Below the pieces are notes generated by a model that made no database searches, was not told the origin of the DNA, and saw only the letters and a program-made list of their open reading frames with translations. A DNA stretch of 64,000 nucleotides from positions 80,576-144,575 of the forward strand of contig JAAENN010000020.1 of the NCBI GenBank assembly GCA_024224295.1. Reading direction: 5' to 3'. Shown here in pieces: positions 1-64,000 of this stretch; position 1 is the stretch's first letter, and the number at the start of each line of letters is the position of its first letter. The DNA comes from Shimia sp. GTDB taxonomy: Bacteria > Pseudomonadota > Alphaproteobacteria > Rhodobacterales > Rhodobacteraceae. Made by a program: the position numbers and the translations under genes.

Positions 1-560
1 TGTCCCTGCAGCGGGCCTTCGGAAAGAGCGCCTTGAATTGCCTGCACAATTTCCATTGGTTCAGACATCCGCCCAGGCCCAAATTCACCGCAGGCCATAT
101 CACCCTCGTTGGGTCCGACAAAGTTGACCCCATCCGCCTTCAATTGCGCCAGATTGCGCTGCGTTGCCGGATGATCCCACATACGCACATTCATCGCTGG
201 CGCAACCAGAACCGGCGTGTCCGTCGCCAACAACAGCGTCGACGCCATATCATTGGCCAGACCATTAGCCATCTTCGCCATCAAATCAGCCGTCCCCGGC
301 GCCACCACAATCAAGTCCGCAGATCGCGACAATTGGATGTGCCCCATCTCTGCCTCATCTGTCAGATCAAACAGATCTCGGTAGACTTTTTCCCCCGCCA
401 ACGACGACACCGACAAAGGCGTCACAAACTCTTCCGCAGCACGGGTCAACACCGGCGTCACCCAGGCACCACGCTCCCGCAACCGCCGGATCAGTTCCAA
501 TGACTTATAAGCCGCGATTCCACCGGCAATGATCAGGAGAATTCGTTTGTCTGTCAGCAT
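1..560 (-). CDS. coaBC: Phosphopantothenoylcysteine decarboxylase / phosphopantothenate--cysteine ligase (partial, runs off the left edge)
   Basis: Reverse-strand translation from ATG at 560: MLTDKRILLIIAGGIAAYKSLELIRRLRERGAWVTPVLTRAAEEFVTPLSVSSLAGEKVY..., a CoaB/CoaC flavoprotein N-terminus. Absent from the ORF track because it has no stop inside the window. Confidence 0.9.
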   Translation of the reverse strand, partial: MLTDKRILLIIAGGIAAYKSLELIRRLRERGAWVTPVLTRAAEEFVTPLSVSSLAGEKVYRDLFDLTDEAEMGHIQLSRSADLIVVAPGTADLMAKMANGLANDMASTLLLATDTPVLVAPAMNVRMWDHPATQRNLAQLKADGVNFVGPNEGDMACGEFGPGRMSEPMEIVQAIQGALSEGPLQG

Positions 561-626
561 TTAGCAGACCTCTTTCACGCTAAGGTGCCCAAACCTAGGC
601 CGCATGGGCCAAAGGGGCAAGCACGC

Positions 627-1418
627 TTATTTGAAAGCGGCGCAAGGATCGTCCCGCTCCGCTGCCTCCGTCACAATCCACAGATCGTAGGGCGAGTCAC
701 TCTCAGGCTCTGCCTCAAGCTGGCCAAGGGACATGGACACGATCTCCTTTGGCAACAAAACCGGCGCGCCCCAATCAGTGCGCGCATGGCCATTGCCAGT
801 GATCACGGCAACCGGTCCGCCCGTTTCCGCCAGGGCCTCGGTCACCGCCTGCGCCAACCGAGCATCCCGCAATCGCTGCGCCATCACCATACCGGGCAAC
901 ATCTCTTCCGGCAGCGCGTCACAATGCGCGGCCATTTGCAGTGCCTCACGCGCGACCTGTTGCATTTGCGGCAACGGATTAGTCAGGCCGTACTCAGCTC
1001 CGGCCCCATCCAGAACGCTGCTCATATCACCACCCTCAAACGCGATCCCAGCGGCCTCCCGCGGCACCTGCGCGCCATAGATTTTCGCATCCCCCAGCGC
1101 GGCAAAGACTGGATAATACATCGAAAAATCCAGCCACCCGCTGTCATTCCAGCCCAGCGCCATTTCCAACGCGAGCGCATCGTCCAACAAATCCGGCGTC
1201 ACCATTACCGCCTGTTCCGGCACCAGCATTTCAAACACCACCGCCTTTGGTCCAATCGCCAAAATCGCCTGCGCCTGGTTGTCGTGATGCACCGGGTTGT
1301 CGTGCACCTCGCCCAAGAACACTACATTCGCATCGCGGAACAGATCGTAAGACACACCCTGCGCAAAGCCTGCGCTTGCGAGGAACGAAAAAGAAAAAGC
1401 TGCAATCGTCTGTTTCAT
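627..1418 (-). CDS. ChaN-family haem-binding-like lipoprotein/secreted protein
   Basis: ORF with likely start MKQTIAAFSFSFLASAGFAQ (signal peptide), then FLGEVHDNPVHHDNQA and ITGNGHARTDWGAPVLL, typical of the ChaN family. Confidence 0.75.
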   Translation of the reverse strand: MKQTIAAFSFSFLASAGFAQGVSYDLFRDANVVFLGEVHDNPVHHDNQAQAILAIGPKAVVFEMLVPEQAVMVTPDLLDDALALEMALGWNDSGWLDFSMYYPVFAALGDAKIYGAQVPREAAGIAFEGGDMSSVLDGAGAEYGLTNPLPQMQQVAREALQMAAHCDALPEEMLPGMVMAQRLRDARLAQAVTEALAETGGPVAVITGNGHARTDWGAPVLLPKEIVSMSLGQLEAEPESDSPYDLWIVTEAAERDDPCAAFK

Positions 1419-1540
1419 GGCGCCATCAAACCGCGCGTCTTGGGAGGATGCAAGCCCACCTTGCGTCGCAGGTGGTATTCCCGCTTGCCCCGACATCGCG
1501 AATACCGCAGGGTGCGCGCCAACGCGCAAGGGGTCAGATT

Positions 1541-2062
1541 ATGTTGCCAAAACTGAGCTTGATTTTGGGGGGCGCCGCCTCCGGCAAATCGGCCTTCGCC
1601 GAAGTTATGGTAATGGCGTCCCGGCAACCGCGCATCTATATTGCGACGGCCCAAGCCTTTGATGACGAAATGCGTCGAAAGGTGCAAAAACACTTAATCC
1701 AGCGCGGTCCGGACTGGCGCACAATCGAGGCGCCGCTCAACACCGCCGACGTCCTAAAAGATCTGCCAGCCGATGCCGTTGTTCTTCTGGACTGTGCCAC
1801 AATGTGGCTGTCCAATCAGATGCTTGCAGAAAATGATCTCGCATCGGAACAAGCCAAATTTCTCGAAGCGCTGCAAGCTTGCCCCGCCCATGTAGTCGTT
1901 GTTTCAAACGAAGTTGGCCTTGACGTGGTCCCTGAAAATGCTCTCGCCCGCCGCTTTCGCGATGCTCAGGGCACGTTGAACCAAGCCATAGCAAAACGGG
2001 CCACTTTGGCTGTGCTTGTGGTCGCCGGATTGCCAATGGTTCTGAAAGGAGAACTGCCATGA
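1541..2062 (+). CDS. cobU: Bifunctional adenosylcobinamide kinase / adenosylcobinamide-phosphate guanylyltransferase
   Basis: MLPKLSLILGGAASGKSAFAE (P-loop), IYIATAQAFDDEMRRKVQKHLIQRGPDWRTIEAP, VVSNEVGLDVVPENALARRFRD: CobU motifs. Confidence 0.93.
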   Translation: MLPKLSLILGGAASGKSAFAEVMVMASRQPRIYIATAQAFDDEMRRKVQKHLIQRGPDWRTIEAPLNTADVLKDLPADAVVLLDCATMWLSNQMLAENDLASEQAKFLEALQACPAHVVVVSNEVGLDVVPENALARRFRDAQGTLNQAIAKRATLAVLVVAGLPMVLKGELP

Positions 2063-2637
2063 CTGAGCTGCATCTGGTGCGCCATGGACCGACCCATGCC
2101 AAAACCATGGTTGGGTGGTCTGACCTACCCGCCGATCTTTCCGACACCGCCCAGGTTGCCCGGCTTGCGGGTCACCTCCCCGCTGACGGCATTGTGATCA
2201 GCTCCGACCTGCAACGTTGTGTTGCGACCGCCGACGCCATTCAACGTGATCGGCACCGACTGGCCCATGATACAGCCTTACGCGAAATCCATTTTGGCGA
2301 TTGGGAACTCAAAACCTTCGCCGAGATCGAAGCCGCCGATCCCGACCGCATCCGTGCTTATTGGGAAACCCCCGGCGACGTGCGCCCGCCCAATGGCGAA
2401 AGCTGGAACGAAGTCACCTCCCGTGTAGATGGCGCAATTGATCGCTTGATTGCGGCGCATCGCGGTGCCAAACTGATTGTGGTTGTACACTTTGGCGTAA
2501 TCCTGACGCAAATCCAACGTGCCGAGCAGCTCACCGCCGAAGAAGTCTTTGGCCATCGCATCGACAACCTGTCGGTGACCTCCATCAAAATCGATGACAC
2601 GGGCTGGGCCACTCACCCAATTAATCACATTCCGTGA
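2059..2637 (+). CDS. Histidine phosphatase family protein (CobC/GpmB-like)
   Basis: LVRHGPT motif at the N-terminus, LREIHFGDWE; overlaps the cobU stop. Confidence 0.85.
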   Translation: MTELHLVRHGPTHAKTMVGWSDLPADLSDTAQVARLAGHLPADGIVISSDLQRCVATADAIQRDRHRLAHDTALREIHFGDWELKTFAEIEAADPDRIRAYWETPGDVRPPNGESWNEVTSRVDGAIDRLIAAHRGAKLIVVVHFGVILTQIQRAEQLTAEEVFGHRIDNLSVTSIKIDDTGWATHPINHIP

Positions 2638-2695
2638 TGGTTTTCGTCAAAATGTTTTGGTTTCGTGATGAATTTTGGCGTGCTACTCTCACTTC

Positions 2696-3562
2696 ATGAC
2701 CTACGATTTATACATCGGCGACTACGCCTATTCCTCCTGGTCGCTGCGCGGCTGGCTTCTGTTTGAAAAATTTGGCATCGGCCAGAACACCACTTTGGTG
2801 GATTTCTCCGATAAATCGGTGGCCGAACAGCTCGCGAAATTGGCCCCGGCCCGCACTGTACCCACGGTTGTCACACCTGAAGGTGCAATCCTGTCCGACA
2901 GTCTTGCCATGGCCGAAGAGCTCGCCGCCCGCCACCCAGACGCTGGCTTTTGGCCCAGCGATCCCGGAGCCCGTGCCACTGCCCGCAATCTAGCGGCTGA
3001 AATGCACTCTGGCTTCTTCACTCTGCGCAACGACTGCCCCATGAACCTGCGTCTTTCGTATGAAGACAGCAGCCCAACCGAGGACCTGCTCAAGGACGTC
3101 CAACGGCTTGAAACCATTTGGGAACACGCTCGCGCGAACTACGGTGCAGACGGCCCATGGCTTTGCGGCAACTACAGCGTTGCGGATGCCTTCTACGCAC
3201 CCGTCGCTGCCCGCATTGCAGGCTATAATCTGCCGGTTGGCGAAGTGGCCCAAGCCTATGTTGATACACATTTGGCCGATCCGGCCTTCCGCCGCTGGCG
3301 CGCAATGGGCATCGTGCACGGCGCAACCCTGCCATGGTACGCGAAAGACCACGCAACCCGCGCGTGGCCGGGCCCCGTCCCCCTCGCGGCCAAACCTATC
3401 GACGAAGGTACGCCAGAAAACGGCAGCTGCCCCTACTCCGGCAAGCCCTCTACCCACTTGATGGAACTCAACGGGCGAACTTTTGGCCTTTGCAACGCCT
3501 TCTGCCGGGACAAAACCGTGGCCGATCCAGAAGCTTGGCCCGCCTTCATGGCGCTGCAATAA
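2696..3562 (+). CDS. Glutathione S-transferase family protein
   Basis: MTYDLYIGDYAYSSWSLRGWLLFEKFGI...TVPTVVTPEGAILSDSLAMAEELA: GST N-terminal fold. Confidence 0.85.
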   Translation: MTYDLYIGDYAYSSWSLRGWLLFEKFGIGQNTTLVDFSDKSVAEQLAKLAPARTVPTVVTPEGAILSDSLAMAEELAARHPDAGFWPSDPGARATARNLAAEMHSGFFTLRNDCPMNLRLSYEDSSPTEDLLKDVQRLETIWEHARANYGADGPWLCGNYSVADAFYAPVAARIAGYNLPVGEVAQAYVDTHLADPAFRRWRAMGIVHGATLPWYAKDHATRAWPGPVPLAAKPIDEGTPENGSCPYSGKPSTHLMELNGRTFGLCNAFCRDKTVADPEAWPAFMALQ

Positions 3563-3641
3563 ACGTATTAACCTTTCGCTAACCAACCCTCGCTACAAAT
3601 AGTTAACGTTTGTTAATCTGTTCGGTGGCGGGGGTTTTGCC

Positions 3642-5156
3642 ATGGTATCACGGGCCTATACCGTGGCTTTTGAAGGGGTTGAGGCCCACCAGGTGGAGGT
3701 GCAATGCGCGCTTGCTCCAGGCCTGCCTGCTTTCTCCATCGTTGGCTTGCCGGACAAAGCCGTCTCTGAGGCACGCGACCGCATCCGTGCCGCGCTCGCC
3801 GCTATGGCCATTGCCCTGCCCTCCAAACGCATCACCATCAACCTGTCCCCCGCCGACCTACCCAAAGAGGGCAGCCACTTTGACCTGCCCATCGCCGTCG
3901 CTTTACTTGCGGCGCTGGGGATCATCCCCGAAGACGCATCTGAAAGCACCGTGAGCCTTCGCGAACTGTCACTCGACGGCTCGCTTGTTGGCGTCACCGG
4001 TGCCCTACCTGCCGCCATGAGTGCGGCGGAAGAAGACCGCATGTTGCTCTGCCCGGCGGTCAGCAGCCCTGAAGCCGCCTGGGTTGCCGCCACACAGGTG
4101 ATTGGCGCCGCCTCCCTCGCCGACGTCGTGCGCCATTACACCGGCCAATCGCCGCTCGCCCCTTCTCAACCCGGCGAAGTGCATGGCGAAAGCAGTTCCC
4201 TTGATCTGCGCGATGTGAAAGGCCAAGAACGCGCCAAACGCGCGTTGGAAATCGCCGCCGCCGGACGTCACCATTTGTTTATGGTGGGCTCGCCGGGTTC
4301 CGGCAAATCCATGCTGGCCGCACGTTTGCCAACGATCCTGCCGCCAATGAGCCCCGCCGAAGCGCTGGAAACCTCCATGATCCATTCGGTGGCGGGCATA
4401 TTGGAGCAAGGTGGCATCTCCCGCACCCGCCCGTTTCGAGAGCCCCATCACTCTGCATCTATGGCTGCCATCGTTGGCGGAGGACGGCGCGCTCAGCCCG
4501 GCGAGATTTCTCTCGCCCACAATGGCGTGCTTTTCATGGATGAAATGCCAGAATTCTCACGGCCTGTACTCGAAACCCTGCGCCAGCCTATTGAAACCGG
4601 CCAAGTGATGATCGCTCGCGCCAATGCCCATGTGACCTACCCCTGCAAGTTCATGCTGATCGCCGCCGCCAATCCATGCCGCTGCGGCCACATGTATGAC
4701 GCAGCCCAAGCCTGCGCCCGTGTTCCAGATTGCGGCCAGGACTACCTTGGCCGCCTCTCCGGCCCACTCATGGACCGCATCGATTTGCGCATCGAAGTGC
4801 CGCCAGTGGCCTTCCGCGACCTCGACCTGCCCAACGATGGTGACACATCAGAGCAAGTTGCGCAGCGCGTCGCCACTGCCCGTGCCCTCCAAACCACTCG
4901 CTTTGAGAGCCACAACGGCATTCGTGTAAACGCCGACGCCCACGGCCAAGCCTTAGAAGAGATCGCCACACCGGACGCCGAAGGCCGCGCATTACTGTCC
5001 CAAGTGGCCGAACGCTTTGGCCTAACCGCCCGCGGCTATCACCGGGTTTTGCGTGTCGCCCGCACCATCGCAGACCTTGAGGGCGCCGAACAAATCCGCC
5101 GCCCCCATCTGGCAGAAGCCATCAGCTTCCGCCTCTCGACCTCACAAGAGGTTTAA
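3642..5156 (+). CDS. comM: YifB/ComM family Mg-chelatase-like AAA ATPase
   Basis: [93 protein letters not shown]. Confidence 0.93.
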
Positions 5157-6088
5157 GCCAGCTTGCCTTCAATCGCGTCCCAAATCTTCTCAGCGATGTT
5201 CACCCCGTCAAACCGCTCCAACTCCTGAATGCCGGTCGGCGAAGTCACGTTGATCTCCGTCAGGTAATCACCAATCACGTCGATGCCGACAAAAATCTGC
5301 CCCTTATCGCGCAGCAGCGGCCCAATAGCGGCACAGATTTCCAGATCGCGTTCGGTCAGCCCAATCTTCTCCGGACGCCCGCCCACGTGCATGTTGGAAC
5401 GGGTTTCGCCCGCCGCTGGCACGCGGTTGATTGCGCCCACCGGCTCCCCGTTCACAAGGATCACGCGTTTATCGCCGTTGCTCACATCCGGCAGGAATTT
5501 CTGTACGATCAGCGGCTCACGGCTGAACCCAGTAAACAGCTCATGCAGCGAGGTCAGGTTGCGGTCATTGGCATCCAGACGGAACACGCCAGCCCCACCG
5601 TTGCCATAGAGCGGCTTCAGGATCACATCGCCATGCTTGGCCTTGAATTCCTTGATGGTTTCCAGATCACGCGCAATGGTCGTCGGCGGCGTCAGATCCG
5701 GGAAATCCAGCACCAACAACTTCTCCGGATAGTTCCGCACCCAGAAAGGATCATTCACCACCAACGTGTCCGGCGCTAGCCGATCCAGCAAATGTGTGCT
5801 GGTGATATAGTGCATGTCAAACGGCGGGTCCTGACGCAGCCACACCACGTCAAAATCCTTCAGGTTCACCCGCTCAAACGGTCCCAGGTCCACATGGTTG
5901 CCCTGCTCACGCCGCACCACCATGGCATGGCCCCGCGCGGTGATCTCGCCTTCTTCATAGGCCAGATGATCAGGCGAGTAGTAAAACAGCTCATGCCCCC
6001 GCGCCTGCGCCTCTTCGGCGATGCGGAAAGAACTGTCAGCATTGATGTCGACCGAGGTGATCGGATCCATTTGAAAGGCGATTTTCAT
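5153..6088 (-). CDS. gshB: Glutathione synthase
   Basis: [45 protein letters not shown]-grasp [33 protein letters not shown]. Confidence 0.95.
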
Positions 6089-6159
6089 GTGCGCACCCTG
6101 ATAATAAGTCCACACTTACATGGCCCATGCCATCCCCGCTTGCAATGGGCAGGCTGATC

Positions 6160-6531
6160 TTACCAAAGTGCATTCTCAAGGATGTGAACCTCGCCCTTCC
6201 CATTCACCAGGGCCACATCAAACCGCATCTCGCTCAGCAGGCCTTAGGGCTCCCCACCGGCAAACTCTTCTGCCGCGCGCATCAGCCGCTCAACTTGTTT
6301 GGGCAACAACCGCGCAGCCGCGCTGTCAAAACTGCGACTGTGTTTGACCTCCACAAACACCAAGTCGCCGCCATCGCGCAAAATCAGGTCCACTTCCCCC
6401 GCTTTGCCACGCCACCGCGCCTTCGCCAGTCTCAGCCCCCGCGCCTCATAGTGGCGCAACACCGCCTCCTCAGCGGCCTGCCCAGCCAAATAATTACTGC
6501 GCCCGGTGTCTTCCCTGCGCCTGTCACTCAT
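6160..6531 (-). pseudogene. YraN family protein (UPF0102) interrupted by an in-frame TAA at 6244-6246
   Basis: MSDRRREDTGRSNYLAGQAAEEAVLRHYEARGLRLAKARWRGKAGEVDLILRDGGDLVFVEVKHSRSF...AAEEFAGGEP then TAA; the same frame continues GLLSEMRFDVALVNGKGEVHILENALW to a TAA at 6160-6162. Confidence 0.85.
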
Positions 6532-6559
6532 ACCAAACCATTGCCCAATCTCCGGCGGT

Positions 6560-7420
6560 CTAACCCGCTTTCTGCAACTTAAGGGCCAATTGGTACACTT
6601 TACGCCGGTTGATACCATAAGCTTTGGCAATCGCGTCCGACGCATCTCGCACCGACAAAGTCTGCAGCGCCTCTTTCAGCGCGCCTTCGATGTCCTCCTC
6701 GCTGGCCGCTTCCCCGCGCTGACGGTCGATCAATACAACAATCTCGCCTTTGATTGTGCGCTCCGGCAACTCTGCCACCAACTCATCCAACGATCCGCGG
6801 ATCACTTCTTCAAATTTCTTGGTCAACTCGCGCGCCACGGCCGCCTTACGCCCACCGCCTAGCACCTCCGCTGCGTCCGCCACCATGGCCGCGACCCGCT
6901 TAGGCGATTCGTAAAAAACCAACGTGCCCGGCACCTCGCGCACCGCCTCCAAGGCCGTCTGCCGCGCCTTTTTGGCGTTGGGTAGAAACCCGGCAAAGAA
7001 AAACGAATCCGTTGGTAGCCCTGCCAGCGACAATGCAGTTATGATCGCACTTGGTCCCGGCGCGCTGGTCACCAAATACCCGGCTTCCGCCGCCGCAACA
7101 GACAAATGATAGCCCGGATCGGCAATCAATGGCGTGCCCGCCTCAGAGGCATAGGCCACCGATTTTCCAGCCTCCAGATAGCCCAGAAGCTTGCCCCGCG
7201 CGCCTTCGCCAGAGTGGTCATGATACGACAGAGCGTGGCGCCCATTCAGCGGCACCCCGTGTATTTCAAGGAGTTTCTTCATCGACCGCGTGTCTTCTGC
7301 AGCGATCACATCGGCACTGGCCAGAATGTCCAAAGCCCGCAAGGTGATATCACGTGCAGTGCCGATAGGTGTGGCGACAAAGTACAAACCCGGCTGCAAT
7401 TTCACGGTCTGGTGATTCAT
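6560..7420 (-). CDS. rsmI: 16S rRNA (cytidine(1402)-2'-O)-methyltransferase
   Basis: LYFVATPIGTARDITLRALDILASADVIAAEDTR; SEAGTPLIADPGYHL; GPSAIITALSLAGLPTDSFFFAGFLP. Confidence 0.95.
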   Translation of the reverse strand: MNHQTVKLQPGLYFVATPIGTARDITLRALDILASADVIAAEDTRSMKKLLEIHGVPLNGRHALSYHDHSGEGARGKLLGYLEAGKSVAYASEAGTPLIADPGYHLSVAAAEAGYLVTSAPGPSAIITALSLAGLPTDSFFFAGFLPNAKKARQTALEAVREVPGTLVFYESPKRVAAMVADAAEVLGGGRKAAVARELTKKFEEVIRGSLDELVAELPERTIKGEIVVLIDRQRGEAASEEDIEGALKEALQTLSVRDASDAIAKAYGINRRKVYQLALKLQKAG

Positions 7421-7513
7421 AGCTGGACCCGCCTTTTCACTCGTTTATTATTTGGCAGCAACGCGGCCGGACCTCAATCACGGACGTGACCCCAACGGGA
7501 GTGGAGCTTACCT

Positions 7514-8686
7514 ATGTTGTCTTTTCTTAAACCTGCCCACCGCTTTGTTAAAGGGGCGGTCGCAGGGCTGTCCACACTGGCGCTGGTCTCTTGTGTGGAA
7601 ACCACCGGAAGCTCCGGTCCAAAAATCGATGCATCAGCCCCCGTGCCAGTGGCACTGTTGGTGCCCAAAGGCTCCAGCAACTCCGGCGACGCTCTCCTGG
7701 CACAAAGCCTGGAGAACGCAGCCAAACTTGCTATTGCAGACTTGGGTGGCGTCAAGATTGACCTGCGGGTCTATGCCACTGCGGGCAACCCGAACACGGC
7801 GCAAGCCGCCGCAGTTCAAGCGGTTGATGAAGGCGCCAAAATCATTCTTGGCCCCGTGTTTGGCGAAGCCGCCAACGCCGCTGCCAAAGCCGTGGCTGGC
7901 CGCAACGTGAACGTGCTGTCCTTCTCCAACAACACCACCATCGCAGGCGGCAACCTGTTTGTGCTTGGGCCAACCTTTGACAACACCGCCAATCGCCTCG
8001 TGGCTTTTGCGAAAGGTCAGGGCAAAGGCAACATCATGGCGGTACACGCCAACAACTCCGCTGGCCTATTGGGCAACACCGCCATCGCCAACGCCATCAC
8101 CCGCAATGGCGCAGGCAATGCCGGGGCTGTTGGGTATGAATTCTCGCAGGAAGGCGTGATCGCCGCCGTCAGCCAAATCAGGCTGAACGCGCAACAGAAC
8201 AATGCGCAAACGCTGTTCTTAACCGCAAACACATCCGGCGCCCTTCCTCTGCTGACCCAGCTATTGCCAGAAGCAGGCCTCAGCCCGGCCACCACGCAAT
8301 ATATGGGCCTGACTCGATGGGATATTCCGGCCCAAACACTGGAATTGCCAGGTGTTCAGGGCGGTTGGTACGCCATGCCGGACCCAACTCTGACCAGCCA
8401 ATTCCAAAGCCGTTATGCGCAAGCTTACGGTGGCCTTCCCCACTCAATAGGTGGCTTGGCCTATGATGGCATTGCGGCAATCGGCGCGCTGGTCAAACAA
8501 GGCAAATCTGATGCACTGACCACAGGCGCATTGTCTCAAGGCGCAGGCTTCCAGGGAGTGAACGGCATCTTCCGCCTGCGCACAGACGGCACAAACGAAC
8601 GCGGACTGGCCGTAGCCACAATCCGCGACAAGAAGGTAGTAATCATTGACCCTGCCCCAACCCGATTTGGAGGCGCTGGCAGCTAA
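7514..8686 (+). CDS. Penicillin-binding protein activator (LpoA-like) / periplasmic-binding-fold lipoprotein
   Basis: Lipobox-like STLALVSCVET, VALLVPKGSSNSGDALLAQSLENAAKLA, GPVFGEAANAAAKAV; located next to rsmI as usual for the family. Confidence 0.8.
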   Translation: MLSFLKPAHRFVKGAVAGLSTLALVSCVETTGSSGPKIDASAPVPVALLVPKGSSNSGDALLAQSLENAAKLAIADLGGVKIDLRVYATAGNPNTAQAAAVQAVDEGAKIILGPVFGEAANAAAKAVAGRNVNVLSFSNNTTIAGGNLFVLGPTFDNTANRLVAFAKGQGKGNIMAVHANNSAGLLGNTAIANAITRNGAGNAGAVGYEFSQEGVIAAVSQIRLNAQQNNAQTLFLTANTSGALPLLTQLLPEAGLSPATTQYMGLTRWDIPAQTLELPGVQGGWYAMPDPTLTSQFQSRYAQAYGGLPHSIGGLAYDGIAAIGALVKQGKSDALTTGALSQGAGFQGVNGIFRLRTDGTNERGLAVATIRDKKVVIIDPAPTRFGGAGS

Positions 8687-11459
8687 GGCCGGCGACATCT
8701 TCCCAGCCCCGCCTGTCGCGGGGCTGATCTGCTCTGCTGACGAAATTTTCAACTGCGCTGAAGTGGCGACTGAACTTGCCGACATCCTGAAAAAGGACGG
8801 CAAGGAAAGCGATTTGCGCAAGGAAATCGTTCCACTCCTCATGGACCGCCGCAAAGCAGCTATGACGCAGATTGCAGCTGCTTTCCGCGAACAACCGCGC
8901 GCCGCCCGCGCCATGACGCGCTCCTATACGTGGCTCACCGACTGCCTGGTCAGCTGCGCCTTCTACGTCGCCACCGTGCGTTTTTACCCGCTGGCCACCC
9001 CCACCGAAGCTGAGCGGATCGCGCTGTTTGCGGTAGGTGGCTACGGGCGAGGCGAAATGGCGCCCCAGTCTGACGTCGATCTACTGTTCCTCACACCCTA
9101 TAAAATCACCCCTTGGGCGGAGAGCGTGATTGAATCCATGCTGTACCTGCTCTGGGATCTACGCCTGAAAGTCGGCCATAGCTCCCGTACTGTGAAAGAC
9201 TGCCTTCGCTTGGGGCGCGAAGACTTCACCATCCGCACAGCCCTATTGGAAAACCGTTTCCTACGAGGCCATGAGCCACTGGACGAAGAGCTCAACACCC
9301 GTCTTGAAGATGAACTCTTCAAAGGCACCGAACAGGAGTTCATCGAGGCCAAACTTAACGAACGAGACGAGCGCCACAAAAAACAGGGCCAGCGTTACGT
9401 GGTCGAACCCAATGTCAAGGAAGGCAAAGGCGGCCTACGTGATCTGCAATCCCTCTTCTGGATCGCCAAATACGTCTATCACGTTTCCGATGTCTCTGAA
9501 CTTGTTGAGAAAGAGGTCCTGGCGCAAGACGAGCTGGAGCGCTTCATTGAGGCAGAGAGCTTTCTCTGGGCCGTGCGCGGCCACTTGCACCTGACCGCCG
9601 GACGACCGATGGAACAACTCACCTTCGATGTGCAAGTCGAGATCGCCGATCAGATGGGGTACACCGACAAAGGTGGCCGCCGCGCGGTGGAACACTTCAT
9701 GCAGGAGTTCTTTCGCCAAGTCACTGCCGTGGGCGACTTGACCCGCATCCTGCTCACCAAACTCGAAGCCAACCACGCCAAAGCTGAGCCACTATTGGAG
9801 CGCATCTTCCGACGTCGCCCGCGCATGAAGCCGGGCTACAAAATGGTGCACAATCGCTTGGATGTGGCAGATGAAAAGACCTTCCTCGACGATCCGCTGA
9901 ACCTGCTGCGCCTGTTCGAAGAAGGCCTTCGCACGGGCATGTTGATCCACCCGGACGCCATGCGGCTGGTGACGGCGAACCTGCACCTGATCGACGAGGA
10001 CTTCCGCGCCAACAAAGAGGCGCGCCGCCTGTTCCTCGACTTGCTGCTGAAACACGGCAACCCCGAACGCGCCCTGCGCCGCATGAATGAGCTAGGTGTG
10101 CTCGCAGCTTTCATCCCGGAGTTTGAACCCATCGTCGCGATGATGCAGTTCAATATGTACCACTCCTACACGGTGGATGAGCACACCATTCAGGTGATCT
10201 CAAATTTCATGGACATAGAGCGCAAAGACCTTGAGGACGAGTTGCCGCTCTGCTCCGAAATCCTCGCCTCTGGCGGTATCAACCGCAAAGTCCTCATGGT
10301 CGCCATGCTGCTGCACGACATTGGCAAAGGCCGCGACATTGATCATTCCGTTCTGGGAGCACAAATCACTCGCAAAGTTGCTCCAAACCTCGGCCTCAAT
10401 AAAGCCGACAGCGAAACTGTCGAATGGCTGGTGCGCTACCACCTGCTGATGTCAGACACCGCACAGAAACGAGACATCGCCGACCCACGCACCGTGCGTG
10501 ACTTCGCAAAAGCTGTGAAAACAGTGGACCGGTTGAATTTGCTTACCATCCTGACCGTTTGTGACATCCGCGGTGTAGGACCGGACACATGGAACAATTG
10601 GAAAGCCGTGCTTCTGCGCGCGCTTTATGGTCAAACCAAACTTGTGCTGGAAGACGGTATGGAGGCTATCACCCGCGAAAACCGCGGCACCAAGGCAAAG
10701 AAACTCCTGCGCGAAGAACTGGCCGATTGGCCCAGCAAAGACCTCAAGAAAGAGACCGCGCGCCACTACGAGCCCTATTGGCAAGGCCTGCACATCACTG
10801 CGCACAAGGTGTTTGCTGATCTACTCCGAGACATACCCGACGACGAAGTCCGCATCGACTTGCACCCGGACGAAGATCGCGACGCCACCCGCGTCTGTTT
10901 TGCCATGGCCGACCACCCGGGCATCTTCTCCCGTATGTGTGGCGCTCTGGCCTTGGTGGGAGCCAACATCGTCGACGCCCGTACCTTCACCTCAAAAGAC
11001 GGCTACGCCACTGCAGCCTTCTGGATTCAGGATTCAGATGATGCGCCTTACGAGGCCGCCCGCCTACCGCGTCTGCGTAAAATGATCGAACGCACTTTGG
11101 CTGGCGAAGTCGTTACCACAGAGGCCATCAGGTCCCGAGACGTCATCAAAAAACGGGAGCGCGCCTTTAAGGTCCCGACCACGATCTTGTTTGATAACGA
11201 AGGCTCCGAGATCTACACAATTATCGAAGTGGACACCCGTGATCGCGCGGGCCTGCTGTTTGACCTCACGCGCACCTTGGCTAGCAGCAACGTCTACATC
11301 GCCTCCGCCGTGATCGCGACCTTTGGAGAGCAAGTGGTCGACACCTTTTATGTGAAAGATATGTTTGGCCTTAAATTTCACGCGGAAGGCAAACAAAAGA
11401 CACTAGAAAAGAAACTGCGCGAGGCGATCCAACAAGGCGCAGAAAGGGCCAGGGCATGA
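8646..11459 (+). CDS. glnD: [Protein-PII] uridylyltransferase / bifunctional uridylyl-removing enzyme (TTG start, overlaps the preceding gene)
   Basis: AVGGYGRGEMAPQSDVDLLFL nucleotidyltransferase motif, HD-domain MLLHDIGKGRDIDHS, C-terminal ACT domains. Confidence 0.96.
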   Translation: MTLPQPDLEALAAKAGDIFPAPPVAGLICSADEIFNCAEVATELADILKKDGKESDLRKEIVPLLMDRRKAAMTQIAAAFREQPRAARAMTRSYTWLTDCLVSCAFYVATVRFYPLATPTEAERIALFAVGGYGRGEMAPQSDVDLLFLTPYKITPWAESVIESMLYLLWDLRLKVGHSSRTVKDCLRLGREDFTIRTALLENRFLRGHEPLDEELNTRLEDELFKGTEQEFIEAKLNERDERHKKQGQRYVVEPNVKEGKGGLRDLQSLFWIAKYVYHVSDVSELVEKEVLAQDELERFIEAESFLWAVRGHLHLTAGRPMEQLTFDVQVEIADQMGYTDKGGRRAVEHFMQEFFRQVTAVGDLTRILLTKLEANHAKAEPLLERIFRRRPRMKPGYKMVHNRLDVADEKTFLDDPLNLLRLFEEGLRTGMLIHPDAMRLVTANLHLIDEDFRANKEARRLFLDLLLKHGNPERALRRMNELGVLAAFIPEFEPIVAMMQFNMYHSYTVDEHTIQVISNFMDIERKDLEDELPLCSEILASGGINRKVLMVAMLLHDIGKGRDIDHSVLGAQITRKVAPNLGLNKADSETVEWLVRYHLLMSDTAQKRDIADPRTVRDFAKAVKTVDRLNLLTILTVCDIRGVGPDTWNNWKAVLLRALYGQTKLVLEDGMEAITRENRGTKAKKLLREELADWPSKDLKKETARHYEPYWQGLHITAHKVFADLLRDIPDDEVRIDLHPDEDRDATRVCFAMADHPGIFSRMCGALALVGANIVDARTFTSKDGYATAAFWIQDSDDAPYEAARLPRLRKMIERTLAGEVVTTEAIRSRDVIKKRERAFKVPTTILFDNEGSEIYTIIEVDTRDRAGLLFDLTRTLASSNVYIASAVIATFGEQVVDTFYVKDMFGLKFHAEGKQKTLEKKLREAIQQGAERARA

Positions 11460-12997
11460 AGCCAATCCGCCTGATGCGCGGCTTTCTGACCGTTGGTTTC
11501 TGGACGCTATTGAGCCGGGTCCTCGGCTTTGTCCGCGAAATCCTGTTGCTGAGCTTCATCGGCCCCGGCCCGCTGCTTGACGCCTTTGTCGCCGCCTTCC
11601 GATTGCCTAATATGTTCCGCCGCTTTTTTGCCGAAGGTGCTTTTAACGCCGCCTTTGTGCCAATGTTCTCTAAAAAACTGGAGGGCGAGGAAGACGCGGA
11701 GCACTTTGCCACCGAAGCGCTGAGCCTGCTGTTTGCCGCCGTGATGACCCTCACCGCGCTGGGTATGATCTTCATGCCCGCGCGGGTCTGGCTCACCGCT
11801 GAAGGCTTTGCTGGAGATGCCCGCTTCGACCTTACGGTGGGTTATGGCCGTATCGTCTTCCCCTACATCTTTTTTATGTCCCTAAGCGCATTATTCTCCG
11901 GCGTGCTCAACGCTACCGGCCGTTTTGCTGCTGCCGCAGCAGCACCGGTATTGCTCAACATCCTGATCATCCCGGCGCTGATCCTAGGGCATATCTCGGG
12001 CGGTGAGGTCATCACCTGGCTGATCTGGACCATTCCTTTTGCTGGCGTGGCCCAGCTTGGTCTTGTCTGGATTGCCAGCCGCAAAGCCGGCCTGCACATT
12101 AAATTGCGCCTGCCCAAGTGGACGCCAGACATGGCGCGCATGGTTCGCGTCGCCGTCCCCGCCGCGCTTGCCTCTGGCGTCATGCAGATCAACCTTGTGG
12201 TCGGCCAGATAGTGGCTTCCAACACCGAAAGCGCCGTGAGCTGGCTCTATGCCGCGGATCGTCTTTATCAGCTCCCCCTCGGCGTGATCGGCATCGCCAT
12301 CGGTATCGTGCTTCTCCCCGATCTCTCCCGCCGGCTCAAAGCCGATGACACAGCAGGCGCCCAACATGCATTTTCCCGCGCCAGCGAGTTTGCCATGTTT
12401 CTGACAATCCCCTGCGCTGTGGCTTTCCTTGTGATCCCGCTGCCAATTGTCTCTGTGCTTTATGAGCGCGGCGCCACCGGTTCCGATGATGTCGCCGCCA
12501 TCTCTGTTGCGCTGGCGATCTACGCCCTCGGTCTGCCTGCTTTTGTCCTGCAAAAACTGTTGCAACCGCTGTATTTCGCTCGAGAAGACACCAAACGCCC
12601 ATTCCACTACGCCGTTTGGGCTATGGTGGTGAACGCAGCGCTGGCCTTCGGTCTGGCGCCTTACATCCAATGGATGGCGCCGGCCATTGCGGCCACTGTC
12701 TCCGCTTGGATCATGGTCGCACAATTGGGCTTTGGCGCGCGTGGCTATGGCCAAGTTGCCAAATTTGACGCCCGCTTGCGCAAACGCCTTTGGCGCATCT
12801 GTCTGGCCTCTGCGGCCATGGGCGGCGTACTCTGGATCTCTTGGGTTGTTTTGGTGCCGTGGTTCGGCTTGCCCGGCTGGCGTTACGTCGCTTTGCTGAT
12901 CCTTTTGACACTCGGAACCGTTGTCTATTTTTCTGTTGGTCGCCTAATCGGCGCCTATGTTCCCAGCGAGTTAAAGGCTGCTGCCCGCCGTGGTTGA
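11456..12997 (+). CDS. murJ: Lipid II flippase MurJ (MviN)
   Basis: MKPIRLMRGFLTVGFWTLLSRVLGFVREILLLSFIGPGPLLDAFVAAFRLPNMFRRFFAEGAFNAAFVPMF; polytopic. Confidence 0.96.
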   Translation: MKPIRLMRGFLTVGFWTLLSRVLGFVREILLLSFIGPGPLLDAFVAAFRLPNMFRRFFAEGAFNAAFVPMFSKKLEGEEDAEHFATEALSLLFAAVMTLTALGMIFMPARVWLTAEGFAGDARFDLTVGYGRIVFPYIFFMSLSALFSGVLNATGRFAAAAAAPVLLNILIIPALILGHISGGEVITWLIWTIPFAGVAQLGLVWIASRKAGLHIKLRLPKWTPDMARMVRVAVPAALASGVMQINLVVGQIVASNTESAVSWLYAADRLYQLPLGVIGIAIGIVLLPDLSRRLKADDTAGAQHAFSRASEFAMFLTIPCAVAFLVIPLPIVSVLYERGATGSDDVAAISVALAIYALGLPAFVLQKLLQPLYFAREDTKRPFHYAVWAMVVNAALAFGLAPYIQWMAPAIAATVSAWIMVAQLGFGARGYGQVAKFDARLRKRLWRICLASAAMGGVLWISWVVLVPWFGLPGWRYVALLILLTLGTVVYFSVGRLIGAYVPSELKAAARRG

Positions 12998-13092
12998 GCG
13001 GGCACAAACCGACAAATAGACTCAGAAACCAGTTGCTCCCGCCCCCTAATGTGCCGTTAACCTAGGGCATTCTTTAATCTCGGGAGTGAGAC

Positions 13093-13638
13093 ATGAATAA
13101 TTGGATCGTAATGTTGATCGTCGGCATCCTTGCCGTGGTCTTGGGTGTTCTGGCCTTGGCCAACCCGTTCGCCGCCTCGGTAACCGCCACAGTCTTTGCC
13201 GGCTGGAGCTTTCTGTTCTTGGGCGCCTTTCAAACCTTTGCGTCCTTTAGCGCACCGTCCACAGGCGCAAAAATTGCGGGGGTGATCCTTGGTCTGCTGG
13301 CCATGGTGATTGGTGTACACATCATCGCACAACCGCTTCAGGGTCTGCTTTCCCTGACCTTCGCCGCCGGCATCCTGTTTCTTGTGTCTGGCATCTTCAA
13401 AGGTATTTTTGGCTTTTCCAATTTCGAAGGCAGCGCCCGCTGGGCTCTGCTTTTGTCAGGTTTGGTCTCGGTGATCTTGGGTCTGATGGTGCTCAACAAC
13501 TTCCCACAATCCGCAGCCGTGCTGCTTGGTGTGTTGCTGGCCATTGAACTGCTGTCCAATGGTATAAGCGCCATCGCGCTCGCTTTTGCCGTACGTAACC
13601 TAAACAATGGCAGCTCCGACCAAGAAGAAGCGGCCTAG
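13093..13638 (+). CDS. HdeD/DUF308 family membrane protein
   Basis: Six-TM-like hydrophobic repeats: MLIVGILAVVLGVLALANPFAASVTATVFAGWSFLFLGAFQTF. Confidence 0.75.
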   Translation: MNNWIVMLIVGILAVVLGVLALANPFAASVTATVFAGWSFLFLGAFQTFASFSAPSTGAKIAGVILGLLAMVIGVHIIAQPLQGLLSLTFAAGILFLVSGIFKGIFGFSNFEGSARWALLLSGLVSVILGLMVLNNFPQSAAVLLGVLLAIELLSNGISAIALAFAVRNLNNGSSDQEEAA

Positions 13639-13647
13639 TCTCTTAAA

Positions 13648-14334
13648 TCACTGGCGGCGGATCTTTTCTCGGATCCGCTGCCATCCTCCGGGGATCAGCG
13701 CAAAGGACATCAAAAACCCTGTGCCAAAGCCGATCACATCGGCAACCCAATCCGGATTACCCCCGAAAATCAGGCTAAAGCCCAACTGAATGGCCACCAG
13801 CATGCCAATCAGCGAAAACGCCCGCGCCTGAGGTGCGCCCACCTCGCCCAAGCTTGTCCAAAGCAGGAATGTAAACGCTCCAATCAGGCCGTAAACCCCC
13901 GGGTAGCTTCCCATCAAAGGCGCTGATGCATCCAAAACCAGCGCATAACCCAAAGCGCCAATAATCCCAGACAGCACAAAAATCGCTAGGGTCGCCCAGC
14001 CGGAGAATACCTCTCCCACCATCTTACCCATTGCCAAAAGCAACACGCCGCCAAACAGTGCATGGGTGAAATTGTAATGCACAAACAGATAACTCACAAA
14101 GCGGATCATATGCTCCGCTGGATACACTCCATTGGTGACCATCCAATCAAAGATATCCGGCGCAAAGGCATAACGCTGAATGGCATCCAGCCGCCAGCCA
14201 ACCGCCGTTGGCCCGCCCACTATCCCCTTAGAGCCCAACCAGAGCGCAGCTTCCACGCCGACCAGCAACAAGAACAACGCCGTCACCACCGGCGGCAACG
14301 GGTTCACCGGGCTTTGATCATCTGGGTGCGACAT
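13648..14334 (-). CDS. Rhomboid family intramembrane serine protease
   Basis: [48 protein letters not shown]. Confidence 0.85.
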
Positions 14335-14434
14335 GCCTGTACTCCTTACCCGCCCTGTTTGCCAGTCTGGCTTGACGGTGTTTGACCTCGGAGATAAGCC
14401 AAGCAGACTGACAAATCCAGACGGAGTATTTCCA

Positions 14435-15472
14435 ATGAACGAGGCGGTCCAAACGTCCTCCACCTTTACCCCACGCGTCTTTTCCGGGATTCAACCCTCG
14501 GGCGGTCTGACGCTGGGCAATTACCTCGGCGCGATGAAGCGCTTTGTTGACATGCAAGAGGCCGGTACCCACGAGACCGTGTTCTGCATGGTTGACCTGC
14601 ACGCGATTACTGTCTGGCAAGACCCTGCCAAGCTGCAACGCGCCACCCGCGAACTCTGCGCTGGTTTCATTGCTGCCGGTATCGACCCGACAAAATCGAT
14701 CCTGTTCAATCAATCCGCAGTGGCCGAACACACTCAACTGGCTTGGATTTTTAACTGCGTCGCCCGCATGGGCTGGATGCAGCGCATGACCCAATGGAAA
14801 GACAAAGCAGGCAAAAACCAGCAGAACGCGTCGCTTGGTCTGTTGGCCTACCCTGCCCTCATGGCCGCAGACATCTTAGTCTACCACGCCACCCACGTCC
14901 CTGTAGGCGAGGACCAGAAACAGCACCTCGAATTAACCCGCGACGTCGCCACCAAGTTCAACCACGACTATGGTGTGGACTTCTTCCCCATCACCGAACC
15001 GGTGATCGAAGGCGCGGCTACCCGCGTGATGTCCTTCCGTGATGGCACCAAAAAGATGTCCAAGTCCGACCCATCTGATGCCTCCCGCATCAACATGACC
15101 GACGACGCGGACACCATCGCCAAAAAGATCCGCAAGGCCAAAACCGACCCGGAGGCCTTGCCATCTGAGGCCAAAGGTCTGGAAGAACGTCCAGAAGCCC
15201 GTAACTTGATCAACATCTACGCAGGTCTGTCTGGCCTGACCGTTGATCAGGTTCTGGCAGATGTCGGCGGCAAGCAATTCTCAGAGTTCAAACCTATGCT
15301 GTCCGAACTCGCCGTGGAAAAGCTCTCCCCGATCAGCACGGAAATGGCACGCCTGATGGAACATCAGGACGAGATCGACAAAATCCTCGCCCGCGGTGCA
15401 AGTCAGGCCCGCGAGATCGCCGCGCCTATCCTGAAAAAGACTTACGAGATCGTTGGTATGGTCGGCGCCTAG
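14435..15472 (+). CDS. trpS: Tryptophan--tRNA ligase
   Basis: [42 protein letters not shown] (KMSKS). Confidence 0.96.
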
Positions 15473-15496
15473 GCCAACCGAACCGGACAACACATC

Positions 15497-15523
15497 AGCC
15501 CCGCCATTGGCGGGGCTTTTTTT
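15497..15523 (+). terminator. Rho-independent terminator downstream of trpS
   Basis: AGCCCCGCC-ATT-GGCGGGGCT followed by T7. Confidence 0.9.
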
Positions 15524-15536
15524 GTGCCCCTTATGG

Positions 15537-16067
15537 TCATCGCCCCAACGCGCGCTCCAAAAACAACGCCTCTTGGTCCCCAAACCTGCCCATCACCGGA
15601 TTGCTAAACCCAACCTTCTCCGCAACCCGCACAGAACCGGCATGCGCCGGATCAAAAATGGCGCAGGCCACCGGAAACTCTTTGGCTAGCACTCGATCCG
15701 CCCATGCCATCACCGCAGCCACAGCCTCCGTCGCCAGTCCCTGCCCCTGCGCGGAGGTCTTTAACGCCCAACCCGCCTCGGGCTTCCCGTGCACACTTGG
15801 CTTTGTGTCCCTATGGTAATCCGCCAACCCAGCCTCCCCCACAAACGCGCCGTCCACCTTGCTCTCCAGCACCCAGTAGCCATAGCCCAGCGCCTGCCAA
15901 TGCCCGATATAGCGCAAAAGTCGAGACCACGACTCCGCCGCCGTCGAGGGCACACCGGAGATACGCGCCACAACCTCAGGATCAGCCCACATCGCAGCAC
16001 TGGATTCAAAATCCGCCACGTCATGCCCGCGCAATATCAGCCGTTCTGTTTCAAGCCTTGGAACCAT
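15537..16067 (-). CDS. GNAT family N-acetyltransferase (RimJ/RimL type)
   Basis: MVPRLETERLILRGHDVADFESSAAMWADPEVVARISGVP...LATEAVAAVMAWAD. Confidence 0.85.
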   Translation of the reverse strand: MVPRLETERLILRGHDVADFESSAAMWADPEVVARISGVPSTAAESWSRLLRYIGHWQALGYGYWVLESKVDGAFVGEAGLADYHRDTKPSVHGKPEAGWALKTSAQGQGLATEAVAAVMAWADRVLAKEFPVACAIFDPAHAGSVRVAEKVGFSNPVMGRFGDQEALFLERALGR

Positions 16068-16235
16068 AATTGCCACCCTCATCATTACTTGATTGATAGC
16101 GACAACTTCGAGTTTTGCGCCGCTTTTGCAATCCCCAACGTCCTTACTGCGCATCTGCGCACATAGTCCGCGCCAAATCGCAAGTTTTCAGCACGCGACG
16201 CCACGCCTACCTTTGACCTAACAAAGGAGACACGC

Positions 16236-16721
16236 ATGACCGCACCCTACGCCCCCTCCGCCCGCATCGGACACGTGCACCTGAAAGTCGCTGACCTAGA
16301 CCGTGCAATTGCTTTCTATGCCGATGTGCTGGGCTTTGAGGTGCAAACCCGCCTCGGCAACGACGCCGCCTTCCTGGGATCAGACGGCTACCACCATCAC
16401 ATCGGCCTCAACACCTGGCGCAGCAAAGGCAGCGGCCCGGCACCGGAACACCACACCGGCCTATTTCACACCGCCATCCTCTACCCAACCCGCGCTGACC
16501 TCGCGACAGCAGTGCAACGGGTCATTGACGCAGGCTATCCGGTCCTGGGCGCATCCGACCATGGCGTGTCAGAAGCCATCTATTTTAACGACCCCGATGG
16601 CAACGGCGTCGAACTCTATCGTGACCGCCATACAGCCGAATGGCCCCGCCACAACGACGGAAGCCTGCAAATGTACAGTCGGCCTATGAAACTGGACGAG
16701 CTCCTTACAGAAGCGGCCTAA
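16236..16721 (+). CDS. VOC family (glyoxalase/extradiol dioxygenase-like) protein
   Basis: RIGHVHLKVADLDRAIAFYADVLGFEVQTR; DPDGNGVELYRDR. Confidence 0.85.
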   Translation: MTAPYAPSARIGHVHLKVADLDRAIAFYADVLGFEVQTRLGNDAAFLGSDGYHHHIGLNTWRSKGSGPAPEHHTGLFHTAILYPTRADLATAVQRVIDAGYPVLGASDHGVSEAIYFNDPDGNGVELYRDRHTAEWPRHNDGSLQMYSRPMKLDELLTEAA

Positions 16722-16823
16722 CGCCTACCTGCGTCACAAAACTGCAAACAACTTGTCACGAATCTGAATCGACGGCCTCCTAACCTTGGTATTAACCAAC
16801 GATCCAAGCCTACGGAGCCAGGA

Positions 16824-18727
16824 ATGTCCTCTAATCCCCACATCGACGATCTGTCCTTTGACGAAATCGACGAACTGATCTCGCCACGTGCCGAAGAAAC
16901 TGACTTTGACCACATCGTGGAAACCGCCCTGTCCCGCCGTGGCTTCCTCGGTGGTGTGATGACCTTTGGCCTCGGCACTTTCCTGGTCGGCAGCACCGCC
17001 CTCACCCGCGATGCATTGGCAGATGGGCATGCTGACCGGTTTGGCTTCACCCAGGTTACGGCCAACTCTGAGGACACCATCACCGTCCCGGAAGGCTTTG
17101 AGTGGGAACAGGTAGTGACCTGGGGCGATCCACTTTTCTCGGACGCTCCTGCCTTTGACGACGCAACCCGCGGCACCGCCGCCTCTCAGGCCCTTGCCTT
17201 TGGGGACAACAACGACGGCATGTCGATCTTCACCAAAGACGGCCGCACCGTCATGGCGATCAACAACGAATACACCAACCGCAAGATCCTCTGGGGCAAC
17301 AACCCGGACGGAAAATGGGTGTCCGACGACGATGTACAAAAAGGCATGAACGCACATGGCGTGTCTGTCTTTGAAGTGGCCCGTGACGAGAGCGGCAAAT
17401 GGCAAGTTGTGGTCGACAGCGACCTGAACCGCCGCATCACGCCGCAAACCGATATGGACTTAACTGGCCCAGCGGCAGGCCATGACCTGCTGAAAACCAA
17501 AGCTGACCCAACCGGCACCACCACCAAAGGCACTTGGAACAACTGTGGCAACGGTGAAACCCCTTGGGGCACTTACTTGACCTGCGAAGAAAACTTCAAC
17601 GGCTACTTCTCCGCCGAAGACGAAGCGCATGAGGTTTCCGCAGAACTGAAACGCTACGGTGCCTCGTCCAAAGACTGGGGTTATGGCGGGCCAAAGTGGA
17701 CAACCGCTTTGACGTCTCCAAGAACCCAAATGAGCCAAACCGTGCAGGCTATGTGGTCGAAATCGATCCATTTGACCCAACCTCCACGCCAAAGAAACGC
17801 ACCGCTCTGGGCCGCTTCAAACATGAAAACGCCGCCGTGGTTCTGGCGGCCAACGGCAAAGCGGTTGTCTACCTCGGCGACGATGAACGCGGTGAGTTCC
17901 TCTACAGGTTTGTCTCTCACGGTGTTTACACCGCCACCGGCGATAACAGCGATCTTTTGGAAAATGGCGACCTGTTTGTTGCCAAATTCCATGACGACAT
18001 GCGCGGCGAATGGCTGGCCCTGACGCCAGAAACCACCGGCATGAGCGACGCAGAGATCCGTATCCACACCCGTCAGGCCGCGTCTCACGTAGGCGCGACC
18101 ACGATGGACCGCCCAGAATGGGTGGCGGTGAACCCAACCAAGGCAGAAGCCTACGTTGCGCTCACCAACAACAAGAACCGTGGCAAAAAGCCAAATGCGG
18201 GCGGTGATGACACCTCCGCAAACGGCCCGAACCCACGGGACAACAACAACTACGGCCAGATCGCCCGCTGGATGCCGGACAACGAGGACCACAGCTCAAA
18301 CGGGTTTAGCTGGAACCTCTTCGCCCTGGCCGGGAACCCGGATGTGCATGATGATGCATATGCAGGCAGCGAGAACATCAATGCCGGAAATATGTTCAAC
18401 TCGCCGGACGGCATGGCCTTTGACAGCACCGGCCTGTTGTGGATCCAGACCGACGGCAAATATTCTAACGAAGGCGACTTTGCTGGCATGGGCAATAACC
18501 AGATGCTTGCGGGCGACACCGTCACCGGTGAAATCCGCCGCTTCCTGGTTGGCCCCAAAGAATGTGAAGTCACCGGAGTTTGCTGGTCCCCGGATCGCCG
18601 CACCATGTTTGTCGGCATTCAGCACCCGGGCGAAAAAGGCAACTCCCACTTCCCGGATGGCGGCACCTCCGTGCCACGGTCTGGTGTTTTCGCGGTACGT
18701 CGCACAGACGGCGGCCTAATTGGATAA
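16824..18727 (+). pseudogene. PhoX family (DUF839) Tat-exported phosphatase-like gene, frameshifted near 17687
   Basis: ORF 16824-18023 (Tat motif LSRRGFLGG) and ORF 17696-18727 are two frames of one protein. Inserting one T after 17687 gives TAT GGC TGG GCC AAA GTG GAC AAC (YGWAKVDN) and joins them. Confidence 0.85.
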
Positions 18728-18803
18728 CGACTACGCAAATTCTAACTACCCAAATACCTTTTTACATCCCGCTTTTTAGCACCAATCCTTTGGCCCTCGA
18801 CCT

Positions 18804-18828
18804 CCCCCGGTCGGGGGCTTTCCTTTTA
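18804..18828 (+). terminator. Probable rho-independent terminator after the PhoX-like gene
   Basis: CCCCC-GGTC-GGGGG followed by CTTTCCTTTT. Confidence 0.6.
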
Positions 18829-18839
18829 GCGGAAGCCGC

Positions 18840-19568
18840 TTAGCCGCGTCCGATGTAAGGCATCTTAGTCGCCATCACCGTCATGAACTGCACATTTGCG
18901 TTGAGCGGCATCTGCGCCATATGCAGCACCGAGCGCGCCGCATCCTGCACATCCATCGTGGCATTGGGGGCCTTGCCATCGGCGACCAGCGCCGCGTTCA
19001 ACCCGGCCACCATGTCAGTCTCCGCATTGCCGATGTCGATCTGACCACAGGCGATGTCATACGGCCGCCCATCCAGTGACAATGTCCGTGTCAGCCCGGT
19101 CACCGCGTGTTTGGTAAGCGTGTAACACACCGAGCCTTCGCGCGGCACATGTGCGCTCAGTGAACCGTTGTTGATGATCCGCCCGCCTTGCGGCACTTGC
19201 CGCCGCATCTGCGCATAGGCCAGCTTGGCGGCAATAAACATGCCACGCACGTTTACATCGAGCACCTGATCAAAGCCGCCCAGATCGATCTCGTCAATCG
19301 ATCCCGCAGGCCCAAACATGCCGGCATTGTTGAATAGAGCATCCAGCCGCTCCGCCCGCGCCACAAACCGCGCAAAGGCACTTTCCATCGCCGCCGCATC
19401 GGTCACATCCGCCACCAAAGGCACCGCGTTGACGTACTCATCCGCAATCGCCTGTAGCTTTTCTTCGCTGCGCGCCAACACGCCAACGCGCCAACCAGCC
19501 TCCAGAAAGGCCACCGCCGTCGCTTTGCCAATACCTTGGCTCGCGCCGGTTACAATGATGCTCTTCAC
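18840..19568 (-). CDS. SDR family NAD(P)-dependent oxidoreductase
   Basis: IIVTGASQGIGKATAVAFLEAGW (TGxxxGxG); NNAGMFGP; YTLTKHAVTGL. Confidence 0.92.
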   Translation of the reverse strand: MKSIIVTGASQGIGKATAVAFLEAGWRVGVLARSEEKLQAIADEYVNAVPLVADVTDAAAMESAFARFVARAERLDALFNNAGMFGPAGSIDEIDLGGFDQVLDVNVRGMFIAAKLAYAQMRRQVPQGGRIINNGSLSAHVPREGSVCYTLTKHAVTGLTRTLSLDGRPYDIACGQIDIGNAETDMVAGLNAALVADGKAPNATMDVQDAARSVLHMAQMPLNANVQFMTVMATKMPYIGRG

Positions 19569-21097
19569 GCGCTTTCCTCCTGCGCCATCAACTCCAGCGG
19601 CACAGGCGCCACAGTCAAGTCACTCACGTCCAGCGGCCCAGACGGCTTAGCCAACCGATTGCGCACCACCCAGTGTAGCCGCTCACTGGCCCGTGTGATC
19701 GCCACATATGCCAGGCGCTTCCACAACGGTTGCCCAGCCTCCTGCCGGTTCATCCGCGCCGCCACAAACAGGTCCGGCGCAAACACCTGCACATTCTCCC
19801 ACTGAGAGCCTTGCGCCTTGTGAATGGTCACCGCCGCCCCATGCAGGAACGTCGCCCCCATGCGCGCCGCATAGGGAATAAACGGCTCTTCCTCATCCGG
19901 CATCTCGATCTTCACAATCGACGCCGCCGACACACGCGGGTCTTCCGCGCCCATCACATGCAGCCGCGAAAACCCCGGCTTACGTCCCGGCCCCAGATAA
20001 ATCACCTGCGCGCCTTTGATCAGCCCCCGTGCCTCCAGATCCAGCCGCTTCTTGCGGTGTTTCATCGGCAGTTCAATTCCGTCACAGATCAGTGGCTCAC
20101 CTTCCAGCAACTCATCTTCCGGTGCACCATGCACCACGCGAAATGCGTTGATCAGCCGGATACGTGTCGCATTGCGCCAAACCAAGACCGGCGAGCGCGC
20201 CATCAGGTCGACCTCAACGCGCTGCGCCAGAACCACACGATCATCTTTGCGCGCAGACTCTTCCACCATACGATCAAAATCCTGAAACCCCAGTTGCGGA
20301 TCCGCCAGCGCGTGGGCCAAATCCAAAATCGGGTTGTCCGCTTCTTGGCGGTGAATACGTTCCAAATTGTAGACCGCCGGCGCAGGCAGTTTATCAAACA
20401 CCATCGCACCCGACTGGTTCACCGGCGCCAACTGCGCCGGATCACCAAACAGCACCAGCGTGCTGAAAATCTCTTTTAAATCATCAAACTGCTTGTCATC
20501 CAGCATCGAGCTTTCATCGATAAACCCGATGTCCAGCGGATCATCCCGCCGCTTCCAGCCGGTGATAAAATCCGAGCCGCGCAGCCCAGCCGCCGCCAAA
20601 GCCCCCGGAATGGATTTGTGCAGCTGATAAAACGCATGCGCCCGATCCAAGGCCTCTTCCGTCAGCCCTTCAATCTCTGGCTTCTCACCTTTTTCGGCCA
20701 ACCACTCCGCGATCTTCTCATATTCCGGGTCATAAACCGGCGTGTAGATGATCCGGTGAATGGTGGTCGCGGGCACACCGCGCATGCGCAACACACTCGC
20801 CGCCTTGTTGGTCGGGGCCAAAATGGCCAGCGTGCGGTGGTCTTTCTTGCGCTTGCCTTCATAATCGCCGGAGACAATGTCCACCCCCGCCCCTTCCAGC
20901 GCCTTCACCATCTCTGCCAGCAACAAGGTTTTGCCCGACCCGGCCTTGCCGGTCACAGCGGCAATCGCCTGCTTGCCTTCGGTCGCGGGCGTCAGAATGC
21001 CTTCGTCCAAATCCACCCCCAGCCCTTTGAGCAAAGAGGAGATATTGTCAAAGGCCTCGGCCTGATCGTGGCTGAATATGATGGAGGTACTGCTCAT
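19565..21097 (-). CDS. RecD-like ATP-dependent DNA helicase (AAA domain + UvrD_C_2)
   Basis: AAVTGKAGSGKTLLLAEM Walker A; APTNKAASVLRMRGVPATTIHRIIYTP; GAAVTIHKAQGSQWENVQVFAPD. Confidence 0.9.
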   Translation of the reverse strand: MSSTSIIFSHDQAEAFDNISSLLKGLGVDLDEGILTPATEGKQAIAAVTGKAGSGKTLLLAEMVKALEGAGVDIVSGDYEGKRKKDHRTLAILAPTNKAASVLRMRGVPATTIHRIIYTPVYDPEYEKIAEWLAEKGEKPEIEGLTEEALDRAHAFYQLHKSIPGALAAAGLRGSDFITGWKRRDDPLDIGFIDESSMLDDKQFDDLKEIFSTLVLFGDPAQLAPVNQSGAMVFDKLPAPAVYNLERIHRQEADNPILDLAHALADPQLGFQDFDRMVEESARKDDRVVLAQRVEVDLMARSPVLVWRNATRIRLINAFRVVHGAPEDELLEGEPLICDGIELPMKHRKKRLDLEARGLIKGAQVIYLGPGRKPGFSRLHVMGAEDPRVSAASIVKIEMPDEEEPFIPYAARMGATFLHGAAVTIHKAQGSQWENVQVFAPDLFVAARMNRQEAGQPLWKRLAYVAITRASERLHWVVRNRLAKPSGPLDVSDLTVAPVPLELMAQEESA

Positions 21098-21275
21098 GGC
21101 GCGACCCTATAGCGGGCAGCGATTGGGGGCCAGCGGGTTTCTCGACATCCTCGTCATCACCTTACTTGAAGCGCTGCATTCAATCGCCCCAAAGCCACTA
21201 CGGCCGCGTCTTATTTTTGCCACTTAAGGCCGATCTATTAGGGCGACGCATCAATCATTAAGTGTGCCTTATTTT

Positions 21276-22253
21276 ATGTCCCAATCAGATTTCCAAGCAC
21301 GGCTCAATCGTCTTCAGATGAATCGTCCTTCAACGGAGCCAACAAACAAGTCAAGTAACCCAGCGCCCAAAGCCCTCAACAATCGTCCCACAAAACTGAG
21401 CTGGCTGACCGTTGCTGCGTTTGTATTTCTAGGAAGGTGGACCGCAGTATTTGTCAACGAAGAGTACGACCTCATCAAAGAGACTTTTGGTGAGCAAGGC
21501 GCGATAATTGTCGGCATGATCGCGTTGGCTTTAACGGCTATTGGATCGCTATTATTTCTGCACGCACTTTGGAAACAGTTCAAACCAAACACGCCCAAAA
21601 GTGTCCGGTCGGGATCAGAACAGAACAAAGCGTCTCAAGTCTTCCCTCAGTCCAAGCGAACCGAGCAAAAACTGGGTCCATCAATCTTTCTTATTGTACT
21701 CTTCCCCTTGCTATACGCCATCGCAGCTAACCTTGACGGCTTGATTGGCGAAAAGGGCAAAACCTCTCATGTGATCTTCGATGTCGTTCTGCCCAGCCTT
21801 TCTACTCTTGTGCTGCTTGCATTCGTTTGCGCGGGCCTCGTGGTCAATATTGGCGCGATCTTTAAATTCGGTCGCCGAGAAAGCCCTGTGATAACGCCGG
21901 ACATGTCTGCCGAACAGATTGAAGCCATAGCGTCTCAGCGCAACCAGCGCGATGGCCTGTCAGGCATTCTTCTGGGTGCCGGCGCGGTTGGATATCTTGG
22001 CTTGGGAACAACCGCTGTCAAATCACCCATTGAGGACGTCACCAAGTTTGGTTTTCCCATGCTTCTTGTGGCAGCCGTGCTAGTGCTCAGTGTGTTGATA
22101 AGACTACTGCTTATTTTGATTAGACAACGGCGGTTCCCCTGGCGCACTCCGATCTACTTTCTTGCCTCTGCGGCAGGCGTGCTCCTGCTCTTCCGCCGAA
22201 CAAGCCTACACCTTTCGGACTACGAACCAATTTTGGCTTCGCTGGCCAACTGA
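21276..22253 (+). CDS. Hypothetical polytopic membrane protein
   Basis: ORF with several hydrophobic segments (LTVAAFVFLGRWTAVFV, IIVGMIALALTAIGSLLFL, LLVAAVLVLSVLIRLLLILI); no family recognised. Confidence 0.6.
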   Translation: MSQSDFQARLNRLQMNRPSTEPTNKSSNPAPKALNNRPTKLSWLTVAAFVFLGRWTAVFVNEEYDLIKETFGEQGAIIVGMIALALTAIGSLLFLHALWKQFKPNTPKSVRSGSEQNKASQVFPQSKRTEQKLGPSIFLIVLFPLLYAIAANLDGLIGEKGKTSHVIFDVVLPSLSTLVLLAFVCAGLVVNIGAIFKFGRRESPVITPDMSAEQIEAIASQRNQRDGLSGILLGAGAVGYLGLGTTAVKSPIEDVTKFGFPMLLVAAVLVLSVLIRLLLILIRQRRFPWRTPIYFLASAAGVLLLFRRTSLHLSDYEPILASLAN

Positions 22254-22400
22254 GCCTGTGTGAGCCCAATGTGGGAGGTCGAAAGTCTATCTGCTGATCC
22301 TGGCTGAGGGGCATCCACCTACCAACAAAAAGACCCCCGAAACCATGCGGCTCCGAGGGCTTGAGGAAAACGGGGGAAACCGTTTTACGATCCGTGAATA

Positions 22401-23687
22401 CTACTTGCCCGCGTCCAGCACATCTTCCAGCGTGCGCAGGCCAGTCTTTGGCGCCTGCACCAGCACCGACATATTGCCCGGCTTGTGCTCATTGCGCAGC
22501 ATCTTCATATGCGCATCCGGCAGCTCTGCCCATGGGAACACTTCAGACATACATGGGTCCAGACGGCGTTCTACCATCAGTTGGTTGGCAGCCGCAGCCT
22601 GCTTCAGGTGGGCAAAGTGAGAGCCCTGTAGACGTTTCTGGTGCATCCACATGTAACGCACGTCAAATGTGCAGTTGAAACCGGAGGTACCAGCACAGAT
22701 CACAACCATGCCGCCCTTTTTCACCACCAAAGTGGACACAGGGAAAGTCGCCTGACCGGGGTGTTCAAACACCATATCCACGTTCACGCCCTTGCCGGTG
22801 ATCTCCCAGATCGCCTTACCAAATTTGCGCGCTTCTTTCAGCCAAGTGTTGTACTCAGGCGTGTTCACCGTGGGCAGCTCGCCCCAGCAGTTGAAGTCGT
22901 TGCGGTTGATCACGCCTTTCGCGCCAAGCCCCATGACAAAGTCACGTTTGCTCTCGTCCGAAATCACGCCAATCGCATTGGCACCAGCAGTGTTGATCAG
23001 CTGGATCGCATACGACCCCAGACCACCGGACGCGCCCCACACCAGAACATTCTGGCCCGGCTTCAGGTCGTGTGGCTCGTGGCCAAACAGCATCCGGTAC
23101 GCGGTTGCCAGCGTCAGCGTGTAACAAGCGCTCTCTTCCCAGGTCAGGTGCTTCGGACGTGGCATAAGTTGCTGTGCCTGCACACGGGTGAACTGGGAGA
23201 ACGATCCATCAGGAGTCTCATAGCCCCAAATGCGCTGGCTGTCGGAGAACATCGGATCGCCGCCGTTGCAGTGCTCGTCGTCACCATCATCCTGGTTGCA
23301 GTGGATCACAACTTCGTCGCCCACTTTCCAGCGCTTCACCTTGTCACCCACGGCCCAAACGATGCCGGACGCATCAGAACCGGCAATGTGATACGGCTGC
23401 TTGTGCACGTCGAACATGGAGATCGGAACACCCAGACCAGCCCAGACACCGTTGTAGTTCACGCCCGCCGCCATCACTAGAACCAGCACTTCATGGCTGT
23501 CCAGCGTTGGCACGTCGACAACTTCCTGAAGCATCGCCTTGTCCGGCTCACCTTGACGCTCGCGACGGATCGCCCAGGCGTACATCTGTTTTGGGACATG
23601 TCCCATCGGGGGCATCTCGCCCATTTCGTACAGGTCTTTCTGTGGTGCGTCGTAGGTCGCAATGCCGTTTTCAGTATCCAGAGCCAT
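22401..23687 (-). CDS. ccr: Crotonyl-CoA carboxylase/reductase
   Basis: MALDTENGIATYDAPQKDLYEMGEMPPMGHVPKQMYAWAIRRERQGEP...NYNGVWAGLG...IAGSDASGIVWAVGDKVKRWKVGDEVVIHCNQDDGDDEHCNGGDPM: diagnostic Ccr sequence. Confidence 0.96.
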   Translation of the reverse strand: MALDTENGIATYDAPQKDLYEMGEMPPMGHVPKQMYAWAIRRERQGEPDKAMLQEVVDVPTLDSHEVLVLVMAAGVNYNGVWAGLGVPISMFDVHKQPYHIAGSDASGIVWAVGDKVKRWKVGDEVVIHCNQDDGDDEHCNGGDPMFSDSQRIWGYETPDGSFSQFTRVQAQQLMPRPKHLTWEESACYTLTLATAYRMLFGHEPHDLKPGQNVLVWGASGGLGSYAIQLINTAGANAIGVISDESKRDFVMGLGAKGVINRNDFNCWGELPTVNTPEYNTWLKEARKFGKAIWEITGKGVNVDMVFEHPGQATFPVSTLVVKKGGMVVICAGTSGFNCTFDVRYMWMHQKRLQGSHFAHLKQAAAANQLMVERRLDPCMSEVFPWAELPDAHMKMLRNEHKPGNMSVLVQAPKTGLRTLEDVLDAGK

Positions 23688-23838
23688 CTTCGCCTCCTGA
23701 TTGGTCGTTTCGCCGCGATGCAGAATCGCGTTCCTGCCACCGTGATACGGATGCTAAGGTAACATTGCAACCTTCAAAGAGGTCATTTTGTAATTTTATG
23801 ACCCAGCAGTCGCAGCATGGATTGCTGCGCACGCACAA

Positions 23839-25197
23839 TCACCCCAGCAAATGCCTTATGGAATTGGCATAAAACCGTAGGATATCCGCCTGGTCTTTGT
23901 TCACAGAGAACGTGCCGTCACCTTCTAGGAGCACCCGCCGCCCCACCAAGGTCTTAAGCGCACTTTCAATTGCTTCTTCCGGTGCATCACGCATAAAACG
24001 CGCCCGGTTCTGCGGCAACGCCGACAACCGCTCGGCAAAAGCACCCTTCACGTCCTCCTCCGACAAAGGCCCAGAAGCTTGCTCAAAAATATATGCAATC
24101 AGCGGCACCGGTAGAATCGGCACCACCCCGTTGATACGTCGCATCAATTCCACACCCAGCGGTTTGGCGACGTCGCCCGTCACGTTTTTGGAGAACTCCG
24201 TGAGCGACACAGGCCGTCCAAAGCGCACCGTGGCATTGCCAAAACGATGCACCTTGCCGCGCAGGCGCAACAGCAGCTGCTTGAAGAAGAACCCCACAAT
24301 CACCGAAATCCGCGCCCGGAACCCCTTCCCGCCGCTTGCCGCCGATTCAAGCAGGATGCGGTCTTCCAACACCCGATCATAGTTGATCGCAACCGGAACA
24401 AAGACCACGTCGCGCCCGTCGGGTTGATAGGCGTCGGTAATGTATTTGATCAGCCCTAACTTAGGATCCTGCGGTGCCCCGGTTAGCGACAGCCGCCCCT
24501 CCGGGAACATCGCTTGCGCCACCCCCGCCTCGGTCGCCAAACGCACATAGGCAGCCAGCACCTTGCGATAGAGATCATTGCGCGATTTGCGCCGGATAAA
24601 GTAAGCCCCCATCGCCCGGATCAACCGGCTCAGCGGCCAAACCCGCGCCCATTCGCCTACCGCATAAGACAACGCCCCGCGCCGCGCCGCGAGATAGGTC
24701 ACCAGCACGTAATCCATATTGCTCTTGTGATTGATCACATAAACAACCGTGCTCTCCTGCGGGATCGCATCCAGCGCCGCCTCATCCACATGGGTCAGAC
24801 GTACACGATAAAACGCCCGGCTTAGGAACCGCGCAATCTTGATGGCGACGCCAAAATACATAGTGGCCGAAAACGACGGCACAATCTCTCCCGCGTAGCG
24901 CTTGGCAGTCTCAAAGGCCACAGCCTCCGGAATGCCCTCTTCTGCCGCATGTTCCGAAACCGCGCGGGTCACATCCGGCTGGTAGATCAGCCGCTCGATC
25001 ATGTCGTGACGCTGCGCCAGTTTGAACGGTTCAATTGGCCGCTCCAGACGCTCATTGAGCCGCGCCACAACACGCTCCATCCGACGCCGGAAGAACCAGC
25101 GCACCGAAGGAAACAGCAAATGGCTGGCGGCAGTGACCACTGCAAACAGCAGGATCAGCGCAAAAAGCCAAAGAGGAAGCTCAATCGTCGACGTCAT
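23839..25197 (-). CDS. 1-acyl-glycerol-3-phosphate acyltransferase family protein (PlsB/PlsC-like)
   Basis: VVYVINHKSNMDYVLVTYLAARR acyltransferase motif I; MFPEGRLSLTG motif III. Confidence 0.85.
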   Translation of the reverse strand: MTSTIELPLWLFALILLFAVVTAASHLLFPSVRWFFRRRMERVVARLNERLERPIEPFKLAQRHDMIERLIYQPDVTRAVSEHAAEEGIPEAVAFETAKRYAGEIVPSFSATMYFGVAIKIARFLSRAFYRVRLTHVDEAALDAIPQESTVVYVINHKSNMDYVLVTYLAARRGALSYAVGEWARVWPLSRLIRAMGAYFIRRKSRNDLYRKVLAAYVRLATEAGVAQAMFPEGRLSLTGAPQDPKLGLIKYITDAYQPDGRDVVFVPVAINYDRVLEDRILLESAASGGKGFRARISVIVGFFFKQLLLRLRGKVHRFGNATVRFGRPVSLTEFSKNVTGDVAKPLGVELMRRINGVVPILPVPLIAYIFEQASGPLSEEDVKGAFAERLSALPQNRARFMRDAPEEAIESALKTLVGRRVLLEGDGTFSVNKDQADILRFYANSIRHLLG

Positions 25198-25390
25198 GAT
25201 ATGACTCTGACAACAGCTTGAAGCGAGGCGCAATAGACTTCGCGTAACTCTCCCTCCTTGTGCCCAACCGGTGACGGAGGGATTTTGCCGCAACGCAGCG
25301 AATTGACTTGCAAAGGATGTTTCGCGTAAATACGCTCAAACGAAAGAATGTTGCTAGGTCGCACTCAGACCCCCAGCAGAGGACCGAAAT

Positions 25391-27436
25391 ATGTCGCAGA
25401 CGCAGCAAAACCAGCCCGCCGATAGACCTTCCAAGGACCGCCCGTGGTTGATTCGGACCTACGCCGGCCATTCCACCGCCAAAGCCTCCAACGCGCTCTA
25501 TCGCTCCAACCTGGAAAAAGGCCAGACCGGCTTATCGGTGGCCTTCGACCTACCGACACAGACAGGCTATGACAGCGACCACATTCTCGCGCGCGGCGAA
25601 GTCGGCAAGGTTGGCGTGCCGGTCTGCCACCTCGGCGACATGCGCACCTTGTTTGACCAGATCCCACTGGAACAAATGAACACCTCCATGACAATCAACG
25701 CCACCGCGCCTTGGTTGCTCTCGCTCTATATTGCCGCCGCCGAGGAGCAAGGCGCCGATGTCACCAAGCTGCAGGGCACGGTGCAGAACGATCTGATCAA
25801 AGAATACCTGAGCCGCGGCACCTATATCTGCCCACCGGAACCCAGCCTGAAGATGATCGCGGATGTGGCAGAATACTGTTACACTAATGTACCTAAGTGG
25901 AATCCGATGAACGTCTGCTCCTACCACTTGCAAGAAGCAGGCGCGACACCGGAACAAGAGCTTTCCTTTGCACTTGCCACCGCCATTGCTGTGCTCGATG
26001 CGCTGAAGCCTCGCGTGGCTGAGGAGGACTTCCCACGCCTCTGTGGCCGTATCTCCTTCTTTGTGAACGCGGGCATTCGCTTTGTCACCGAGATGTGCAA
26101 AATGCGCGCCTTTGTGGATCTCTGGGATGAAATCCTGGTTGAGCGCTACGGCGTGACCGATCCAAAATCACGCCGTTTCCGATATGGTGTGCAGGTAAAC
26201 TCTCTTGGCCTAACCGAGCAGCAGCCGGAAAATAACGTTTACCGTATTCTCATTGAAATGCTGGCTGTCACCCTGTCGAAAAAGGCCCGCGCCCGCGCCG
26301 TGCAATTGCCAGCCTGGAACGAGGCGCTGGGTTTGCCACGCCCATGGGATCAGCAATGGTCCATGCGTATGCAGCAAATCATGGCCTTTGAAACCGACCT
26401 CTTGGAATACGACGATCTTTTCGATGGAAACCCTGCGGTGGATTCCAAAGTAGAAGAGCTAAAAGACGGCGCCCGTCGAGAATTGGCCAATTTGGAAAGT
26501 ATGGGCGGCGCGATTGGCGCCATCGATTATATGAAATCCCGTCTTGTGGACAGTAACGCCGAACGCCTCAACCGTATCGAAGCAGGAGAAACGGTAGTGG
26601 TTGGCGTAAACAAGTTCCAAAAAGGAGAAGCCTCCCCACTGATGACAGGCGACGGTGGTATCATGGTGGTGGACCCTGCCGTGGAGCAAGAACAGATTTC
26701 GCGCCTGGCCGATTGGCGCAAACAGCGGGACAACGTCGCTGTGGAAAAAGCCCTCGCCGATTTGCGCTCGGCTGCGTCCAACGGCGACAATGTCATGCCC
26801 GCCTCCATCGCCGCTGCCAAGGCTGGCGTCACAACCGGCGAATGGGCGGCTCAAATGCGCGTCGTACATGGCGAATACCGTGGTCCCACCGGCGTCTCTG
26901 GCGCCCCTTCTAACAAAACCGAAGGTCTCGACGATCTGCGCAACGCTGTCGACGCCGTATCTGACAAACTGGGGCGTCGCTTGAAATTTGTCATTGGGAA
27001 ACCGGGGCTTGACGGCCACTCCAACGGCGCTGAGCAAATCGCCTTCCGTGCCCGCGATTGTGGCATGGACATCACCTACGACGGCATCCGCCTGACCCCA
27101 GAGGAGATCGTGAGCAAGGCACTGGAAGTCGAGGCTCATGTGGTGGGTCTGTCGATCCTCTCCGGGTCACACGTCCCGCTGGTTGAGGATCTCATGCAAC
27201 GTATGTGTGACGCAGGATTGCGTGAAATTCCCGTTATCGTTGGCGGCATCATCCCTGACGAGGATGCGGATCGCTTGCGTGCCATGGGAGTGGCACGGGT
27301 CTATACCCCTAAAGACTTTGAGTTGAACACAATCATGGGGGACATCGTCACTCTGGCGAATCCCAACTCTGTTGCGGCCCAACGAACTATTTGGCGTCTC
27401 TCTGCCTCCGATTTGGGGAAGAAAACCACACAATAA
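25391..27436 (+). CDS. ecm: Ethylmalonyl-CoA mutase (MeaA-type, B12-dependent)
   Basis: RPWLIRTYAGHSTAKASNALYRSNLEKGQTGLSVAFDLPTQTGYDSDHILARGEVGKVGVPV; C-terminal cobalamin-binding GKPGLDGHSNGAEQIA. Confidence 0.94.
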   Translation: MSQTQQNQPADRPSKDRPWLIRTYAGHSTAKASNALYRSNLEKGQTGLSVAFDLPTQTGYDSDHILARGEVGKVGVPVCHLGDMRTLFDQIPLEQMNTSMTINATAPWLLSLYIAAAEEQGADVTKLQGTVQNDLIKEYLSRGTYICPPEPSLKMIADVAEYCYTNVPKWNPMNVCSYHLQEAGATPEQELSFALATAIAVLDALKPRVAEEDFPRLCGRISFFVNAGIRFVTEMCKMRAFVDLWDEILVERYGVTDPKSRRFRYGVQVNSLGLTEQQPENNVYRILIEMLAVTLSKKARARAVQLPAWNEALGLPRPWDQQWSMRMQQIMAFETDLLEYDDLFDGNPAVDSKVEELKDGARRELANLESMGGAIGAIDYMKSRLVDSNAERLNRIEAGETVVVGVNKFQKGEASPLMTGDGGIMVVDPAVEQEQISRLADWRKQRDNVAVEKALADLRSAASNGDNVMPASIAAAKAGVTTGEWAAQMRVVHGEYRGPTGVSGAPSNKTEGLDDLRNAVDAVSDKLGRRLKFVIGKPGLDGHSNGAEQIAFRARDCGMDITYDGIRLTPEEIVSKALEVEAHVVGLSILSGSHVPLVEDLMQRMCDAGLREIPVIVGGIIPDEDADRLRAMGVARVYTPKDFELNTIMGDIVTLANPNSVAAQRTIWRLSASDLGKKTTQ

Positions 27437-27575
27437 CGCGCACATACGCCCCCAAGCACAACCAAAAATTGCAAAATCACCCAAAGCCAACTAAAAGTTT
27501 AGTCATCCGACTTGCATGTACGATCTAAAAGCGACGAAACTCCGGTTCGTGCGAAAAATCGATGGGAAATCGGAA

Positions 27576-27890
27576 ATGAAGTTGGAAGAGTTGAGCCGCG
27601 AAGAGTTGATTGATCTGCGGGCGCAGATCGATATCCAACTGGAAAAAAGAGAGGCGCAACGAAAAGCTGATGCGCTGAAAGCGATTGAAGAAGCCGCCGA
27701 AAAATACGGTTTCTCTCTGGAAGAACTTGCAAGCGTCACAAGCAAAAGGCGGGGAGGTCTTATGAAAGGCGTTCCAAAGTATGCGCACCCAGAAGACAAA
27801 ACCAAAACTTGGACCGGCAAAGGTCGCAAACCTAAATGGTTTGACGAGGCTTTGGCCGCAGGCATCGCACCGGACACTATGGAAATCTAA
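27576..27890 (+). CDS. H-NS family nucleoid-associated protein (HvrA-like)
   Basis: Coiled-coil N-terminus plus the H-NS C-terminal motif [29 protein letters not shown]. The ORF track start is upstream at 27516; [11 protein letters not shown] at 27576 is the likely start. Confidence 0.88.
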
Positions 27891-27915
27891 TCCATTCCAG
27901 GCGAGCCCCAAACAA

Positions 27916-27958
27916 AGCCGAAGTGCGTTCCACGGCGCCACTTCGGCTTTCGCTTTTC
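27916..27958 (+). terminator. Rho-independent terminator after the H-NS-like gene
   Basis: AGCCGAAGTG ... CACTTCGGCT perfect 10-bp stem followed by TTCGCTTTT. Confidence 0.85.
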
Positions 27959-28080
27959 TAAACAGATGTTTTTCTGTTTTTTGGCTTGCCCTGCGATGCA
28001 ATTTTGCGCATCTGATTCACTGTTATACCTTTGCCTCAAGAGCATCCTTCTCCGCCCACAGAAAACCAAAAGGAATTGCA

Positions 28081-28785
28081 ATGACTGTACATATCGGAGC
28101 CCAACCCGGAGATATCGCAGAAACCGTTCTTCTGCCTGGCGATCCTTACCGCGCCAAATGGGCGGCGGAGACCTTCCTTACCGACGTGAAACTGGTGAAC
28201 GAAGTCCGCGGTATGCTCGGCTTCACCGGCATGTGGAAAGGCAACCGCGTCACCATCCACGGCTCCGGCATGGGCATGCCCTCACTCTCGATCTACGTCA
28301 ACGAGTTGATCAAGGACTATGGCGCCAAAACTCTGATCCGCATCGGCTCCTGCGGTGGCATGCAGGACAGCGTGAAAGTGCGCGACGTGATTGTCGCCAT
28401 GACAGCCACCACGCTCTCCACCCCGTCCCGCGGCATCTTCAAGGAAATGAACTTTGCGCCCTGTGCCGACTACGGCCTGCTGCGCGCGGCCGCAGACGCA
28501 GCAGAAGCCAAAGGCACCGCCACCCACGTTGGCGGCATCTACAGTTCCGACGTCTTCTATGATGAACGCCCGGACCTGACCGAGCAAATGACCCGCCACG
28601 GTATTCTTGGCGTCGAAATGGAAGCTGCTGAACTCTACAACCTCGCGGCCCGCCATGGCCGTCGCGCACTGGCGGTTCTGACCGTGTCTGACCACCTGCT
28701 GACCGGCGAGGCCTTGCCGTCCGAAGACCGTGAGAAGACCTTTGGCGACATGGTTGAAATCGCGCTGGAAGCCGCCTTCGCCTGA
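28081..28785 (+). CDS. deoD: Purine-nucleoside phosphorylase
   Basis: [71 protein letters not shown]. Confidence 0.96.
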
Positions 28786-28896
28786 TCGGCAACACATCCC
28801 GTCAGGTGGCCGCGCGCATCTTGCGACAGGCCGCCTGACATGCCACACACGCCCTTAACCGCTGCAGCCGCAGCTACCACAGACAAGGGGCCCTCC

Positions 28897-29562
28897 ATGA
28901 CACGTGTATTGCAAGCTCAACGCAAGGAACCCGCTTCCGGCGAAACCCGCTCCGCGGTGATCTTCCTGCACGGCTACGGCGCCAATGGGGCCGACTTGAT
29001 GGGCCTTGCAGATCCGCTGGCAGAGCACTTGCCGGACACGCTGTTCCTGGCACCCGACGCGCCGGAAGAAATCCCCGGCATGCCCATGGGCCGCCAATGG
29101 TTCCCAATTCCATGGATCGACGGCTCCTCTGAGGAGGAAAGCGAACGTGGCATGATGGCCGCCGTCGAAGACCTTAACGCCTTCCTCGATGCGGTGATGG
29201 TCGACGAAGATCTCCTGCCGGAACAGGTTGTGCTCTTTGGGTTCTCTCAGGGCACTATGATGAGCCTGCATGTTGCCCCCCGCCGCGAAGACGAGCTTGC
29301 CGGCATCGTCGCCTTCTCAGGCCGTCTGCTGCAACCGGACCTGCTCAAGGATGAAGCGATCAGCAAACCGGCGATCCTGTTGGTACATGGCGATCAAGAC
29401 GATGTGGTGCCACCGCAATCCCTGCCCCAGGCCGCCGAAGCCCTGCAAGAGGCCGGTTTCACCGATGTCTACGCCCACATCATGAAAGGCACCGCCCACG
29501 GCATCGCGCCGGATGGCCTGAGTGTAGCGCTTGCCTTTATGCGCGACAAACTGGGCCTTTAA
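28897..29562 (+). CDS. Phospholipase/carboxylesterase family alpha/beta hydrolase
   Basis: VIFLHGYGANGADLMGLADPLAEHLPDTLFLAPDAPE; LFGFSQGTMMSLH (GxSxG). Confidence 0.88.
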   Translation: MTRVLQAQRKEPASGETRSAVIFLHGYGANGADLMGLADPLAEHLPDTLFLAPDAPEEIPGMPMGRQWFPIPWIDGSSEEESERGMMAAVEDLNAFLDAVMVDEDLLPEQVVLFGFSQGTMMSLHVAPRREDELAGIVAFSGRLLQPDLLKDEAISKPAILLVHGDQDDVVPPQSLPQAAEALQEAGFTDVYAHIMKGTAHGIAPDGLSVALAFMRDKLGL

Positions 29563-29663
29563 GGCCACGGCTTGCGCAATTTCACGGCATTCTCGATCTC
29601 AGGAGCGCAAAAGCATTTTGCGCGTTCCGCCCACTGCGGTAAGAAACCCTAAGATTTGATGAA

Positions 29664-31364
29664 TTGGATTTTACCGTGTTACACTCTGTCAGTCCCAAAC
29701 CACCCATTTTCACACCGAAAACACAGCGCGCAAGTCGCCGTTTGGCAGGGCTGCTTTGCGCCACGGCCTTGCTCCCTGCACCTGCCGCGCTCGCGCAAAG
29801 CATAAACCCGCTCGATAACGGCCCGACGCGTATCGTTTCGCTTGAAACCGGCAACATGTACCCCGAGGGCACATTGGAGTTGACCGTTGGTGCGCGCCAG
29901 ACAAGCCCAGGGGACCGTGCCGGCACAGGCAACCAAAACTACCACGGCGGCGGCGTCTACGCCTTCTCCGACCGCTTCAACCTCGGGTTCGAACTTCAAA
30001 ACTACATTGATCCGGTCGGCGGCCCAATCGATGGCTTCCCAGGTCTCGGCCCGCAACAGATCCCACAGCTTGAGACCAACCAAATTGCTCTCTGGGGCAA
30101 ATACCAGATCTACAAAGACGATCGCTGGGCCATTGCAGCCCTTGGCTCTGCTGAGGTCTTTACCGACATGCAGACGGACCTCTGGGGCAATTGGTTCCGC
30201 CCTCAATCCAACGTGGTCATCGGCGCCCTGAAGATGCCGATCTCCTACACCGTAAATCCAAAGCTGCAATTGCACTTCACGCCAGGCATCGCATTGGGTC
30301 CGGACACAATTGATGGCGGTCAGTTCTACGGCAACATGGTGACAATGGGGGCCGGTGTGTCCTACAAGGCCCACCCTCGACTGTCGCTGTTTGGCACCGT
30401 CGAATCCTCTGTCGGCAGCCCCAACACCATCGCCAGCAACGGTGAATGGGTCACCCAGCCCGTTTGGTCCGCTGGCGGCCGCTACAACGTGACCCCACGC
30501 ATTGCTTTTGAGGGGTATGTGACAAATGGATTTGGCATCTCCCCCGGCACCAGTACTTGGGCGTTCTGGCCGGATGGCGATCACTTGATGGTCGGCGGTC
30601 GCTTGATCTACACACCGGGCGACAAGCGTGACGAAAGCTATCGCACACTGTCCCTGCCCGCGACACAGCCGCAACTCAACGCACAGCAGGACGGCTTTAC
30701 CCTCGCATCTGCCGCGACACTGGAACCTGGATTGATGCGCACGGACCTTTGGTACGGCAGCGATAACAACGCAGGTGCCGCAATCAACTTCAGCCCGGAT
30801 CGCGACATCGAACTTCAATTCATCTTTGAACAGTTCTCCGACAACACGACCGCCGACGCAAACTTGGTGCCAACCACCAACGTGCGCTACATGGTGGGCC
30901 CAAAACTGCGCCTGATGGATCAAAACAACGGCAATCCGTTCTCGCTCGCCGGTCGCATGCTCTACGGACGTCAAATCAGCTCAGCCTCTCAAAAGGTGGG
31001 CGTCTTTTACACAGATCTGACAGCCAACTATAAGACCCGCAACGGGTTCTCCTTAACCGCCAGTCCGAAAGTTGCTGCATGGGGCAGCAAAGAGTTGATC
31101 GGACTTGGCCTAGGCGTGGGGTACTCTTTCGGCGGTGGCCTGGAACTGATGGCGGAAGCGACGCCTATTGGGCGTGATGGCAATGAAACCACCTGGGCCG
31201 CTGGCGCACGCTATCACTTTGGCCGCTCAGGCCTTTCTGTGGACGCACAGGTCACCAACGCAATTGGTCGCCACGGCATCGGCAGCATGATTGCCCAAGA
31301 CGACGCAAGGTTTGCGCTGACCCTGTCCAAAACCTTTGACCTGTCAGGAGCAAAATTCTGGTAG
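29664..31364 (+). CDS. Hypothetical exported, outer-membrane beta-barrel-like protein (YjbH-like)
   Basis: Signal-peptide-like LLCATALLPAPAALAQS; alternating amphipathic aromatic/glycine-rich segments; terminal ...SKTFDLSGAKFW with C-terminal aromatic residue. Confidence 0.55.
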   Translation: MDFTVLHSVSPKPPIFTPKTQRASRRLAGLLCATALLPAPAALAQSINPLDNGPTRIVSLETGNMYPEGTLELTVGARQTSPGDRAGTGNQNYHGGGVYAFSDRFNLGFELQNYIDPVGGPIDGFPGLGPQQIPQLETNQIALWGKYQIYKDDRWAIAALGSAEVFTDMQTDLWGNWFRPQSNVVIGALKMPISYTVNPKLQLHFTPGIALGPDTIDGGQFYGNMVTMGAGVSYKAHPRLSLFGTVESSVGSPNTIASNGEWVTQPVWSAGGRYNVTPRIAFEGYVTNGFGISPGTSTWAFWPDGDHLMVGGRLIYTPGDKRDESYRTLSLPATQPQLNAQQDGFTLASAATLEPGLMRTDLWYGSDNNAGAAINFSPDRDIELQFIFEQFSDNTTADANLVPTTNVRYMVGPKLRLMDQNNGNPFSLAGRMLYGRQISSASQKVGVFYTDLTANYKTRNGFSLTASPKVAAWGSKELIGLGLGVGYSFGGGLELMAEATPIGRDGNETTWAAGARYHFGRSGLSVDAQVTNAIGRHGIGSMIAQDDARFALTLSKTFDLSGAKFW

Positions 31365-31594
31365 CTCTCTTACCCGTTTAAAACCGATCCCTCACCCCGC
31401 CCGTAAAACAAGTGTGGTGACTGCGTTTTGGGCATCAGGCGTCATAAATACGTCACCCATTCATGAAACTCTGCACGTGCCAGACCACAAATGCAGATCG
31501 TGCATATTGTGAGGCTTGTCAGAGTTGAACCACGAGATATAGTGGGTATAGGCCTCGTGCCACTGCGGCACGAACGCAGCGAGGGAGCACCCTT

Positions 31595-32179
31595 ATGGAC
31601 GGCGATTGTAGGACTGAATTCACGCGACATCCCGGCGGATTGAAGCATCATCCGGCATTGGTGCTGAATGCAGACTACCGCCCCCTCTCCTACTACCCGC
31701 TGTCGCTATGGCCTTGGCAGGATGCGATCAAAGCCGCTTACATGGATCGGGTCGACATCGTGGCCGAATACGATCATGTGGTGCGCAGCCCTTCTACCGA
31801 AATTCGGATCCCTTCCGTTGTGGTTCTCAAAGATTACGTAAAACCTCAAAAGCGCGTGGCCTTCACGCGCTTTAATCTTTTTCTGCGGGACGGGTTTAGT
31901 TGCCAGTATTGCGGAGCACGTGGCGATTTGACCTTTGACCACGTGATCCCTCGCGCCGCAGGCGGGATCACCAGCTGGGAGAACGTCGTCGCGGCTTGCT
32001 CCCCCTGCAACCTCAAGAAAGGCTCCAAGAGCCTCCGACAGGCCCGCATGAGCCTGCGCAAACCGCCACGCCAACCCGGATCGGAAGAACTGCGCAACAT
32101 AGGACGTAAGTTCCCGCCAAACTTCCTACACGACAGCTGGATGGATTACCTCTACTGGGACGCAGAACTCGACGCCTGA
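31595..32179 (+). CDS. HNH endonuclease family protein
   Basis: CQYCGARGDLTFDHVIPRAAGGITSWENVVAACSPCNLKKG: HNH with paired CxxC motifs. Confidence 0.92.
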   Translation: MDGDCRTEFTRHPGGLKHHPALVLNADYRPLSYYPLSLWPWQDAIKAAYMDRVDIVAEYDHVVRSPSTEIRIPSVVVLKDYVKPQKRVAFTRFNLFLRDGFSCQYCGARGDLTFDHVIPRAAGGITSWENVVAACSPCNLKKGSKSLRQARMSLRKPPRQPGSEELRNIGRKFPPNFLHDSWMDYLYWDAELDA

Positions 32180-32219
32180 CACATCCCGTGAGAAGAGTTA
32201 ACGGGCCTCTTTCCTGAAA

Positions 32220-32268
32220 GTATCGCACCTCCGCGATACAGTCGTGATACCGACAGAATACCGACGTG
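32220..32268. repeat. Intergenic element, copy 1: 7-bp hairpin plus three 11-bp ATACCGAC-type units
   Basis: GTATCGC-ACCTCC-GCGATAC, then GCGATACAGTC / GTGATACCGAC / AGAATACCGAC / GTG. Related to 58009-58051. Confidence 0.75.
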
Positions 32269-32279
32269 TTTTTTGATGG

Positions 32280-33140
32280 TTAACCCGGTACTCCATGGCT
32301 CCTGTCGTAACCGTTGACCGCAGGCGAATTCCAGTCGCCCAACGCGCCCTCTTCCGGCGCAAATACCTCCACCAACATCGGATAACACGCCGCCGTGTCC
32401 GAGCTGTGCTCACTGGAACAATCCCCCCCTGGACACGCGCTCAACGCCCCCAAGAGATCAATCTCGGCAAAGAACTCCAGATAGTCCCCCGGCCGCACCG
32501 GACTGGCTTTCATGAAGTATTGCCCGGTGTCGCGCGTAAAGCCGGTGCACATGAAAACATTAATAACATCATGCACATAGGGCTCTGCCTCCTGCAGCGA
32601 CATCCCCGTATGCGCCGCCAAAGCACGGGTCAGATTGGAGTGACAGCAATAGTGGTAATGATCTCCGGTCAGCAGGTTTCCGGTGTAAGGATCGCACCGC
32701 GTGCCAATCACATCGTGCACTGAACCCCCATAGGCATCGATCCCATACCACCCCAACGTGTCTTCCACGATGGTCGCCATCGGCCGCAACGTTGGCAAGC
32801 TGGTCCACATCCGCTCGCCCGTTGTGATATGGGTGCCGTGCAAAGCCCTTGTTTTTCCGGAGAAAAACCGCTCACTGAGATCCTTTGAGTTCCATAGATT
32901 CAGATCCCCAACCTGCGGCCCTTCCACGGAAGAAATCCGGAAAAACTGCCCCGCAGGCACCTCAAAACACCGCGCATCCCGCGCAGGTATCAACACCTGA
33001 TCTACCTTCTTGGCAGTCTCACGCGCCGCTTTGTAAAGCGCCATCGGCGCCGCAGGCAGTGTCTCATTGGGATAGCAGATCACCGGCTTAATTGCGCGGC
33101 GGTCGTCTGCATCGGCGGGGGGCAAAGGCATATCTGTCAT
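32280..33140 (-). CDS. Urea carboxylase-associated family protein (DUF1989)
   Basis: LIPARDARCFEVPAGQFFRISSVEGPQVGDLNLWNSKDLSERFFSGKTRALHGTHITTGERMWTSLPTLRPMATIVEDTLG. Confidence 0.82.
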   Translation of the reverse strand: MTDMPLPPADADDRRAIKPVICYPNETLPAAPMALYKAARETAKKVDQVLIPARDARCFEVPAGQFFRISSVEGPQVGDLNLWNSKDLSERFFSGKTRALHGTHITTGERMWTSLPTLRPMATIVEDTLGWYGIDAYGGSVHDVIGTRCDPYTGNLLTGDHYHYCCHSNLTRALAAHTGMSLQEAEPYVHDVINVFMCTGFTRDTGQYFMKASPVRPGDYLEFFAEIDLLGALSACPGGDCSSEHSSDTAACYPMLVEVFAPEEGALGDWNSPAVNGYDRSHGVPG

Positions 33141-33189
33141 GCCCCGATCCTGCCCCCGACCAGACGGTCTTGCAATGCAAAAAACCGTG

Positions 33190-33624
33190 TTAATTCACAG
33201 TGATGGTGATCACCTCAGACACCACAGGTGGATTGTGAGGCACATGAAATTCATCCCCCAAAACCAATTGCAGCGTATGTGTTCCAGACGGTAAATCCAA
33301 CGTTACCTCGGTTTGACCACCGCCAAAGTGCCTATGATTGTCGTCCGTCGGCACCCCGTTCTCCATCAACTCCGCATCCTCCGCGCCTTCGCCAAGCGGC
33401 GGGCGGTTGATGAAAACATGGTGATGTCCGGTGTTTTCTTTCTCCGTCCCAGCAGGCGCAACCCCCATGCCGGACAGACCAAAGTTCACCACAAACGGCG
33501 CCTCCACAGAATCGCCATCACTGATGTTGATGAAATACACCGTTGCGCCTTCCGGCGACGGGGTTTCCCCAGAAATGGCCTGAGAACTCAGCATAATTGC
33601 CAATGCGGCCACAAGTTTCTTCAT
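33190..33624 (-). CDS. DUF4399 domain-containing exported protein
   Basis: MKKLVAALAIMLSSQAISGE signal; VYFINISDGDSVEAPFVVNFGLSGMGVAPAG...TGHHHVFIN...HFGGGQTEVTLDLPSGTHTLQLVLGD. Confidence 0.82.
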   Translation of the reverse strand: MKKLVAALAIMLSSQAISGETPSPEGATVYFINISDGDSVEAPFVVNFGLSGMGVAPAGTEKENTGHHHVFINRPPLGEGAEDAELMENGVPTDDNHRHFGGGQTEVTLDLPSGTHTLQLVLGDEFHVPHNPPVVSEVITITVN

Positions 33625-33682
33625 AACGTTTCCTCCCAACTTTTTAACAATACTAGGAGGGTAGCACAGATCGGAAACCGAT

Positions 33683-35323
33683 CTAGACGCTACGTCCAGC
33701 CGCTCTCCCAGAGAAGATGCACCCTCCCAGAAACGTCCCTTCCAATGCGTTGTAGCCGTGGTAGCCACCACCACCAAAGCCCGCGACCTCACCAGCCGCA
33801 AACAGCCCCTCAAACGCACTTCCATCCGGCCGCAGCACCTGCCCTGTGACATCCGTGTGCAATCCGCCAAGAGACTTCCGCGTCAGGATGTTCAATCGCA
33901 CCGCAATCAACGGGCTATTTTTCTGGTCCAAAATGCGATGTGGTTTGGCGGTGCGGATCAACCGATCCCCCCGATAATTCCGCGCACCGCGAATGGCGGT
34001 CACCTGCGCATCTTTACAATACTCATTGTCGATCTGCGCATCCCGCCCCGCGATTTGAGATCGAATCTTCTCAAGGGAAACAGGAACATCCGGCGTGATT
34101 TTGTTCATGCCAGCAACCAACTCTTCCAAAGAATTGGCCACTACAAAATCCTCTCCATGCTCCTTAAATGCCTCCACCGGCCCCGGCGCGCCTTTGTTCA
34201 TCACCCGCCGTTTGAGCACCTCTGACCACTTGCCAGAGGTCAAGTCGGGGTTCTGCTCAGAGCCAGACAAAGCAAACTCTTTCTCGATGATTTTCTGGGT
34301 CAGAACGAACCAGCTGTGTTCGTGCCCCGTCGACAAAATCCGCTTCAGCGTGCCTAAACTGTCAAAGCCCGGCAGATAGGGCGCTTCCATACGATCGCCC
34401 AAAGCGTCAAACCACATCGAACTTGGCCCTGGCAGAATGCGAATCCCGTGGTTCGGCCAAATCGGGTCCCAATTCGCCAATCCTTCGGTGTAGTGCCACA
34501 TCCGGTCGCCATTGATGATCCCGGCACCGGCACCTTCAGCCACACGCTGCATTTGGCCGTCCACATAATCCGGCACACCAGCCACCATACGCTTCGGCGC
34601 CTTACCCAGTCGCTCCTCAGGCCAATAACGCCGTACCATGTCATGGTCGCCGCCAATCCCGCCGGAGGTGATCACCACTGCCTCTGCTCGATACTCAAAG
34701 TCTCCGACAACCTCACGGGTCGTCGACTTCCCACGCACCGCACCATCTTCGGAAAGGACCTGCCCGCGCACGCCTCTCACAGCACCATTTTCCACAATCA
34801 GATCAGAGACTTTGCGCCGGAATGCCAGTTCAACACGTCCACTAGACACATGCTTCCGCACCAGCCGCTCAAATGGCGCAACCACGCCCGGCCCTGTGCC
34901 CCAAGTGATGTGAAACCGCGGTACCGAGTTGCCGTGTCCATGTGCCATCTCCCCGCCGCGCTCTGCCCAGCCAACAATCGGGAACCAGCGCATGCCGATG
35001 CTTTTCAGCCACGAATGCATCTCCCCCGAAGCGAACTCCAGATAGGCTTCCGCTGCCTTTCGCGGGTTGGCATCCTCCGGTCGGTCGAACTGCGCCGACC
35101 CCATCCAATCGGTAAGCGCCAATTCCGGACTGTCTTTGATGCCCATACGACGTTGTTCGGGCGTATCCACCATGAACAACCCGCCCAGCGACCAGAACGC
35201 TTGCCCGCCAAGGCTCTGTCCACCTTCCCGGTCCAACACCAGCACTTTGCGACCTCTGCTTGCGGCCTCATTAGCCGCCACAAGCCCTGCCAAGCCGCCG
35301 CCAACGATAATCACATCGGTCAT
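33683..35323 (-). CDS. FAD-binding dehydrogenase (KstD/fumarate-reductase flavoprotein-like)
   Basis: DVIIVGGGLAGLVAANEAASRGRKVLVLDREGGQSLGGQAFWSLGGLF; C-terminal GLFAAGEVAGFGGGGYHGYNALEGTFLGGCIFSGRAAG. Confidence 0.9.
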   Translation of the reverse strand: MTDVIIVGGGLAGLVAANEAASRGRKVLVLDREGGQSLGGQAFWSLGGLFMVDTPEQRRMGIKDSPELALTDWMGSAQFDRPEDANPRKAAEAYLEFASGEMHSWLKSIGMRWFPIVGWAERGGEMAHGHGNSVPRFHITWGTGPGVVAPFERLVRKHVSSGRVELAFRRKVSDLIVENGAVRGVRGQVLSEDGAVRGKSTTREVVGDFEYRAEAVVITSGGIGGDHDMVRRYWPEERLGKAPKRMVAGVPDYVDGQMQRVAEGAGAGIINGDRMWHYTEGLANWDPIWPNHGIRILPGPSSMWFDALGDRMEAPYLPGFDSLGTLKRILSTGHEHSWFVLTQKIIEKEFALSGSEQNPDLTSGKWSEVLKRRVMNKGAPGPVEAFKEHGEDFVVANSLEELVAGMNKITPDVPVSLEKIRSQIAGRDAQIDNEYCKDAQVTAIRGARNYRGDRLIRTAKPHRILDQKNSPLIAVRLNILTRKSLGGLHTDVTGQVLRPDGSAFEGLFAAGEVAGFGGGGYHGYNALEGTFLGGCIFSGRAAGRSV

Positions 35324-35410
35324 GGCCCATCCTCCCCTGTTCCAGAAAAGGCTAGCCCCAGAGGCCTAAAGCCAACAAGCTAGACCTAACGTCAGTACCT
35401 TACACCAAAC

Positions 35411-35438
35411 AAAAAACGCCCCGAAAACCCGGAGCGTT
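35411..35438 (-). terminator. Rho-independent terminator (minus strand)
   Basis: Minus-strand AACGCTCCGGGTTTTCGGGGCGTT followed by TTTT. Confidence 0.75.
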
Positions 35439-35460
35439 CATTTTCTCTGGTATGCTGGGC

Positions 35461-35613
35461 TTAGGCCGCTTTCACATACTCATAATAGGTCTCGCTAGAC
35501 GGTTTCACCTCTGCGATGCGCGGTGGCTGGGTGTAATAGCCATAGGCCTGTTCCAGAACTTCCTGCGCGCGGACGGCAAAATCTTCAGGGCTCTCGTTTA
35601 TGAACGCGGACAT
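35461..35613 (-). CDS. Small hypothetical protein (50 aa)
   Basis: MSAFINESPEDFAVRAQEVLEQAYGYYTQPPRIAEVKPSSETYYEYVKAA, followed by a terminator. Confidence 0.6.
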   Translation of the reverse strand: MSAFINESPEDFAVRAQEVLEQAYGYYTQPPRIAEVKPSSETYYEYVKAA

Positions 35614-35749
35614 AGGGGTACTCCATGTAAATCCGGTATCCTCCCTCGGGCTCAAATATAGCTATCACTTCACAAGCTAAAAGCGCGGTTCTTGCAATCA
35701 TGCTATGCAAAAATTGCAGATGTATGCCGAGAGATACATCTTTCGGCAC

Positions 35750-35779
35750 AAAAAAAGCCCGCCTGAACCAGACGGGCTT
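35750..35779 (-). terminator. Rho-independent terminator of the sdh operon (minus strand)
   Basis: Minus-strand AAGCCCGTCTGGTTCAGGCGGGCT followed by T7, directly 3' of sdhB. Confidence 0.9.
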
Positions 35780-35801
35780 CCTAACACTTTGGAGTATTGC
35801 C

Positions 35802-36581
35802 TTAAACGTGACGCTCAACCAACATCTTTTTGATCTCGGAAATTGCTTTCGCAGGGTTCAGGCCCTTCGGACAGGTCTTCGCACAGTTCATAATGGTATG
35901 GCAGCGATAGAGTTTGAACGGATCTTCCAGCTCATCCAGACGCTCGCCAGTCGCTTCATCACGGCTGTCGATGATCCACCGGTACGCATGCAACAGTGCG
36001 GCTGGGCCGAGGTATTTGTCGCCATTCCACCAGTAGCTTGGGCAGGAGGTAGAACAGGACGCACACATCACACACTCATAGAGACCATCCAGCTTCTTGC
36101 GGTCCTCAATCGACTGACGCCATTCTTTCGCCGGGCGGTTGGTCTTGGTTTCCAGCCACGGCATGATTGACGCGTGTTGCGCGTAAAAGTGTGTCAGGTC
36201 CGGAATCAGATCTTTAACCACCGACATGTGTGGCAGAGGGTAGATTTTCACGTCGCCCTTAACTTCATCCAACCCATAGATACAGGCCAGTGTATTGATA
36301 CCGTCGACGTTCATCGCACAGGAGCCACAAATGCCCTCACGGCAAGACCGGCGGAACGTTAGCGTTGGATCAATCTCATTTTTGATCTTGATCAGCGCAT
36401 CCAAAATCATTGGGCCACATTTGTCCATATCGAGGAAATATGTATCAATCTGCGGGTTCTTACCATCGTCCGGGTTCCAGCGGTAAATCTGGAACTTGCG
36501 CACGTTGGTTGCACCTTCTGGCTTGGGCCAGGTCTTGCCAGTCACAATCCGGCTGTTCTTGGGGAGGGCAAATTCGACCAT
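35802..36581 (-). CDS. sdhB: Succinate dehydrogenase iron-sulfur subunit
   Basis: [78 protein letters not shown]. Confidence 0.98.
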
Positions 36582-36634
36582 GGTCTTTCCTTCCTATACG
36601 TGGGCGCGCGCAATGCGCTTACCTTCGTTCCTGT

Positions 36635-37468
36635 TCAGGCTTTCTGTGATGGCATCGGACCATCGGCAAAAAGCGTTTGATTTTTCTTAATCAGCTCGGC
36701 CACCTTTTTGCGGGCGGGCTGCGCGAGCGCCAACTCGTTGAGTTGACGCATAAACTCTAGAGCCCCGGGGTTGAGGCTTTGGTTGGACCGCCCGGCAAGC
36801 GGCTCCAACGTATCGATCTCGGCATCCGTCAGACCAGCAAAACGCAACAGCTGCCGGCCCGGACGCTCCGGCGTGGTCTCGTCTTCCAGCGCAAACACAC
36901 GCACACGTTCCGCGCCAACGAGACCTTCCATTTCAGTCTGTACGGCGTCCCACTCACGGCTGCCTGTGGTCTCCGCCAGGAACGTCTCAAGCGTGCCTAC
37001 ATATCCATCCGACTTCACAGCCTGATTGTGCACACTGCGCTTCCAACCCTGCATTTCGCGCGTGTAGAGAACATAATCTGGCTTAAACGGCGCTAAATGC
37101 TGCTCAAACAAGCGAAGGATGCCTGACAGACGCGGGAACACATCCCGCACGTCCGAGCGTCCCATCATCGCGCCACAAATGTTCTCGTGGCTGATGACAC
37201 AAACCCGATCGTCACCTTCCAGCGCGTCCCGCACCTGCGCAATCAACGCCACAAGGTCTGCTTCGTGTTTCGCAGGTCGCATGCTGTAAAGCGTGCAGGT
37301 CCGCCCCAGTTCCCGCGTCAGCGAGCCTTTGGAGGGCACAAGAAGGTCCAACCGCTCAGCCAAGGCGTCCCGATTGCGCGCCAAGAAGCGATGCAATGAG
37401 GTAGAGCCCGTTTTCTGAGCGCCAATATGAACAATCACGCGACGCGAAGACATCAAAGGCCCTCCCAA
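36635..37468 (-). CDS. Sulfotransferase-like protein
   Basis: RVIVHIGAQKTGSTSLHRFLARNRDAL (5'-PSB-like GAQKTGSTSL). Confidence 0.65.
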   Translation of the reverse strand: MGGPLMSSRRVIVHIGAQKTGSTSLHRFLARNRDALAERLDLLVPSKGSLTRELGRTCTLYSMRPAKHEADLVALIAQVRDALEGDDRVCVISHENICGAMMGRSDVRDVFPRLSGILRLFEQHLAPFKPDYVLYTREMQGWKRSVHNQAVKSDGYVGTLETFLAETTGSREWDAVQTEMEGLVGAERVRVFALEDETTPERPGRQLLRFAGLTDAEIDTLEPLAGRSNQSLNPGALEFMRQLNELALAQPARKKVAELIKKNQTLFADGPMPSQKA

Positions 37469-37496
37469 AGCGCGACTGTTGGCGGGTATGAACTAC

Positions 37497-38138
37497 TCAA
37501 CGGGTGCAATATTGCTTCCCCCCGTGAAGCACGTCGGCATGTTTCGGACACCCAAAAGACGCGGTGGCTGTTTGGCGGGGCACTGTCGTGGCTACTGCAG
37601 AAACGGCCGATGTAGCTGCCGTTGACGCAGCCGGCGTTGATGACGGATTGTAAACCATCTGATTTGTTATCCGTCCACTGGAGTTTGCAACACTTGGATT
37701 GGCGACAATCTGCCCGTTAATCCCGGCCTGCCCCTCAAAGCTCTTCAAGTACTCAGCACTTTCGTCCAGCCCAAGTGCCTTCCCACGTGACGCTGGCGTC
37801 GCATTTGGGTAGACCACGTTGTTGTAGTATTGAGGCGCACTAGGAGTAATAGGTGGGGTGCCAACTGCGCTAAACACGCATTGATTAATTCTAGCGGCAT
37901 CGTCGGCAGACGTCGTATCGCTAGGCACCACGACAAGCATATGGCTCTTTGTCCCGCCCGCTTTGCGATATTTCTCCGCGAGCGCAAGTTTCTTGCGCCC
38001 GCCGTTCGTTGCAGAACACTGCCAAATCTGAGCTTCATACGCGTTGAAACGAGCAACCACCTCAGGGCTCGGCCCACATGATGCTGCAAGCCCAATCAGC
38101 GCAGGAACACTTACAAATTTGACAGTTTTAGCGAACAT
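37497..38138 (-). CDS. Hypothetical lipoprotein
   Basis: MFAKTVKFVSVPALIGLAASCGPSPEVVARFNAYEAQIWQC: lipobox-like LAASC. Confidence 0.6.
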   Translation of the reverse strand: MFAKTVKFVSVPALIGLAASCGPSPEVVARFNAYEAQIWQCSATNGGRKKLALAEKYRKAGGTKSHMLVVVPSDTTSADDAARINQCVFSAVGTPPITPSAPQYYNNVVYPNATPASRGKALGLDESAEYLKSFEGQAGINGQIVANPSVANSSGRITNQMVYNPSSTPAASTAATSAVSAVATTVPRQTATASFGCPKHADVLHGGKQYCTR

Positions 38139-38149
38139 ACAGGACCCTT

Positions 38150-39958
38150 TTAGAACGTCCGGGCCTTCGGCGCGATTTTCTTCAAGCTAATGCCACCCTC
38201 GTCTTCGGTCGTCAGCGGGTCAACAACAACAGGTCGATAACTTAGGTCTACCTTGTTGCCATCTACGCGGCTCACAGTATGCACACGCCAGTTCTTGTCG
38301 TCCCGCTCAGAATAATCCTCATGCGCGTGCGCACCACGGCTTTCCTTACGGGCTTCCGCACCGTGGATTGTCGCCAGCGCGTTTGGCATTAGGTTGGTCA
38401 GTTCCAGCGTTTCCATCAGATCGCTGTTCCAAACCAAAGACGTATCGGTCACGTGCAGATCATCGATCTTCGCCGCGATGTCGGTCATCTTCTCAACGCC
38501 TTCTTTCAGCGTCTTGTCAGTTCGGAACACCGCCGCATCCGCCTGCATGGTGCGCTGCATCTCAAGACGCAGCTCCGCAGTTGGCGCGCCACCTTTAGCG
38601 TTACGCACATTGTCAAACCGATCAAACGCCGCATCCAGAGACGCTTGGTTCAGTACTGGGTTTGCCGCCTCTGCATCCACAACCTTACCGGCGCGAATGG
38701 CTGAAGCACGACCAAACACCACAAGGTCGATCAGCGAGTTGGAACCGAGACGGTTTGCACCATGCACCGAAGCACAGCCAGCCTCGCCCACAGCCATCAG
38801 ACCCGGCACAACGGCGGTTGGATCGTCGGCAGAAGGGTTCAACACCTCACCCCAATAGTTGGTTGGAATGCCACCCATATTGTAGTGCACGGTTGGCAGA
38901 ACCGGGATTGGTTCTTTGTTCACATCCACACCCGCAAACACCTTCGCAGATTCGGAGATGCCCGGCAGACGTTCCGCCAACGCTTCTGCAGGCAAGTGGC
39001 TGAGATTCAGGTGAATGTGATCCCCATTCTCACCCACACCACGGCCTTCGCGGATTTCCATGGTCATGGAGCGGGACACGTAATCCCGAGGGGCAAGGTC
39101 TTTATACTGCGGCGCGTAACGCTCCATAAAGCGCTCGCCTTCGGAGTTGGTCAGATACCCGCCTTCGCCGCGTGCACCTTCCGTGATCAGACAGCCAGAA
39201 CCGTAGATCCCAGTTGGGTGAAACTGGACAAATTCCATGTCCTGCAGTGGCAGACCCGCACGGGCTACCATACCGCCGCCATCACCGGTACAGGTGTGGG
39301 CAGAAGTGGCAGAGAAATAGGCACGGCCATAACCACCGGTCGCCAACACAACCATCTTCGCGTTGAAGACGTGCATGGTGCCGTCGTCGAGCTTCCAGCA
39401 AACCACACCCTGACACTGCCCGTCCTCAGACATGATCAGATCAAGTGCGAAATACTCAATGTAGAACTCGGCGTTGTTCTTCACTGACTGGCCATACAGA
39501 GTGTGCAGAATCGCGTGACCGGTCCGGTCTGCAGCCGCACAAGTCCGCTGCACGGCAGGGCCCTCGCCGAACTCAGTGGTGTGACCACCAAACGGACGCT
39601 GGTAGATTTTGCCTTCTTCTGTCCGGGAGAACGGCACACCATAGTGCTCCAGCTCATACACCGCTTTGGGTGCTTCTCGGGCGAGGTATTCCATCGCATC
39701 CGTGTCACCCAGCCAGTCCGACCCTTTTACAGTGTCATACATGTGCCACTGCCAGTTATCGGGCCCCATGTTGGACAGGGAAGCCGCGATACCACCCTGC
39801 GCCGCAACTGTGTGCGAGCGGGTTGGGAAAACTTTTGTCACGCAAGCGGTGCGCAGGCCTTGCTCAGCCATGCCCAATGTGGCGCGCAAACCGGCACCAC
39901 CGGCGCCAACGACAACCACGTCATATTCGTGTGTTTCGTATTCGTATGCTGCTGTCAT
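38150..39958 (-). CDS. sdhA: Succinate dehydrogenase flavoprotein subunit
   Basis: [114 protein letters not shown]. Confidence 0.99.
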
Positions 39959-39979
39959 CTTTTTCTTCCTTGCGCCGGA

Positions 39980-40351
39980 TCAGAGGGCGAGTTTCACGAG
40001 GGCAAACAGACCCACGGCAATCATCGTGTAGCAAAGCGCGGTTACGCCGATATAAGTGAGCTTTTCCGAAACGCCGTGCATGTAGTCTTCAATTGCGGCC
40101 TGTGCTTCACGCATAACATGGGTCACGCCCACAATCAGGGTCAACGCGGTTACAATAGCGGGAACCGGACGGCCGTAAAATGCCAGCACCTCTTCAAAAG
40201 TGCCGCCAAGGCTCAATCCAAAGGTGATGATAAATGCTGGAAAAAGAAAAACGATTGCAATCGAACTGATCATCATTTGCCAATGATGATGGGTGCCGTG
40301 GCCGGCTGATCCAGTACCCAATGCACGCTTGCGGTCAGTGAGAAAGTTCAT
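39980..40351 (-). CDS. sdhD: Succinate dehydrogenase, hydrophobic membrane anchor subunit
   Basis: Hydrophobic protein GTHHHWQMMISSIAIVFLFPAFIITFG...HVMREAQAAIEDYMHG, between sdhC and sdhA. Confidence 0.93.
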   Translation of the reverse strand: MNFLTDRKRALGTGSAGHGTHHHWQMMISSIAIVFLFPAFIITFGLSLGGTFEEVLAFYGRPVPAIVTALTLIVGVTHVMREAQAAIEDYMHGVSEKLTYIGVTALCYTMIAVGLFALVKLAL

Positions 40352-40363
40352 GATTTCGTCTCC

Positions 40364-40747
40364 TTACAGCACGAGCACGGTCAGAACCGTCAGTACGGTG
40401 GCACCAACGAACATCGCCTGGCCAAGCTTGACGGCGACATCAACATCCAGGCAATAGCCAAAGTCCCAAACCACGTGACGCAGACGCCCCAACAAGTGGT
40501 AGTATGCAGCCCAGGCCGCACCAAACAAGAAGAGCTTGCCAAGCCAGCTGCGCATCAGCCCATCGATAAATGCAAATGACTCTGCAGAAGTTGCAGCTGC
40601 CAGAAACCACCAGAGCAAGATCATGGTAATGGGGATAAGGGCGATGCCCGTAATCCGTACCATAATCGAAGACATGGATGTCATCTGTGGTCGGTAAATC
40701 GTCAGATGCGGCGAGAGTGGACGTTCAATCCTTTTCACATCAGCCAT
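40364..40747 (-). CDS. sdhC: Succinate dehydrogenase cytochrome b556 subunit
   Basis: RPLSPHLTIYRPQMTSMSSIMVRITGIAL; YYHLLGRLRHVVWDFGYCLD. Confidence 0.96.
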   Translation of the reverse strand: MADVKRIERPLSPHLTIYRPQMTSMSSIMVRITGIALIPITMILLWWFLAAATSAESFAFIDGLMRSWLGKLFLFGAAWAAYYHLLGRLRHVVWDFGYCLDVDVAVKLGQAMFVGATVLTVLTVLVL

Positions 40748-40862
40748 ACTGAATCCTTTCGGGTTGCTTGAAGCTGTTCTAACGCATTTTACAGGTCTGT
40801 CACGGTGGCCACAGCCTAAATGGCGTGGTTTTTTGGCGCAATCTTACTGAATTGAGCATTTT

Positions 40863-40892
40863 TGTGATCACACAAAATTATTCGTGATCACA
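40863..40892. promoter_or_regulatory. Paired palindromic operator candidate upstream of sdhCDAB
   Basis: TGTGATCACA at 40863-40872 and CGTGATCACA at 40883-40892, start-to-start 20 bp; the second overlaps a candidate minus-strand -10 (TAATGT, 40890-40895; -35 CTGACA, 40913-40918; 17-bp spacer). Confidence 0.6.
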
Positions 40893-40991
40893 TTAAGTCG
40901 ATAAAGCATTTTTGTCAGGAATTTACCTCGATTCCTAACTCCTTGTCTCCTCCAGAGATCTTCGCAAGCGTGTTTGCGCTAACGACACACT

Positions 40992-41660
40992 TCATTCGCG
41001 CACCTCTGAAAGTTGCAAAGCCACTTCTCGTACCAGCTTTTGTCGAATTCGCCTCGGATATTCCTCAAAGCCCAGGGCCGTCACCACAAATGCACCCGGT
41101 CCTGTGATCACATTTTCCCAATAGTACGCCGTCAGGTCTTCCTCATTGGTTTCGATGACCAGCCCATTGACCGTCGCCCCCATATCACCAAGCCTTTTTC
41201 TGGCTCCTTCTGGTGCGGATCCTTCGTTGGACGGTCCATCGCCGGAAACATCCAGAACCATTCGTCGACAATCCGGCCCCGTCTCAAACTCATGCGCCGC
41301 GCGGGTCAACGCGTCCCCGATAGCTGTCGAATACCGCCGCCAGCCACGTGGCGCGGCATCCACAGCTGCGGCCAAAGCTGCGGCTTCCGCCCCATTGCGC
41401 ACCCGCATCCAGGGCACCGACATCACCTGCCGATCCGCCCCGGTCCACTGCATCACTGCCACAGCAGCTTCCGCCTTGATCAAGGCTTCCACCACGATGC
41501 CATCACGTAACCCCGCCGCCAGCCCGTTCATTTGAATGCCGTACTCCGTCGCATCCACACTACCAGAGACATCCACCGCCAACAAAAGAGCAAGATCACA
41601 GGCACGTACCATAGGTGACTGAAGAGACAGGACAAGGAGGAGGCAAAGCCGAAACATCAT
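40992..41660 (-). CDS. DUF1194 domain-containing (VWA-like) exported protein
   Basis: CDLALLLAVDVSGSVDATEYGIQMNGLAAGLRD; RMVLDVSGDGPSNEG. Confidence 0.85.
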   Translation of the reverse strand: MMFRLCLLLVLSLQSPMVRACDLALLLAVDVSGSVDATEYGIQMNGLAAGLRDGIVVEALIKAEAAVAVMQWTGADRQVMSVPWMRVRNGAEAAALAAAVDAAPRGWRRYSTAIGDALTRAAHEFETGPDCRRMVLDVSGDGPSNEGSAPEGARKRLGDMGATVNGLVIETNEEDLTAYYWENVITGPGAFVVTALGFEEYPRRIRQKLVREVALQLSEVRE

Positions 41661-41712
41661 GCCATCATCTTAACTCAGACAACATAAAAAGCCTCTCACA
41701 TCCTTGTGGGGA

Positions 41713-42471
41713 TCACATCTCTGGCGCCATTTCCACCAGAGCATCAGCAAACTCTGTACACATGACTATCTCAACGCGCTGTGGATCGTAGTAGGCATTG
41801 GCCTCGCCACATGGGGTCACAGAGATCAACAAGTTCTCAGGCAGCCGGAACTCCTTATTGAGGGCTTCGATCTCCGCCCGCACGACCTTAGCCGTCAACG
41901 ATCCGCCGTCACTGTCTACTTCAATATCGCCCAGCGTCAGTGTCTTGCCGCCTTTGGCGTGGACAATCTCATCTAGCGCCCCACCCCAGCTTTGTGCCGC
42001 CTGATCGTACTCTTCGGGGCAGTATTCGGCCCGCTCCTCCGGCAATCCAAGATCTTCAGCAACGTCTGCCCGCTCCTCAGGGTTGGCCCCATAAAACAAG
42101 CACACCGTGTTGTAATAACGCTGCAAATCAGGGCCATGCACATCCCAGAAAGCAATATCGGAGTTGGCTTCCGCTTCCCCAAGGAACCCAAATGCCGCAT
42201 CATAGGCCAGCTGCACTGCGCTCTCTTCTTCGTAGAATGCATTGATCAAAAAGATCGACAACACATCCACTGCATCTTCCTCTTGGCCAAAAATCGGCAG
42301 ACCAAGTATGTCGATCAGCGCATGGCCCAACTCGTGATAAAAAATCCCAAGCAGGTTGCTCTCAACATAGGCGATGGTGTCATCACTCGTGCTGTCAAAG
42401 GACAGCTCCGCCTCAGCGGGGTGAGAGCCAAAACTCACTGCCATTGCTGCGATCGAAAAGAGGCTACCCAA
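41713..42471 (-). CDS. DUF4344 domain-containing putative metallopeptidase
   Basis: GIFYHELGHALIDILGLPIFGQEEDAVDVLS (HExxH). Confidence 0.8.
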   Translation of the reverse strand: MGSLFSIAAMAVSFGSHPAEAELSFDSTSDDTIAYVESNLLGIFYHELGHALIDILGLPIFGQEEDAVDVLSIFLINAFYEEESAVQLAYDAAFGFLGEAEANSDIAFWDVHGPDLQRYYNTVCLFYGANPEERADVAEDLGLPEERAEYCPEEYDQAAQSWGGALDEIVHAKGGKTLTLGDIEVDSDGGSLTAKVVRAEIEALNKEFRLPENLLISVTPCGEANAYYDPQRVEIVMCTEFADALVEMAPEM

Positions 42472-42536
42472 TCTGTGGGGTATGGTACATGCAACGGTAG
42501 CCCAATTGCCACCTGTGCAGCAATCAGGTGAGAGCT

Positions 42537-42770
42537 TTAGCGCGCCAATGGCAGGCCGTCTTTGTCATTCAAAGACCCTACAACCAGGCGCACAAAATCA
42601 ATCAAGGTCCAGATCCCAAGCCCGCCAAGTGTGAGCAGCATTAGGATACCAAGCCCAATTTGGCCGAGATAGAACCGGTGAGCGCCTAGTGATCCAAGAA
42701 AGAAACATAGCAATACGGCTGGTACAAAGCGCTTTTCGCTGACGGCATCCGTCTGTGTAGTGTCGGTCAT
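42537..42770 (-). CDS. TM2 domain-containing protein
   Basis: FFLGSLGAHRFYLGQIGLGILMLLTLGGLGIWTLIDFVRLVVG. Confidence 0.88.
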   Translation of the reverse strand: MTDTTQTDAVSEKRFVPAVLLCFFLGSLGAHRFYLGQIGLGILMLLTLGGLGIWTLIDFVRLVVGSLNDKDGLPLAR

Positions 42771-42792
42771 ATCGTGTCCTCATTGTTGTGAC

Positions 42793-43071
42793 TTATGAAA
42801 GTGCGATCCGACGGCCTTCGCCATCGCGCCATTTTTCTGCAATCAGAAGGTAGAAAACCACAATCGTATGCACAGCATCGAGCAACAAGGTCAGAAGCGC
42901 CAATCCAAGAGCTTCCTGAAGGAAAAAAACCACGGTCATCACCACCAGAGCAACATCTGCCAGCCCGTGTTTCCAATCCCCAAGGTAGAAATGGTGAATT
43001 CCAAGCGTTCCAAACACGCCACACAGCGTGACAGCCACGCCATAGGATTTTGGTGATAAGTCTTTGGCCAT
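42793..43071 (-). CDS. TM2-like domain-containing protein
   Basis: GVFGTLGIHHFYLGDWKHGLADVALVVMTVVFFL...LDAVHTIVVFYLLI. Confidence 0.75.
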   Translation of the reverse strand: MAKDLSPKSYGVAVTLCGVFGTLGIHHFYLGDWKHGLADVALVVMTVVFFLQEALGLALLTLLLDAVHTIVVFYLLIAEKWRDGEGRRIALS

Positions 43072-43192
43072 CTACTCTTCCAATCAATAAAAACGAGAAA
43101 GCGGAAGGTGGCGTTCAACTCAAGAGAAAATCGCTAGCCCAGGAAAGCCGATCAAAACAGTGTGATATCACTGCACCTATGGTGGTTGTCGC

Positions 43193-44224
43193 TTAGGTAG
43201 GCATCAGCGCCCAGTAGTCAAGATCAAGCAGCACGTCCGGCTGATACTTCCCGTCTTCGCTCTTCAGCGCAAACGGCTCCCCGCCTTTGGTGGCCACAAG
43301 CCTCAAACGGATTGCGCCCACACCCGGCGCGGAGGTTTCCGCCTTGTCCAACACCTCAGACCAAGCTTTGACGGTCAAGCCAGAGAAAGCCGGGTTGGCA
43401 TGGGCACCGCCGTTCAGGCCGACAATCATTTGCGCATTGGCCAGACCGTTGAAGCTCAGAGTACGTGCCAGAGAAATGATATGCCCACCATAAATCAGGC
43501 GCTGCCCATCGGGGCGGAAGGTGGCGTCAAAATGCACTTTGGCAGTGTTTTGCCACAACCGCGTCGCCATCATGTGCTCGGCTTCTTCCAGCGTTACGCC
43601 GTCGACGTGATCAATGCTCTCACCAACGACATAGTCAGCCCAACGATGCGCTTCTCCAGCCTGAGCAAAATCATAGTTTGAGAAGTTCAAACCCTCCGGG
43701 ATCACCAAGTCAGCTGGATCAATTACTTTGGACAACTCCGGCACAACAGTCTTTAGCGCCGGGCTGTCTAAGTCACGTTTGCGCACCATTACCCAGCGCA
43801 CATATTCCATGACCACCTCGTCACGCTGGTTCATGCCCCGAGTGCGCACATAAACCACCCCGGTTTTGCCATTGGAGTTCTGCTTCAGACCAATCACTTC
43901 GGACGTGCTGTGCAACGTATCCCCAGCGTAGACCGGCTTCAGCCAACGCCCCTCGGCATAGCCGAGGTTCGCAACCGCGTTGAGCGACACATCCGGAACC
44001 GTTTTGCCAAAGACCACATGGAATGCTGCCAGATCATCCAGCGGTGACTGCGGCAGGCCCGAAGCCCGCGCAAACTCGTCACTCGAATACAAAGCGTGAC
44101 GCGCGGGATAGAGCGCGTGATAGAGCGCCCGCTCCCCTGCCCCCACGGTGCGTGGCACCGCGTGCTCGATCACTTGACCCAGCGTGTAGTCTTCAAAAAA
44201 CCGGCCCGGATTGGTCTTGGCCAT
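43193..44224 (-). CDS. mch: Mesaconyl-CoA hydratase (MaoC family)
   Basis: MAKTNPGRFFEDYTLGQVIEHAVPRTVGAGERALYHALYPARHALYSSDEFARASGLPQSPLDDLAAFHVVFGKTVPDVSLNAVANLGYAEGRWLKPVYAGDTL. Confidence 0.9.
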   Translation of the reverse strand: MAKTNPGRFFEDYTLGQVIEHAVPRTVGAGERALYHALYPARHALYSSDEFARASGLPQSPLDDLAAFHVVFGKTVPDVSLNAVANLGYAEGRWLKPVYAGDTLHSTSEVIGLKQNSNGKTGVVYVRTRGMNQRDEVVMEYVRWVMVRKRDLDSPALKTVVPELSKVIDPADLVIPEGLNFSNYDFAQAGEAHRWADYVVGESIDHVDGVTLEEAEHMMATRLWQNTAKVHFDATFRPDGQRLIYGGHIISLARTLSFNGLANAQMIVGLNGGAHANPAFSGLTVKAWSEVLDKAETSAPGVGAIRLRLVATKGGEPFALKSEDGKYQPDVLLDLDYWALMPT

Positions 44225-44427
44225 TAGTGTTCTCCCAGTTTGGTCTCCGGGGTGTAGGTGCCCTCCACTTCTTTCACCACAGATTGACCGCAGCGCATCA
44301 CGCCGGTCTTGTGACAAAAGGTTTGTGTCGGGGAGCCATACAGCTCCCACCCCTTGTTGAGCGCGTCCGTCACCTTGTGACAAAACGCCGATGTGTCCTC
44401 TTCGGAGAGAAAACGATATAGTTTCAT
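44224..44427 (-). CDS. DUF1737 domain-containing protein
   Basis: MKLYRFLSEEDTSAFCHKVTDALNKGWELYGSPTQTF; overlaps the mch start (TAATG). Confidence 0.85.
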   Translation of the reverse strand: MKLYRFLSEEDTSAFCHKVTDALNKGWELYGSPTQTFCHKTGVMRCGQSVVKEVEGTYTPETKLGEH

Positions 44428-44431
44428 GTGC

Positions 44432-44983
44432 TTACCCTCCAAATGGGCTTGGGCCAACCAGCCCGTGAATAAATCCGATCACACCCATCAGAATGATGGA
44501 GGCGACAAAGAACATACCATCTTTGGCAATGCTGCCGCTCTCTGTTGGCACCCAAGGCCCTTCGGCTTTGTTGATCACCACGATCTCGGTAAGCGCCCAA
44601 ACCAAAAGGCCGCCAAACAGGATCAGCGATGGCATGTCGCCATTGACCCAAAGATGCGCCCCCGCCCATAAGGCAAACCCGATCAGCATCGGGTGGCGCA
44701 CCTCGTTGAACAACTTGCCTTTGCGCGGTGCCGGGCTCATCAGGAAAATGGCCACCAAAATTGTCAGATTGTTGATGTGTTTGGCAAAGCTTGGCGCCAC
44801 CCACAAAACGTCTTCAACCGGCGCCGCCTTATAGCCAATCACCATGAGCACAATCGAGGCGACAAGCGCAACGGCCACGAGCCCTTTACCTTTGTCGCCC
44901 ATCGGCGCCCGCACGCCGGGCATGGCCCGCTTGAAAAAATGGGCCCCGGCCCAAAGTAGCACCCCAAGAACCAATAATGTCAT
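44432..44983 (-). CDS. NnrU family protein
   Basis: HPMLIGFALWAGAHLWVNGDMPSLILFGGLLVWALTEIVVINK. Confidence 0.88.
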   Translation of the reverse strand: MTLLVLGVLLWAGAHFFKRAMPGVRAPMGDKGKGLVAVALVASIVLMVIGYKAAPVEDVLWVAPSFAKHINNLTILVAIFLMSPAPRKGKLFNEVRHPMLIGFALWAGAHLWVNGDMPSLILFGGLLVWALTEIVVINKAEGPWVPTESGSIAKDGMFFVASIILMGVIGFIHGLVGPSPFGG

Positions 44984-45022
44984 CTCGCTCCCTCGCTGGA
45001 TTATTTGGTTATCGGGATAGAG

Positions 45023-45877
45023 TTAACCTTTCAGCGTGGCGATTGCATCTGCCTTCGCCAAAATTTCACGCGCAGTAACAATGTGCAGGTTTTCGACAAT
45101 CTTGCCGTCCACCACGGCCACACCCTGCCCGCTGGCTTCGCATTCCTCAAACGCAGCAATCTGACGCTTCGCCAGATCAATCTCGACGTCGCTTGGCGCA
45201 TAGGCCGCATTAGCCACATCCACCTGCGCAGGATGGATCAGCGTTTTGCCATCAAACCCCATGTCGCGGCCTTGATCACATTCCACCTTCAACCCTTCGG
45301 CATCTTTGAACGCGTTGTACACGCCATCAACAATCACAATACCCTCTGCCTTTGCAGCCAGCAGGCACAAGCCAAGCCCCGCCATCATCGGCAAACGGTC
45401 CGCACGGAGGCGGGTTTGGAGCTCTTTGGCGAGGTCATTTGTTCCCATCACAAAACCGGTCAGCTGCGGGTGTGCCGCGATTTCCGCCGCGTTCAACATG
45501 CCGCGTGGTGTTTCCATCATCGCCCAAATCGGCTTGTCGCCAATCAGCGCGGCCAATGCGTCAACTTGCGCCGCACTTTCTACCTTGGGTAACAGCACTG
45601 CATCGCAATCCATAGCCGCCGCAGCTTTTGCGTCTGCTTCGCCCCATTGCGTGTCCAAACCATTGATCCGCACGATGCGCATTCGGCTGCCATAACCGCC
45701 TTGGGTCAACGCATCAGCTAAGGTCGCACGGGCGTTTTCTTTCTCATCCGGTGCCACCGCGTCTTCGAGATCAAAGATGATAGCATCCACCGGCAAGCCA
45801 CGTGCTTTTTCCAATGCACGGTCCTTGGACCCAGGAATGTAAAGAACCGACCGAAAGGGGCGTGCGCGCTGATCCAT
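45023..45877 (-). CDS. mcl2: (3S)-malyl-CoA thioesterase / HpcH-HpaI CitE-like protein
   Basis: RPFRSVLYIPGSKDRALEKARGLPVDAIIFDLEDAVAPDEKENAR; Mcl2-like N-terminus and co-located with mch. Confidence 0.82.
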   Translation of the reverse strand: MDQRARPFRSVLYIPGSKDRALEKARGLPVDAIIFDLEDAVAPDEKENARATLADALTQGGYGSRMRIVRINGLDTQWGEADAKAAAAMDCDAVLLPKVESAAQVDALAALIGDKPIWAMMETPRGMLNAAEIAAHPQLTGFVMGTNDLAKELQTRLRADRLPMMAGLGLCLLAAKAEGIVIVDGVYNAFKDAEGLKVECDQGRDMGFDGKTLIHPAQVDVANAAYAPSDVEIDLAKRQIAAFEECEASGQGVAVVDGKIVENLHIVTAREILAKADAIATLKG

Positions 45878-46186
45878 GACTCTCTCCGTAATTATGTTGC
45901 GCAGAGAGGTGCATTTTTCTTGGAAAACTTCAAGGGCATTCTTGCCGCATCGCAGAAAGTTTCTCAAAATCTCAGGCGGATGCGCCAAATGTCGCGCTTT
46001 CGGAAACAATAAATTCGTTACGTCAACCATTTTTAAGCCCGGAGCTGCGCACACTCATTCCATCGCTTCCTGTGGGAGGAACGCAAAGACGGTTCAAAAG
46101 GACCGCGATCATAAGAAGAGGCGAGAGCTTTGAAAACCATGGCGTGCAAAAGGCGCGCACATGCCTTCTTTATGAGAGGAAACCAC

Positions 46187-46504
46187 ATGAAACGCACTTT
46201 TTTGACCCTGACGGCCGGTCTTGGCCTTTCGATCTGCGCCAACTCAATCGCCCAAGCACAGAACATGCAACATTGCGCTACCCGCGACCTTGTAGTGGAA
46301 CGTCTGGCCCAGAAGTACGGGGAATCCCGTCAGGCGCTTGGTCTTGGCACGCAGGGCGCTATGGTGGAGATTTTTGCTTCGGAAGATTCCGGCAGCTGGA
46401 CCATCACCGTCACCATGCCAAACGGCTCCACCTGTCTGATGGCGACAGGCCAATCCTATGAAAAGCTTGCCGAGGTTCTACCGGCCAAAGGTGACGACGC
46501 CTGA
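46187..46504 (+). CDS. Hypothetical exported protein
   Basis: MKRTFLTLTAGLGLSICANSIAQAQNMQHCATRDLVVERLAQKYGESRQALGL, clear signal peptide. Confidence 0.7.
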   Translation: MKRTFLTLTAGLGLSICANSIAQAQNMQHCATRDLVVERLAQKYGESRQALGLGTQGAMVEIFASEDSGSWTITVTMPNGSTCLMATGQSYEKLAEVLPAKGDDA

Positions 46505-46516
46505 TGTCGCACGTTC

Positions 46517-47256
46517 TTAGAATAGCGCGTCACAAATCAGCTTCACGCCAGTGATCGACAAGAGCGCATAGGTCAACGCAAAAAAGACCCGCTCTGACAC
46601 GGCGTGATGCAGCTTCACACCTCCCCAAGCCCCAAGCAGCGCGAATGGTGCCAAAACGGCTCCCGCGCGCAGGGACTCGGCGGTGAACACCCCGAGAAAC
46701 GCATAGGGCACAAACTTCATGATGTTGATGGCCCAGAACACCAGCACGGTTGTGGCTTGATATGCGGTTTTGCCTAAGCCCTAGATAACAAATAGACGGC
46801 TGCTGGCGGACCTCCCGCGTGGCTGACAAAGCTGGTGAACCCAGCCACCGCTCCAGCGACCAGCCCAGCCCGCACTGGCATTTTTCGCCTCTCCCGCGAA
46901 CGTGGCCACATCTGCCAGATCACAAATCCAAGCGACACGGCCCCGATCAAAAGCCGCAACACATCATCATTGGCGAAACGAAACAACGCAACACCACCGG
47001 CAACACCTGGCAGACCGCCAAGAATCAACACCTGCGCCTCCTGCCAACGCCACTTTCCCCAATAGGGCCGCAGCGTCGCCAGGTCGACGAGCATCAAGAG
47101 CGGCAGCATCAGCCCCAACGCCTGCGCAGGTGGCACGATCAATGCCAAGACAGCCGCGCTGGCAAAGGCCGCGCCAGAGCCGAACCCTGCTTTGGAGACA
47201 CCGGCAAACAGAACCGCTATCGGCGCCAAGACCCAGAATGCGAGAGAATCACTCAT
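46517..47256 (-). pseudogene. TSUP family (TauE/SafE) membrane transporter, frameshifted near 46776
   Basis: N-terminal ORF 46774-47256 (MSDSLAFWVLAPIAVLFAGVSKAGFGSGAAFASAAVLALIVPP...SHAGGPPAAVYLLSRA*) and C-terminal ORF 46517-46747 rejoin if one T (minus strand) is restored: GCT TTA GGC AAA ACC GCA TAT CAA GCC ACA ACC GTG CTG GTG TTC. Confidence 0.87.
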
Positions 47257-47331
47257 ACAAAAACAGGCGCTCCCATGGGTGCGCCTGCTGAAATTTGAGG
47301 CACCTCATGCTGCAAAGCAGCAGAAAGGTCC

Positions 47332-47535
47332 TTACTTGCCGTCAAGAATCTTCTTGCGCTGTTGTTTGTATTCCTTTTCCGTCACCAGCCCATCTGCATA
47401 AGCTTTTTCCAACGAGGCAAGCTGGTCTCCAACGCTCACGGCCTGCACGTTTGTCGTCGCACTGCCCCCACCACATGCCGATACTGTCATGGCCACCAAA
47501 GTCAGTGCCATCAGGGTTTTCATGGTCGTTTTCAT
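47332..47535 (-). CDS. SHOCT-domain-like small lipoprotein
   Basis: MKTTMKTLMALTLVAMTVSACGGG lipobox; C-terminal DQLASLEKAYADGLVTEKEYKQQRKKIL (SHOCT-like). Confidence 0.75.
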   Translation of the reverse strand: MKTTMKTLMALTLVAMTVSACGGGSATTNVQAVSVGDQLASLEKAYADGLVTEKEYKQQRKKILDGK

Positions 47536-47734
47536 TTTTTGTAGTCCTCAAACACGCCTGTGAATTCTCCGTGCCATCTACTCACAGCCGTCGCCCCAAA
47601 TCAAGCGCACCAAACTGAACGAATTATGAGGAAATTTCTGTGTCGCAGCTCACGTCACACCTGCGTCAGCTAGCAAACCTCCGACCTCAAACACTTGCGT
47701 CATCGCCAAATTAGACTTAAGCCACCCGCGATAA

Positions 47735-48721
<987 letters not shown>

Positions 48722-48744
48722 GCGCAGACAGATTCGAATTTCGA

Positions 48745-48774
48745 AAGGCCCACAGTTTTGTGGGCCTTTTTCTT
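48745..48774 (+). terminator. Rho-independent terminator after mdh
   Basis: AAAGGCCCACA-GTTT-TGTGGGCCTTT followed by TTCTTT. Confidence 0.9.
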
Positions 48775-48870
48775 TGCACCACTGGAATCTTGCGCCCGAA
48801 ACGGTATGGTTAACAAATGATGACCGCGCGCAACCTGCGCCACACACCTACCGACAAGGGGGAAATAACC

Positions 48871-49023
48871 ATGAGCATCAAACCAGCGCTGCCGCTTGCT
48901 TTGCTCTTCAGCCTGATCGTTGCCGCTTGCGGAGGCACTAAATCCAACATCCCAGACAATTCCTGGGAGGTGCGCACCGGGCCGCAATCCATTCCGCAGA
49001 CTGCGTCGATTTACGGCAACTAA
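48871..49023 (+). CDS. Very small lipoprotein (50 aa)
   Basis: MSIKPALPLALLFSLIVAACGGTKSNIPDNSWEVRTGPQSIPQTASIYGN; lipobox VAAC, RBS-like GGGGGAAA upstream. Confidence 0.65.
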   Translation: MSIKPALPLALLFSLIVAACGGTKSNIPDNSWEVRTGPQSIPQTASIYGN

Positions 49024-49177
49024 GCCAAACACCCCCATCGGCTCCCTCATGCGGCCTTAAAAACGCCTCACATGACGTGCAATACCTCTTGCCGTTTTCT
49101 ATCTTTGATTGCACCATTCCCCAAAAGCATCTCCCGCCTGTCTGCGGAAACTGATGCCAAGATTTTGGGAAATATCT

Positions 49178-49840
49178 ATGCGCCTCCAATCATACCTCAT
49201 TGCCGGCCTCAGTGGTGCACTACTGCTCACCGCCTGCGGCAACCCCACCAGCACACCAAACGTGCGTTCCGGCCCGCAAAGCCAACATCCTGTGACGTAT
49301 GGCCCCAACCACGTCCCCGCCACCCCGGGTCAAACGCTGGCGGCTGTTGGCAGTGTAGATGCGGTTCTGGAAGGCACCGGCATCAGCGCCGCGGATATTG
49401 GCGAAGCAGTGTTTGGCGATGCTGACCGCAGTACAGACCTGAGCCGCCCCATCGCCTTGTTCCAGTCCGCCTGTCTAAAGCACTCTCCAGATTTGGCCGC
49501 CATCGCCCGATCAGCTACGGAAAGCGGCCTCGACGTAGAGCGTCCCAGCGCAGATCAAGTCTACGCTTCAGAGTGGACCGACACGGCAACAACTTCGCTT
49601 CAGGTCAACATGGAAAGCGCCTACGCATTTGAATGCGCCACGACAAGCGTGGTGTCACAATCGCTCTCAGCCAAAGAGGCGCAAACCACCTTCTTTAATA
49701 CCCTGGGACTTCAACCCAGCAACGGACAAGCCACAACAACCATCGACGGCAGCCGCTATATCATCTCACACAAGATGTTTGACGGAGGTGGGTTCGGAGT
49801 GAACGAACACGCCTTCCTGTTGCGGTCCAATACGCCTTAA
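49178..49840 (+). CDS. Hypothetical lipoprotein
   Basis: MRLQSYLIAGLSGALLLTACGNPTSTPNVRSGPQSQHPVTYGPNHVPATPGQTLAAVG; lipobox LTAC. Confidence 0.7.
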   Translation: MRLQSYLIAGLSGALLLTACGNPTSTPNVRSGPQSQHPVTYGPNHVPATPGQTLAAVGSVDAVLEGTGISAADIGEAVFGDADRSTDLSRPIALFQSACLKHSPDLAAIARSATESGLDVERPSADQVYASEWTDTATTSLQVNMESAYAFECATTSVVSQSLSAKEAQTTFFNTLGLQPSNGQATTTIDGSRYIISHKMFDGGGFGVNEHAFLLRSNTP

Positions 49841-49988
49841 TGGGTCGGAGTGGCGCCTCAAGAAATGGGGCGCCAACAGTGAAACCGTTGGCGGTAACGC
49901 TGCACCGCAATCCGAGTCGCACGCGCATTCCCTTATTTCATTAGCAATTTGTTTAATTTGTGCGGCTTTCCGCCGAGATGCCCAGTTT

Positions 49989-50019
49989 TGTGATCACGCA
50001 TTTTCAAGCTGTGATCACA
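49989..50019. promoter_or_regulatory. Paired palindromic operator candidate upstream of sucCD
   Basis: TGTGATCACG at 49989-49998 and TGTGATCACA at 50010-50019, start-to-start 21 bp. Confidence 0.6.
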
Positions 50020-50114
50020 AATAAGAAAAAATCCACCATTCCTGTCGAATTTGCTTATCGGCTCGACCGGACTGTGCCAGAACCGCTTCAATCGCAGCAA
50101 GATGGGACAGTTCC

Positions 50115-51308
50115 ATGAACATCCACGAATATCAGGCGAAAGCCCTGCTTCGCTCCTACGGCGCCCCGGTGTCCGAAGGCCGCGCCGTTCTCAAAGCAGA
50201 AGACGCAAAATCCGCCGCAGGCGAACTTGACGGCCCCCTTTGGGTTGTGAAGGCGCAGATCCACGCAGGTGGGCGCGGCAAAGGCTCTTTCAAAGAAGCT
50301 GATGCAGGCGAAAAAGGCGGTGTCCGCCTCGCCAAATCGGTCGAAGAAGCGGCTGAGGAAGCCAAAAAGATGCTGGGCCGCACCCTTGTGACCCACCAGA
50401 CCGGCCCAGCGGGCAAACAGGTCAACCGCATCTACATCGAAGATGGCTCCGACATCGAGCGTGAGCTGTATCTGGCTCTGCTGGTGGATCGTCAGACCTC
50501 CCGCGTGTCTTTTGTATGCTCCACCGAAGGCGGCATGGACATCGAAGAGGTGGCCGAAGCCACCCCTGAGAAAATCCTGTCCTTCTCCGTCGATCCGGCC
50601 ACCGGTTACCAGCCATACCACGGCCGCCGCGTCGCCTTCTCCCTGGGCCTGAAAGGCGCACAGGTGAAAGAATGCGTGAAGCTGATGGGCATTCTCTACA
50701 AAGCCTTCATGGAAAAAGACATGGAGCAGCTGGAGATCAACCCGCTGATCGTCATGCCAGGCGGCGCACTGAAAGTGCTCGACGCCAAAGTTGGCTTTGA
50801 CGGCAACGCCCTCTACCGCCACGCCGACATCGTAGAACTGCGCGATGAAACCGAAGAAGACCCCAAAGAGCTTGAGGCGTCCAAATACGACCTGAACTAC
50901 ATCGCTCTGGACGGTGAAATCGGCTGCATGGTGAACGGCGCGGGTCTCGCGATGGCCACCATGGACATCATCAAACTCTACGGTGCAGAACCTGCCAACT
51001 TCCTCGACGTGGGCGGCGGCGCAACCAAAGAGAAAGTGACCGAAGCGTTCAAGATCATCACCTCTGATCCAAACGTCAAAGGCATCCTCGTGAACATCTT
51101 CGGCGGCATCATGCGCTGTGACGTGATCGCAGAGGGCGTTGTGGCCGCGGTGAAAGAAGTTGGCCTGCAGGTGCCACTGGTTGTGCGCCTCGAAGGCACC
51201 AACGTGGAAGCCGGCAAAGAGATCATCAACACCTCCGGTCTTGATGTGATCGCGGCGGACAACCTGTCCGACGGTGCTGAAAAAATCGTCAAAGCGGTGA
51301 AAGGATAA
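50115..51308 (+). CDS. sucC: Succinate--CoA ligase (ADP-forming) subunit beta
   Basis: [57 protein letters not shown]. Confidence 0.98.
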
Positions 51309-51313
51309 CACCC

Positions 51314-52195
51314 ATGGCCATTCTCGTAGATGAAAACACCAAGGTTATCTGTCAGGGCTTCACCGGCTCTCAGGGCACCTTCCACTCTGAACAAGCCATC
51401 GCCTATGGCACCAAAATGGTCGGCGGCGTGACTCCGGGCAAAGGTGGCATGGAACACCTCGGCCTGCCGGTCTTTGACTCGGTACACGACGCCAAAGCCA
51501 AAACCGAAGCCAACGCTTCCGTGATCTATGTGCCTCCGCCCTTCGCAGCGGACTCGATCCTCGAGGCCATCGATGCGGAAATGGAACTGATCATCTGCAT
51601 CACCGAAGGCATTCCTGTGCTGGACATGATGAAAGTACAGCGCGCGCTGGAAGGTTCCGCGTCTCGCCTGATCGGTCCGAACTGCCCGGGCGTCATCACG
51701 CCGGATGCGTGCAAAATCGGCATCATGCCGGGCCACATCCACAAGCGTGGCTCCGTGGGCGTTGTGTCCCGCTCCGGCACCCTGACTTACGAAGCGGTTA
51801 AGCAAACCGCAGACATCGGTCTGGGCCAGTCCACTGCTGTGGGCATCGGCGGCGACCCAATCAAAGGCACCGAGCACATTGACGTGCTGGACATGTTCCT
51901 GTCGGACGACGAGACCCAGTCCATCATCATGATTGGTGAGATCGGTGGTTCCGCGGAAGAAGAAGCCGCAGAATTCCTCGCCAACGAGCGCAAAAAAGGC
52001 CGCTGGAAGCCAACCGCTGGCTTCATCGCAGGCCGCACAGCGCCTCCCGGCCGCCGCATGGGCCACGCCGGTGCGATTGTTGCCGGTGGCAAAGGTGGCG
52101 CCGAAGACAAGATCGCCGCGATGCAGGAAGCGGGCATCGTCGTAGCAGACAGCCCAGCCGGCCTCGGCGAAGCTGTGCTCAAAGCGATCGGCTAA
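51314..52195 (+). CDS. sucD: Succinate--CoA ligase subunit alpha
   Basis: [83 protein letters not shown]-type motif. Confidence 0.98.
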
Positions 52196-52222
52196 ATGCC
52201 TAACGCTCGGCATATCAACCCA

Positions 52223-52285
52223 GGGCGGCGCCTGACCCTGGGTGGGTGCGAAAGCGCCCTCCCATGGGGAGGGAACGGCGCCGCC
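52223..52285. repeat. REP-like palindromic element, copy A (sucD-odhA intergenic)
   Basis: Outer perfect IR GGCGGCGCC (52224-52232) / GGCGCCGCC (52277-52285), inner IR CCCTCCC-ATG-GGGAGGG; about 50 bp closely similar to 57398-57447. Confidence 0.75.
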
Positions 52286-52445
52286 AACAGATTTGCCGAG
52301 CTCATAACTCAAAGGTGAACGCGAAAAACTATGTTTCCGCGCAACCTGCGCTAAGTCTTTTGAAACACTCCCGCGTTCATCTACCCCAAACCAGCCCTAA
52401 GTGGGGCCAACATAAATCCGGTCCCATCCTTCACGAGGTGCCATC

Positions 52446-55406
52446 ATGACCGAACAGTCGCCAAACGACATCTTCCACGCCTCCTCCTTTATGCAGGGGC
52501 ACAATGCGGAATACCTCGAACAGATGTACGCCCGCTACGCCGCCGACCCCGCTGCGGTTGACGAAGTCTGGCAGGAGTTCTTCCGCCAGCTTGGTGATGC
52601 AGAGCTGGATGTGAAAGCAGAGGCCTCCGGCCCGTCTTGGGCCCGCAATGATTGGCCCCTACAGCCAAATGATGACCTTACGTCTTCCCTGACCGGCGAA
52701 TGGCCGGAACAGGTTGAAGCCAAGGCCGCAGGCAAAAAGATCAAAGAGAAAGCCGCCGAGAAAGGCGTTGAGGTCTCTGACGAAGCCATCAAACGCGCGG
52801 TACTAGACAGCATCCGCGCCCTGATGATCATCCGCGCCTACCGTATTCGCGGTCACCTGATTGCCGACATCGACCCGCTGGGCATGCGCGATCAGACCCC
52901 GCATCCTGAGCTTGATCCAAAATCCTACGGCTTTTCTGACGCCGATATGGATCGCCCGATCTTCATCGACAAAGTGCTGGGCCTCGACATCGCCACGATG
53001 CGCCAGATCATGGACATCGTGAAGCGCACCTACTGCGGCACTTTTGCGCTGCAATACATGCACATCTCCAACCCCGAAGAAGCGAGCTGGCTGAAAGAGC
53101 GCATCGAAGGGTACGACAAAGAAATCACCTTCACCCGTGAAGGCCGCAAGGCGATCCTCAACAAACTGGTCGAAGCTGAAGGCTTTGAGAAGTTCCTGCA
53201 CGTGAAATACATGGGCACCAAGCGCTTTGGTCTGGACGGCGGTGAAAGCCTAATTCCAGCCATGGAGCAGGTGATCAAGCGCGGCGGCAGCCTCGGCGTC
53301 GAAGAGATTGTCATCGGCATGCCACACCGTGGCCGCCTGTCAGTATTGGCCAACGTGATGGCCAAGCCGTACCGCGCGATTTTCAATGAATTCCAAGGCG
53401 GCAGCTTTAAACCCGAAGATGTCGACGGCTCTGGTGACGTGAAATACCACCTCGGCGCATCTTCTGACCGTGAATTCAATGGCAACACCGTCCACCTCAG
53501 CCTGACCGCGAACCCATCGCACCTTGAGGCGGTAAATCCGGTTGTTCTGGGCAAAGTCCGCGCCAAACAAGACCAACGCAACGACGATGCCCGCACCACT
53601 GTGATGCCGATCTTGTTGCACGGCGACGCCGCCTTTGCCGGCCAAGGCGTTGTGGCAGAGTGTTTTGCTCTGTCTGGCCTCAAGGGCCACAAAACCGGCG
53701 GCACCATGCACATCGTGGTGAACAACCAGATCGGCTTCACCACCGCACCGCACTTCTCCCGTTCTTCACCATACCCAACCGACAACGCGCTGGTTGTGGA
53801 AGCGCCAATCTTCCACGTGAACGGCGACGACCCGGAAGCGGTTGTCCACGCTGCGAAAGTGGCGACGGAATTCCGTCAAAAATTCCAGAAAGACGTCGTC
53901 ATCGACATGTTCTGCTACCGCCGTTTTGGTCACAACGAGGGCGACGAGCCCATGTTCACCAACCCGGTGATGTACAAGCGCATCAAAAAGCAGAAAACCA
54001 CGCTGACGCTTTACACCGAGCGTCTGGTGAAAGACGGTCTCATTCCTGAGGGCGAGATCGAGGACATGAAGGCCTCTTTCCAAGCGCACCTCAACACGGA
54101 GTTTGAAACCGGCAAAGAGTATAAGCCTAATAAGGCTGACTGGCTCGACGGTCGCTGGTCCCACCTGGACAAACGCGGCGAAGACTATGAGCGGGGCCAA
54201 ACCTCGATCAAACCGGAAACCATGGCAGAGATCGGCAAATCGCTGTCCTCCGTGCCAGAAGGCTTCCCACTTCACAAAACTGTTGGCCGTCTTCTCGACA
54301 CCCGCGGCAAGATGTTCTCGTCAGGCAAAGGCTTTGACTGGGCCACCGCCGAAGCCATGGCATTTGGCTCCCTGATGACCGAAGGGTATCCAGTACGTCT
54401 GTCCGGTCAGGACGCCACCCGCGGCACCTTCTCTCAGCGTCACTCCGGTATCATCAATCAGGACACAGAAGAGCGCTACTTCCCGCTCAATAACATCCGC
54501 GCCGGTCAGAGCCAGTACGAAGTCATCGACTCCGCGCTGTCTGAATACGCGGTGCTGGGTTTTGAATACGGCTACTCTCTGGCAGAACCAAACGCACTGA
54601 CCCTCTGGGAAGCCCAGTTTGGTGATTTTGCCAACGGTGCGCAGATCATGTTTGACCAGTTCATCAGCTCCGGCGAAAGCAAATGGCTGCGCATGTCCGG
54701 CCTGACCGTCCTGCTGCCACATGGTTTCGAAGGTCAGGGTCCAGAGCACTCCTCTGCCCGCCTGGAACGCTTCCTGCAGATGTGTGGGGGTGACAACTGG
54801 ATCGTTGCGAACTGTACGACACCAGCCAACTACTTCCACATCCTGCGCCGTCAGCTGCACCGCACCTTCCGCAAGCCGCTGATCCTGATGACACCAAAGT
54901 CCCTGCTGCGCCATAAGCTGGCAATTTCCGAAGCAGAAGACTTTACCGATGGATCGTCTTTCCACCGCGTACTCTGGGATGACGCCCAAAAAGGCAACTC
55001 CGACACAACGCTGGCCAAGGACAAAGATGTCAAACGCGTCGTCATGTGCTCCGGCAAAGTCTACTATGACCTGCTGGAAGAGCGTGACGCCCGTGGCATC
55101 GACGATGTCTACCTGATGCGGATTGAGCAATACTATCCGTTCCCGGCCCACTCGCTGATCAAGGAGCTTGAGCGCTTCAAGGATGCGGAAATGGTCTGGT
55201 GTCAGGAAGAGCCTAAAAACCAGGGTGCGTGGTCCTTCATTGAGCCCAACATTGAATGGGCGCTCACACGCATCAAAGCAAAACACTCCCGTCCGGTATA
55301 CGCAGGCCGCCCGGCCTCCGCCTCCCCTGCCACCGGACTGGCAAGCCAACACAAAGCCCAACAAGCAGCGCTGGTGGATGCCGCGCTCTCCATGGAAGGA
55401 AATTGA
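52446..55406 (+). CDS. sucA: 2-oxoglutarate dehydrogenase E1 component
   Basis: ARYAADPAAVDEVWQEFFRQLGD; FLHVKYMGTKRFGLDGGESLIPAMEQVIKRGGSLGVEEIVIGMPHRGRLSVLANVM. Confidence 0.98.
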   Translation: MTEQSPNDIFHASSFMQGHNAEYLEQMYARYAADPAAVDEVWQEFFRQLGDAELDVKAEASGPSWARNDWPLQPNDDLTSSLTGEWPEQVEAKAAGKKIKEKAAEKGVEVSDEAIKRAVLDSIRALMIIRAYRIRGHLIADIDPLGMRDQTPHPELDPKSYGFSDADMDRPIFIDKVLGLDIATMRQIMDIVKRTYCGTFALQYMHISNPEEASWLKERIEGYDKEITFTREGRKAILNKLVEAEGFEKFLHVKYMGTKRFGLDGGESLIPAMEQVIKRGGSLGVEEIVIGMPHRGRLSVLANVMAKPYRAIFNEFQGGSFKPEDVDGSGDVKYHLGASSDREFNGNTVHLSLTANPSHLEAVNPVVLGKVRAKQDQRNDDARTTVMPILLHGDAAFAGQGVVAECFALSGLKGHKTGGTMHIVVNNQIGFTTAPHFSRSSPYPTDNALVVEAPIFHVNGDDPEAVVHAAKVATEFRQKFQKDVVIDMFCYRRFGHNEGDEPMFTNPVMYKRIKKQKTTLTLYTERLVKDGLIPEGEIEDMKASFQAHLNTEFETGKEYKPNKADWLDGRWSHLDKRGEDYERGQTSIKPETMAEIGKSLSSVPEGFPLHKTVGRLLDTRGKMFSSGKGFDWATAEAMAFGSLMTEGYPVRLSGQDATRGTFSQRHSGIINQDTEERYFPLNNIRAGQSQYEVIDSALSEYAVLGFEYGYSLAEPNALTLWEAQFGDFANGAQIMFDQFISSGESKWLRMSGLTVLLPHGFEGQGPEHSSARLERFLQMCGGDNWIVANCTTPANYFHILRRQLHRTFRKPLILMTPKSLLRHKLAISEAEDFTDGSSFHRVLWDDAQKGNSDTTLAKDKDVKRVVMCSGKVYYDLLEERDARGIDDVYLMRIEQYYPFPAHSLIKELERFKDAEMVWCQEEPKNQGAWSFIEPNIEWALTRIKAKHSRPVYAGRPASASPATGLASQHKAQQAALVDAALSMEGN

Positions 55407-55409
55407 TCC

Positions 55410-56906
55410 ATGACCGAAGTTCGAGTCCCTACCCTTGGCGAATCCGTCACCGAAGCCACCGTTGCCACCTGGTTCAAAAAACCGGGTGATGCGGTCGCCG
55501 TGGACGAAATGCTCTGCGAGCTGGAAACCGACAAAGTGACCGTCGAAGTTCCTGCCCCGGCTGCAGGTGTTCTGGGTGAGATCGTGGCCGCCGAAGGCGA
55601 CACCGTGGGTGTTGATGCGCTGCTGGCCAATATCACAGCCGGCGAAGGTGCCGCTCCTGCGCCAGCCGCTGCAGCAGCACCTGCCGCCGCAGCCCCTGCT
55701 GCCGGTGGTGGCGACGCGGTTGACGTGATGGTCCCAACTCTGGGTGAATCCGTGACCGAGGCCACCGTGTCCACATGGTTCAAGGCTGTGGGTGACACTG
55801 TTGCGCAGGACGAGATGCTCTGTGAGCTGGAAACCGATAAGGTCTCCGTTGAGGTGCCCGCACCTGCGGCTGGTGTTCTGACTGAGATAATCGCAGCCGA
55901 AGGCGCAACAGTAGACGCCTCCGCAAAGCTGGCTGTGATTGGTGGCGCGTCTGCCTCTGCAGCCGCAGCACCTGCTGCTGCCCCAGCCGCCGCCGCCGCA
56001 CCAGCCGGGTCCGCTGATGTGGAAAACGCCCCATCGGCCAACAAGCTGATGGCAGAAAAAGGCATTGCTGCTTCTGCCGTTACCGGCACAGGCCGCGACG
56101 GTCGCATCATGAAAGAAGACGTGATGAAAGCCGCTCTAGCCCCGGCGCCTGCCGCTGCGCCAGCTCCGGCTGCTGCACCTCGCGCACCGGTATCTGCGGA
56201 CGACGCCTCCCGCGAAGAGCGGGTGAAAATGACACGCCTGCGTCAGACCATCGCCAAGCGTCTGAAGGAAAGCCAGAACACCGCCGCCATGCTGACCACC
56301 TACAACGAGGTCGACATGGGCGCGGTGATGGATCTGCGCAAAGAGTACAAAGATGCCTTTGAGAAAAAGCACGGCGTGCGTCTGGGCTTTATGTCTTTCT
56401 TCACCAAAGCTTGCTGCCATGCGCTGAAAGAGGTGCCAGAAGTCAACGCAGAGATCGACGGCACCGACATCGTGTACAAGAACTTCGTACACATGGGTGT
56501 GGCCGCTGGCACCCCAACCGGTCTGGTTGTGCCTGTGATCCGCGATGCCGACAGCATGTCTTTTGCGGAGATCGAAAAAGCCATTTCTGAAAAAGGCAAA
56601 CGGGCCCGTGACGGCAAACTGTCCATGGCGGAAATGCAGGGCGGCACCTTCACGCTCTCCAACGGCGGTGTCTATGGCTCCCTGATGTCCTCGCCAATCC
56701 TGAACCCACCGCAGTCCGGTATCCTCGGCATGCACAAAATTCAGGACCGTCCAATGGCGATCAACGGTCAAGTTGTGATCCGTCCAATGATGTATCTGGC
56801 CCTGTCCTACGATCACCGCATCGTGGATGGCAAAGGCGCCGTAACCTTCCTCGTGCGCGTGAAAGAAGCGCTGGAAGACCCACGCCGCCTGCTGATGGAT
56901 CTGTAA
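55410..56906 (+). CDS. sucB: Dihydrolipoyllysine-residue succinyltransferase (E2o) with two lipoyl domains
   Basis: Two lipoyl motifs ([22 protein letters not shown] and [22 protein letters not shown]), catalytic [17 protein letters not shown]. Confidence 0.97.
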
Positions 56907-56963
56907 GCGATTTCTGGCCTCGGCAGATTGTCGAGGCCAGACCACACCTGTGTAGGCAACATC

Positions 56964-57329
56964 ATGCGGCTGCTCAAAACTGCAACAGAACTCAAACTGA
57001 TGTTCACAGCTCTCTTGGCTGCACTTGCACTTCCTATGCTGCTGAACATTGCTGTAGATGCGCCATCACATCTTCCACTTGCTCTTTTAGCTCTACCCTG
57101 TGCCAAGTTGCCTTTCCTCGTTTACGGAAGGCAGGCTGTAAGACAGAAAAGTAGGAACGGAGTGGTTTTCTTTGCCTGCTTTATCGCGATGGAAACTCTG
57201 TCCCTGTTGGTAATTCTGGCTGTTTCTGGAGTGCCATTGGTACTCGTAGATATAGTTCTGTCTGCTGTAGTTCTATTTTTCGCAATAGCTTGTTTGCGGT
57301 CTTTCGCTCCTGAGGTAACCCCCTCATGA
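56964..57329 (+). CDS. Hypothetical small membrane protein
   Basis: MRLLKTATELKLMFTALLAALALPMLLNIAVDAP..., four hydrophobic segments; no family recognised. Confidence 0.5.
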   Translation: MRLLKTATELKLMFTALLAALALPMLLNIAVDAPSHLPLALLALPCAKLPFLVYGRQAVRQKSRNGVVFFACFIAMETLSLLVILAVSGVPLVLVDIVLSAVVLFFAIACLRSFAPEVTPS

Positions 57330-57397
57330 CTGGCTTGAGACCTACCTTGTGCCAACGCACCTTGAGCGGACAAACCACAAACAATGTGCCAAACTTA

Positions 57398-57447
57398 GGG
57401 CAGTGTCTGACCCTGGGTGGGCGTGAAGCGCCCTCCCTTGGGGAGGG
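57398..57447. repeat. REP-like palindromic element, copy B
   Basis: GGGCAGTGTCTGACCCTGGGTGGGCGTGAAGCGCCCTCCCTTGGGGAGGG, closely related to copy A at 52223. Confidence 0.75.
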
Positions 57448-57482
57448 TCATACCCTCAGTCGTTCAATCGGAACATCCAAAG

Positions 57483-57998
57483 ATGTCTAAGGGCTCGTTG
57501 ATCTTTCTCTGGTTTATTTTGACCTGCCTAATGATCCTTTCAGCCAAGTCTATGGAGCTGTTGTTCCGGGCTTGGATAGAGTCCTCGCATTGCGCGCCGG
57601 TAACTTCTGCTGGGGGCACCTCCAACTGCTCTTGGAACGGCATCCGAGCGTCTGGTGCCCTTCAACTCGCCAGTCTACTTACTCTCTTGATACCTGTTAT
57701 TCCCCTCAGCTTGATTGCGGTTCTGGGTTCCAGTGTGTTTATGCCAATTCCAAAAACACTCTGGCCTTTCATAGTCTCGACAGGGCTTTGCATCGCTGCA
57801 TTGAACACATTCTGGATTGAATGGCAGATACCGAAGTATCACTCTGATCATCCGGCTTTAGACCTTTTGTTTTCTTTCCTCAAAGTTGACCCAGCCTGGT
57901 TGTCGTACCTTTGTGCGCTGTCTGCATTGGGTTTGATCGTCATTAGCTTCGGAGCGAAATCGCTTGTCAAAGCTAGAAAGGCGGTATCAAAACCATGA
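57483..57998 (+). CDS. Hypothetical membrane protein
   Basis: MSKGSLIFLWFILTCLMILSAKSMELLFRAWIESSHCAPVTSAGGTSNCSWNG..., four hydrophobic segments. Confidence 0.5.
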   Translation: MSKGSLIFLWFILTCLMILSAKSMELLFRAWIESSHCAPVTSAGGTSNCSWNGIRASGALQLASLLTLLIPVIPLSLIAVLGSSVFMPIPKTLWPFIVSTGLCIAALNTFWIEWQIPKYHSDHPALDLLFSFLKVDPAWLSYLCALSALGLIVISFGAKSLVKARKAVSKP

Positions 57999-58008
57999 AG
58001 CAAATCCC

Positions 58009-58051
58009 CACCTCCGCGATACAGTCGCAATACCGACGCTATGCAGACGTG
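58009..58051. repeat. Intergenic element, copy 2: three 11-bp ATACCGAC-type units
   Basis: CACCTCC then GCGATACAGTC / GCAATACCGAC / GCTATGCAGAC / GTG. Related to 32226-32268. Confidence 0.75.
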
Positions 58052-58150
58052 CAAAAATCGCCCAAACTGACCTCATTGGAGAGACGCGCATTTCCCCTGC
58101 CCGCCGCTGGCCCCGCGCCGCGCGAGATGCAGGACACAGGAGGTTAGACC

Positions 58151-58270
58151 ATGCCCACCAATGTGCTCTGGCAAGCTGATATTGCCTTTTTTGACAGCGG
58201 GGAACTCGCCATACACATGGAACGCGACGGCATCACCAACGTCACATTTAAACTGTTGAAACCCGAATAA
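58151..58270 (+). CDS. Small ORF (39 aa) between odhB and lpd
   Basis: ATG at 58151 preceded by AGGAGG-like sequence (ACAGGAGGTTAGACC): MPTNVLWQADIAFFDSGELAIHMERDGITNVTFKLLKPE. Confidence 0.5.
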   Translation: MPTNVLWQADIAFFDSGELAIHMERDGITNVTFKLLKPE

Positions 58271-58356
58271 AGACCAACCATATCAATCTCTTGTAATGAG
58301 ATCCTTCCCACAAGACGGGGCATGCCGCCCCTGCAATAGACCAAGGAAACACACCT

Positions 58357-59751
58357 ATGGCTCAATATGACGTCATCATCATCGGCGCAGGCCCTGGCGG
58401 CTACGTCTCTGCAATCCGCTGCGCTCAGCTGGGCCTGAAAACCGCCATCGTGGAGGGCCGCGAAACGCTGGGCGGCACCTGCCTGAACATTGGCTGTATC
58501 CCGTCCAAGGCACTGCTGCACGCGACCCACATGCTGCATGAGGCCGAGCACAACTTTGCCGACATGGGGCTGAAGGGCAAAAGCCCGTCTGTGGATTGGG
58601 CGCAGATGAAGGCCTATAAGACTGATGTTGTTGGACAAAACACCGGCGGTGTTGAGTTCCTGATGAAGAAGAACAAGATCGACTGGCTCAAAGGTTGGGC
58701 CTCTATTCCTGCCGCCGGTCAGGTCAAAGTGGGTGACGACACACACGAAGCCAAAAACATCGTGATCGCCTCTGGCTCCGTGCCATCCTCCCTGCCAGGT
58801 GTTGAGGTCGACAACGACAAAGGCATCGTGGTCGACAGCACTGGCGCGCTCGACCTGCCCAAAGTTCCAAAGAAAATGACCGTGATCGGCGCGGGCGTGA
58901 TTGGTCTGGAACTCGGCTCCGTCTACGCCCGCCTCGGCGCGGAAGTGACCGTGGTGGAATACATGGACGCCGTTTGCCCTGGCATGGATGCGGATGTACA
59001 GCGTACCTTCAAGCGTATCCTTGAAAAGCAAGGACTTAAGTTCATCATGGGGGCGGCTGTGCAAGGCGTGGACGCCACCAAAACCAAAGCTAAAGTACGC
59101 TACCTGCCTAAGAAAGGCGGCGACGAAGAGGTTGTCGACGCAGATGTGGTGCTGGTTGCCACTGGTCGTAAACCATTTGCAGAAGGTCTGGGTCTCGACG
59201 CGCTTGGCGTCAAAATGACCGAACGCGGCCAGATCGCCGTAGACGGCAAATGGGCCACCAACGTGCCGGGCATCTACGCCATTGGCGATGTTATCGAAGG
59301 CCCAATGCTCGCCCACAAAGCTGAAGACGAAGGCATGGCGGTCGCCGACGTGCTCGCAGGCAATCATGGCCACGTGAACTACGGCGTGATCCCTGGCGTG
59401 GTCTACACCACCCCGGAGGTTGCTACCGTCGGCGCCACTGAGGCCGCACTGAAAGCCGAAGGTCGCAAGATCAAGGTTGGCAAGTTCATGTTCATGGGCA
59501 ACGCCCGCGCCAAAGCGGTGCACCAAGGCGAAGGCTTTGTGAAAATCATCGTCGACAAAGAGACCGACCGCGTGCTTGGCGCAGCGATCATTGGCCCGGC
59601 AGCGGGCGACATGATCCACGAGCTGTGTGTGGCCATGGAGTTCGGCGCCTCGGCTCAGGACATTGCCCTGACCTGCCACGCGCACCCAACCTACTCTGAA
59701 GCGGTCCGCGAAGCTGCGCTCGCTTGTGGTGACGGCGCGATCCACAGCTAA
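58357..59751 (+). CDS. lpd: Dihydrolipoyl dehydrogenase
   Basis: [57 protein letters not shown] (redox CLNIGC). Confidence 0.98.
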
Positions 59752-59769
59752 GTTGTTTTTTTGACACGA

Positions 59770-59800
59770 CAAAGGGCGCCTATTGAGGCGCCCTTTTTTT
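59770..59800 (+). terminator. Rho-independent terminator after lpd
   Basis: AAAGGGCGCC-TATTGA-GGCGCCCTTT followed by TTTT. Confidence 0.9.
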
Positions 59801-59968
59801 GTGGTTGCCCCAAAGCACCAAAAGGCAGGTCTCCTCCAATACCTTCCCATGCGCATCAGGGCGTCAGAATCTATTAAAAAGAGACCATATCTGATATCAT
59901 TCAACGATAAGGACAATTCACTTTCAACTTCCCTCGCGAATTCACCCAATCAAAAAGGCAGTATTTCC

Positions 59969-61405
59969 ATGAGGTCTTTCCCACTAAATCCTTGTCTATC
60001 TATCGTTTTCACCGCCGCTTTGAGCTTCCCGGTTGTTGCCCAGGATATGCGGCCACACTACCAACCGATTTCTGCCGACTATGGCTATCGCCCCAACAAT
60101 GAAGCCCTACAAGAAGCCGTCGATTCGCAAGATCGCGCCGCAGTCCGCGAACACGGATGGCGTCTTTGGGCTGGGATCATGCAGCCATTGGAGAGTGATC
60201 CAACATGGCCCCTGTGGCTCAGCTGGCGCACTACCTTTGATGCATTTGAAGCGAAGGACCCACCGCCCGTTACGCCACACCGCGGCCTGCCACCCGCGCA
60301 TGCAACCGCTGGGGCCACCCCCCTCCCTGTTTCAGCAGGCCAAGTTCCCAACGTGAACACCCCCTCGCCCAAGTATCCGGTGCCAACCTATGTGATCGAC
60401 ACATTCCCCGCTGCCGTGACCAAAGGCGATGACGGATACTCAATCAATGATGGCCTGTTCTTTCAGTCCAACGGCGACATCATGATTGCAACCGAAAGCC
60501 TGTCTCAAGACGGGTATGATGCGATCCGCGCCAATGAACTTTATCTGAAAGACAAACTAGCAGCACTTCAAGCCGCTGGCGAAAATGTCGACCTGCCGCT
60601 CAGCTATGTGTCCACCAAGCACATGTACTGGCCGGTACGTGCCGACGGCCTGACACCTTTCCCTGTGTGGCAAAACAACTTACCCGACTGGTTCTCCGGC
60701 TACGCTGGCTATGAAGTCTGGAACACGCTGGTGGCCATCGACCCAAGCGGCAGTCAGGGCAAGTCCGATGTTCTGGTCGACTATCTTTATGGTCTGGAAA
60801 CGCCCGAAGGAGCCAAAATCCCTCCCCAAAAGCGGCACGCGCGTGTCGTTGATTTGCAAAACTTCTACCACCACAAGGTGACACAGGCCGATTGGGACAT
60901 GTTTACGGAGGCCGACAAAGCCATCATCACAGCGGCCAGCCTGTGGCTCTATGACGAGCCTTTCAAAGTCGGCGACTACCTCGCCACTGTAGCCATGCAT
61001 GTGGTGACCAAAGAAATCCCCAGCTGGTCTTTCCAAAGTGTCTGGTGGTCGCCAACACCAAACCACGGCAAATACGCCAAAGACCGGCCCGAAGATCTCA
61101 AAGCCGAAGGCCCATGGGATCAGTATCTTCTGACGGATTCCTACGATTTTCCGGTAGATGCCGAAGGCGATTTGGACATCGCCGTTAATCCCTACATCGA
61201 GGGCGTGATACATCCCATCGCAACAAACTGTCGCAACTGTCATGTACGGGCAGGATACCCGTCCAGCCCAAGTGCCACACCACACACCAGCTATCAGAAC
61301 GCCGCTTGCCCCGGGCTTTTGACAATGCTGACGCCCGACAACGCGTGCTTTGAAGGCATTGCCTTGTCTGACTTTGCTTGGATTATACCAGATCGGGCCA
61401 AGTAA
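59969..61405 (+). CDS. Hypothetical exported protein with a single c-type haem motif (CRNCH)
   Basis: MRSFPLNPCLSIVFTAALSFPVVAQDMRPHYQ signal peptide; ...HPIATNCRNCHVRAGYPSSPSATPHTSYQNAACPG. Confidence 0.7.
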   Translation: MRSFPLNPCLSIVFTAALSFPVVAQDMRPHYQPISADYGYRPNNEALQEAVDSQDRAAVREHGWRLWAGIMQPLESDPTWPLWLSWRTTFDAFEAKDPPPVTPHRGLPPAHATAGATPLPVSAGQVPNVNTPSPKYPVPTYVIDTFPAAVTKGDDGYSINDGLFFQSNGDIMIATESLSQDGYDAIRANELYLKDKLAALQAAGENVDLPLSYVSTKHMYWPVRADGLTPFPVWQNNLPDWFSGYAGYEVWNTLVAIDPSGSQGKSDVLVDYLYGLETPEGAKIPPQKRHARVVDLQNFYHHKVTQADWDMFTEADKAIITAASLWLYDEPFKVGDYLATVAMHVVTKEIPSWSFQSVWWSPTPNHGKYAKDRPEDLKAEGPWDQYLLTDSYDFPVDAEGDLDIAVNPYIEGVIHPIATNCRNCHVRAGYPSSPSATPHTSYQNAACPGLLTMLTPDNACFEGIALSDFAWIIPDRAK

Positions 61406-61450
61406 TCTGCGCCTCTGGGACTGTGCCAACGGCCCGGAGGTCAAGCATTC

Positions 61451-62056
61451 CTACCACATTGTCTTGGCGGCCCGCGCCGCCCAGGCATCGTCATAAGTTT
61501 GGCCGCCCTCCGCGCCTTCCGTCTGTTCTGCAGGGATTTTTCCAAAGCTCGGGAGCTTAGAGCCATCTTCGTGACCGGACCAAACTTCCGCACGCAAAAG
61601 TGCTCGGGCACATTGTGCATAAATTTCGCCAACCTTTATCACAATAACCGAACGGGGATGCCGCCCCCGCACTTCAAAGCTTTGGCACAGCTCTTGACCA
61701 AGCGTTACGCGTGCAACACCATTGACCCGCACAGCGTTGTTGCACCCTGGCACCATGAACATCAGCGAAATCCGCCCGTCTGCCACGATATTGCGCAAGG
61801 TGTCTATGCGGTTGTTGCCACGCCAATCCGGCATCGCCAAAGTCTGGTTGTCCAAAACGCGCACCACAGGGCCATTGTCCCCACGTGGACTACCGTCCGT
61901 CCCACTTGATCCGACGGTGGAAACTACACAAAAGCGCGATGCCATAATCCACGTCCGATACGCTGGAGTCAGTTCCATTGCGGCTTTATGAATTGAGGCC
62001 GACCCCACCTCGCCATAAATCGCCTCCAGCGCGCCAATATCAGTCACATACTCCAT
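61451..62056 (-). CDS. Pyridoxamine 5'-phosphate oxidase family FMN-binding protein
   Basis: FCVVSTVGSSGTDGSPRGDNGPVVRVLDNQTLAMPDWRGNNRIDTLRNIVADGRISLMFMVPG. Confidence 0.88.
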   Translation of the reverse strand: MEYVTDIGALEAIYGEVGSASIHKAAMELTPAYRTWIMASRFCVVSTVGSSGTDGSPRGDNGPVVRVLDNQTLAMPDWRGNNRIDTLRNIVADGRISLMFMVPGCNNAVRVNGVARVTLGQELCQSFEVRGRHPRSVIVIKVGEIYAQCARALLRAEVWSGHEDGSKLPSFGKIPAEQTEGAEGGQTYDDAWAARAAKTMW

Positions 62057-62783
62057 CAGCGCCGTGCCCCGCCTCAACCAAAAGCGCATTGGATCCGGTC
62101 TCAATCACCTCTTCCAAACGCGCCATAAACTCCTGCTGATCTGCGCCCTGCTCAATCGTATCAAGAAACTCGACCACAGCCAGACCAGGCTTGCGCAGCA
62201 TCGTGCCCTTCGGCCAGAACAAACCCGCATTGGTCGCCACCGGCACCGCCCTCTGGCCGGTTTCTTTGTAAAGCACATACGGCCCAACTTTATAAGGCAC
62301 ATGTTCGCCAACGGGCACCCGCGTCCCCTGCGGATAGATCACCAGTTGCCCTGGTGGCACGCGACCGCTCTCTACATCCGCCAGCATAGCCTTGATTGCA
62401 GCGCCGCGTTTTCCGCGCCGCACTGGCACGCAACCCAAACGCCACGCGTACACCCCAATGATCGGCGTAAACAGCAACTCATACTTCATGATGAACCGCG
62501 GCTGTGGCACCGCTTTGAAGATCATCATAATATCAAGAAAAGACTGATGCTTTGCCGGCACAAGCACCGCACCACTCGGCACCTCTCCACGCACCTCGGA
62601 CCGGATCCCCACAAGCCAGCGCGCCGACCAAATGGCCCAACTGGCATAAGTTTTACATGCTGCCATTGCGCCTTTGGAAGACAGCAAGGCCCACGGGAAA
62701 AACACAATCCCCATCGCAAGCATCACAATTGCATTCTGAACCACATAGATGATCGACATCACCCATTGAAACGCCAAGCGCAT
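62040..62783 (-). CDS. plsC: Lysophospholipid (1-acyl-sn-glycerol-3-phosphate) acyltransferase
   Basis: LVPAKHQSFLDIMMIF; VYAWRLGCVPVRRGKRGAA; LVIYPQGTRVPVGE. Confidence 0.88.
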   Translation of the reverse strand: MRLAFQWVMSIIYVVQNAIVMLAMGIVFFPWALLSSKGAMAACKTYASWAIWSARWLVGIRSEVRGEVPSGAVLVPAKHQSFLDIMMIFKAVPQPRFIMKYELLFTPIIGVYAWRLGCVPVRRGKRGAAIKAMLADVESGRVPPGQLVIYPQGTRVPVGEHVPYKVGPYVLYKETGQRAVPVATNAGLFWPKGTMLRKPGLAVVEFLDTIEQGADQQEFMARLEEVIETGSNALLVEAGHGADGVCD

Positions 62784-63685
62784 CAGGCCAACTCCCCTAA
62801 TGTACGTCGTGCCGCTGCACCCGTGGCCAGATACGCCACAGCGCCTGCAAGCGGTGGAATCAAAGCCAACAACGCCCAGGCCATACCTTGGAACCCAAGC
62901 CCAGTCAGAAACCCACCGCTCTCCTGAACTGACGGCAAAAGGAAAACTGCCAATGCCCCAAAGGCTGTCCCTACAGCAGCGCCCAACAAAGCACGCAAAG
63001 TAAACCGGCGCACAAATGCGCGCGCGATGTAGCTGTCCTGTGCGCCAATCAGACGTAGCACCGAAATTACCTGGGCGTTCGCTGCCAATGCTGCATTTGC
63101 GGCCAGAGTGATCATCGCCGCCGTCGTTGCGCCAATCAGACCAATCGACACCCATCCCAGCAACCGCAATCGGCCGGCCGCGCGCTCCAACGGACGCCGC
63201 CAGCGATTGTGATCATCCAAAACAGCGCCAGGCACCTCAGCCTGCAACCGAAGTCGCAGACCTGCACCGTCGTACCCCTCATCGGTCTCTTCAATCTCGA
63301 TCAACTGCGGGATCGGCAGGCTGTCCAGCGGCAGGTCCGGCCCAAACCACGGAGCCAGCAAGCCGCGCTGTTCTTCAACAGTCAAAGCCCGAGCCGAAAC
63401 AATGCCAGGTGTGCTTTCCAAAACAGTTAGAGCCGCCTTCGTTTGCGCCGTCATCTGGCCGTCAGGTGCCGAAATCCGCAGGGTCGAACTCTGAGCCAAC
63501 TCATCGCCCCACCGCGTCGCCAATCGACCAGACGCCAGCGACAGCGCCAAAGCGAACACAGTTAAAAACGCCATGGCCCCAGCCGCAAACAATGTCAGGC
63601 GCGCAGTAAATCCTGTGGGCGGAACAACGCGGTCCGCCTGCGCATCCCCCATGATCAATTTGGACAATTGCAGACCCTTGCTCAT
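62783..63685 (-). CDS. ftsX: Cell division protein FtsX
   Basis: Permease-like topology; VPPTGFTARLTLFAAGAMAFLTVFALALSLASGRLATRW...VLRLIGAQDSYIARAFVRRFTLRALLGAAVG; coupled to ftsE. Confidence 0.9.
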   Translation of the reverse strand: MSKGLQLSKLIMGDAQADRVVPPTGFTARLTLFAAGAMAFLTVFALALSLASGRLATRWGDELAQSSTLRISAPDGQMTAQTKAALTVLESTPGIVSARALTVEEQRGLLAPWFGPDLPLDSLPIPQLIEIEETDEGYDGAGLRLRLQAEVPGAVLDDHNRWRRPLERAAGRLRLLGWVSIGLIGATTAAMITLAANAALAANAQVISVLRLIGAQDSYIARAFVRRFTLRALLGAAVGTAFGALAVFLLPSVQESGGFLTGLGFQGMAWALLALIPPLAGAVAYLATGAAARRTLGELA

Positions 63686-64000
63686 AAGTCAGCTCCCGCA
63701 AGCTGTAGCTTGCGCCCCGAAATGCGCAGCACCCGCGCCTGAACATGATGTTTAGCCGAGCGGATCAGGTTCAAATCGTGGGTCGCGATCAGAATGGTCT
63801 TTCCCATCTTGTTAAGCTCCACCAGAAGCTGCAGCAACCGTTGGGACATTTCCCAATCAACGTTTCCGGTTGGCTCATCCGCCAGAACAACGTCAGGTGA
63901 CATGATCACCGCGCGCGCCAAGGCTGCCCGCTGACGTTCTCCACCCGACAATTCCGGCGGCAATGCACCGGCCCGATGCCCCAACCCAACCCAGGTCAAC
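63682..64000 (-). CDS. ftsE: Cell division ATP-binding protein FtsE (partial, runs off the right edge)
   Basis: LSGGERQRAALARAVIMSPDVVLADEPTGNVDWEMSQRLLQLLVELNKMGKTILIATHDLNLI: ABC signature, Walker B, H-loop. Confidence 0.92.
   Translation of the reverse strand, partial: LTWVGLGHRAGALPPELSGGERQRAALARAVIMSPDVVLADEPTGNVDWEMSQRLLQLLVELNKMGKTILIATHDLNLIRSAKHHVQARVLRISGRKLQLAGADL

Follow-up and report, generated by a model that had tools for sequence, protein, structure and literature searches.

The stretch of Shimia sp. DNA analyzed here, which spans 64,000 nucleotides and is referred to below as the window, carries two TCA-cycle operons, sucCD-sucAB and sdhCDAB, and each of them is preceded by a pair of short palindromic sites. 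The core palindrome GTGATCAC is present in all four sites. The positions of the sites and genes, together with those of a putative regulator gene that lies outside the window on contig C368, are collected in the table; the name sucC is the one usual for this protein family.

Candidate operators in the window, the operons that follow them, and the putative regulator gene
Feature	Position	Strand	Remarks
Upstream operator, suc pair	49989..49998	.	TGTGATCACG; pair kept in 58 sucC upstream regions
Downstream operator, suc pair	50010..50019	.	TGTGATCACA; 21 bp from partner; ends ~96 bp before sucC ATG
sucC, succinyl-CoA synthetase beta subunit, first gene of operon	50115..51308	+	ORF; tblastn relatives 73-94% identity
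sucD, succinyl-CoA synthetase alpha subunit	51314..52195	+	ORF; order same in relatives
sucA, 2-oxoglutarate dehydrogenase E1	52446..55406	+	ORF; order same in relatives
sucB, 2-oxoglutarate dehydrogenase E2	55410..56906	+	ORF; order same in relatives
Distal operator, sdh pair	40883..40892	.	CGTGATCACA; pair kept in 37 sdhC upstream regions
Proximal operator, sdh pair	40863..40872	.	TGTGATCACA; 20 bp from partner; ~115 bp before sdhC ATG
sdhC, succinate dehydrogenase cytochrome b subunit, first gene of sdhCDAB	40364..40747	-	ORF; relatives 33-57% identity
sdhD, sdhA, two more ORFs, sdhB	35802..40351	-	ORFs; sdhC-D-A-B order in G052
Putative akgR, 217-residue GntR+FCD protein	C368:6513-7163	-	TGTGATCACA 18 bp before ATG

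The original prediction had placed TGTGATCACG at 49989 and TGTGATCACA at 50010, 21 bp apart, and both the coordinates and the spacing proved to be correct. It had further stated that the sdh arrangement matches this one. A pair is indeed found there, but its spacing is 20 rather than 21 bp and one of its sites is CGTGATCACA, so that the suc and sdh arrangements are equal to within 1 bp and not exactly. The pairs lie upstream of sucCD-sucAB and of sdhC, while sucAB has no operator of its own and would come under the control of the suc pair only if it forms part of the sucCD transcript. A sigma-70 scan found no promoter near either pair or at the sdh or suc operon.

Allowing up to one mismatch, there are five matches to the palindrome in the window, namely the sdh pair, the suc pair and a single site at 41103, against an expectation from shuffled sequences of 2.0 +/- 1.4. 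Pairs spaced by 20-21 bp are expected by chance at about 1e-4 per window, an estimate in which sites fall independently of one another with a density of 2 per 64 kb, and two were observed. Since single sites are only mildly in excess, it is the pairing that stands out over chance. Across the whole 4.56-Mb genome, the exact pair pattern occurs in two places only, which are the sdh and suc pairs. The original prediction had also noted no comparable pair upstream of genes such as mdh and mch, and this held true: no site with up to one mismatch was found near mdh, mclA or mch, and the pair was absent from 9 of 9 mdh upstream regions. The single site at 41103-41112 is a third exact copy of TGTGATCACA, located within a coding ORF (40992-41660, minus strand), some 210 bp away from the sdh pair; it could be a chance occurrence or an auxiliary operator, and is treated as chance since it is inside coding sequence.

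The conservation of the pairs was analyzed in 150 Rhodobacteraceae genomes, one per genus, by searching for the exact pair with a spacing of 18-22 bp and using the reversed pattern as a control. The exact pair was found in 126 of the 150 genera, whereas the reversed pattern was found in none. Inspection of 98 pair-bearing loci, including the two in the window and allowing a spacing of 18-23 bp, revealed that the gene following the pair was sucC in 58 cases, sdhC in 37 and fumC in one, with two loci not assigned. This placement is informative because the loci were picked by the pattern and not by the gene. Among the 96 assigned pairs, the spacing was 21 bp in 83 and 20 bp in 13, while the distance from the pair to the start codon ranged across the family from 93 to 165 bp for sucC and from 106 to 294 bp for sdhC. 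When the upstream sequences were aligned on the pair, no other block in them was strongly conserved.

Some of the loci in this survey depart from the general pattern. In one genome, a 21-bp pair lies 123 bp upstream of fumC (L042, G043:C16, 1501-1530), an apparent extension of the predicted regulon to fumarase. The two loci that were not assigned are L041, where the pair is within coding sequence, has an 18-bp spacing and looks like chance, and L288, for which no target gene was assigned. A class-wide search outside the family yielded the pattern in three genomes only, two of them in family f15, where it is found at other genes, and one, G223, in which it is an artefact of a simple 20-bp tandem repeat. 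In one of the f15 genomes, G297, the 21-bp pair (L241, 992-1021) adjoins the gene for a different GntR-like regulator, which suggests that there may be a wider group of GntR proteins that read TGTGATCACA in tandem.

The original prediction named GntR/FadR-type regulators as candidates. There are 16 GntR-domain genes in the whole genome, none of them in the window, and the best candidate is in keeping with that proposal: it is the GntR-family FCD protein encoded on C368, whose own gene is preceded by the same operator. A site with up to one mismatch was present upstream in 78 of 80 orthologues of this gene, taken from named genomes, compared to 1 of 320 control windows. Moreover, in 69 of the 78 site-bearing orthologues, a TTGAnn hexamer is located exactly 11 bp before the start of the operator. 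Because it starts 11 bp after this hexamer, the operator would lie over the expected -10 region, a position appropriate to an autorepressor.

In Rhodobacter sphaeroides, the GntR protein RSP_0981 has been predicted to control sucCD (RSP_0966-7), sdh (RSP_0974-6) and 2-oxoglutarate dehydrogenase (RSP_0962-0965), with mdh being RSP_0968 (PMC4344238). The gene order that we found in the related genome G052, sucBADC, mdh, mclA, mch, sdhCDAB, akgR, in which the GntR gene lies less than 1 kb past sdhB, agrees with the R. sphaeroides tags RSP_0962-0967, 0968, 0974-6 and 0981. On the basis of synteny in relatives, the C368 protein is the probable orthologue of RSP_0981. We take RSP_0981 to be the protein described as AkgR by Imam et al. 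(mBio, 2015), which is reportedly an activator of its targets in R. sphaeroides. The Shimia sp. system resembles that of AkgR (RSP_0981) in the GntR family of the regulator, in the GTGATCAC core, in the targets sucCD, sdh and 2-oxoglutarate dehydrogenase, and in the location of the regulator gene beside the TCA cluster in related genomes, but differs in that akgR of Shimia sp. is found on a different contig from the cluster. One paper also names GTGATCAC among the AkgR binding sites (PMC6365646). The idea that a single regulator is common to sdh and suc/odh is thus supported, both by the conservation of pairs at the two operons and by its agreement with the published AkgR regulon predictions (PMC4344238), although the regulon is a known one: judged from sequence comparison, both pairs are almost certainly AkgR operators. 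What goes beyond the original prediction is that the regulator and its regulon have already been described, that the regulator gene is outside the window, and that the published sign is activation.

The present sequences also show the strict tandem of 20/21 bp and the fixed TTGAC-N11-operator arrangement before akgR; this pairing rule and the autoregulatory geometry may not have been described so far. A text search of the literature for the palindrome returned matches that were unrelated by title, mostly from animal, plant and cell-biology work. Two further systems bear comparison. The same palindrome, GTGATCAC, has been proposed as the operator of PS417_07240, the GntR regulator of a deoxyribonate cluster in Pseudomonas simiae, a related protein that is 32% identical to AkgR but has other targets, with one described site, located at -47 to -40 relative to the start codon (PMC6365646). 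In addition, sdh and mdh of R. sphaeroides have been assigned by prediction to the central carbon regulon of CceR (PMC4344238), which belongs to a different protein family, that of LacI.

We also investigated whether the regulator and the pair occur together across the 150 genera. With a clear gap in the match scores serving as the cut-off for orthologue calls, an AkgR orthologue was found in 135 of the 150 genomes. Both the orthologue and the pair were present in 124 genomes, the orthologue only in 11, the pair only in 2 and neither in 13 (Fisher p 1.2e-10, a value that ignores kinship). When their promoters were read directly, 6 of the 11 orthologue-only genomes revealed a degenerate form of the pair at sdh or suc. 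The only genomes with a suc pair in which no orthologue was found are G019 and G098, which are 91% and 77% complete, respectively. A genome of the opposite kind is G112, which encodes an AkgR orthologue that is 84% identical and yet has no pair at sucC or sdhC (L189, L218). On the SucC tree there are 8 state changes, and since only 1 independent pair of changes falls on well-supported branches, shared descent could be a cause of the correlation. The co-occurrence therefore supports the assignment to AkgR without carrying it.

These data also bear on whether a protein other than AkgR could bind the pairs in this genome. One candidate would be a GntR/FCD paralogue within the same recognition class, distinct from the AkgR orthologue; in its favor are the 16 GntR-domain genes, the proposal of GTGATCAC as operator for a Pseudomonas GntR protein that shares only 32% identity with AkgR (PMC6365646), and, in G297, the pair that adjoins the gene for another GntR protein. 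We nevertheless consider this very unlikely, because none of the GntR genes found, apart from that on C368, coincides with any of the 7 exact TGTGATCACA sites of the genome, because the C368 site and its promoter geometry are kept in nearly all orthologues, and because the C368 gene adjoins sdh and suc in relatives and goes together with the pair across genera. In their letters, TGTGA and TCACA match the half-sites of CRP/FNR-type sites (TGTGA...TCACA), but CRP/FNR half-sites lie several bp apart, whereas here no base separates them in any copy, which makes it extremely unlikely that the palindromes belong to that type. Finally, it is barely credible that the pairs arose by chance or are repeats without a regulatory role: the weak enrichment of single sites in the window (5 versus 2.0) is outweighed by the restriction of exact pairs to two TCA operons in the genome, and the idea is refuted by the conservation of the pair in 126 of the 150 genera, at these same operons and with a spacing of 20/21 bp.

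We consider it very likely, on comparative sequence evidence, that the pairs serve as operators for AkgR, a GntR/FCD regulator, which would bind as two dimers per promoter and co-activate sucCD-sucAB and sdhCDAB. On each pair the two dimers would sit side by side, upstream of the promoter of sdh or suc; as 20-21 bp corresponds to two helical turns, they would share one face of the helix. Their binding would then activate both operons together, provided that the sign in Shimia sp. is the published one. At akgR, by contrast, one dimer on the single operator between the -35 box and the -10 region would probably repress the gene. The combined proposal, in which one palindrome is used in two architectures, as tandem two-turn operators that activate sdh and suc and as a single operator 11 bp after the -35 box that mediates autorepression, seems to us about evenly poised between right and wrong. 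If it is true, AkgR would be a compact dual activator and autorepressor throughout the family, with its sign set by the number and position of the sites. The regulon as such is not new. Nonetheless, its recovery indicates that reading raw sequence is able to find a real regulon, and the conservation of the pairs would place the part of the TCA cycle from 2-oxoglutarate to fumarate under one regulator throughout the Rhodobacteraceae, while the two-turn pairing and the autoregulatory geometry lead to precise, testable predictions on activation and self-limitation by AkgR.

Further exact copies of TGTGATCACA are found on other contigs of the genome. The copy on C22 is inside a gene for an ABC-transporter substrate-binding protein and that on C397 is inside a phage-tail-like coding sequence; both were treated as chance and rejected as targets. 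Another exact copy (L258, G000:C226, 1527-1536) falls within the final part of an ORF and precedes, by about 210 bp, a gene resembling those for succinyl-CoA:3-ketoacid CoA-transferase.
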